Source: Plantactinospora mayteni | Lineage (GTDB): Bacteria > Actinomycetota > Actinomycetes > Mycobacteriales > Micromonosporaceae | Direction: 5' to 3' | Length of the DNA stretch: 36,364 nt | Assembly (NCBI RefSeq): GCF_016862935.1 | Contig: NZ_BONX01000068.1 | Coordinates: 1-36,364, forward strand | Shown here: in pieces, positions 1 through 36,364 of the stretch | How positions within the stretch are numbered: the first letter of the stretch is position 1 | How the letters are laid out: every line of letters begins with the position of its first letter | Translations under genes and position numbers: made by a program | The notes under the pieces: generated by a model | The model's input: only the letters and a program-made list of their open reading frames with translations | Databases searched by the model: none | Told to the model about the DNA's origin: nothing

Positions 1-114
1 CCCGGGTGGCGGTCACAGAACGAGTGGCGGTCGCGGCGGGTGTGGCCGGCGCCTCGCGGCCGGTCGTCGCATCGGGTGGGCCGGCCGGAACGGTGTGCCG
101 GCGGCGGTGGGCCG

Positions 115-915
115 TCACACCGTCACCAGGTCCTTGAGGTCCTCGTAGCGGGCGTCGCCGATGCCGCTGACCTGGCGCAGGTCGGCCACCGAACGGAATC
201 CGCCGTGCTCCTCCCGGTGCGCCACGATGCGCTGGGCGAGCACCGGCCCGACCCCAGGCAGGGCGTCGAGTTGCGCCACGGTGGCGGTGTTGAGGTTGAC
301 CTTCGCGCCAGCCGGCTGGAGGCCACCGGCTCCGGCAGGCGCCCCGGGCGGGCCGGCGCCGGCCGGAGCGGCCCCGGGTGGCGGGGTCACCCCGACCAGG
401 ATCAGTTCGCCGTCGGTCACCTTGCGGGCGAGGTTGAGCAGCGCCACGTCGACACCGGGCAGCGCGCCACCGGCGGATTCGATGGCGTCGGCGACCCGGG
501 CACCGGCGGGCAGGCGTACCAGGCCGGGGCGGCGTACCTTGCCGGCCACCGCGACCACCACCTCGGCGGCGCCGACCGAGGAGCCGGGAGCCGACGGTGT
601 CGACGCGAACGCGGGTGCCGAGGACGGCGGGGCCGCGACCGGCTCGGTCCGGGGCCGGGACAGCCAGGCCCAGCCGGCCGCTCCGAGCACCACCACCACC
701 GCCACCACGGCAAGAGCCTTGACCCCGCGCCGCCCGGGGTCGAAGGCGCCCGGACCAGCCAGCCGAGCCGGCTCCGCCGACGGGTCCGGCGACGGGTCGG
801 GTCCGGTGCCGGCGGGAACGGGGGCGGCGGGCAACCGCTCCGCCGCCGGGGCGGCCCGCCCGCCGAGCAGCCGGGAGAGCCGTTGCCGCACCAGGGTTTC
901 GTCGTCGTCGGACAC
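115..915 (-). CDS. comEA: ComEA-family DNA-binding protein
   Basis: Membrane-anchored DNA receptor family of the competence apparatus; in actinomycetes a DNA-uptake role is not proven. With the GTG at 915 the protein has 266 residues: a short cytoplasmic, Pro/Ala-rich start, one membrane segment at about 66-85, a Pro/Ser/Ala linker, an SLBB domain at about 118-175 (VVVAVAGKVRRPG) and a paired helix-hairpin-helix DNA-binding domain at about 205-266 (VNLNTATVAQLDALPGVGP). The open frame runs on to an ATG-like start at 1011, but that stretch reads through two DnaA boxes and does not look like protein, so I chose 915, although no clear ribosome site precedes it. A comEC gene would be expected beyond base 1; only a few bases could belong to it. 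The family call is sure, the start is not. Confidence 0.9.
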   Translation of the reverse strand: MSDDDETLVRQRLSRLLGGRAAPAAERLPAAPVPAGTGPDPSPDPSAEPARLAGPGAFDPGRRGVKALAVVAVVVVLGAAGWAWLSRPRTEPVAAPPSSAPAFASTPSAPGSSVGAAEVVVAVAGKVRRPGLVRLPAGARVADAIESAGGALPGVDVALLNLARKVTDGELILVGVTPPPGAAPAGAGPPGAPAGAGGLQPAGAKVNLNTATVAQLDALPGVGPVLAQRIVAHREEHGGFRSVADLRQVSGIGDARYEDLKDLVTV

Positions 916-963
916 CCGGCGAAGGTAGGCAACCGACCCAGCGCCGTACCGGCCGTACGCCGC

Positions 964-995
964 CGGTTGTGGACAACCGACGCCACTGTGGACAA
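964..995 (-). promoter_or_regulatory. Pair of DnaA boxes upstream of comEA
   Basis: Two perfect copies of TTGTCCACA on the minus strand at 968-976 and 987-995, 19 bases apart start to start and in the same orientation. This is the preferred DnaA box of high-GC actinomycetes. The first copy also lies inside the palindrome CGGTTGT-GG-ACAACCG (964-979). They sit just upstream of the comEA start, so DnaA could regulate comEA or be titrated here. Binding itself is an inference. Confidence 0.6.
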
Positions 996-1091
996 CGCCC
1001 TGATCAAGCAAGATTGTGCTAGGGACCTACCCGTGGACGCCGGGGTCGCCGGCCGGCCGACCATCCGCCGACCGGCGACCCCGGGGCCGGG

Positions 1092-2342
1092 TCAGTTGGG
1101 GTTGCCGGCGTGGGTCAGGGTCTCCCAGGCGACGAAGAGGTAGTTCGTCCCGGCCGGGCGCTGCCGCTCGGTGAGCTGCTGCGTCCGGGTCATCGCGACG
1201 CCCCGACGGTTGTGCAGGGCGTTGAAGGCCACCTCGGTGACCGGGCCGAGCCCCCGGGTCAGGCTGCCGCCGCAGAGCGTCGACGGGACCGCGTCACCCA
1301 GCTCGTACTTGGCGTGGAAGCCGAGTGCGTGCCGCAACCGGTCCTGGATCTCGGGGTAGATGTCCTGGCCCTGGTGCCGGAGCGTCTCGGCGACGTGCGA
1401 GATGGCCGAGATGCCGTACCCGGTGTGGGTGAAGTCGCGGCAGGTCTCCTGGGAGAGTCCGTCGGAGAAGACCTGCTGGTTGTGCCAGTACGACACGATC
1501 TCGGCCCGGGTGTCGATGCCGCTGCCGACCGGGCCGCGCGGGTACGCCCCGTCGCTGGTCAGGTAGAGGAAGGCCGGCAACCGGTCGCGGAACTTGCCGA
1601 CCGCCCGGTCGTAGACGGCGCGGTCCTCCAGGAAGACCGCGATCCCGAGCGACGCCTCCATCATGCTCAGTTCCCAGTTGCCGTTGCTGGTCGCGTTGCC
1701 GTTGATGATCTCGGGCAGGTAGACGTCGCGCAGCATGGTGCCGAACCGGCTGACGCCGGCCGAGGACCAGCCGCCGTAGGTGTACCGGATGATCTCGGCG
1801 GCCCGGGGCCAGCTCGATCCGGCCCAGGCGGTCTGCAACGGCGCGTTGCTGTTGGTGTGGTCCCGGATCGTCGCCGACCAGGCGTCCATGATCTGGATCG
1901 CCTTCTCCGCGTACCGGCTGTCCTGGGTGACATACCAGGCCAGCGCCAGGCTGTACGCGGCCAGCGCGTCCTGCCGCTCGTCCGTGCAACCGTTGTTGGG
2001 GTTGGAGTACGAGCCGCACTCGACAATCGCCCGGGGCTTCGGGGTACGGGTCAGCGAGGCGAATCCACTGGCCATCATCTGGTCGTAGGCACCCTTCCAG
2101 GGCTGCGCCCCGGCGTTCACCCGACCCCGGACGAAGTCGAGTTGCGGCCGGCTGACCAGTACGCCGGGGTGGGTGAAGGTGGCCGGCGCCGCGATCCGCA
2201 CCTCGGTACTGAGCGGACCGGCCGACGCGGTGGCCGGTGCGGCGGCGCCGGGACCGGCGTACGGGACGGTCGCGGCGGTCAACAGCAACAGTCCGGCGGC
2301 GAGCAGTCGGGGTGTTCTGGGGCGGGGACGGGATCTGGACAC
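1092..2342 (-). CDS. Secreted alginate-lyase-family polysaccharide lyase
   Basis: Predicted secreted enzyme of the alginate lyase superfamily (all-alpha barrel lyases, PF05426 type) that cleaves uronic-acid polysaccharides by beta-elimination; the true substrate cannot be read from sequence. The 416-residue product starts with a classic signal peptide (basic start, hydrophobic stretch at about 12-30, then Ala-rich cleavage region). Family features are the early FVRGRVNAGAQPWKGAYD segment, the NGNWELSMMEAS segment with the conserved Asn-Trp, and the later DFTHTGYGISAISHVAET segment with the His and Tyr expected in the cleft. The GTG start has a strong GGAGGAG site. It interrupts an otherwise conserved core order (comEA, degV) and is the one clearly accessory gene there. 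It has its own AT-rich upstream region and is probably regulated separately. Confidence 0.82.
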   Translation of the reverse strand: MSRSRPRPRTPRLLAAGLLLLTAATVPYAGPGAAAPATASAGPLSTEVRIAAPATFTHPGVLVSRPQLDFVRGRVNAGAQPWKGAYDQMMASGFASLTRTPKPRAIVECGSYSNPNNGCTDERQDALAAYSLALAWYVTQDSRYAEKAIQIMDAWSATIRDHTNSNAPLQTAWAGSSWPRAAEIIRYTYGGWSSAGVSRFGTMLRDVYLPEIINGNATSNGNWELSMMEASLGIAVFLEDRAVYDRAVGKFRDRLPAFLYLTSDGAYPRGPVGSGIDTRAEIVSYWHNQQVFSDGLSQETCRDFTHTGYGISAISHVAETLRHQGQDIYPEIQDRLRHALGFHAKYELGDAVPSTLCGGSLTRGLGPVTEVAFNALHNRRGVAMTRTQQLTERQRPAGTNYLFVAWETLTHAGNPN

Positions 2343-2392
2343 GCGCTCCTCCAGCTCGCGGGCCCGTCGGTGGGGTGACGGGCAACCACACT

Positions 2393-2420
2393 CTTAGGAA
2401 GGTTTACTGTCCAATAGCAC
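2393..2420 (-). promoter_or_regulatory. AT-rich promoter/operator candidate of the lyase gene
   Basis: About 50-80 bases upstream of the lyase start lies an AT-rich island (TTAGGAAGGTTTACTGTCC on the plus strand from 2394) in otherwise very GC-rich DNA. TTGGAC on the minus strand could be a -35 box. A sugar-responsive repressor site is possible, but no clean palindrome is visible. The rest of the 219-base gap to degV holds no gene; just downstream of degV it has two copies of GGTAACG on the minus strand about 23 bases apart, with no known meaning. Confidence 0.3.
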
Positions 2421-2561
2421 ACCATTCAGATCGACCCCGGTCAACGCCTACCGGGAAAGAAGCCGCCTTCCGCCAGCTCCGCCGGAACGCGTCGACCTGC
2501 CCGCCGGAACCGCCCAAAGCGATAAACCGGGGGCGTTACCACAGACAAGCCGGGACGTTAC

Positions 2562-3407
2562 CTACAGGCGGTGCACCACGACGCAGACCAGTCCGGGCCC
2601 GGCGTGCGTGGCGATCACCGCGCCGGCCTCCGTCACGTACGTGGCGCGCAGCCGCTCACCGAGACGCGAGCGCAGCTTCTCGGCCAGGTCGGCCGCCCGA
2701 CCGGGTACGGCGAGATGGTGCAGCGCCACCTCGACCTCGCCGGTACCGGCCGCCTCCACAGCGAGGTCGACCAGCCGGGACAGCCCTCGTCCGGCGGTGC
2801 GGACCCGGTCCCGCAGCAGGATGCCGCCATCCGCCACGTGCAGGATCGGCTTGACCGACAGGGCGGTGCCGAGCAGCGCCTCGGCGGCGTTGATCCGGCC
2901 ACCGCGCCGGAGGAACTCCAGGGTGTCGACATAGAAGAAGGTGCTGGTCCGGGCGATGACGTCCAGCGCCGCCCGGCGTACCTCGGTCAGGCCCGCACCC
3001 CGGGCGGCGGCCTCAGCGGCGGCGAGCGCCGGGAAGCCGAGACCCATCCCGGTCGACCGGGCGTCGACCACGCTGACCCGGGGACCCACCTCGGCGGCGG
3101 CCAGCCGGGCCGCCTCCACCGTGCCGGAGAGCTCGGCCGACAGGTGTACCGAGACGACGCCGTCGGCCCCGTCGGCCAGCAACCGGCGGTACGTCCCGAC
3201 GAACTCCTCCGGTGCCGGCCGGGACGTGCTCATCGCGAACCGTCGGGCGGTCAACGCCTGGGCCGCGTCCGCCGGCCCTACGTCGATGCCCTCCCGCCCC
3301 GGCGTCCCGTCGAGGACGACGATCAGCGGCACCACGGTGAGCGGGTGCCGGTCGGCCAGTTCGGCCGGCAGGTAGGCGGTGGAGTCGGTGACGACCGCGA
3401 CAGGCAT
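2562..3407 (-). CDS. DegV family fatty-acid-binding protein
   Basis: DegV proteins bind a fatty acid between two alpha/beta domains; in some bacteria (FakB) they deliver it to the FakA kinase. The 281-residue length is normal. The start MPVAVVTDSTAYLPAE is the family signature with the DST(A) loop that holds the carboxylate, followed by FAMSTSRPAPEEF (the TSxP loop), VSVVDARSTGMGLG, and a C-terminal domain from about residue 165 with the GGRI motif (RRGGRINAAEALLG). A DegV gene lies in the same neighbourhood in mycobacteria. No FakA-type kinase gene is present in the window, so its partner is unknown. Start ATG at 3407. Confidence 0.93.
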   Translation of the reverse strand: MPVAVVTDSTAYLPAELADRHPLTVVPLIVVLDGTPGREGIDVGPADAAQALTARRFAMSTSRPAPEEFVGTYRRLLADGADGVVSVHLSAELSGTVEAARLAAAEVGPRVSVVDARSTGMGLGFPALAAAEAAARGAGLTEVRRAALDVIARTSTFFYVDTLEFLRRGGRINAAEALLGTALSVKPILHVADGGILLRDRVRTAGRGLSRLVDLAVEAAGTGEVEVALHHLAVPGRAADLAEKLRSRLGERLRATYVTEAGAVIATHAGPGLVCVVVHRL

Positions 3408-3482
3408 TCCGGCACGTTAGCCGATCCCCGCCCCCGGGACGACCGGCCGACCACCGAATGGCAGGCCGAACTGGAGCGCGGG

Positions 3483-4112
3483 TCAGACGGCCGTCGCTGC
3501 CGGGCCCTGGGCGACCAGGCCGACGTTGTGCCCGCGCAACTGCCAGCCGCGTACCTCGTCGTGCCGCAACTCGGTCCAGTGGCAGTTGTTCAGCGAGCCG
3601 ACCGAGCGCAGCACCGTCGAGTCCCAGCCGAGCAGGTAGCCGCAGCCCTGCCGGGCGCCGCCGCCGTGCGTGGCGATCACGATCGTGCCGCCCGGTACGG
3701 CGTCGGCGGCGTCCTGCAACGCCGTGCCGACCCGCTTGCCGAGGTCGTCGAGGCTCTCCACCTCGCTGCCCGGATCCGGGTCACCGGTGCGCCAGCGGGC
3801 GTACTCGGCGGGGAAGCGCTGCGCCACCTCGGTCATCAGCAGCCCCTGCCACTGCCCGTAGAACCGCTCCCGGAGCCGGGCGTCGGTACGGATCGGCAGG
3901 CCGGTCAGCGCCGCCAGCGCGGCAGCGGTGTCGGCCGCCCGGCGCAGGTCGCTGGCGACGATCGCGTCCGGACGCAGCGCGGAGATCAGCGGTGCTGCCT
4001 CGGCGGCCTGCTCGCGGCCGAGGTCGTTCAGCGATATGTCGAGCTGCCCCTGCACCCGGTTGGCGGCGTTCCAGTCGGTGTTGCCGTGCCGCCAGACGAT
4101 CAGCCGGGTCAT
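3483..4112 (-). CDS. gpgP: Histidine phosphatase, likely glucosyl-3-phosphoglycerate phosphatase
   Basis: Member of the phosphoglycerate-mutase-like histidine phosphatases. The 209-residue product begins MTRLIVWRHGNTDWN, with the phosphohistidine RHG at residues 8-10, then ASDLRRAADTAAAL (second Arg), a Glu-containing LRERFYGQWQG loop and the second catalytic His in VIATHGGGAR. In M. tuberculosis the gene in this position, directly after rsfS and nadD, is gpgP (Rv2419c), which dephosphorylates glucosyl-3-phosphoglycerate in methylglucose polysaccharide synthesis. The specific function is therefore inferred from gene order. I chose ATG 4112: it overlaps the rsfS stop by four bases (ATGA), which suggests translational coupling; the longer open frame adds only low-complexity residues. 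The fold is certain, the substrate less so. Confidence 0.88.
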   Translation of the reverse strand: MTRLIVWRHGNTDWNAANRVQGQLDISLNDLGREQAAEAAPLISALRPDAIVASDLRRAADTAAALAALTGLPIRTDARLRERFYGQWQGLLMTEVAQRFPAEYARWRTGDPDPGSEVESLDDLGKRVGTALQDAADAVPGGTIVIATHGGGARQGCGYLLGWDSTVLRSVGSLNNCHWTELRHDEVRGWQLRGHNVGLVAQGPAATAV

Positions 4113-4510
4113 TCGGCGATGCCCGCCTCGGCCTCCACCAGGTCCCGGTCGACGAACGGGATCGTCGGGCAGTCCTTCCACAGCCGGTCGAGCGCGTAGA
4201 ACTCGCGCTCCTCGGTGTGCTGGACGTGCACCACCAGGTCGACGTAGTCGAGCAGCACCCAGCGGCCCGCCCGCTCGCCCTCGCGGCGGACCGGCTTGGC
4301 CTTCTCCGGCAGACTGGCCAGCGCCTCTTCGATCGCGTCCACGATCGCGGTCACCTGCCGCTCGTTGGGCGCGGAGGCGAGCAGGAACGCGTCGGTGATC
4401 ACGAGCTGGTCCGCCACGTCGATGATGACGATGTCCTGCGCCTTCTTGTCGGCGGCGGCCTGCGCGGCGGCCGTTGCCAGCTCACGGGCGCGGTCGGAAG
4501 CTGTCACCAT
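4109..4510 (-). CDS. rsfS: Ribosome silencing factor RsfS
   Basis: RsfS (RsfA/Iojap family) binds ribosomal protein L14 and blocks joining of the 30S and 50S subunits when nutrients are short. The 133-residue length is typical. Conserved segments are DIVIIDVADQLVITDAFLLASA, the NERQVTAIVDAIEEAL helix, RWVLLDYVDLVVHVQ and FYALDRLWKDCP. The ribosome site AGGAG lies only one base before ATG 4510, so translation may really start at the next codon, GTG 4507. It is the middle gene of nadD-rsfS-gpgP, a conserved actinobacterial order, and its stop overlaps the start of gpgP. Confidence 0.95.
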   Translation of the reverse strand: MVTASDRARELATAAAQAAADKKAQDIVIIDVADQLVITDAFLLASAPNERQVTAIVDAIEEALASLPEKAKPVRREGERAGRWVLLDYVDLVVHVQHTEEREFYALDRLWKDCPTIPFVDRDLVEAEAGIAE

Positions 4511-4606
4511 TCTCCTTCGATCAACCGTCGGACCCTCCTAGCCTCTCACACGGTGGCACGGTACGGCCCGTCGGTTAACGAACGATGAGCATGAAACCGG
4601 GCGGAA

Positions 4607-5203
4607 TCACTCCCGGTAGAGCCGCCGTTTGGCGATGTACTGCACCACACCGTCGGGGACGAGATACCAGAGTGGCCCACCGGCGGCGACCCGGGCGCGG
4701 CAGTCGGTCGAGGAGATGGCCATCGCCGGCACCTCGACCAGGCTGACCGTGTCGGCCGGCAGGTGCGCGTCGGAGAGGACGAAACCGGGCCGGGTGACCC
4801 CGATGAAATGGGCCAACTCGAACATCTGGTCGAGATCCTTCCAGGAGAGGATCTTCTCCAGCGCGTCGGCACCGGTGATGAAGAAGAGCTGCACCTTCGG
4901 GCCGTACTCCGAGTGCAGGTCGCGCAGCGTGTCGACGGTGTAGGTCGGGCCGCCCCGGTCGATGTCGGCCCGGCTCACCTGGAACCGCGGGTTCGAGGCC
5001 GTCGCGATCACGGTCATCAGATAGCGGTCCTCGGCCGAGCTGACCGGCTCGTCGGCCTTCTGCCACGGCTGGCCGGTCGGCACGAAGACCACCTCGTCCA
5101 ACTCGAACCGGTCGGCCACCTCGCTCGCGGCCACGAGGTGCCCGTGGTGGATCGGGTCGAAAGTGCCCCCCATGATCCCTATCCGCCGGATGTCTGCCTC
5201 CAC
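4607..5203 (-). CDS. nadD: Nicotinate-nucleotide adenylyltransferase
   Basis: NadD transfers AMP from ATP to nicotinate mononucleotide, giving deamido-NAD in NAD synthesis. The nucleotidyltransferase signature [11 protein letters not shown] is at residues 12-22 of the product from GTG 5203 (198 residues). Later come VPTGQPWQK, the [13 protein letters not shown] helix, [22 protein letters not shown] and the C-terminal [11 protein letters not shown], which matches the ISSTxIR motif. An ATG-like start at 5260 would add 19 residues of unlikely sequence that runs into a valS-like DNA fragment (5267-5303), so I prefer 5203. The 96 bases between nadD and rsfS could carry a separate rsfS promoter. 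NadD is essential in most bacteria. Confidence 0.93.
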
Positions 5204-5266
5204 GACTTGATCGTAGGCCGGCCGCGCCGCCCGTTCCGGCGACCATGAGCCAGATCGCACTTTCCG

Positions 5267-5303
5267 GGTCGCGCACCATACAGTGCAGCGCGATCACGTC
5301 GAC
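5267..5303. repeat. 36-base near copy of a valS segment
   Basis: This stretch matches 33891-33927 inside valS at 34 of 36 positions, with exact runs of 13 and 20 bases in the same register. On the minus strand it reads [12 protein letters not shown] against [12 protein letters not shown] of ValRS, just before the KMSKS loop. Similarity stops at both edges. It lies in the gap between pepN and nadD, which otherwise shows no gene. Confidence 0.6.
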
Positions 5304-5394
5304 CGCCCCGAGACGGCGGGCCGGCAAGCAGGGCCGGTCGACAGGGCCGCCGGGCGGAGGCCGTCGGGCGGGGCGTCGGCGGGAGCGGTGCTGT

Positions 5395-7917
5395 TCAGCG
5401 CCGTGCGGCGAGCGCCCGGCGCAGGTCGTCGTCCTCGTCGACGACCACCCGGCGCAGTCCGGGCGGCAGGTCGTCCCGGGCGAGCAGCGCCGCCGCCAGC
5501 TCCCGGGTCCGCGCGGCGACGGCGTAACGCGGATAGGCCAGCCCGGCCACCCGGTCGGCCACCCAGGGGGTACGCCGCCGCGCCGCCGCCGGCATCTCGG
5601 CGAAGTACCGCTCCACATAGGAGTCGGTCGGTCCGGCCTGCTCCGGCTGCCAGAACCCGCGCGCGGTCGCCTCCAGCAGCCGGTTCGACAGACCCGTCTC
5701 CCCGACGAGCAGTTGCCAGGCGTGCTCCTTGGCGGTCGGATCCGGCAGCGCCGCCCGGCAGGTCGCGGCCCACTCCGCCCCGCTGGCACTGCGGTCCGTG
5801 GCCTGCTCGGCGGCGATCTCCGGCTCACCCACGGCGCCGAGTACGGCCAGCCGGCGCACTATCGCCCAGCGCAGCTCGGCGTCGACCGCCAGCCCGTCGG
5901 GCACATCCTTGCCGGCCAGCCACCCGGTCAGCCGGGCGGTGTCGGCGGTCGCGGAGATCCACCCGCGCACCGCGACGAGCTGGCCCGAGCCGCCTGCCGG
6001 CGCCGCCGCGAGCAGCCGGGCACAGGCCCCGGCGAGCTGCTCCAGCGCGGCCGGCCGGACCTCCGGGGCCAGATAGCGGTCGAGCAGGTTGCGGGCCCGG
6101 GTCAGCACGTCCTGCACCACGACCACCTCGGTCTCGGCCGGCAGGGCGGCCACCACCAGCGCCACCAGGTCGGCGACCGGCCGTTCCCCGTCGGTCACCG
6201 CGTCCAGCGCCTCCGCCCAGAGCAGCGCCCGGGCCAGCGGGTCGGCCAGTTCGGGCAGCGCCGCCGGCACCGCGGCGACCGAGGCGGCGTCGAGGCGTAC
6301 CTTGGCGAAGGTCAGGTCGCCGTCGTTGGGCAGCAGCAGCCGGGCCGCCGGCTGACCGGTCAGCCCGTCGAGCACGGTACGACCACCGTCCACCGCCGGG
6401 TCGAGGTCCACCTCGATCCGGTGCCGCAACCGCAGCGCGGTCTCCCCACCGGCCGGATCGGGATCGTAGAGCCCGACACCGATCCGGTGCGGGCGCAGCA
6501 CCGGATACTCCGGCGGGGCGCTCTGCACCAGGGCGACCTCGGCGTAGTGCCCGTCGTCGCGCAGCCGTACCTCGGTGCGCAGGGTGTTGAGCTGCGGCTG
6601 GCGCAGCCACACCGCCGCCCAGCCGGTCAGGTCCCGCCCGCTGCTGCTGCCGAGGGCCGCGAGCAGGTCGGCGAGGGTGGCGTTGCCGAACCGGTGCGCG
6701 GCGAAGTATTCCCGCAGCCCGGCCAGGAACGCGTCGTCGCCGAGCCATGCGACGAGCTGGCGGAGTACCGAGGCGCCCTTGGCGTACGAGATGCCGTCGA
6801 GGTTGGAGAGCGCCTCGGCGGCGTCGACCACCTCGGTCGGCGCGACCGGATGGGTGGAGGGCCGCTGGTCCGCGGCGTACCCCCAGGCTTTGCGGCGCAG
6901 CGCGAAGGTGGTCCACGCCCGGTCGAACCGGGTCGCTTCGGCGGCGACCCGGGTGCCGAAGTACTCGGCGAACGACTCGTTCAGCCACAGGTCGTCCCAC
7001 CAGCGCAGGGTGACCAGGTCGCCGAACCACATGTGCGACATCTCGTGCGCGATGACGTTCGCCCGGTACTCACGCTCGCCGTCGGTCACCGCCGACCGGG
7101 GCAGGAACTCGTCCCGGAAGGTGACCAGGCCGGGATTCTCCATCGCACCCATGTTGAACTCCGGCACGAACGCCTGGTCGTACTTGTCGAACGGGTAGCG
7201 CACCCCGAAGAGCCGGTGCAGCCGGTCCAGGCACTGCCGGGTGATGGTGAGGATCTCCTCCGCGTCCCGGTCGAGATGCTCGGTGAGCGAACGCCGGCAG
7301 TAGAGGCCGAGCGGGATCCCGTCGTGCTCGGCCCGGCGCACCGCGTACGGCCCGGCGACCACTGTCACGAAGTAGGTGGCCAGCGGCGGGGTCGGGGCGA
7401 ACACCCACCGACCGGCAACCGGCCCGGTGGCGAGTTGCCCGTTGCCGGCCACGATCCAGTCCTGCGGCGCGACGACCGTCAGGGTCACCGGCGCCTTCAG
7501 GTCGGGCTGGTCGAAGCAGGCGAAGATCCGCTGGGCGGAGTCCATCCCGGACATCGCGTAGAGATAGGTCTCGCCGTCGGCCGGGTCGACGAACCGGTGC
7601 AGCCCCTCCCCGCTGTTCGAGTACGCCATCTCCGCCTCGACCACCAGCGTGTTGTCGGCGGCCAGCCCGGTCAGCGGGAGCTGGTTGTCGGCCAACGCGG
7701 CCGGGTCCAGTTCCGCGCCGTTCAGGCGTACCCCGAGCAGTCGGGCCGGCCTGACCTCGACGAACGTGCCAGCCCCCGGCGTGGCCGCGCGGAACCGGAC
7801 CGTGGTGGTCGACCGGAAGCGCTCCGGTCCCCCGGTCAGATCCAGTTCGATGTCGTACGACTCGACGGTGAGCAGGGCGGCGCGTTCCACCGCCGCTACC
7901 CGGGTCAGGCTCGGCAT
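5395..7917 (-). CDS. pepN: Aminopeptidase N (M1 family)
   Basis: Zinc metallo-aminopeptidase that removes N-terminal residues from peptides in the cytoplasm. The product from ATG 7917 has 840 residues, normal for actinobacterial PepN. The substrate-anchoring GAMEN motif is at 257-261 and the zinc site HEMSH at 291-295 with the third ligand Glu314 (NESFAEYFG), exactly the HExxH-18-E pattern. A large C-terminal helical ERAP1-like domain follows. ATG 7917 was chosen because AGGA precedes it by a good distance and MPSLTRVAAVERAALLTV is a typical family start; the open frame continues upstream with low-complexity residues that overlap the divergent DUF397 gene. No signal peptide is present. It is transcribed away from the DUF397 gene from a shared gap of about 70 bases. 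Confidence 0.95.
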   Translation of the reverse strand: MPSLTRVAAVERAALLTVESYDIELDLTGGPERFRSTTTVRFRAATPGAGTFVEVRPARLLGVRLNGAELDPAALADNQLPLTGLAADNTLVVEAEMAYSNSGEGLHRFVDPADGETYLYAMSGMDSAQRIFACFDQPDLKAPVTLTVVAPQDWIVAGNGQLATGPVAGRWVFAPTPPLATYFVTVVAGPYAVRRAEHDGIPLGLYCRRSLTEHLDRDAEEILTITRQCLDRLHRLFGVRYPFDKYDQAFVPEFNMGAMENPGLVTFRDEFLPRSAVTDGEREYRANVIAHEMSHMWFGDLVTLRWWDDLWLNESFAEYFGTRVAAEATRFDRAWTTFALRRKAWGYAADQRPSTHPVAPTEVVDAAEALSNLDGISYAKGASVLRQLVAWLGDDAFLAGLREYFAAHRFGNATLADLLAALGSSSGRDLTGWAAVWLRQPQLNTLRTEVRLRDDGHYAEVALVQSAPPEYPVLRPHRIGVGLYDPDPAGGETALRLRHRIEVDLDPAVDGGRTVLDGLTGQPAARLLLPNDGDLTFAKVRLDAASVAAVPAALPELADPLARALLWAEALDAVTDGERPVADLVALVVAALPAETEVVVVQDVLTRARNLLDRYLAPEVRPAALEQLAGACARLLAAAPAGGSGQLVAVRGWISATADTARLTGWLAGKDVPDGLAVDAELRWAIVRRLAVLGAVGEPEIAAEQATDRSASGAEWAATCRAALPDPTAKEHAWQLLVGETGLSNRLLEATARGFWQPEQAGPTDSYVERYFAEMPAAARRRTPWVADRVAGLAYPRYAVAARTRELAAALLARDDLPPGLRRVVVDEDDDLRRALAARR

Positions 7918-7987
7918 CCGCTTATCCTGCACGATGGGTCCGTGGACGGCTCGGTCCCGGGCAGATTCACCTATGGAGGAACCGACG

Positions 7988-8206
7988 ATGGCGCAGCACC
8001 CCAAGGGCGATTTCGACCTGTCGCGCGCCGTGTGGCAGCGTGCCGAGGGCGACGACTCCGAGGGCGCGGTCGAGATCGCGTTCGTCGACGATCTGATCGG
8101 CATGCGCAACTCCGCCGAACCGGACGGTCCGGTGCTGGTCTTCACCCAGGCCGAGTGGGACGCCTTCGTGGCCGGCGCCCAGGACGGCGAGTTCGACCTC
8201 GACTAG
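7988..8206 (+). CDS. DUF397 domain protein
   Basis: A 72-residue protein of the DUF397 family, abundant in filamentous actinomycetes. The core EGAVEIAFVDDLIGMRNSAEPDGP then VLVFTQAEWDAFVAG is characteristic: a central VxVAF-type strand, a DS/NSxxPDGP turn and a closing FTxxEWxAF helix. These genes often stand next to WhiJ-like helix-turn-helix regulators in antitoxin-like or developmental pairs; here no such regulator lies beside it, so it is an orphan copy. ATG 7988 has a strong GGAGGA site. The Cys usually seen in the NGNCVEVA segment is absent (EGAVEIA). A hairpin with arms GGTGGCAAT/ATTGCCGCC (8242-8262) follows the gene and may end its transcript. Confidence 0.85.
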   Translation: MAQHPKGDFDLSRAVWQRAEGDDSEGAVEIAFVDDLIGMRNSAEPDGPVLVFTQAEWDAFVAGAQDGEFDLD

Positions 8207-8241
8207 AGATGTACCCGGGCGGCGGGCCCGGCGGCGGGGGC

Positions 8242-8283
8242 GGTGGCAATTCGATTGCCGCCCGACCGACCGGGCCCTAGCCT
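8242..8283 (+). promoter_or_regulatory. Promoter of rtcB overlapping a palindrome
   Basis: TTGCCG (8255-8260) and TAGCCT (8278-8283) are separated by 17 bases, a good match to an actinobacterial housekeeping promoter. The -35 box overlaps the inverted repeat GGCAAT-TCG-ATTGCC (8245-8259; arms extend to 8242 and 8262 with one wobble). The repeat could be an operator for rtcB or the terminator of the DUF397 gene; sequence alone cannot decide. The leader to the rtcB start is about 130 bases and holds no obvious gene. Confidence 0.5.
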
Positions 8284-8420
8284 GACCCTGACCTCGCGGC
8301 TGCTGAACCGTCGAGCACCACAACCGGAGATGCGGGACAACCCCGCCCAGCCCGCACGCGTACGTTCGCGTGCCGATGGCTCGCACCCACTCCTCGAAGC
8401 AGCCCGAAAGGTCTCTCCAC

Positions 8421-9956
8421 GTGCCGATATCAGCGGCGAACCGTCATGATCCACGCCTGGTCAGGGTCGACGACTCCTGGCTGCGCCTGCCCAACCCGTA
8501 CGACGTCCCGGTCGAGATCTGCGCCGGGCCGGACGTACCCGTCGAACCGGTGGCGGTCGACGAACTGCTCACCGTACTGGAAACCGCCGACACCCTGCGC
8601 ACGCTGGCCCGGGCCGTGCCGGGGCTCGACCCCGAGCCCCGGGTCGAGCGGGTCGTCTGCACCCCTGACTTCCACAAGGGTGCCGGCATCCCGATCGGCA
8701 CCGTGCTCCGCACGGTCGGCGCGCTGATCCCGCAGGCGGTCGGCAACGACGTCAACTGCGGGATGCGGGTCGAGGCGACCTCGCTCACCGTCGACCAACT
8801 CCGCCCACACCTCGACCGGCTGGAACGCCGGCTGCGGCACCTGTTCTTCGCCGGTGGCCGCCGGATCGGGCTGACCGCCCGGCAGCGCGAGGGGCTGCTC
8901 CGCGAGGGACTGCCCGGGCTGCTCGCCGACGGCGTACCGGCCGATCCGGTGGGCGCCTGGCGGCAGGTCGGGCCGGACGACCTCGCCGACCTCGACGGTC
9001 GGCTGCACGCCACCGGTTTCCCGGTCGACTCCGCCGAGGACTTCCGGGACTGGATCGCCAGCGGCGGCGGTACCAGCTACGACAGCATCATCGGCAGTGT
9101 CGGCGGCGGCAACCACTTCGCCGAGTTGCAGTACGTCGCCGAGGTGCGCGACGGTGCCACCGCGTACGCCTGGGGGCTCGCCCCCGGCCAGGTGGTGCTG
9201 ATGGTGCACAGCGGCTCGCTGTCGCTGGGCCACCAGGCCAACGCCACCGGCCGGGACCTGGCCCGGGCCGGCTGGCCGCGTGCGGTGCCGCTGCCCCGGA
9301 ACCGGATCCTGCCGATCCCGCTGGACGAGCGCACCGCACCGGCCCGGCGGCGCTACCTGACCGCCTTCGGCAACGCGGCGAACTTCGCGCTCGGCAACCG
9401 GTTCTTCCTGGCCCTGATGCTCCGGGCCGGGCTGGCCGAGGTCGCCGGTGAGCTGCGGTCCCGGCTGGTCTACGACGCACCGCACAACCTGCTGTGGCCG
9501 GAGCCGGACGGCACGGTGCTGCACCGCAAGGGTGCCACCCCGGCCGCCGGACCGGGCGGCGACGGCCAGCGCCCGACCGACCTGTACGGCGAGCCGGTGA
9601 TCGTGCCGGGCTCGATGGGTGCGCCGAGCTATCTGCTCCGGGGGCTGGGCAGTTCCCGGGCGCTGGCCAGTGCCTGCCACGGTGCCGGTCGGAGCATCCC
9701 CCGGGGCGCGGCGTCCCGGGGCGGAGACGCCGAACTGGACGCCTTCCTGCGGGAGTTCCGGGTGGTCACCCCGGTCGACCACCGCGATCCGGCGGTCGCC
9801 GCGCGGCGGGACATCGTGGACGCCTGGCGCCGGGACCTCAAGCAGGAGGCGCCGTGGGCGTACAAGGAGGTGGGTCCGGTGGTGCGGAGCCTGGGCCGGG
9901 CCGGGGTGGCCGAGCCGGTGGTGGAACTGCGACCGCTGCTGACCGTCAAGGGCTGA
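8421..9956 (+). CDS. rtcB: RtcB-family RNA ligase
   Basis: RtcB joins RNA ends carrying 2',3'-cyclic or 3'-phosphate to 5'-OH ends with GTP and Mn, in RNA repair or tRNA healing. The 511-residue product keeps the key residues: PDFHKGAGIPIG; the metal/active site GNDVNCGM with Asp110 and Cys113; Asn231-His232 in GGGNHF; His263 in HSGSLSLGH; and the guanylylated His420 in CHGAGR after PGSMG. It is longer than classical RtcB (about 400-480) and its motifs are diverged (PDFHKG for DxHKG, SLSLGH for SRGLGH), so it belongs to an actinobacterial side branch; no archease gene is nearby. I chose GTG 8421, preceded by GAAAGG; other possible starts are GTG 8370 and ATG 8376. A strong hairpin follows the stop. 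Confidence 0.88.
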   Translation: MPISAANRHDPRLVRVDDSWLRLPNPYDVPVEICAGPDVPVEPVAVDELLTVLETADTLRTLARAVPGLDPEPRVERVVCTPDFHKGAGIPIGTVLRTVGALIPQAVGNDVNCGMRVEATSLTVDQLRPHLDRLERRLRHLFFAGGRRIGLTARQREGLLREGLPGLLADGVPADPVGAWRQVGPDDLADLDGRLHATGFPVDSAEDFRDWIASGGGTSYDSIIGSVGGGNHFAELQYVAEVRDGATAYAWGLAPGQVVLMVHSGSLSLGHQANATGRDLARAGWPRAVPLPRNRILPIPLDERTAPARRRYLTAFGNAANFALGNRFFLALMLRAGLAEVAGELRSRLVYDAPHNLLWPEPDGTVLHRKGATPAAGPGGDGQRPTDLYGEPVIVPGSMGAPSYLLRGLGSSRALASACHGAGRSIPRGAASRGGDAELDAFLREFRVVTPVDHRDPAVAARRDIVDAWRRDLKQEAPWAYKEVGPVVRSLGRAGVAEPVVELRPLLTVKG

Positions 9957-10020
9957 CCCGGCCGACCGCACACCCGCCGCCAACCGCACACCGCCGCCGA
10001 CCGTGACCTGGCCGTACCGC

Positions 10021-10080
10021 CCGCGCCGACACCTCGGTGTCGGCGCGGGCCTCCCCGGCGACCACCGACCGGTCGCCGGG
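10021..10080 (+). terminator. Double hairpin terminator after rtcB
   Basis: Two perfect hairpins in a row follow rtcB: CCGCGCCGACAC / CTCG / GTGTCGGCGCGG (10021-10048, 12 pairs) and CCCGGCGACC / 7-base loop / GGTCGCCGGG (10054-10080, 10 pairs). No T-run follows, which is usual for high-GC terminators. They separate rtcB from the trpS control region. Confidence 0.75.
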
Positions 10081-10102
10081 AGTCGCCAGGCATTTCTGCG
10101 GC

Positions 10103-10150
10103 GGTAGCAGGGCAGGCGGACCTCCCGAGCGGCCCACCCGCCCTGCTACC
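10103..10150. promoter_or_regulatory. Long inverted repeat at the trpS promoter
   Basis: GGTAGCAGGG (10103-10112) and CCCTGCTACC (10141-10150) are a perfect 10-base inverted repeat; pairing can be extended inward to 17 positions with two mismatches. The right arm overlaps a possible -10 box TACCGT (10147-10152) placed about 7 bases before the start of the leader transcript. It may be an operator or a further terminator of rtcB. No good -35 box is seen, so the promoter call is tentative. Confidence 0.4.
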
Positions 10151-10164
10151 GTGGGGGTGTGCGG

Positions 10165-10194
10165 ATGACCTCGAACGGTTGGTGGCTGCCCTGA
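10165..10194 (+). CDS. trp leader peptide MTSNGWWLP
   Basis: A nine-codon open frame, ATG to TGA, with two adjacent Trp codons (10180-10185). Trp is the rarest codon, and a Trp-Trp pair in a tiny frame directly before a tryptophanyl-tRNA synthetase and an attenuator is the hallmark of a leader peptide whose translation measures charged tRNA-Trp. The second Trp codon overlaps the first arm of the leader RNA; the stop codon lies in the loop of the 1:2 hairpin. The predicted transcript starts only about six bases before the ATG. Confidence 0.88.
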   Translation: MTSNGWWLP

Positions 10195-10257
10195 CGGGCG
10201 GCCAGCGCATCCACGCACCCGAAACAGCCAACGGCCGCCCCTCCGGGCGGCCGTTTC
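10184..10257 (+). promoter_or_regulatory. trp-type transcription attenuator of trpS
   Basis: Four RNA segments can be read. Segment 1, GGCTGCCC (10184-10191), pairs with segment 2, GGGCGGCC (10196-10203), with one G-U pair. Segment 2 can instead pair perfectly with segment 3, GGCCGCCC (10233-10240). Segment 3 can also pair with segment 4, GGGCGGCC (10245-10252), giving the terminator stem ACGGCCGCCC / CTCC / GGGCGGCCGT followed by TT. Segments 2 and 4 are identical, so the 2:3 and 3:4 stems exclude each other. A ribosome stalled at the Trp codons covers segment 1, frees 2 to hold 3, and lets transcription reach trpS; when Trp-tRNA is plentiful the ribosome reaches the stop and the terminator forms. 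Confidence 0.88.
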
Positions 10258-10307
10258 GCATGCGCTCACCCGGAGGCGGCCACCGTCACCGGTAAGGAGC
10301 ACTCGTC

Positions 10308-11342
10308 ATGGCCCCGAACGCAGCACTTCCGGCACCCACCGCGCTCGCCCCGAAGACCCCGGCGGTACGCCGGATCACCGGCCTCAAACCAACCGGTCAC
10401 CTGCACCTGGGCAACCTGGTCGGTGCGATCCGGCCGATCGTCGCCGGCCAGTACCGGGCGGAGACGATCGTCTTCCTCGCCGATCTGCACGCGCTCACCG
10501 TGACCCACCAGCCGGCGCAGATCCGGGCGCTCACCCTGGAGCAGGCCACCGTACTGCTCGCGGCCGGCCTCGACCCGGACCGGGCGCTGCTCTACGTGCA
10601 GTCCCAGGTGCCGCAGCACACCGAGCTGCATTACCTGCTGGAGTGCGCCACCGGCTACGGCGAGGCGCACCGGATGATCCAGTTCCGGGAGAAGTCGGCA
10701 CGGGACCGACAGGTCCGGCTGAGCCTGCTCAGCTATCCGGTGCTGATGGCCGCCGACATCCTGCTGCACGACGTGCACGAGGTGCCGGTCGGCGACGACC
10801 AGAGCCAGCATCTCGAACTCACCCGGACCGTGGCGACCCGGTTCAACGCCCGGTACGGCGACACCTTCACCGTGCCCCGGGCGGTCCATCCGGCGGTGTC
10901 GGCCCGGGTGATGGACCTGGCCGATCCGACCGCGAAGATGGGCAAGACCAACGCCAGCGGGGCGGGGACGATCTTCCTGCTCGATCCGCCCGAGGTGATC
11001 CGCCGCAAGGTGCTGCGCGCGGTGACCGACCCGGGCCGGACCGTCGGGTACGACCCGGGGCACCGTCCCGGCGTGGCGAACCTGCTGGAGATCCTGGCGT
11101 CCTGCCTGGGCGGCTCACCAGTGGCCCTGGCCGCCGACTACGGCTCGTACGCCCAGCTCAAGAACGCGGTCGCCGAGGCGCTCGAGGCGATGCTCCGGCC
11201 GATCCGGCTCCGCCACACGGAACTGTCCCGCGACCCGGGCTACGTCCGGCAGGTACTCACCGACGCCGCCGAACGGGCCCAGGAGAACGCCACCAACACG
11301 ATCCACCGCGCAAAAGACGCCCTCGGCCTACTCAGCCATTGA
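10308..11342 (+). CDS. trpS: Tryptophanyl-tRNA synthetase (attenuator-controlled type)
   Basis: Charges tRNA-Trp with tryptophan. The 344-residue protein has the class I motifs ITGLKPTGHLHLGNLVGA (23-40), ADLHALT (58-64), PVLMAADILLH (144-154, Asp150 for the indole), GDDQ (162-165) and a KMSKS-type loop reading KMGKT (210-214). Two deviations stand out: Lys27 where most bacterial TrpRS have Gln (xGxQPSG), and Gly-Lys-Thr in the loop. As recalled, in Streptomyces an auxiliary TrpRS that resists the antibiotic indolmycin carries a Lys at this first-motif position and is induced by ribosome-mediated attenuation; this gene has the same combination, so a similar role is likely but inferred. ATG 10308 has AAGGAG. 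Whether a second trpS exists elsewhere cannot be seen. Confidence 0.95.
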   Translation: MAPNAALPAPTALAPKTPAVRRITGLKPTGHLHLGNLVGAIRPIVAGQYRAETIVFLADLHALTVTHQPAQIRALTLEQATVLLAAGLDPDRALLYVQSQVPQHTELHYLLECATGYGEAHRMIQFREKSARDRQVRLSLLSYPVLMAADILLHDVHEVPVGDDQSQHLELTRTVATRFNARYGDTFTVPRAVHPAVSARVMDLADPTAKMGKTNASGAGTIFLLDPPEVIRRKVLRAVTDPGRTVGYDPGHRPGVANLLEILASCLGGSPVALAADYGSYAQLKNAVAEALEAMLRPIRLRHTELSRDPGYVRQVLTDAAERAQENATNTIHRAKDALGLLSH

Positions 11343-11360
11343 AGAGCACCGCCTCGGGGA

Positions 11361-11432
11361 GGGGGCTACTTCGGGGAAGGAGTGGCCTCCGGCCGCCCGG
11401 GAAGCGACTCTTTCCCTGAAGTAGCGGCCCCC
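11361..11432. terminator. Long bidirectional hairpin between trpS and GNAT gene
   Basis: The left arm 11361-11383 (GGGGGCTACTTCGGGGAAGG and three more bases) pairs with 11407-11432 over its whole length, with a three-base bulge and two G-U pairs, around a 23-base inner part that itself holds GGCC-TCC-GGCC. It lies between the convergent ends of trpS and the acetyltransferase and could end both transcripts. The unusual length resembles dispersed palindromic elements of actinomycetes, but no second copy is in this window. Confidence 0.65.
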
Positions 11433-11447
11433 TGCCCGCGACGGAGG

Positions 11448-11915
11448 TCAGGCGAGGACGGGGAGGCGCTTCTCGAAGCAGACGCTGTAGGGGTTGTCGG
11501 TGTATTCGCCGTAGACGGGGATCTCGGCGTAGCCGGAGGAGAGATAGAGCTGGATCGCGCCGGGGAGGTAGCTGCCGGTCTCCAGCCGTAGCACGGTGTG
11601 CCCGGCCCGCAGGGCGAGTTCCTCCAGCGCGCTGAGTAGCTGCCGGGCGTAGCCCTGGCCCCGGTGGGCGGGCCGCACGTACATCCGCTTGACCTCGGCG
11701 GTGTCCCGGTCCAGCGCCTGGATCGCCCCGCAGGCGATCGCCCGGCCGGCGATCCCGCCCACCAGGTAGCGGGCGTCGTCGTGCGGCATGAACACCTGCC
11801 CGTCCAGACCGCCGTCCGCCTCCCGAAGCTCACGCTGCTGCGCCACCACCAGGGCGGCCAGCTCGGGATCCGACGACGCACGCGACTCGATCAGCACACC
11901 ATCGACGCTAACCAC
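11448..11915 (-). CDS. GNAT family N-acetyltransferase
   Basis: Acyl-CoA-dependent N-acetyltransferase fold; the substrate is unknown. The 155-residue product has the acetyl-CoA-binding motif A in VKRMYVRPAHRGQGYARQLL (RGQGYA loop), followed by LEELALRAGHTVLRLETGS and the C-terminal IQLYLSSGYAEIPVYGEYTDNPYSVCFEK typical of a GNAT subgroup in which the end of the protein packs against the substrate site (YxxNPYSxCFEK). The start is uncertain: GTG 11915 is used here; GTG 11897 is an alternative and neither has a strong ribosome site. It converges on trpS and lies just downstream of obgE on the same strand (gap about 50 bases), so it may be read through from obgE. Confidence 0.88.
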   Translation of the reverse strand: MVSVDGVLIESRASSDPELAALVVAQQRELREADGGLDGQVFMPHDDARYLVGGIAGRAIACGAIQALDRDTAEVKRMYVRPAHRGQGYARQLLSALEELALRAGHTVLRLETGSYLPGAIQLYLSSGYAEIPVYGEYTDNPYSVCFEKRLPVLA

Positions 11916-11968
11916 CGGGCATTTCAACAAGGTTTCGGCCAAGTGGCCCCGATACGGAGCGTAGAGAA

Positions 11969-13453
11969 CTAATCCGCGCCCTCCGCCGCACCGTCGTCCA
12001 GTCGGTCCACGGTGCCGTCCGGCGCCGGCTCCCCGGCCGCCTCCTCCGACGGTCGCTGCCGGCGGGCCTTGCGGGCGGCGAGCCGCTCGGCCGCGCTCGG
12101 TCGGGTGATCTTCTCGGCGAGCCGGCTGTCGGTGCCCCGCGCGCTCGGCACGTACTCGGCGCCGGCGTACAGCGTCGGCTGCCAGTCGAACTCGCGCTCG
12201 CCGATCCGGACCAGGCTGCCCGGTTCGGCACCGGCCCTGCCGAGCTGCTCCTCGACGCCCAGCCGGGCAAGCCGGTCCGCCAGGTAGCCGACCGCCTCCT
12301 CGTTGTCGAAGTTGGTCTGCTTGACCCAGCGCTCCGGCCGCTGCCCCCGCACCACGTACGCGCCGTCCGGCGCCGCCTCGATGGTGAAGCCGGCGTCGTC
12401 GACCGCGATTGGCCGGATCACGATCCGGGTCGGCTCCAGGTCGGGCGCCACCGCCCGGGACTGCTCGACCAACTCCGCCACCGCGAAGGTCAACTCGCGC
12501 AGCCCTTCCCGGGTCACCGCCGAGACCTCGAAGACCCGCAGGCCACGGGCCTCGATGTCGGGCCGGACGATCTCGGCGAGATCCCGCCCGTCCGGTACGT
12601 CGATCTTGTTGAGCACCACCAGCCGGGGTCGATCGGCCAACCCGCCGTACTCGGAGAGTTCGGCCTCGATGGCGTCGATGTCGGCCACCGGGTCCCGCCC
12701 CGGCTCCAGGGTGGCCGCGTCCACCACGTGCACCAGCACCGCGCACCGCTCGATGTGCCGCAGGAACTCCAGCCCGAGCCCCTTGCCGGTGGCCGCCCCA
12801 GGGATCAGGCCCGGCACGTCGGCGACGGTGAAGGTGTGCTCGTCGACCCGGACCACGCCGAGGTTCGGCACCAGCGTGGTGAACGGGTAGTCCGCGATCT
12901 TCGGTTTGGCCGCCGAGAGCACCGAGATCAGCGAGGACTTGCCGGCCGACGGGAAGCCGACCAGGCCGACGTCGGCCACGCTCTTGAGTTCGAGTACGAC
13001 GTCGAGCCGGTCCCCCGGCTCGCCCAACTCCGCGAAGCCGGGCGCCTTACGCCGGGCGTTGGCCAGCGAGGCGTTGCCCCGGCCGCCCCGGCCACCCCGG
13101 GCCACCTCGAACGTGGTGCCCGCGCCGACCAGGTCGGCCAGCACCGTACCGTCCACGTCGTGCACGACCGTCCCGTCCGGGACCTTGAGTACCAGGTCGC
13201 GCCCGTTCGCACCGTCCCGGTTGGAGCCGGCGCCGCCCTTGCCGTTCTCGGCCTTGACGTGTGGCCGGAAGTGGAAGTCGAGCAGGGTGTGCACCTGGGA
13301 GTCGACCACCAGGGACACGCTGCCGCCGTGTCCACCGTTGCCGCCGTCCGGCCCGCCGAACGGCTTGAACTTCTCCCGATGGATCGAGACGCAGCCGTGC
13401 CCGCCGTCACCGGCCTGTAGGTGCAGTACGACCCGGTCAACGAAGGTGGTCAC
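11969..13453 (-). CDS. obgE: Obg GTPase, ribosome assembly
   Basis: Essential GTPase that acts in late 50S assembly and stress control. The 494-residue product starts [20 protein letters not shown], the Gly-rich Obg fold with repeated GGxGG motifs (to about 158). The G domain follows: G1 GFPSAGKSS at about 165-173, switch TTLVPNLG, G3 DVPGL, G4 NKID and G5 SAV. After it comes the OCT domain ([37 protein letters not shown]), as in Gram-positive and actinobacterial Obg, and a charged tail of about 80 residues. GTG 13453 is preceded by AAAGGA; the upstream in-frame start at 13501 is not supported. It follows rplU-rpmA, the usual order, but a strong terminator lies between, so it probably has its own promoter. 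Confidence 0.96.
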
Positions 13454-13552
13454 GCTGCCAATCCTTTCATCGACGCCGCCCAGCGGCGCCGGGTACGGCA
13501 CGGGTCGGTCCGCCCGGCCGGGTCGGCCGGGGCACGGTCGACCAGTGCCCGA

Positions 13553-13600
13553 GAAACGGCGGAGCGGGCCCGGACACCAGGTCCGCGGCCCGCTCCGCCG
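13553..13600 (-). terminator. Intrinsic terminator of the rplU-rpmA operon
   Basis: CGGCGGAGCGGGCC (13557-13570) and GGCCCGCTCCGCCG (13587-13600) form a perfect 14-pair stem whose loop contains a further CGGAC/GTCCG pair. Read on the minus strand, the stem is followed by GTTTCTC, a short T-rich tail. It ends rpmA transcription before obgE. Confidence 0.8.
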
Positions 13601-13611
13601 GAAAGCTGACG

Positions 13612-13869
13612 TTACCGCTCGGACGGCACGATGCTGACGACCTTGCGGCCGCGCTTGGTGCCGAACTGGACCGCACCCGCGGCCAGCGCGAACAGCGTGT
13701 CGTCGCCACCGCGACCGACCAGGTCACCGGGGTGGAACTTGGTGCCCCGCTGCCGGATCAGGATCTCGCCGGCGCTGACCACCTGCCCACCGAACCGCTT
13801 GACGCCGAGTCGCTGTGCCGCGGAGTCGCGACCGTTCCGCGAGCTGGACGCACCCTTTTTGTGAGCCAT
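13612..13869 (-). CDS. rpmA: 50S ribosomal protein L27
   Basis: L27 reaches the peptidyl transferase centre of the large subunit. The 85-residue sequence [19 protein letters not shown] is the standard L27 start, followed by [28 protein letters not shown] and [15 protein letters not shown]. It has the short MAHKKG start, so no N-terminal peptide needs removal, unlike the Firmicute form. It lies 29 bases after rplU on the same strand and ends in a strong terminator. Confidence 0.98.
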
Positions 13870-13898
13870 CTGAGGACGACCTGTCTTTCCGCTGGGGC

Positions 13899-14213
13899 TT
13901 ACTTACCGTTGGAGATGCCGGTGACCTTGACCTGGGTCAGCGGCTGGCGGTGACCCTGGCGCTTGTGATAGCCGGTCTTGTTCTTGAACTTGTGGATCCG
14001 GATCTTCGGACCCTTGGTGTGCGCGGCGATCTCGCCGGACACCGCGACCTTGGCCAACTGCGCCGCGTCGGTCACCAGGTTGTCCCCGTCGACGAGGAGG
14101 ACGGCGGCGAGCTTGACCGCGTCGCCAGGCTGGCCAACCAGCTTCTCGACCTCGATCACGTCGCCCTCAGCGACCTTGTACTGCTTGCCGCCGGTCTTGA
14201 CGATCGCGTACAT
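13899..14213 (-). CDS. rplU: 50S ribosomal protein L21
   Basis: Large-subunit protein that binds 23S rRNA. The product from ATG 14213 has 104 residues: [25 protein letters not shown] is the family start, and the end [20 protein letters not shown] carries the L21 signature. An in-frame start 18 codons upstream is open but its residues are not L21-like, so 14213 is used. First gene of the rplU-rpmA operon; a TAGCCT -10 box lies about 112 bases upstream, leaving a leader of roughly 100 bases. Confidence 0.98.
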
Positions 14214-14324
14214 CGGACGCGGACTCCCTGTCGTTGAGGCTGCGGGTGGTTGTTCGCGACGGCCCACTCGACCGCACGGGGTGCGGGGCGGGCACGCGAG
14301 AACGTGGCACGTAATCAGCGCCGC

Positions 14325-14330
14325 AGGCTA
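14325..14330 (-). promoter_or_regulatory. -10 box of the rplU operon
   Basis: TAGCCT on the minus strand in the sequence GTACGCTAGCCTGCGG, a common actinobacterial -10 hexamer. No convincing -35 box is found 16-19 bases upstream. The resulting leader (about 14214-14318) is long enough for an autoregulatory ribosomal-protein site, but I cannot recognise a known leader structure in it. Confidence 0.4.
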
Positions 14331-14440
14331 GCGTACGCCATGCCGGGGCGCTCACCCAAACCGGGCCCGTACCGGTGGCCGATCGACGAGCCGGTGACCA
14401 GGTCCGCCGCGCTCCTCGCACCCGGACCAGGCCGGCCGGG

Positions 14441-14971
14441 TCAGCTCGGGCAGAGCGCGTCCAGCCGCTGCTGCAACTGCTGGAGCTTGTTCTCGTCGAC
14501 CGACTCGACGGTGGCCTTCATCGCGCCGACCTCGGTCGCGATCTCGGCCAGTACCCCCTTGAGCCGTTCGTCGGTGGCCCGGGCGGACTGCTCCCGCATC
14601 GCGTTTCCCCAGGTCTGCAACGCCGCCTCCGCCTTGCGCTGTGCCGCCTGCGCCCCGGCGGTGTCACCCGTACCCGCCGCCTGGAGGGACTTGCCCAGCT
14701 CGGAGACGAAGGTCTGCACGGACGAGGAGGCGGCCTTGGTGGCGTCCGCGCAGACCTCCTTGCCGTTGCCGCCGGCCGGGCTGGTGTCCACCACCGGCGC
14801 CCCGGCCGGACCGCCCGGACTGGCACCCGGCGTCCCGGCGCCCGAGGACGGTACGCCGGCCGACGGGCCGCCGGACGGGCCGGGTGCGGCGGCGCCGTCC
14901 CGCTCACCCGAGCAGCCGGCCGCCGCGAACAGCGCGGCGGCGATAGCGGCGGTCACCAGCAGGCGTCGCAT
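14441..14971 (-). CDS. Putative lipoprotein of unknown function
   Basis: A 176-residue protein with a lipoprotein signal peptide (MRRLLVTAAIAAALFAAAGC; the lipobox AAGC makes the Cys the lipidated first residue of the mature form). A Gly/Pro/Ser/Ala-rich linker (about 21-75) leads to a helical domain: CADATKAASSSVQTFVSELGKSL, then heptad-like helices ending in VDENKLQQLQQRLDALCPS. Two Cys, near the start and at the end of this domain, could form a disulphide that closes the helical hairpin. I recognise no family function. The GGAGAAG-type ribosome site is strong. It has its own promoter and a structured leader of about 170 bases, and is transcribed towards rplU. Confidence 0.8.
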   Translation of the reverse strand: MRRLLVTAAIAAALFAAAGCSGERDGAAAPGPSGGPSAGVPSSGAGTPGASPGGPAGAPVVDTSPAGGNGKEVCADATKAASSSVQTFVSELGKSLQAAGTGDTAGAQAAQRKAEAALQTWGNAMREQSARATDERLKGVLAEIATEVGAMKATVESVDENKLQQLQQRLDALCPS

Positions 14972-15158
14972 GGTCTTCTCCTCCGGGGGTGCGGCTGGTC
15001 CCCCGCGAGGCGGTGCCGACGGTGGCCGGCGACCGGTCGAGGATCGCGAGGGAGTGAACCTTCTTCACCCTCCGCCTGCGGTCCGGCGGATCGCAAGGTC
15101 GGACGCGGCAGGTGAGCGCCGCGCGGTTCAGGTCGAAGAAGGTTCGGTGACCAGCCTA
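14972..15158 (-). promoter_or_regulatory. Promoter and structured leader of the lipoprotein gene
   Basis: A -10 box TAGGCT lies at 15158-15153 on the minus strand; TTGTTC upstream is a weak -35 at 19 bases. Transcription would begin near 15145, exactly at the arm GAACCTTCTTC (15145-15135), which is perfectly complementary to GAAGAAGGTTC (15066-15056) 68 bases later. The second arm can also fold on itself (GTGAA/TTCAC). The leader can thus take two alternative folds before the gene starts at 14971. No peptide leader is evident. Confidence 0.45.
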
Positions 15159-15208
15159 GCCACCGCCAGCGTCAACGGAACAAGCCCGTCTCCTCCGACG
15201 GCGCCGGA

Positions 15209-18200
15209 TCAGGGCCGGGTGCGGCGGCGGGTGCCGCCGCGTCGGGCCCGGCGACGGCCGCCGCCGATCTCCGCGCCGTCGGCCTCCGCGTCCAGGTCAC
15301 CGCTCTCCTCGATCCCATCCGGGTCACCGGCACCGGCCAGCCGCATCGACTCGGCCGGGGCGGCCTCGGCGACGTCGCCGGGCTCGGGGCTGTCCACCTC
15401 GTAGCGGGACAGGTCGTAGCCCATGGTGTCGTCGTAGTCCGATACCTCGACGACGACCCGCTCCGGCGCAGCCGCCTTGCGGGCCCGGCGTCGACCGCCA
15501 CCGGCCGGCGCCTCGGAGGCCGGGGTCGAGGCCGGTGCCGGAGTACCGGTGGCCGAGGCGACCGCCTTGACCTTGTCTCCCGCGCCCGGACGGGACTTCT
15601 CCGACACCGGCTCGGTGTGGATGATCACGCCCCGGCCCTTGCAGCAGTCGCAGGTCTCGCTGAACGCCTCCAGCAGCCCGGCGCCGATCCGCTTCCGGGT
15701 CATCTGGACCAGGCCGAGCGAGGTGATCTCGGTCACCTGGTGCTTGGTCCGGTCCCGGCCCAGGCACTCGGTGAGCCGGCGCAGCACCAGCTCCCGGTTC
15801 GACTCCAGCACCATGTCGATGAAGTCGATCACGACGATGCCGCCCAGGTCGCGGAGCCGGAGCTGCCGGACGATCTCCTCGGCCGCCTCCAGGTTGTTCC
15901 GGGTGACCGTCTCCTCCAGGTTGCCGCCGGCACCGGTGTACTTGCCGGTGTTGACGTCGATCACCGTCATCGCCTCGGTACGGTCGATCACCAGGTGGCC
16001 GCCGGAGGGCAGGAAGACCTTCCGGTCCAGCCCCTTGAGGATCTGCTCGTCGATCCGCCGCTCGGCGAAGACGTCCGCCGTACTGGTGTGCCGGCGCAGC
16101 CGGGGCACCAGGTCGGGCGAGACGTGCGAGAGGTAGGACTCGACCATGTCGTACGACTCGTCGCCCTGCACGACCAGCTCGCGGAAGTCCTCGTTGAAGA
16201 GGTCCCGGACCACCCGGATCACCAGGTCGGGCTCCTCGTAGAGCAGCACCGGCGCGCCGCCCTCGGCCGCCTTGGCCTGGATGTCCTCCCACTGCGCCTG
16301 GAGCCGCTTCACGTCCCGGGCCAGCTCGTCCTCGCTGGCGCCCTCGGCGGCGGTCCGGACGATCACGCCGGCACCGTCCGGTACCAGCTTCTTCAGGATG
16401 TCGCGCAGCCGCTTGCGCTCGGTGTCCGGCAGCTTGCGGCTGATCCCCGAGGCGTTGCCGTGCGGCACGTAGACCAGGTGCCGCCCGGAGAGCGCGATGT
16501 GGCTGGTCAGCCGGGCGCCCTTGTGCCCGATCGGGTCCTTGGTGACCTGCACCAGCACCGAGTCGCCGGAGCGCAGCGCCTGCTCGATCGAGCGGGCCCG
16601 CCCTTCCAGGCCGGTGGTGTCCCAGTTGACCTCGCCGGCGTAGAGCACCGCGTTGCGGCCCCGCCCGACGTCGACGAAGGCCGCCTCCATGCTGGGCAGC
16701 ACGTTCTGCACCTTGCCGAGGTAGACGTTGCCGGCCATGGTGCCGGCCGAGGCGCGGGTGACGTAGTGCTCGACCAGCACCCCGTCCTCGAGTACGGCGA
16801 TCTGGGTCCGGTCGCCGCGCTGGCGTACCGCCATCACCCGGTCGACCGCCTCCCGGCGGGCCAGGAACTCCGACTCGCTCAGGATCGGCGGCCGGGTACG
16901 CCGCTGCTCACGACCGTCCCGGCGGCGCTGGCGCTTGGCCTCCAGCCGGGTCGAGCCGGAGACGCCCTGCACCTCGTCCACGGTCTTCCGGGGCTCGCGA
17001 ATCTTGATAACGGTGTGTACGCCGTCGTCGGCCGTACCGTCGGTGTCCCCGGCACCCTTGCGCCGGCGCCGGCGGCGGCGCCGGGTCACCCCGTCACCGG
17101 CCTCGCCGTCCTCGTCTTCGTCCTCGTCGGCCCCGGCCTCGACCCCTGCCTCGGCCGCGGGCTCGTCGCCCTCCTCGGCGTCGTCCGCGGTGCCCTTGCC
17201 CCGACCCCGACCCCGACGACCGCGCCGCCGCCGGCGCCGGGCCGCCGCGGTCTCCTCGTCTTCGTCCTCGTCCTCGTCGGAGTCGGCGACATCCAGGGCC
17301 TCCTGGTCGGCGACGACCTCGACCTCGACCTCGGAGTCCAGCACGGTCGGCTCGCCGCCACGCCGACCCCGGCGGCGCCGCCGGGTGCCCTCGGCGGGCT
17401 CGACCGGCTCACCCTCGGCCTCGGCCTCGGTCGGCCGGGTCGACGGAGCCGGCTCCACGGCCGCGCCGGCCCGAGCCGGCGGAGTCTCCGGCTCCGGGGC
17501 CATGAACAGTACGGTGGGCGCGGAGAGCGCGGCGCGGCGCCGACGCCCCCGGGGCGTCTCCTCGGCCGGCGTCTCGGCCGGACCGCGACCGGCTCCGCCG
17601 GTCACCTCCGGGGTGGCCGGAGCGCCGACGTCCGAGCCGGTCACCGGGACCTCGCCGGCCGCCGCCGGGGCGCTCTCGGCAGCCTCCGGTGCGGCGACGG
17701 CCGCCTCGGTCGGCTCGGCGGGCGGCGCCGCCGCCTTCTTCCGGCGGGTACGGGTCACCTTCACCGGCGGTACGGGCTCACTCGCCGCGTCGTCGGGGCC
17801 GGCCGTCCGGGTACCCGGGTCAGCGGCTGCGGTCGTCTCGCCGGGCACAGTCGCCTCGCCAGGCACAGTCGCCTCGCCGGCCGCACTCGTCTCGCCGGCC
17901 GGAACTCCGGTGTCGTCCCTCTTCTCCGCCGTGGTGGCCTTGCGGCGCCGGCGGGTCGCCTTCGGGGCGGGCTCGATGTCGGCGGCCACCGGTGCCAGCA
18001 CCTCGGCGTCGGACGCCTCTCCGCTGGTCGTCCGGGCCGTGCTCGGCGCCTCGGCCGGTACGCCGGCCGGCGCCGGCTCGTTCGCCGTGCTGGACGTGCG
18101 GCGCCGGGTGGTACGCCGCCGCGTGGGCGCCTCGGCACCGCCCTCCGCGGTCGCGCCCTCGGCGGTGGCGCTGTCCGTGGTGGCGCTCTGCGCGCCCGTG

Positions 18201-18319
18201 CTCTCCGCGCTCGTGCTCTGCGCGTTCGTGCTCTCGGTGCTGCCGCTTCCGGTGGTGGTGGCGTCGACGGCCGGCTCCGCGCCGGTCCGTTCTCCGCCCT
18301 CTGGCTCGTTCTCGAGCAT
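15209..18319 (-). CDS. rne: Ribonuclease E/G
   Basis: Main endonuclease of mRNA decay and rRNA processing. The 1036-residue product has a disordered N-terminal arm of about 460 residues with at least seven Arg-rich patches (for example RRRRRGRRGG) between Ala/Glu/Asp-rich linkers and an acidic DSDEDEDEDEE run. Then follows the catalytic core: S1-like part around 500-590 (DGVLVEHYVTR ... GNVYLGKVQNVLPSMEAAFVDVGRG), the active-site aspartates in TVIDVNTGKYTG (about 786) and IVVIDFIDM (about 828), and the zinc-link CDCCKGRG (about 889; the usual CPxC has become CDCC). A short charged C-terminal arm ends in ARRGGTRRRTRP. ATG 18319 has GGAGAA; the longer frame to 18382 is unlikely. The flanking disordered arms are typical of actinobacterial RNase E. 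Confidence 0.95.
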   Translation of the reverse strand: MLENEPEGGERTGAEPAVDATTTGSGSTESTNAQSTSAESTGAQSATTDSATAEGATAEGGAEAPTRRRTTRRRTSSTANEPAPAGVPAEAPSTARTTSGEASDAEVLAPVAADIEPAPKATRRRRKATTAEKRDDTGVPAGETSAAGEATVPGEATVPGETTAAADPGTRTAGPDDAASEPVPPVKVTRTRRKKAAAPPAEPTEAAVAAPEAAESAPAAAGEVPVTGSDVGAPATPEVTGGAGRGPAETPAEETPRGRRRRAALSAPTVLFMAPEPETPPARAGAAVEPAPSTRPTEAEAEGEPVEPAEGTRRRRRGRRGGEPTVLDSEVEVEVVADQEALDVADSDEDEDEDEETAAARRRRRRGRRGRGRGKGTADDAEEGDEPAAEAGVEAGADEDEDEDGEAGDGVTRRRRRRRRKGAGDTDGTADDGVHTVIKIREPRKTVDEVQGVSGSTRLEAKRQRRRDGREQRRTRPPILSESEFLARREAVDRVMAVRQRGDRTQIAVLEDGVLVEHYVTRASAGTMAGNVYLGKVQNVLPSMEAAFVDVGRGRNAVLYAGEVNWDTTGLEGRARSIEQALRSGDSVLVQVTKDPIGHKGARLTSHIALSGRHLVYVPHGNASGISRKLPDTERKRLRDILKKLVPDGAGVIVRTAAEGASEDELARDVKRLQAQWEDIQAKAAEGGAPVLLYEEPDLVIRVVRDLFNEDFRELVVQGDESYDMVESYLSHVSPDLVPRLRRHTSTADVFAERRIDEQILKGLDRKVFLPSGGHLVIDRTEAMTVIDVNTGKYTGAGGNLEETVTRNNLEAAEEIVRQLRLRDLGGIVVIDFIDMVLESNRELVLRRLTECLGRDRTKHQVTEITSLGLVQMTRKRIGAGLLEAFSETCDCCKGRGVIIHTEPVSEKSRPGAGDKVKAVASATGTPAPASTPASEAPAGGGRRRARKAAAPERVVVEVSDYDDTMGYDLSRYEVDSPEPGDVAEAAPAESMRLAGAGDPDGIEESGDLDAEADGAEIGGGRRRARRGGTRRRTRP

Positions 18320-18428
18320 GGACGTTCTCCAGTTCTGGCTTCCCCGGGCGCGGGTGAGCGCTGCCACGCAGGGTTGCCGCAAAGTATTTCCGGTGACGCG
18401 TCGAGGTGACCGGGTCGCCGAAGTCTGC

Positions 18429-19232
18429 CTACCTGACCGCCGGCCGGACTTCCGGCTGGCGTTCGCCGATGGCGGTCCCGTCGCGATCCGCCTCCAACGG
18501 ATCGACGATCTCCCCCTGCGCGGTCAGCGTGCCCTGCGCCAGCCGGGTCGCCCTCGGCGGCACCGGCGGCTCCAGGTCGGCCACCACGCGGAGGCCGGAA
18601 AGGACGTCATCGGGTCGTACGGACGGGGTGACCTGCCGTACGACCACCTCGAGTATCGCACACGGTACGCCCGCGACCCCGGAAGGTGCCTCGGTCCTCT
18701 CGATCACATCGATGGTCGTGACGGCGACCCGGGTGTCGAAGACGCGTCGCCCCTGCTTGGTCATCCGCTCCACGAGCACCTCGGAAGCGGCCAGAAAGGT
18801 CGACACGGCGGCACGGGCGACATCCGGCTCGACACCGGGCAGTTCGACCCGCCAGCGGGAGGCGTCGATCCGCTCGGCCAGGCTGCCGCCGCCGGCCACC
18901 ACCGCGTCGAGTACGTCGAGTCCGGGCGAGAGCGCCGCGTCCAGGGCCTTCCGCAGGTCGGCCGGATCCACCGGCCGTTGCAGCCCGATCTCCAGGTACT
19001 CCGCCTCGCTGGCCACCCCGGTCGGGGCCGCGCTGGCGTAGGAGATCTTCGGGTGCGGGGTGAAGCCCTGGGAGAACGCCACCGGTACGCCGGCCCGGCG
19101 CAACGCGCGCTCGAAGGCCCGGGCGAAGTCCCGGTGCGAGGTGAACCGCAGCGGCCCACGCTTGGCGTACCTGATCCGGATCCGCTGTACGACCGGCGCC
19201 TGGCCGCCCTCCGGCTGTGGTTTCCTGCTGAT
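18429..19232 (-). CDS. TIGR03936 family protein with apparent ATC start
   Basis: Partner protein of a B12-binding radical SAM enzyme; family TIGR03936 (DUF2344), function unknown. Conserved parts are RIRIRYAKRGPLRFTSHRDFARAFERALRRAGVPVAFSQGF in two overlapping motifs near residues 15-50, then TPHPKISYASAAPTGVASEAEYLEIGL. No ATG, GTG or TTG occurs in frame between the stop of the upstream gene (19305) and TTG 19103, and a start at 19103 would delete the conserved RYxKxGxLRFxSHRD region. Seven bases after a strong GAGGAG (19245-19240) lies ATC AGC AGG AAA (19232), where relatives are expected to read ATG-Ser-Arg-Lys. ATC 19232 gives 267 residues, the family length. The gene follows TIGR03960 on the same strand. 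Confidence 0.85.
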   Translation of the reverse strand: MSRKPQPEGGQAPVVQRIRIRYAKRGPLRFTSHRDFARAFERALRRAGVPVAFSQGFTPHPKISYASAAPTGVASEAEYLEIGLQRPVDPADLRKALDAALSPGLDVLDAVVAGGGSLAERIDASRWRVELPGVEPDVARAAVSTFLAASEVLVERMTKQGRRVFDTRVAVTTIDVIERTEAPSGVAGVPCAILEVVVRQVTPSVRPDDVLSGLRVVADLEPPVPPRATRLAQGTLTAQGEIVDPLEADRDGTAIGERQPEVRPAVR

Positions 19233-19262
19233 CGTGCTGCTCCTCGGATACGGTCGGGAAGG

Positions 19263-19297
19263 CCGTTCCCCCGGAGCGGACTGCTCCAGGGGAACGG
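19263..19297 (-). terminator. Hairpin between TIGR03960 and TIGR03936 genes
   Basis: CCGTTCCCC (19263-19271) and GGGGAACGG (19289-19297) enclose GGAGC-GGACT-GCTCC, giving 14 pairs with a single mismatch. It lies eight bases after the TIGR03960 stop and before the ribosome site of the next gene. No T-run follows; it may be a partial terminator or RNA-processing site that lowers expression of the second gene. Confidence 0.6.
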
Positions 19298-19304
19298 TCG
19301 GGGG

Positions 19305-21293
19305 TCAGTGTCCGGTGCCGGCCGGCATCCGCAGGCCGGTGTTGACCGGCGTCAGCGGCAGCAGCTTCTTGCCGGTCGGGCCGATCTGGATCTCGGTGTC
19401 CATGGACGGGCAGACGCCACAGTCGAAGCACGGCGTCCACCGGCAGTCGTCCTGCTCGAACTCGGTGAGCGAGTCCTGCCAGTCCTGCCAGAGCCAGTCC
19501 TTGTCCAGGCCGGAGTCGAGGTGGTCCCAGGGCAGCACCTCGGCCTGCTCCCGTTCCCGCACGGTGTACCAGTCGAGGTCCACCCCGAAGGTCGGCAGCA
19601 CCTCGGCGGCGGCGTCCACCCAGCGCTGGTAGGAGAAGTGCTCGCTCCAGCCGTCGAACCGGCCGCCGTTCTCCCAGACCCGCCGGATCACCGCGCCGAT
19701 CCGGCGGTCACCCCGGCTGAGCAGCCCCTCGATCAGCGACGGCTCGCCGTCGTGATAGCGGTAGCCGATCGCCCGGCCGAGCGACCGGTCGGAGTTGATC
19801 GCCTGCTTGAGCAGCTTGAGCCGGTTGTCGATCACCTCGGGCCGCTCCATCCGGGCCCACTGGAACGGGGTGTGCGGCTTGGGCACGAACCCGCCGATCG
19901 ACACCGTGCAGCGGATGTCCTTGGAGCCGGTGGCCGCCCGCCCCGCCTTGATCACTTCGTGCGCGAGCCGGGCGATCTGGAGGACGTCCTCGTCCTCCTC
20001 GGTCGGCAGCCCGCACATGAAGTAGAGCTTCACCTGCCGCCACCCGTTGGTGTAGGCGGTGACCACGGTGCGGATCAGGTCCTCCTCCGACACCATCTTG
20101 TTGATCACCTTGCGGATCCGCTCCGAGCCGCCCTCCGGGGCGAAGGTGAGCCCGGTACGCCGCCCGTTGCGGGACAGCTCCTGGGCCAGCTCGATGTTGA
20201 AGGCGTCTACCCGGGTCGACGGCAGCGAGAGCGAGACGTTGGTGCCCTCGTACTGCTGGGCCAGGCCGGAGCACATGTCGCCGATCTCCGAGTGGTCGGC
20301 CGACGACAGCGACAGCAGCCCGACCTCGTGGAAACCGGAGTATTCGAGGCCGTCCTTCACCATCTGCCCGACCGTGGTGATGGAGCGTTCCCGTACCGGT
20401 CGGGTGATCATGCCGGCCTGGCAGAACCGGCAGCCCCGGGTGCAACCCCGGAAGATCTCCACCGCGTACCGCTCGTGCACGGTCTCGGCGAGCGGCACGA
20501 TCGGCTTCTTCGGGTACGGCCAGGCGTCCAGGTCCATCGTCGTCCGCTTGTGTACCCGGAACGGCACGTCCGGCCGGTTCGGCACGACCCGCTGGATCCG
20601 GCCGTCGGGCAGGTAGTCGACGTCGTAGAAGCGCGGCACGTAGACGCTCTCGGTCCGGGCCAGCCGGAGCAGCAGCTCGTCCCGCCCGCCGGGGCTGCCC
20701 TCCGCCTTCCAGGCCCGGACGATCTCGGTGATCTCCAGCACGGCTTCCTCGCCGTCCCCGAGCACCGCCGCGTCGACGAAGTCGGCGATCGGCTCCGGGT
20801 TGAACGCGGCGTGCCCGCCGGCCACGATCACCGGGTGTTCGTCGGTGCGGTCGGCGGCCAGCAGCGGGATGCCGGCCAGGTCGATCGCGGTGAGCAGGTT
20901 GGTGTAGCCGAGTTCGGTGGCGAACGAGATCCCGAAGAGGTCGAACGCGCCGACCGGCCGGTGCGCCTCGACGGTGAACTGCGGCACGCCGTGCGTCCGC
21001 ATCAACCGCTCAAGGTCCGGCCAGACCGCGTACGTCCGCTCGGCCAGTACGTCCGGCAGTTCGTTGAGCACCTCGTAGAGGATCTGCACCCCCTGGTTCG
21101 GCAGGCCCACCTCGTACGCGTCCGGATACATCAGCGCCCAACGGACGACCGCCGACTCCCACTCCTTCACCACCGCGCCCAGTTCGCCGCCGACGTACTG
21201 GATCGGCTTGCTGACCTGGGGCAGCAGTTGCTCGAGCTGCGGCCAGACCGTCATCGCCGCTGACCTTTCCGCGGCGGCCGACGCGGCGCTCAT
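19305..21293 (-). CDS. TIGR03960 B12-binding radical SAM protein
   Basis: Cobalamin-binding-like domain plus radical SAM enzyme of family TIGR03960; substrate unknown, and its constant pairing with TIGR03936 and proximity to RNase E and L21/L27 suggest an RNA or ribosome modification role (inference). The 662-residue product starts with KPIQYVGGELGAVVKEWE, continues with RWALMYPDAYEVGLPNQGVQILYEVLN (B12-binding-like fold, about 40-200) and has the Fe-S motif FRGCTRGCRFCQAGMI (CxxxCxxC) at about 275. Later comes a Cys-rich end, DCRWTPCFDCGVCPS, which may bind a further metal centre. ATG 21293 has GGGAGG; ATG 21254 is an alternative. It is read divergently from the gene at 21530 across about 236 bases that include the palindrome TTTCGGCCGAAA (21393-21404). 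Confidence 0.95.
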   Translation of the reverse strand: MSAASAAAERSAAMTVWPQLEQLLPQVSKPIQYVGGELGAVVKEWESAVVRWALMYPDAYEVGLPNQGVQILYEVLNELPDVLAERTYAVWPDLERLMRTHGVPQFTVEAHRPVGAFDLFGISFATELGYTNLLTAIDLAGIPLLAADRTDEHPVIVAGGHAAFNPEPIADFVDAAVLGDGEEAVLEITEIVRAWKAEGSPGGRDELLLRLARTESVYVPRFYDVDYLPDGRIQRVVPNRPDVPFRVHKRTTMDLDAWPYPKKPIVPLAETVHERYAVEIFRGCTRGCRFCQAGMITRPVRERSITTVGQMVKDGLEYSGFHEVGLLSLSSADHSEIGDMCSGLAQQYEGTNVSLSLPSTRVDAFNIELAQELSRNGRRTGLTFAPEGGSERIRKVINKMVSEEDLIRTVVTAYTNGWRQVKLYFMCGLPTEEDEDVLQIARLAHEVIKAGRAATGSKDIRCTVSIGGFVPKPHTPFQWARMERPEVIDNRLKLLKQAINSDRSLGRAIGYRYHDGEPSLIEGLLSRGDRRIGAVIRRVWENGGRFDGWSEHFSYQRWVDAAAEVLPTFGVDLDWYTVREREQAEVLPWDHLDSGLDKDWLWQDWQDSLTEFEQDDCRWTPCFDCGVCPSMDTEIQIGPTGKKLLPLTPVNTGLRMPAGTGH

Positions 21294-21529
21294 GGAACCT
21301 CCCGGAACACTCCGCTGGAACACCAACCATCCAGGGTACGCGGCACACCCGCAGCCCGGTCCAGTACTCCCCGCACCCTTCGGTACGGGCAGTTTCGGCC
21401 GAAAGCTCCCCCACACGCTGGCTCGCCGGGATTTCCCCCACCGTCGGAGACCCTCGTACGATCCGGCGCGGAACGACCGATTGGTCGGGCGGTACTAACC
21501 TCGGACGGGCGCGAGAGGAGATCCGCACA

Positions 21530-23587
21530 ATGTCCCAGCCGCAGCCGGAGGAGACCGCACCGGCGGGCCGAGCCACGCCGGCCGGGCCACCCCCGGCCAA
21601 GGGCTCGGCGACCGTTGCGCCCGGTGACCAGCCCGCCCCGGCCGACGACCAGCAGCACGGCCGAGCCGGTGACCAGCACGGCCGAGCCGACGACGAGCAC
21701 GGCCGAGCCGACGACCAGCAGCACGGCCGAGCCGGTGACCAGCACGGTCGGGCTGGCGACCAGCGAGTTCGGCCCGGTGAGCCGGACGACACGGCCGTGG
21801 ACATCCCGGTGGAACTGGACGGGTCCGCCGCCGACGCCGACCTCGACCAGCCGACGCTGCCCACCCCGCCGCCCGGCGCAACCCGCTCCGCGCACCCCGC
21901 CCCCGAACCCGCCGACTCCGTTGCTACGGCGCCACGGCCGGCAGCGGAACCGGCAACCGGTGCCGACGACGGGCACCCGACGGCCGCGATGCAGGAGCGC
22001 CCGCCGCCCCCCGCCGATAAACCCTCCGACCCCGGGCAGGCACCGGCCGCCACCGACGCAATGTCCCCGCCCGAAGAACCCCGGCCCGCAGCCGCCGCCG
22101 CACGCGCCGCAGCGGAAGAACCGCCGGCGGTCGACGAGGACGCGCCCACCCGTCGCACCCCGCCGCCCGACGCCACCCGTGCCGAGCAACCCGAGGTCGG
22201 CCGAGCCGAGCAACCCGACGCCACCCGAGTCGAGCAGCCCGAGGTCGGCCGGGCCGAGCAACCCGAGGTCGGCCGAGCCGAACAGCCCGAGGTCGGCCGG
22301 ACGGGACAGCCGGTCGACGTCACCCGGGTCGAGCAGCCCGCCGAGGCCGCCACCGGCTCGGGTCCGGCCGAGGGTGGGGCGCCGGCATCGCCACCCGAGG
22401 AGGACCAGCCGGCCCCGACCCGGATGGCCGCGCCGCGCTGGACCGGCTCGGCGGCCGTACCACCGCCCGGGCCGCGCAAGCGTCGCTGGTTCCGGGGCGA
22501 TGCCGAGGAAGCCGACGTTCCGGCGGCACCGACGGCCCGGACCCGACCAGCCGATCCGACCCTGCGGATGCCGGGTGCCGAGGCGGACGAGGACGACATC
22601 CCCACCCCGGTCGACCCGTGGGCCGGCGCCGCCGACGACCCCTGGGACGCGTACCCGCCGGTCGGTGGCCATCCGGGAGCGGCGAGTCACCCACCGGTCG
22701 GCTACGACGCGCCGGTCAGCCCGCCCCCGGCCCAGCAGTTGCCGGTGACCCGGCGTTTTCCCGCGCCGACCGGTCCGCCGCCACCGCCACCGCCCCGCGC
22801 GGCGCCGCCACCACACGCGGCGCCGCCACCGCCGCCGGCTCGGGCCAACCGGCCGCCGCCCGCGCCCGCGCCACGGAAGCCGCTGCCACCGCCGCCGGTC
22901 GCCCCGCCCCGACCGGCGAAACAACAGCACCGGCCGCCGGTCCGCAAGGCACCGCCCGCCCCGGCCCCCCTTCCGCCGGTACGCCGCCGGCGCCGCTGGC
23001 CCCGGGTGATGTTCACGCTGACCCTGCTCAGCATCGTCTGCTGCTGCGGCATTCCGGCGTACTACGCCAAGCCGGTCTGGGACCAGTACCCGGCGTCGCC
23101 GGTGGATCCGCTGCCGAGCGAAATACTGGACCTGCGGCTGCTGGACAACCCGGCCGGCCGGCAGACCGCCGAGCAGTTGAAGCAGGAGGTCCAGGCGCGG
23201 AACTGGTTCAGCGGCGGCGAGGCGTTCGCCGGGGTCTACCAGGCCTCGAACGGCAAGCGGGTGGTCATCTTCGGCAGCACCGGCTTCCGGTTCAGTCCCG
23301 AGTCGGCGGTGCAGGAGGAGGTCACCCGGCTCCAGGACGAGTACGCGGTCACCTCGGTCGAGTCGGTGCCGACCGGCGTACGCGGCGAGTACCGAAGTTG
23401 CGGCACGGGCAGGTTCGACGGTGACAAGGTGGTGGTCTGCACCTGGGCGGACCACGGCAGCTCGGCCACCGCACTGTTCACCCGCCTGTCGATAGCGGAC
23501 AGCTCCGAACTGCTCAGCACGCTGCGCGACAACATCATCGTCCGGGACCCGGTCGGCTCGGACAACGGCAGCGCCAGTACCAGATAG
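21530..23587 (+). CDS. Single-pass membrane protein, disordered repeat arm plus WADHGS domain
   Basis: A 685-residue protein of no recognised family. Residues 1-490 are Pro/Ala/Glu-rich and clearly disordered, with HGRA repeats at about 39-75 (DDQQHGRAGDQHGRADDEHGRA), eight-residue EQPEVGRA repeats at about 222-270 and a poly-Pro/Arg-rich part near 415-480. An Arg cluster precedes one membrane segment at about 494-513 (MFTLTLLSIVCCCGIPAYYA), giving a cytoplasmic front and an outer C-terminal domain. That domain (about 530-675) ends with C624-x12-C637-x-WADHGS (639-644) and ADSSELLSTLRDNIIVRD. The same domain occurs in the protein at 35528-36268. ATG 21530 has a GAGAGGAGA site. A role at the cell envelope is likely; nothing more can be said. 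Confidence 0.85.
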   Translation: MSQPQPEETAPAGRATPAGPPPAKGSATVAPGDQPAPADDQQHGRAGDQHGRADDEHGRADDQQHGRAGDQHGRAGDQRVRPGEPDDTAVDIPVELDGSAADADLDQPTLPTPPPGATRSAHPAPEPADSVATAPRPAAEPATGADDGHPTAAMQERPPPPADKPSDPGQAPAATDAMSPPEEPRPAAAAARAAAEEPPAVDEDAPTRRTPPPDATRAEQPEVGRAEQPDATRVEQPEVGRAEQPEVGRAEQPEVGRTGQPVDVTRVEQPAEAATGSGPAEGGAPASPPEEDQPAPTRMAAPRWTGSAAVPPPGPRKRRWFRGDAEEADVPAAPTARTRPADPTLRMPGAEADEDDIPTPVDPWAGAADDPWDAYPPVGGHPGAASHPPVGYDAPVSPPPAQQLPVTRRFPAPTGPPPPPPPRAAPPPHAAPPPPPARANRPPPAPAPRKPLPPPPVAPPRPAKQQHRPPVRKAPPAPAPLPPVRRRRRWPRVMFTLTLLSIVCCCGIPAYYAKPVWDQYPASPVDPLPSEILDLRLLDNPAGRQTAEQLKQEVQARNWFSGGEAFAGVYQASNGKRVVIFGSTGFRFSPESAVQEEVTRLQDEYAVTSVESVPTGVRGEYRSCGTGRFDGDKVVVCTWADHGSSATALFTRLSIADSSELLSTLRDNIIVRDPVGSDNGSASTR
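21644..21753 (+). repeat. Tandem coding repeats (HGRA units)
   Basis: A block of about 44 bases beginning GACGACCAGCAGCACGGC occurs at 21644 and again near 21710, separated by a 21-base half unit. It encodes alternating DDQQHGRA, GDQHGRA and DDEHGRA. Near-identity of the DNA copies indicates recent expansion. Confidence 0.75.
22191..22343 (+). repeat. 24-base tandem coding repeats (EQPEVGRA units)
   Basis: Five to six copies of a 24-base unit coding EQPEVGRA, EQPDATRV and similar octapeptides, with only a few base changes. They lie in the disordered arm of the membrane protein and probably vary in number between strains. Confidence 0.75.
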
Positions 23588-23594
23588 TCAGCCG

Positions 23595-23634
23595 CCACCG
23601 GCCGCTGTCGCAGGCCCGGCGCGGCGGCCGGTGG
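23595..23634. terminator. Bidirectional terminator between membrane protein and plsC
   Basis: CCACCGGCCGC (23595-23605) and GCGGCCGGTGG (23624-23634) form a perfect 11-pair stem with an 18-base loop, eight bases after the stop of the plus-strand gene and before the converging end of plsC. Confidence 0.65.
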
Positions 23635-23667
23635 GTCACGGAGACCGGCGGTGGCCGGGGAGGAAGG

Positions 23668-24354
23668 CTACGAGCCGCCGTTCTCGGCCGCGTTGCGGGC
23701 CGGCGCGTACCGGGGCACGTACTCCTGCCCGGTCAGCTTCTGGATCTCGGTCATGATCTCGTCGGTGATCTGCCGCAGCGAGGTCCGGTCCGTCGGGCGG
23801 CCGACGAAGTCGAGCGGCTTGCCGAACCGGACGATCACCTTGCCGGTGCCGAGCCGGGGCACCCGGGCGCCGATCGGCTGCACCCGCTCGGTGCCGATCA
23901 TCCCGACCGGGATCACCGGCACCTCGGCGGCCAGCGCCAGCCGGGCCACCCCGGTACGACCCCGGTAGAGCCGCCCGTCCGGTGACCGGGTGCCCTCCGG
24001 GTAGATCGCGACCAGGTCACCGGCGCGCAGCACCGGGATCGCCCCGTCGAAGGCGGAGAGCGCGGCCCGGCCGCCGGCCCGTTCCACCCGGATCGCGCCG
24101 AGCCCGCTGATCACGGAGCGGGTGAACCAGCCCCGCAGCCCGGTGCCGGTGAAGTATTCGGACTTGGCCCAGAAGGCGAGGTGCCGGGGCACCACCGAGC
24201 CGAGGAACAGCTCGTCGGCGACCGAGAGGTGGTTGCCCGCGAAGATCGCGCCGCCGGTCGCCGGAACGTTCTCCAGGCCCTCCACGGTCGGACGCCAGGC
24301 AACCCGCATCGCGGTGCCGACGGTGTACTGGCCGATGGTGTAGAGCAGCGGCAC
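23668..24354 (-). CDS. plsC: 1-acyl-sn-glycerol-3-phosphate acyltransferase family
   Basis: PlsC-type acyltransferase that adds the second fatty acid in phosphatidic acid synthesis, at the inner membrane face. The 228-residue product has the catalytic HxxxxD motif as NHLSVADE (His42, Asp47), the FWAKSEYF segment, the glycerophosphate-binding EGTRSPDG motif and the VPVIPVGMIG block. Actinobacteria carry several paralogues, so the exact acyl acceptor is open. The start is uncertain: GTG 24354 gives the usual start PLLYTIGQYTVG but has GGAGGT only three bases upstream; TTG 24372 would include that site in the coding part. It lies downstream of ileS, separated by a strong inverted repeat. Confidence 0.9.
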   Translation of the reverse strand: MPLLYTIGQYTVGTAMRVAWRPTVEGLENVPATGGAIFAGNHLSVADELFLGSVVPRHLAFWAKSEYFTGTGLRGWFTRSVISGLGAIRVERAGGRAALSAFDGAIPVLRAGDLVAIYPEGTRSPDGRLYRGRTGVARLALAAEVPVIPVGMIGTERVQPIGARVPRLGTGKVIVRFGKPLDFVGRPTDRTSLRQITDEIMTEIQKLTGQEYVPRYAPARNAAENGGS

Positions 24355-24400
24355 GGGACCTCCGGCGGTCAAGGTAGTCGGGCGCTGTCACGTTAACCGA

Positions 24401-24457
24401 CGCCCGACCGGTCCGCGTAGGTGACCGTCACGATCACCCGCCCGGACCGGTCGGGCG
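24401..24457 (-). terminator. 15-pair inverted repeat between ileS and plsC
   Basis: CGCCCGACCGGTCCG (24401-24415) and CGGACCGGTCGGGCG (24443-24457) are perfectly complementary, with a 27-base loop that includes the smaller GTGA/TCAC pairing. It probably terminates ileS transcription; no T-run is present. An operator for plsC is an alternative. Confidence 0.6.
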
Positions 24458-24482
24458 GCACCCGGCGATGCCCTGGGACTGC

Positions 24483-27400
24483 TCAGCGGCGGCGTACCGT
24501 CACCGCCACCCGGTCGCCCTCGCCGACCTCGCCGGCGAAGCCGGCGGCCCGCTCGGCGAACTCGACAGAGTCGGCCTGGTCGGCGAACTCGACGGAGTCG
24601 CCCTGGTCGGCGAAGCCGATCGAGTCGGCCAGCACCTCCCGGGCCACGAAGTCCCGGTACGCCTCGACCGCCGCGGTCACCTCCGCCGGGGCGGCGAGCA
24701 GCACGTCGATCCGGTCCGACACGTCCAGCCCGGCGTCCCGGCGGGCCTGCTGCACCACCCGTACGACGTCCCGGGCCAGTCCCTCGGCGGCGAGTTCCGG
24801 GGTGACGGTGGTGTCGAGCACCACCACGCCCTCCCCGCCGGGCAGCGGCGCGGAGTGCTCGGCGTCGGCGGGTACCAGCTTCAGCTCGTACTCGCCCGGC
24901 TCCAGCCGTACCCCGGCCGCCTCCGGTGCTCCGTCCACCAGCGCCCAGTCGCCGGACTTGACCGCCTTGATCACGGTCTGCACCTGCTTGCCGACCCGGG
25001 GGCCGAGTGCCCGGGGCACCACCGTGAGCACCTGCTGGCAATAGCTGGCCAGTTCGTCGCTGAAGGTGACCGCCTTGACGTTCACCTCGTCCGTGAGCAG
25101 GTCGGCGAAGGGCCGCAGGGTGGCCGCGGCCGGGGTGGCCACGGTCAGCGACGACAGCGGCAGCCGGACCCGCAGGCCCTTCGCCTTGCGCAGCGAGAGC
25201 GCCGCCGAGGCGACGTTACGGGTGGCGTCCATCGCGGCGACCAGTTCGTGGTCGGCCGGGAACTCGGCGGCGTCCGGCCAGTCGGTCAGGTGCACCGACC
25301 GCTCGCCGGTCAGCCCGCGCCAGACCTCCTCGGCGGTCAGCGGGGCCAGCGGGGCGAGTACCCGGCTGACCGTCTCCAGCACCGTGTAGAGGGTGTCGAA
25401 GGCGTCCCGGTCACCGGACCAGAAGCGGTCCCGGGACCGCCGGACGTACCAGTTGGTCAGCGCGTCCAGGAACGACCGGACCGTGCCGCAGGCGCCGGAG
25501 ATGTCGTAGACGTCGAGCTGCCCCTGTACCGCCTCGACCAGCTCCCGGGTCTTGGCCAGCACATACCTGTCGAGCAGGTGCGTCGAGTCGGTACGCCGGA
25601 CCGCCGAGTAACCCTCCGCGTTCGCGTAGAGCGAGAAGAAATACCAGACGTTCCAGTACGGCAGCAGCACATGGCGTACCGAGTCCCGGATCACGGTCTC
25701 GCTGACCACCACGTCGCCGCCGCGCAGTACCGGCGAGGACATCAGCGTCCAGCGCATCGCGTCCGAGCCGTAGCTGTCGAACATCTCGTAGACGTCCGGA
25801 TAGTTGCGCAGGCTCTTGGACATCTTGCGGCCGTCCGAGCCGAGCACGATGCCGTGCACCACGGAGTTGCGGAACGCCGGCCGGTCGAAGAGCGCGGTCG
25901 CCAGTACGTGCATGGTGTAGAACCAGCCCCGCACCTGCGGGACGTACTCGACGATGAAGTCCCCCGGGTAGTGGTGCTCGAACCACTCCCGGTTCTCGAA
26001 CGGGTAGTGCACCTGGGCGAACGGCATCGAGCCGGACTCGAACCAGCAGTCCAGTACCTCCGGCACCCGCCGCATGGTGGAGCGCCCGGTCGGGTCGTCC
26101 GGGTTGGGCCGGGTCAGCCCGTCGATGCCGGGCCGGTGCAGGTCGCCGACGCGTACCCCGAAGTCGGCCTCCAGCTCGGCGAGCGAGCCATAGACGTCGA
26201 CCCGCGGATACTGCGGGTCGTCCGACTTCCAGACCGGGATCGGCGAGCCCCAGAACCGGTTCCGGCTGATCGACCAGTCCCGGGCGTTCGCCAGCCACTT
26301 GCCGAACGAGCCGTCCCGGACGTGCCCCGGCGTCCAGTTGATCTGCTGGTTCAGCTCCAGCATCCGGTCCTTGACCTTGGTCACCGCCACGAACCAGGAG
26401 GAGACCGCCTTGTAGACCAGCGGGGTGTCGCAGCGCCAGCAGTGCGGGTACGCGTGCGTGTAGGTGTCCTGCCGGAGCACCACCCCGCGCTCCTTCAGCT
26501 CGCGGATCACCGACTTGTTCACGTCGAAGACCTGCTCACCCTGGTACGGCGGGACCAGCGCGGTGAACCGGGTGTGGTCGTCCACGGTCACCACGGTCGG
26601 GATGCCGGCCGCGTTGCACGCCTTCTGGTCGTCCTCGCCGAAGGCCGGGGCCAGGTGCACCACCCCGGTGCCGTCCTCGGTGGTGACGAACTCCGCGCCG
26701 AGCACCTGGTAGGCGTTCGGCCCGCCCCGCTCGACGAGGAAGTCGTAGAGCGGGGTGTAGCGGCGCCCGACCAGGTCCCGGCCGTGCACGGTGCCGAGCT
26801 GGGTGTAGCCGTCCAGCTCCTTCGCGTACGCGCCGAGCCGGGCGGCGCCGACGACGTAGCGCTGGCCGTCCCGCTCCAGCACCGCGTACTCGATCTCCGG
26901 GCCGACCGCGAGCGCCAGGTTGGACGGCAGCGTCCACGGCGTGGTGGTCCAGACCCCGACCCGTACCGGCCCGCGCAGCAGCTCCGGGGCGGACTCGTCC
27001 GGGGTCAGCTCGAACCAGACGGTCAGCGTCGGGTCGTGCCGGTCCCGGTAGACGTCGTCCATCCGGGTCTCGGTGTTCGACAGCGGCGTCTCGCAGCGCC
27101 AGCAGTACGCCAGCACGCTGAACCCCTCGTAGACCAGTCCCTTGTCGTGGAGCTGGCGGAACGCCCACATGACGCTCTCCATGTAGCTGAGGTCGAGCGT
27201 CTTGTAGTCGTTGCCGAAGTCGACCCACCGGGCCTGCCGGTTGACATACCGCTCCCAGTCCCGGGTGTAGGCCAGCACCGAGGTCCGGCAGGCGTCGTTG
27301 AACCGCCCGACGCCGAGGTCGAGGATCTCCGCCTTGGTGGTGATGCCGAGCTGCTTCTCCGCCTCCACCTCGGCCGGCAGGCCGTGACAGTCCCAGCCGA

Positions 27401-27683
27401 AGCGCCGCTCCACCCGCCGGCCACGCATCGTCTGGTATCGCGGCACCAGGTCCTTGACGTAGCCGGTCAGCAGGTGGCCGTAGTGCGGCAGGCCGTTGGC
27501 GAACGGCGGGCCGTCGTAGAAGACGTACTCGTTGGCACCGTTCGGGCCGGGGTCCCGGGCCTCCACGCTGGCCTCGAAGGTCTTGTCGGCCACCCAGTGG
27601 TCGAGCACGCGCTGCTCGACCGCCGGCAGCTCCGGACTGGCCGGCACGCCCGTGCCGGCGGGGGCGTTCTTCGGGTACGCCAT
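24483..27683 (-). CDS. ileS: Isoleucyl-tRNA synthetase (eukaryote-like type)
   Basis: Charges tRNA-Ile and edits valine. The 1066-residue protein has the class I HIGH motif as HYGH (67-70, [12 protein letters not shown]), [15 protein letters not shown], the CP1 editing domain, and KMSKS at 620-624 ([13 protein letters not shown]). The HYGH and [11 protein letters not shown] forms and the missing C-terminal zinc cluster mark the eukaryote-like type (IleRS2), which is often resistant to mupirocin; resistance here is inferred only. ATG 27683 is preceded by GAGGAG. That ribosome site lies in the 3' half of a T-box leader, so translation should rise when tRNA-Ile is uncharged. Located between plsC and ndk. 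Confidence 0.97.
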
Positions 27684-27926
27684 CGCGGGTCGCTCTCCTC
27701 GTCGCAGCTCACTCACCGTGGTCTGCGAGGACGAGTCCTGGGTACGCCCGGATCGGCGCGCCCGTGAACCCGCGGTACCACCCCGCTTGGCGGTCGATGG
27801 TCGACCACCCGCTCGTTGGCCGGCTGTGACGGGCCGGTCCCGTCCGGTTCTACTGGGGTGTCGCCACCTGTTCTTCCGGAGGCTCGCCGGTGATGGCCGG
27901 GTCGACGCCTGTGCCCGTCAACGATA
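27684..27926 (-). promoter_or_regulatory. T-box leader (Ile) of ileS, translational type
   Basis: The minus strand shows a -10 box TATCGT (27926-27921) and then a leader with all T-box parts. The specifier codon ATC (27894-27892) lies in CCGGCCATCACCGG, followed by CTCCGGAAGAAC and AGTAGAACCGG. A hairpin GACGGG-ACCGG-CCCGTC comes next. The T-box GGGGTGGTACCGCGG (about 27784-27770) has TGGT (27780-27777) in the bulge, complementary to the ACCA end of tRNA-Ile. Downstream, TCC-TCGCAG can pair with CTGCGA-...-GGA, which covers the GAGGAG ribosome site; no terminator stem is seen. This fits the translational ileS T-boxes with very short Stem I known from actinobacteria. Confidence 0.9.
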
Positions 27927-28174
27927 CTCGACCGCCCCGCCGACCCCCATCCGATATCCCCGCCCGGCCCTCCGCCGGCACACCGTCCCGCCGAACGCGG
28001 GGACAGCCCACCATCGGGGTACTCGTACTCCGGCCGAGCAGCACCGGCCCGAAGGTGACCGCGATGCCCCGGCAGACCGCGCTGGAGATCACCTCCACCG
28101 CGCTCAGCGCACTGCCGCTGACCGACGCCCCCGCCGAGCAACACCCCGGCGAGCAACGCGAGCACAGCGATCAT
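27850..28174 (-). pseudogene. Possible frameshifted small membrane protein
   Basis: An ATG at 28174 opens a hydrophobic stretch, MIAVLALLAGVLLGGGV, in a frame with G/C third positions. At about 28122 that bias moves by one base into the neighbouring frame, which reads SGSALSAVEVISSAVCRGI then AVTFGPVLLGRSTSTPMVG and runs to a TAG at 27850 inside the T-box leader. Together they look like one small membrane protein broken by a single-base shift, or two chance frames. There is no good ribosome site. I do not recognise the product. Low confidence. Confidence 0.22.
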
Positions 28175-28212
28175 CGGCCGCCCCGAGCGCCAGCCCGCCC
28201 TGACCCTCCCAG

Positions 28213-28355
28213 GGTCGCCCGGCCACCCCGATCCGCCGCCGAGCCGCCGCCCGGCCACGCCGATCCAGCGGTTGGTCCGGCCAACGCGTCGCCCGGTCAC
28301 CCCAATCCCGCGCTCGGTCCGACCGACGCGCGTCGCCCCGTCACCCCGAGCCGCC
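28213..28355. repeat. Degenerate tandem repeat upstream of the ileS leader
   Basis: Four imperfect copies of a unit around GTCGCCCGGYCACCCCGATCC start near 28214, 28246, 28290 and 28333; the last spacings are about 43 bases. It fills the gap after the ndk stop. No gene is seen in it. Confidence 0.5.
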
Positions 28356-28360
28356 GCCCG

Positions 28361-28786
28361 TCAGGTCAACTCGGGGAACCAGAGCGCGATCTCCCGGCGG
28401 GCGGTCTCGGCCGAGTCGGCCGCGTGCACCAGGTTCTCCCGGGACGAGCAGGCCAGGTCGCCCCGGATCGTGCCGGGGACCGCCCGACGCCCGTCGGTGG
28501 CGCCGACCAGGCCACGGACCATCTCGACCACGCCGGAGCCGGAGAGCACCAACGCGACCAGCGGGCCGGAGGTCATGAACTCCCGCAGTGCCGGATAGAA
28601 CGGCTCCGCCACGTGCTCGGCGTAGTGCAGGTCGGCGAGCCGCTCGTCCATCCGGCGCAGCGCCATCGCGTCGATGCCGAGGCCCTTGCGCTCGAACCGG
28701 CCGAGGATCTCGCTGACCAGCCGGCGCCGCACCGCGTCGGGCTTGACCAACACGAAGGTACGCTCGGCGGAAGCGCTGCTGACCAC
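28361..28786 (-). CDS. ndk: Nucleoside diphosphate kinase
   Basis: Transfers the gamma-phosphate between nucleoside tri- and diphosphates. The product from GTG 28786 has 141 residues. The family start RTFVLVKPDAVRRR, the PGTIRGD nucleotide site and the phospho-His region NLVHAADS (His at about 121) are present; the usual NLVHGSDS has become HAADS. GTG 28786 fits the GAGGGG ribosome site better than the TTG two codons upstream. In mycobacteria ndk directly follows the DUF4233 gene; here the VOC fusion gene has come in between on the opposite strand. Confidence 0.96.
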   Translation of the reverse strand: MVSSASAERTFVLVKPDAVRRRLVSEILGRFERKGLGIDAMALRRMDERLADLHYAEHVAEPFYPALREFMTSGPLVALVLSGSGVVEMVRGLVGATDGRRAVPGTIRGDLACSSRENLVHAADSAETARREIALWFPELT

Positions 28787-28932
28787 GGGCAACCCCTCGT
28801 CGGTACGGCCGGAGAGCTGGACGCCGCCAGCGTATGTCGGCGCCGCCCGGCCGCGACGCCGCAGGTCGGCACGTTCGGCCAGCTCACGGGCAACCGATCC
28901 GGCGGCGAAGGCCGCATACCGGCCCCGGGTCG

Positions 28933-28961
28933 TTCCATTCCCGCCAGATCCGGCCTAGCCT
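28933..28961 (+). promoter_or_regulatory. Promoter of the VOC fusion gene
   Basis: TAGCCT (28956-28961), with TTCCAT 17 bases upstream (28933-28938), lies about 23 bases before the GTG start. The -10 box is identical to that of rtcB. The -35 box is poor. Confidence 0.45.
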
Positions 28962-28984
28962 GGCCTTAACCAGGGAGGTCCACT

Positions 28985-30673
28985 GTGGCAGATGGTCGTC
29001 GCCGCCAGGTCGCGCCGGTGCGCAAGCTGGTCGCCGCTGTGCTGGGTACCTTCGCCACCTTCGTCGTCCTGTTCGGCTTCGGGATGCGCAGTTGGGCGAT
29101 CGCCGTACTCGGGGTGGCGCTGCTCGCCCTGGCCATCGCGCTCGTCGCGGTCACCGCCGTACGCAGCGGTCCCCGGGCCTGGGTGACCGGGATCGGGCAC
29201 GTGCACAGTGTCACCGAGCCGCCCGCCTCGTCGACCTTCGGCCGGTGTGAACTCCAGATCGTGATCGACGCGCCGGGGGTCCCCGGCCGCTCGGTGCGGA
29301 TCCGCGACCCCCGGGTGCCGGTGTCGAAGTGGCCGGATCCCGGCGCCACCCTGCCGATCATGGTGGCAATCGACGACCAGCGGCACGTCCGGATCCTCTG
29401 GGACGAGGTGCTGACCCACGCCGAGGCGGCTGCGGGCGGCGACCTGCCGCCGGAGTTCCACGACTTCGACCCGGTCGACGACGACATCCTGATCGAGCAG
29501 GAGGCGCCGCCGTGGGCGCGGAGCGGGCGGGACGACCCGTACGCCGGCCCGCCGCCCGGCGGCCCGCCGGTCAGCGAGGACCTGACCGAGGACGACCTCG
29601 GCCCGCTCCGGGACGATCTGGAGCCGCTCCGGGACGACCGGGGCACATCCCGGGAGGAGCCGGTGGTGATGCGGCAGACCCCCGGCGGAACGATCGTGCT
29701 GGAGGGGACGCTGGTCGACCCGCCGTCCACCGCGCCGCTGCCCCGCCGCCCCCGGCCGACCCCCGGGCCGGGCGGCCGGAACCGGCGGCCCCGCCCGAGC
29801 CCGGCCCCGGCCGCCGCGGCACCGGTCTCCGACGCGCCACCGGCACCGCGCCCACCCGAGCCGGACGCACCGCCGACCGGGACCGGTGCCACCGACGTGC
29901 CCGGCGACGACACCGGGCCGGAGACGCCGCCGATTCCGGAGGCCCGGTCCGGGGGCATCCCGCCGGCCGGCCCGGCGGCAACGGAGCCGGACCGGGAAGC
30001 ACCCGAACCGGACCCGGTGACCCCGGAACCCACGACGGCGGACTCCGGCCGGTCGGCCACCGCCGCGGGCCGCTCGGGTACCGGCCCCACGGGCCCGGCC
30101 GAGACCTCGCGGGACGAGATCGACATCCCGCTGGACGACCCGGACCGCGATCCGGACCTCGACCCGGACCTCGACCCGGACCTCGACCTGCGGGCTGGCG
30201 CGGCAGCGGCCGACGACCTCGCGGCGACCTCGGACGACGAGGCGATCCTGGCCGACCTGATCGACACCCAGCCGCCGGCCCGGCTCGGCGGATCCGGGCC
30301 GATCGCCGGGGTCGGGATCACCCTGCTGGTGACCGATCTCGAACGGTCGATCGCGTTCTACCGGGACCTGCTCGGCTTCTTCGAGATCGACGGCGGCGAG
30401 GGCAACGCCATCCTCGCCTCCGGCGCGACCCGGCTGGTGCTGCGGGCGATCCGCGAGGTGGCCCCGATCAACCGGCGGCTGGTCCACCTCAACCTCGAAG
30501 TGAACGACGTGACCGCCTTCTACGAGGAACTCCTCGGAAAGGGCGTGAAGTTCACCTACGCCCCCCGGGCGGTCAACCGGGGCGCCAAGCTCGAACTCTG
30601 GGCCGCCGCGTTCCGGGACCCGGACGGGCACGGGATCGCGCTCACCCAGTGGCGGAGCCGGGCCACCGGCTGA
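28985..30673 (+). CDS. Membrane-anchored VOC (glyoxalase-fold) fusion protein
   Basis: A 562-residue composite protein. Two membrane helices lie at about 14-32 and 36-57, followed by a small folded domain at about 60-145 (TGIGHVHSVTEPPASS ... LQIVIDAPGVPGRSVRI ... ILWDEVLTH). A Pro/Asp/Gly-rich linker of nearly 290 residues includes the repeat DLDPDLDPDLDL. The C-terminal VOC domain spans about 438-558 (GVGITLLVTDLERSIAFYRDLLGF ... LVHLNLEVNDVTAFYEELL ... FRDPDGHGIALTQW). Of the usual VOC metal ligands only the His of VHLNLEV is clearly kept; the first-strand His and the last Glu appear replaced, so it may bind a ligand without catalysis. GTG 28985 has GGGAGGT. It sits as a plus-strand insertion within the otherwise conserved folC-DUF4233-ndk order. 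Function unknown. Confidence 0.85.
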   Translation: MADGRRRQVAPVRKLVAAVLGTFATFVVLFGFGMRSWAIAVLGVALLALAIALVAVTAVRSGPRAWVTGIGHVHSVTEPPASSTFGRCELQIVIDAPGVPGRSVRIRDPRVPVSKWPDPGATLPIMVAIDDQRHVRILWDEVLTHAEAAAGGDLPPEFHDFDPVDDDILIEQEAPPWARSGRDDPYAGPPPGGPPVSEDLTEDDLGPLRDDLEPLRDDRGTSREEPVVMRQTPGGTIVLEGTLVDPPSTAPLPRRPRPTPGPGGRNRRPRPSPAPAAAAPVSDAPPAPRPPEPDAPPTGTGATDVPGDDTGPETPPIPEARSGGIPPAGPAATEPDREAPEPDPVTPEPTTADSGRSATAAGRSGTGPTGPAETSRDEIDIPLDDPDRDPDLDPDLDPDLDLRAGAAAADDLAATSDDEAILADLIDTQPPARLGGSGPIAGVGITLLVTDLERSIAFYRDLLGFFEIDGGEGNAILASGATRLVLRAIREVAPINRRLVHLNLEVNDVTAFYEELLGKGVKFTYAPRAVNRGAKLELWAAAFRDPDGHGIALTQWRSRATG

Positions 30674-30705
30674 GCCGTGTACGGTGTGCCGGCCGCCGCT
30701 CCGGG

Positions 30706-31275
30706 TCAGCCGAGGATGACCCGCCGGACGTGCAGCACGTACGCCCACACGGCGGCGAAGATCAGCCCCAGCGCACCGAGTGACCAGTGCAGGAAGCCGG
30801 CGAGCAGCAGCAGCCCCTGTAGGACGGTGCCGGCGTGCCACGCCCACGGCCGACGCAGGCAGCCGGCCAGTACGACCGCCAGCACGGCGAGCCCGACAAC
30901 CGCCCCGATCGCGCTACCGCCCAGTTCCCCGCCGAGCAGTCGGATCGGCTGGATGGCGAGCAGCAGCACCAACGTCTCGACGCTCAGCGTCAGGGCGCCG
31001 AGGCCGCGTACCGCCCGGTCCGGATCCCGCAGTCCGGAGGGTCGACCGCCGGAGATCCCCGTCGCGCCGCCGGGCGTACCCGTCGGGCTGCCGGGAGCGG
31101 CGGGGCTGGTCGCGCTGCCAGGCGTACCCGTCGGGCTGCCGGGAGCGGCGGGGCTGGTCGCGTCGCCGGGCGTGGTCGTCGAGCCGGCGTCGTCGACCGG
31201 GCCGGACGGCTCTGCGGCGCCGGCCGCCGGTCCGGGGCGGCCGGCCGGGTTCGCCGCCTCGTCCGGTGCGCTCAT
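30706..31275 (-). CDS. DUF4233 membrane protein
   Basis: Small integral membrane protein of the DUF4233 family (mycobacterial relative Rv2446c), always found between folC and ndk in actinobacteria; function unknown. The 189-residue product has a disordered start of about 85 residues with Ala/Pro/Gly/Thr repeats. Four hydrophobic segments follow (GLGALTLSVETLVLLLAI; IGAVVGLAVLAVVLAGCL; WHAGTVLQGLLLLAGFL; LGALGLIFAAVWAYVL). The LTLSVETLVLLLAI segment and the closing HWSLGALGLIFAAVWAYVLH are typical. Its ATG overlaps the folC stop (ATGA, 31272-31275), so the two are translationally coupled. Confidence 0.9.
   Translation of the reverse strand: MSAPDEAANPAGRPGPAAGAAEPSGPVDDAGSTTTPGDATSPAAPGSPTGTPGSATSPAAPGSPTGTPGGATGISGGRPSGLRDPDRAVRGLGALTLSVETLVLLLAIQPIRLLGGELGGSAIGAVVGLAVLAVVLAGCLRRPWAWHAGTVLQGLLLLAGFLHWSLGALGLIFAAVWAYVLHVRRVILG
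31073..31168 (-). repeat. 48-base tandem repeat in the DUF4233 gene
   Basis: Two units of 48 bases (31073-31120 and 31121-31168) are identical over the first 42 bases and code for the peptide TSPAAPGSPTGTPGSA in two copies. It is a recent in-frame duplication in the disordered N-terminal arm. Confidence 0.85.
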
Positions 31276-32618
31276 CGCTTCAACAGCCGTCGCGCGTCGG
31301 CCACGGTGACCACCGAGCCGGTGACCAGCACACCCACCCCGCTCAGCTCGCCCTGCACGTCGGACTCGGCCAGTGCCACGGCAGCCTCGATCGCGTCCGG
31401 CAACTCGGGCGCCACCTCGACCCGGTCCGGCCCGAAGACCTCGACGGCGAGTTCGGCGAGTTCGGCGGCCGGCATCGCCCGGGGCGAGCTGTTCCCGGTG
31501 ACCACGACCGCGTCGACCACCGGTTCGAGTAGTTCGAGCAGGCTCGCCGCGTCCTTGTCCGCCAATACCCCGACCAGCGCGATCAGCCGGCTGAACGCGA
31601 ACTCCTCCTGAAGTGCGCTGACGGTGGCGGCCATGCCGTCCGGGTTGTGCGCCCCGTCCAGCAGGATCGTCGGGGCGGACCGGACCCGCTCCAGCCGGCC
31701 GGGTGAGTCGGCGGTGGCGAAGCCCTGCCGGACGGTCTCGACGTCGAGCTGGCGGGACGCGCCCGCACCGAGGAACGCCTCGACGGCGGCGAGCGCGATC
31801 GCGGCGTTCTGCGCCTGGTGTGCGCCGTGCAGCGGCAGGAAGACGTTGTCGTAGACCCCGCCGAGGCCCTGGAGCGACAGCACCTGGCCGCCGACCGCCA
31901 TGCTCCGACGCAGTACGCCGAACTCGCCACCCTCCCGGGCGATGGTGGCGCCGACCTCGGCACAGCGTTCCAGGATCGGCTCGGCGGCCTCCTCCGGCTG
32001 GACCGCCGAGATCACCGTCGCACCCTTGTGGATGATGCCTGACTTGGCCAGCGCGATGTCCTGGATCGTGTCGCCGAGCCATTCGGTGTGGTCGAGCCCG
32101 ATCGGGGTGATCACGGCGATCCCGGCGCTCAGTACGTTGGTGGAGTCCTCCGCCCCGCCGAGCCCGACCTCGACCACCGCCACGTCGACCGGGGCGTCGG
32201 CGAAGGTGGCGAAGGCGAGCGCCGTGGTCAGGTCGAAGTACGTCAACGGCTCGTCGGCCCGCTCGTCGACCAGCCGGGCCAGCGGCGCCACCTCGCGGTA
32301 GACCGAGACGAAGCGTTCCTCGCCGATCGGCTCGCCGTCCAGGCTGATCCGCTCCCGCACGCTCTCCAGGTGCGGGCTGGTGTACCTGCCGGTGTGCAAC
32401 CCGAAGGCCCGGAGCAGCGAGTCGATCATCCGAGCCGTCGACGTCTTGCCGTTGGTGCCGGTCAGATGGATCGCCGGGTACGCCCGCTGCGGGCTGCCGA
32501 GCACGTCGAGCAGCTCCTCGATCCGGCCCAGGTCGAAGACCATCCGGGTGTAGCCGCGACCGGCCAGTTCCGCCTCGACCTGTGCGAACTCAGCCGCCCG
32601 TTCCGCGCGCTCACTCAC
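31272..32618 (-). CDS. folC: Folylpolyglutamate / dihydrofolate synthase
   Basis: Mur-ligase-family enzyme that adds glutamates to folates, and in many bacteria also joins glutamate to dihydropteroate. The 448-residue protein has the P-loop HLTGTNGKTSTARM at about 50-63, TSPHLESVRERI, the EVGLGGAEDSTNVL metal/ATP region, ITPIGLDHTEWLG with the ligand His, AKSGI, and the C-terminal LLDGAHNPDG motif. This is the usual length. GTG 32618 has GAGGG. The order valS-folC-DUF4233 is the conserved actinobacterial one. Its stop overlaps the DUF4233 start. A hairpin between valS and folC may reduce read-through from valS. Confidence 0.95.
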   Translation of the reverse strand: MSERAERAAEFAQVEAELAGRGYTRMVFDLGRIEELLDVLGSPQRAYPAIHLTGTNGKTSTARMIDSLLRAFGLHTGRYTSPHLESVRERISLDGEPIGEERFVSVYREVAPLARLVDERADEPLTYFDLTTALAFATFADAPVDVAVVEVGLGGAEDSTNVLSAGIAVITPIGLDHTEWLGDTIQDIALAKSGIIHKGATVISAVQPEEAAEPILERCAEVGATIAREGGEFGVLRRSMAVGGQVLSLQGLGGVYDNVFLPLHGAHQAQNAAIALAAVEAFLGAGASRQLDVETVRQGFATADSPGRLERVRSAPTILLDGAHNPDGMAATVSALQEEFAFSRLIALVGVLADKDAASLLELLEPVVDAVVVTGNSSPRAMPAAELAELAVEVFGPDRVEVAPELPDAIEAAVALAESDVQGELSGVGVLVTGSVVTVADARRLLKR

Positions 32619-32666
32619 CGCGACCCTCGCCCCCGCACCGTGTTACGCCCCCGCCCGTTCCACCGA

Positions 32667-32712
32667 ACCGCCCCAACACCGACCGCCCCAACACCGGCCG
32701 GCCAGGTGTTGG
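32667..32712 (-). repeat. Direct repeat and hairpin between valS and folC
   Basis: ACCGCCCCAACACCG occurs twice in tandem (32667-32681, 32682-32696). The second copy also forms the left arm of a hairpin CCAACACC (32688-32695) / GGTGTTGG (32705-32712) with a nine-base loop. Read on the minus strand, it lies about 100 bases after valS and could be a weak terminator. The remaining 196-base gap shows no gene. Confidence 0.55.
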
Positions 32713-32814
32713 TCAGCACCCCGGTCAGCCCGTCGTACCGCGCGCCCGACCGCCGTACCCCGTTGACTCGCACCCGCACTCGCACGCCCTCGATCCGCAC
32801 CCGGCTCCGGCCGG

Positions 32815-35457
32815 TCAGCCGAGTGCCGTGAGGGCACTGGCGATCCGGTCCAGGTCCGCCTCGGCCGCCGCCAGCCGGTCCCTGATCTTGTCGACCACCG
32901 GGGCCGGCGCCTTGTCGAGGAAGGCCGGGTTGCCGAGCTTCGCCCGGGCCTGGCCGATCTCCTTCTCCGCCGCGGCCCGGTCCTTGGTCAGCCGGGCCCG
33001 CTCGGCGGCGACGTCGATCGAACCCCGGGTGTCCAGGGCAACCGTCACCGCCCCGGAGACCGCGAGGGTGGCGCTGGCGGCGAAGTCCGGTCCCGCCTCG
33101 TCGAGCCGGACCAGCGAGCGGATCAGCGGCTCGTGCGCGGCGATGCCGGCCCCGGTCAGCCCGTCAAGCCGGGCCGCCACCCGCTGCGCCGGGCGCAGCC
33201 CCTGGTCGGAACGGAACCGGCGGATCTCGGTGACCACCCGCTGGAGTTCGGCGATCTCGCGCTCCGCCGTCTCGTCGCGCAGCGCCGGTACGGCGACCGG
33301 CCAGGCGGCGGTCATCACCGACGCACCGGCCGGGTCACCGTCGGCGGTCTCGGCACCGGCCAGCGCGACCCAGAGTTCGTCGGTGACGAACGGCACCACC
33401 GGGTGCAGCAGCCGCAGCAGTTGGTCGAGCACGTGTCCGAGTACCCGCCGGGTGACCTCGGCCGGCTCGCCACCGGCGGCCAGCACCGGCTTGGCCAGCT
33501 CGACGTACCAGTCGCAGACGTCGTCCCAGGCGAAGTGGTAGAGCACGTCACAGACCTTGGCGAACTCGTACGCCTCGAACTGCTCGTCGACCTCGGCGGT
33601 GACCTGCTGCAACCGGGAGAGGATCCACCGGTCCACGGTCGAGAGCCGAGCCGGCTCGGGCAGTTCGCCGGCCACGTGCGCCCCGTTCATCAGGGCGAAC
33701 CGGGTGGCGTTCCAGAGCTTGTTGCAGAAGTTGCGGGAGCCCTGGCACCACTCGTCGCTGACCGGCACGTCCTGGCCGGGGTTGGCGCCCCGGGCCAGGG
33801 TGAACCGGGTGGCGTCCGCGCCGTACCGCTCGATCCAGTCCAGCGGGTCGACCACGTTGCCGAACGACTTCGACATCTTCTTGCCGTACTGGTCGCGCAC
33901 CATGCCGTGCAGCGCGATCACGTCGAACGGCTGCCGGCCGTCCATCGCGTACAGGCCGAACATCATCATCCGGGCGACCCAGAAGAACAGGATGTCGTAC
34001 CCGGTCACCAGCACGCTGGTCGGATAGAACTTCGCCAGGTCGGCGGTCTGCTCCGGCCAGCCGAGCGTGGAGAACGGCCAGAGTGCGCTGGAGAACCAGG
34101 TGTCCAGCACGTCGACGTCCTGGTGCCAGCCGTCCCCGGTCGGCGGTTCCTCGTCCGGGCCGACGCAGCGCACCTCGCCGTCCGGGCCGTACCAGACCGG
34201 GATCCGGTGCCCCCACCAGAGCTGTCGGGAGATGCACCAGTCGTGCATGTTGTCGACCCAGCCGAAATACCGCTTGGCCATGTCGGCCGGTTCGATCTTG
34301 ACGCGCCCGTCCCGCACCGCGTCGCCGGCCGCCCGGGCCAGCGGTCCGGTGTTGACGAACCACTGCAACGACAGTCGCGGCTCCACCGTCGTACGGCACC
34401 GCGAGCAGTGCCCCACCGCATGCGCGTACGGCCGCTTCTCGGCGACGATCCGGCCCTGCTCCCGCAGCGCGGCGACGATCGCCGGCCGGGCCTCGAACCG
34501 GTCGAGTCCCTGGAACGGGCCGGGCGCGGTGATGACCCCCCGCTCGTCCATCACCGTCAGGGACGGCAGGTCGTGCCGCTGGCCGATCTCGAAGTCGTTG
34601 GGGTCGTGCGCCGGGGTCACCTTGACCATGCCGGTGCCGAAGCTCGGGTCGACGTGCTTGTCGCCGACGATCGGGATCCGCCGCCCGGTCAGCGGCAACT
34701 CGACCTCGGTGCCGATCAGGTGCTTGTAGCGCTCGTCGTCCGGGTGCACCGCGACGGCGGTGTCGCCGAGCATGGTCTCGGCCCGGGTGGTGGCGACCAC
34801 CACCTCGTCGCTGTACCGGATCGACACGAGTTCGCCCTCGTCGTCGGTGTGCTCCACCTCGATGTCCGAAAGCGCGGTGAGGCAGCGCGGGCACCAGTTG
34901 ATGATCCGCTCGGCGCGGTAGATCAGGCCGTCGTCGTACAGCTTCTTGAAGATCGTCTGTACCGCCCGGGACAGCCCCTCGTCCATGGTGAAGCGCTCGC
35001 GGTCCCAGTCGACGGAGTCGCCGAGCCGGCGCATCTGGCCGAGGATCTTGCCACCCGACTCGGCCTTCCACTGCCAGACCCGCTCGACGAACTTCTCCCG
35101 CCCCAGGTCGTGCCGGGACAGCCCCTCGCCGGCAAGCTGGCGCTCGACGAGGTTCTGGGTGGCGATGCCGGCGTGGTCCATGCCGGGCAGCCAGAGCGCC
35201 TCGTACCCCTGCATCCGCCGGCGCCGGGTGAGCGCGTCCATCAGGGTGTGCTCGAACGCGTGGCCCATGTGCAGCGAGCCGGTCACGTTCGGTGGCGGGA
35301 TGACGATGGTGAACGGGGGCCGGTCACTGTCGGCCGAGGCCCGGAAACGCCCGGCTGCTACCCACTCCTCGTACCGCCGACCTTCTACCTCGCCCGGCTG
35401 GTACTGGGCGGAAAGGGTCGGGGCCGCGGCGCGGTCCGCATCCAGAGTCTCGGTCAC
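32815..35457 (-). CDS. valS: Valyl-tRNA synthetase
   Basis: Charges tRNA-Val and edits threonine. The 880-residue protein from GTG 35457 has [20 protein letters not shown] with HMGH at 63-66, [10 protein letters not shown], the CP1 editing domain, the [16 protein letters not shown] region, and KMSKS at 527-531 ([15 protein letters not shown]). It ends in the coiled-coil tRNA-binding arm characteristic of ValRS ([21 protein letters not shown] ... [17 protein letters not shown]). The longer frame to 35919 overlaps the divergent gene and lacks family residues. A -10 box TAGACT ends seven bases before GTG 35457, which suggests a leaderless mRNA. No T-box is found. Confidence 0.96.
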
Positions 35458-35527
35458 CCCTCGAAGTCTACGAGCCTGCGCGCCGGGCCCGTCGTGCGCC
35501 ACCTCCCGGTCGCGTACGGTGGCGGCT
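35458..35527. promoter_or_regulatory. Divergent leaderless promoters of valS and the membrane protein gene
   Basis: In only 70 bases two -10 boxes face outwards: TAGACT on the minus strand (35470-35465), seven bases before GTG of valS, and TACGGT on the plus strand (35515-35520), seven bases before ATG 35528. In both cases the expected transcript start falls at or next to the start codon. Neither gene has a properly spaced ribosome site. Clear -35 boxes are not seen. Confidence 0.55.
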
Positions 35528-36268
35528 ATGTCCGATGCCCCCCGCTCCGATCGGTATGCCGCGGCCGATTCCGGCGCCATCGAGATCACGTCGGAGCCGA
35601 TCGTGCTGGACCGGTCGGCCAGCCGGGACGCCGAGGCGATCGACATCACTCCGGCGCTCGATTCCGACGATTCCGAGGCCGGACCCGCCAGCTCGGCTGG
35701 CAAGCCGTCGTCCCGACGCCGGAAGATCGTCCTCGGCTCGGTGCTCGCGGTCACCCTCGCCGGAGTCGCCGTCTTCGGCAGTGTGAGCTGGCGGATCCTC
35801 CAGCAGAAGGACGCCACCCTCGCCACCCCGGTCGAGGTCGCCGGTCTCACCCGGGACGAGAGCGAGGGCGCCCAGGCGACCATCGAGTACCTCCGGACCG
35901 CCGTCAACGCCGAGATCAACTTCGCCGAGAGCTTCGGCGCCGTCTACACCGACCCCGCCGGCCCGGACCGCAGCGTCCTGCTCTTCGGCGGTACGACCCT
36001 CGTCTGGCAGCCGGAACGGGATCTGGATCGCCTCTTCGCCCTGGCCTCCGAGGAGGACAGCCCGGTCGCCGACATCCGCGAGGTGGACGCCGGTTCACTC
36101 GGTGGCGTCATGAAGTGCGGTACCGCCCCGATCCAGGACGGCGAACTCGTCTTCTGTGGCTGGGCCGACCACGGCAGCATCGCGATGGGCATGTTCGCCG
36201 GCCGTACCCTCGATGACTCCTCGGCGCTGCTCCGCGACATCCGGAACGCCGTGCAGAGCCGGGACTGA
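35528..36268 (+). CDS. Single-pass membrane protein with WADHGS outer domain
   Basis: A 246-residue protein of unknown function. It has an acidic, disordered cytoplasmic start (1-60), the basic cluster SSRRRK, one membrane helix at about 67-89, and an outer domain. That domain includes [22 protein letters not shown] and ends with C197-x12-C210-x-WADHGS (212-217) and then [19 protein letters not shown]. The last 55 residues align without gaps with those of the protein at 21530-23587, and the two Cys have the same spacing, so a disulphide is likely. ATG 35528 lies seven bases after TACGGT, a leaderless arrangement. It is read divergently from valS. The 96 bases after it to the end of the window hold no confirmed gene. 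Confidence 0.85.
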
Positions 36269-36364
36269 TCCGCAACTGGCGCAGCTCGGTGACGGACACG
36301 GCTCCGACCGTCGCCAGCCGGGCCAGGAGTTCCCGCCGCAGCGGCCCCGGATGCTCCGGTTTTA

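Follow-up and report, generated by a model that had tools for sequence, protein, structure and literature searches.

The genome of Plantactinospora mayteni studied here (G000, 9.8 Mb) encodes tryptophan--tRNA ligase twice, and the question that this locus raises is what controls the second, auxiliary-type gene. The window, by which we mean the whole 36,364-nt stretch analysed (NZ_BONX01000068.1 of assembly GCF_016862935.1, positions 1-36,364, forward strand), carries this copy. The other trpS of the genome lies at C19:55628-56623 and is 46% identical to it, so that a divergent extra trpS accompanies the housekeeping one, as is the mark of the Streptomyces trpRS1/trpL2 type. All seven genomes of the genus contain one window-type trpS each and one copy that is 45-46% identical, and among 300 genomes drawn from the family the window type is present in 111 (best E <= 6.4e-105), the best match in the remaining 189 lying between 5.2e-84 and 1.2e-71. 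We propose, with a probability of about 0.88, that a ribosome-mediated transcription attenuator controls the auxiliary trpS, that its leader is leaderless and starts at GTG 10159, and that it includes a pairing of the 5' end of the message with the linker that joins segments 2 and 3, which we call the lock.

The promoter, leader and gene are arranged as follows, the leader being placed by the leaders of relatives and the short motifs read from the sequence:

10147..10152, forward strand: -10 box TACCGT, within TGC-TACCGT (extended -10), with no recognisable -35
10159..10194, forward strand: leader ORF GTG...TGA of 11 codons, MRMTSNGWWLP; the first GTG base is the predicted transcription start
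10180..10185, forward strand: two Trp codons, TGGTGG
10294..10299, forward strand: AAGGAG, probably the ribosome-binding site of trpS; not part of the hairpins
10308..11342, forward strand: trpS, tryptophan--tRNA ligase, second (auxiliary-type) copy of the genome (TIGR00233, 292 bits, cut-off 177)

An initial annotation of this DNA had described a nine-codon frame with adjacent Trp codons, transcribed from about six bases before its ATG at 10165. The Trp codons are where it put them and so is the predicted start of the transcript, but that position is GTG 10159, which is itself the start codon of the leader, and the frame is accordingly two codons longer. Of the 109 family leaders that could be compared, 78 open with ATG and 31 with GTG, and 101 have an Arg codon (CGN) in second place. 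At 95 of these loci the first codon follows a TANNNT box at a distance of 5-8 nt, against a frequency of 0.008 at neighbouring positions, and a looser NANNNT box is present at all 109, with a spacing of 6 nt in 79, 7 in 28 and 8 in 2; start codons had been picked partly by the -10 box, although the background was deemed too low for that alone to produce the result. Consensus scans of the locus for sigma-70 promoters and terminators returned no site by their rules. A classical attenuator with a nine-codon leader from ATG 10165, behind a 5' UTR that is either very short or of normal length and without the lock, would be in frame with the longer leader and would switch in the same way. We regard it as improbable, as an ATG stands at codon 3 in only 28 of the 109 family leaders, an ATG or GTG is found throughout at the position two codons upstream, 6-8 nt past the -10 box, and a Shine-Dalgarno-like sequence precedes the leader at two loci. 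The starts of the relatives, the -10 spacing and the rarity of Shine-Dalgarno words thus place the window leader from GTG 10159 to TGA 10194, and since the -10 box lies 6 nt before that GTG, the message probably begins there and is leaderless. By RNA-seq, the S. lividans trpS leader is leaderless, and the mean distance of -10 boxes from the start is 6.3 nt, as given in the pertinent part of PMC8079986.

Two observations concern the DNA further upstream. An RtcB-like gene (window 8370-9956; best NCBIfam matches to RtcB RNA ligase models, all below cut-off) precedes the leader and is followed by a perfect 15-bp hairpin at 10019-10050, probably its terminator. An inverted repeat at 10102-10122 / 10131-10151 (21 nt, 86% complementary, arms 8 nt apart) overlaps the leader -10 box with its right arm and may be an operator, a terminator of upstream transcripts or chance; it is missing from the repeats of the congeneric loci L083 and L085, inspection of the other congeners by eye did not show it, and for these reasons we do not count it in the system.

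Is such a leader kept in relatives? The initial annotation had named conservation as a point on which its reading could fail, and the upstream regions of all 111 family loci with a window-type trpS were therefore inspected. A rule-based search gave leaders at 102 of them and eight more were placed by their peptide, so that leader and hairpins are present at 110 of 111; the exception, L189, ends at a contig edge and is left out of all structure counts, and L195, whose match begins inside the gene so that the leader start is cut, is left out of the lock, -10 and fold counts (hence n = 109). In-frame TGGTGG before a stop occurs at 93 of the 111 loci, at one of which (L108) it lies outside the leader, and most of the others have single-Trp leaders. 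What is conserved is thus a Trp leader and not a strict Trp-Trp pair: 90 of the 109 family leaders have two Trp codons, 18 have one and a single leader has three, and in 92 two codons separate the last Trp from the stop. A lost Trp is mostly replaced by Arg (WRAP, RWLP), often through TGG -> CGG, a change that retains the GG that pairs in segment 1.

Outside the family, 52 of 61 loci, drawn from protein searches (22 + 39), pass the automatic leader test, and 51 distinct ones of these entered the lock test described below; Clostridia-type trpS loci (40-45% identical), among the 80 loci of one search, were left out of the leader counts, and L049 and L078 show no leader by the rule applied to them. 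Among the nine loci failing the rule, L230 reads N, and L220, L225-L229, L231 and L232 have Trp frames by eye. In these eight the stop codon seems, again by eye, to lie beyond segment 2, and a ribosome would translate through the switch.

Downstream of the Trp codons lie the four segments that would form the switch itself:

10184..10191, forward strand: segment 1 (protector 5' arm), GGCTGCCC / GGCUGCCC, pairing with segment 2 through one G-U
10196..10203, forward strand: segment 2, GGGCGGCC, complementary to segment 3
10230..10240, forward strand: segment 3, AACGGCCGCCC, with the core octamer GGCCGCCC (10233-10240) complementary to segments 2 and 4
10245..10255, forward strand: segment 4, GGGCGGCCGUU, with the core 10245-10252 = GGGCGGCC, identical to segment 2; forms the terminator hairpin with segment 3

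Here the initial description holds base by base: octamers 2 and 4 are identical and both complementary to 3, segment 1 pairs with 2 through a single G-U, and the leader's TGA (10192-10194) sits in the loop around which the 1:2 helix closes, so that the predicted leader is a short Trp-codon ORF ending in the 1:2 region. The 3:4 stem has 11 perfect pairs (10230-10240 / 10245-10255). Across the whole window the pattern X..rc(X)..X with eight exact bases occurs twice on the forward strand and nowhere on the reverse strand, and in 100 dinucleotide shuffles of the window it appears 0.19 times each on average, never with Trp-Trp before a stop. The second exact triple, GCGGCGGC at 14886-14941, is probably chance. 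RNAfold gives the leader a z of -3.03, with none of 200 shuffles as low, and the window folds have energies of -18.4 (1:2), -17.4 (2:3), -23.5 (3:4) and -23.5 kcal/mol (1:2 with five lock pairs).

Comparison of relatives was made on an alignment of 79 of the 110 family loci from 27 genera (A1). The cells of 3:4 are paired in 92.1% of cases and six of its pairs have changes in both partners, a result matched by none of 500 shuffles; those of 2:3 are paired in 97.3%, against at most 57.5% in slid controls, and those of 1:2 in 86.2%. Covariation beyond shuffles on A1 is little or none in 1:2 and 2:3, both of which are nearly frozen, and for segment 2 it is this freezing of the sequence that leaves no signal. 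When folding was done with the bases covered by a ribosome held single-stranded (with an assumed footprint of 12 nt, counted from the first base in the A site), 2:3 formed in 109 of 109 family leaders with the ribosome on the first Trp codon and 3:4 in 109 of 109 with the ribosome at the stop. In free nascent folds, without a ribosome, 1:2 with at least five pairs formed in 104 of 109 and 2:3 in one; the five loci that lack 1:2 there include the near congener L083. The three mutually exclusive helices of an attenuator therefore all form in silico, with covariation in 3:4 only, and ribosome-mediated attenuation, as first suggested, is the best reading of the locus. Among the points against it, the tail after stem 4 is T-poor in the window (GTTTCGC, the TT of it inside the stem), and at 92 of 110 loci the end of the hairpin has no T run longer than 1-3, the other 18 having runs of at least 4.

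From this arrangement a mechanism can be proposed. Transcription would start at GTG 10159, and the leader would be translated as a leaderless message. With enough Trp-tRNA, a ribosome reaching TGA 10192 would cover segment 2, leaving 3:4 to form and transcription to end. When charged tRNA-Trp is low, through starvation or an inhibitor of TrpRS, the ribosome would stall on the Trp codons and cover segment 1, upon which 2:3 would form and the polymerase would run on into trpS. If the ribosome is absent or has been released, 1:2 would form and the 5' end of the message would pair around it with the linker at 10208-10216. This last helix is a fifth element that the initial annotation had missed:

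10159..10167, forward strand: 5' arm of the lock, GUGCGGAUG, start codon included; complementary to 10208-10216 and paired in the nascent minimum-energy fold
10208..10216, forward strand: 3' arm of the lock, CAUCCACGC, within the linker that separates segment 2 from segment 3; placed by complementarity, the nascent fold and comparative tests

In the window the lock has one C.A mismatch (10162.10213). As it crosses 2:3, the two are mutually exclusive except as a pseudoknot, and as it also hides the start codon, it would hold the off state; we infer that its purpose may be to do so and to limit initiation to one ribosome per transcript.

The evidence for the lock is comparative. In the alignment the conserved linker mirrors the first bases of the leader, ATGCGGATG with CATCCGCGT and ATGCGCGTG with CACGCGCG. 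Over the 109 family loci, which like the 51 outside loci had been found by protein, the mean lock score is 17.6, compared with 15.1 +- 0.24 for permuted linkers (best of 300: 15.95) and 11.1 for shuffled linkers, and it falls from 13.6 to 9.0 as the leader window is shifted by 3 to 12 nt. With one locus per genus (26), it is 17.9 against 15.6 +- 0.45 (best of 300: 17.1). The 51 distinct outside loci score 20.0 against 15.6 +- 0.45 for permuted (best of 300: 16.9) and 11.4 for shuffled linkers; among them the 35 Streptomyces-like loci reach 20.7 against 17.8 +- 0.55 (best 19.6), and the other 16 reach 18.4 against 13.9 +- 0.85 (best 16.1). For a formal count, 32 chosen sequences were aligned (A2), in which the nine lock pairs are formed in 89.2% of cases, slid registers giving at most 53.8%, and 13 lock cells have changed on both sides, against 5.4 +- 1.8 (0 of 500 shuffles). 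The number of lock pairs with changes on both sides on A2, four, is not beyond shuffles (115 of 500).

The words that pair differ from group to group: CGGATG/CATCCG and CGCGTG/CACGCG; CGAACC/GGTTCG in trpE leaders; GTGCT(G)/(C)AGCAC in Nocardioides; the ATGCGGATG/CATCCGCGT combination again in Actinomadura and one Pseudonocardia; and GCGTACGT/ACGTACGC in Streptomyces, mostly at leader nt 9-17, whereas the window lock uses the start codon itself. In minimum-energy nascent folds the lock has at least five pairs at 58 of the 109 family loci (shuffled linkers: mean 21, maximum 27), and the start codon is paired to the linker at 38.

The complementarity might instead be inherited, as a handful of frozen words with a common origin, or mark a site in the DNA that a protein recognises, and involve no RNA helix at all. 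Two results lean that way: when linkers are permuted inside one codon-2 class the signal is weak (6 and 11 of 500 permutations reach it), and at 51 of the 109 loci the minimum-energy fold has fewer than five lock pairs. Set against them, unrelated words keep the complementarity across families, and slid registers lose it, which makes this explanation unlikely, if still one to be reckoned with. We incline slightly towards the broader proposal that the Trp attenuators of actinomycetes are five-part switches, in which the leaderless 5' end, often with the start codon, pairs with the 2-3 linker. There the lock would strengthen 1:2, block ribosome loading and forbid the antiterminator, so that one ribosome decides the fate of each transcript, and it would be kept by different sequences before trpS in Micromonosporaceae, Actinomadura, Nonomuraea, Pseudonocardia, Nocardioides and Streptomyces, and before trpE-type genes. 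If real, the lock would offer a way for a leaderless attenuator, which has no Shine-Dalgarno sequence, to be closed after a single ribosome. No printed description of it was found in the literature searched, in which the study by Vecchione and Sello (2010) is represented by its title.

A different class of switch deserves mention, since in Firmicutes most genes for aminoacyl-tRNA synthetases are under T-box control, according to the section of PMC1262725 concerned. A T-box or another metabolite-sensing riboswitch before this trpS would leave a leader peptide with conserved Trp codons unexplained, and we give it almost no weight. Across the window, no Rfam family, T-box included, attains its gathering score.

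How far the element extends was asked with a covariance model of it that includes the lock (R1). In the genus, R1 has one match at E < 1e-13 in each of the seven genomes, at the window-type trpS; the next best match (E 0.056) comes from one of these elements read on its opposite strand, and at the seven housekeeping trpS genes of the genus there is none at E up to 1. At E 0.001 it matched 136 of the 300 genomes of the family, and at E 0.01 it matched 89 of 394 genomes of the class; the window-type trpS is present in 40 of these 394 at E 1e-90. R1 finds Trp attenuators with weak U tracts in high-GC genomes; the window itself matched no Rfam family. Thirty of the elements were opened, and 28, partly by eye, precede a trpS or trpE-type gene. 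Twelve stand before trpS (three by NCBIfam cut-off, the others by eye); seven before a gene over the cut-off of NF010081, anthranilate synthase (L257, L258, L265, L267, L278, L308, L309); five before a gene matching such models below cut-off (L269, L272, L305, L306, L315); and four before a trpE-type gene by eye (L273, with no match at 1e-20, L312, L313, L314). Two, L303 and L310, have no identified gene behind them.

This distribution fits control in cis, and it bears on the possibility that the main product is a terminated RNA or a peptide acting in trans, with the control of trpS secondary, a situation described for Sinorhizobium meliloti rnTrpL and peTrpL. The layout is the same, in that trpL is leaderless and the small RNA measures about 100 nt, to judge by the part of PMC7298713 that treats the S. 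meliloti case. The positions of the 28 elements tell against such a product, as does the peptide, which is variable between Arg 2 and the Trp codons in the family loci, and we see only a slim chance for it. In the attenuator reading that we prefer, the lock would extend beyond trpS of the window type: in 14 of the 30 opened elements (two before other-type trpS and twelve before trpE-type genes, near-duplicates and window-type trpS left out) it scores 19.5 against 15.6 +- 1.0 (best of 500: 18.8), in a set biased towards the lock because R1 itself contains it.

Several of these loci are of interest by themselves. L256 and L311 are elements before a trpS of another type (GDRPTG...LHxGHY; TIGR00233 over cut-off). 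Three family genomes, G076, G024 and G103, have four trpS matches each, including extra copies judged by eye (L300, L301 and L302) with their own attenuator of the same type. L304 and L307 are shortened trpS-like frames of 225 and 157 aa behind an intact-looking attenuator, perhaps decaying copies.

Among known systems, the trpL attenuator of E. coli has a Shine-Dalgarno leader and a long U tract and controls biosynthesis, and its start region pairs with a distal segment, limiting peptide synthesis. The window element has the same order of segments, the same position of the stop codon and the same stalling logic; it differs in its leader, its tail and its target. The pairing of the E. coli start region is a possible parallel to the lock.

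The closest precedent, which the initial annotation had named, is the auxiliary trpS of Streptomyces, and it could be traced as a prediction for S. avermitilis trpS2 from 2005 (in the relevant section of PMC1262725) and as the RNA-seq leader of S. lividans; the attenuation paper itself (Vecchione and Sello 2010, J Bacteriol 192:3565) is represented by its title in PMC4787780, which names ribosome-mediated attenuation of an antibiotic-resistant auxiliary trpS. Since an attenuated auxiliary trpS is already known there, the window element belongs to a known type, which is extended here to a second large actinomycete family with its exact parts. Both systems have a Trp leader peptide, terminator and antiterminator hairpins and a second TrpRS gene; the leaderless start seen by RNA-seq in S. 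lividans is predicted at the window. They differ in family and in the peptide, which is of the type MR...WWxP on the window side; S. lividans trpL2 is MMTRTCTQLWRAA, leaderless and with a single Trp, as printed in PMC8079986, and L209, which groups with the Streptomyces loci, encodes MMTRTCTQLWWAA.

The trp biosynthesis attenuators of Corynebacterium and Streptomyces share the Trp repeats and a complementary triple, printed as gGCC-rGCy-GGCC in the part of PMC1262725 concerned with them; these and the S. lividans trpE leader (in the passage of PMC8079986 on it) control biosynthesis genes and not a tRNA synthetase. The elements before trpE-type genes found in this analysis likewise show the lock. 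In S. meliloti the attenuator RNA also starts with the leader ATG, and there, in the portion of PMC7298713 that covers it, the element precedes trpE(G) and an action in trans is reported.

Whether the window enzyme resists indolmycin is a related matter. It has Lys (GLKPTG) at the position of a Gln in the two PDB relatives shown, and this Gln, of the Gln9 type, presumably contacts the inhibitor. In 94 auxiliary-type proteins a motif search gave Lys 66 times at this position, Thr 11, Gln 7, Arg 2 and Val 1, with no motif in 7; the residue is suggestive only as a sign of a resistant enzyme. The His of DLHALT is kept in the window protein; change of Bs H43 to Asn gives resistance in the account of PMC4899734, the equivalence of H43 to this His being taken from the motif. 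TrpRS1 is given as indolmycin-resistant in the text of PMC9437257 consulted, the S. coelicolor trpS paralogue SCO3334 belongs to the WblC regulon in the corresponding part of PMC7157823, and the chuangxinmycin cluster of an Actinoplanes was found via a possible resistance trpRS, as summarised in PMC12087186.

Leader peptides of other synthetase or amino acid genes were also sought in the genus. None was found before leuS at nine loci by the rule used. About 450-470 nt upstream of an ilvB match, four of seven congeners (L282-L285) have a short frame, MSATRSFRVLI, that may belong to a branched-chain attenuator, as a -10-like box lies just upstream of its start and a hairpin rich in T follows it.
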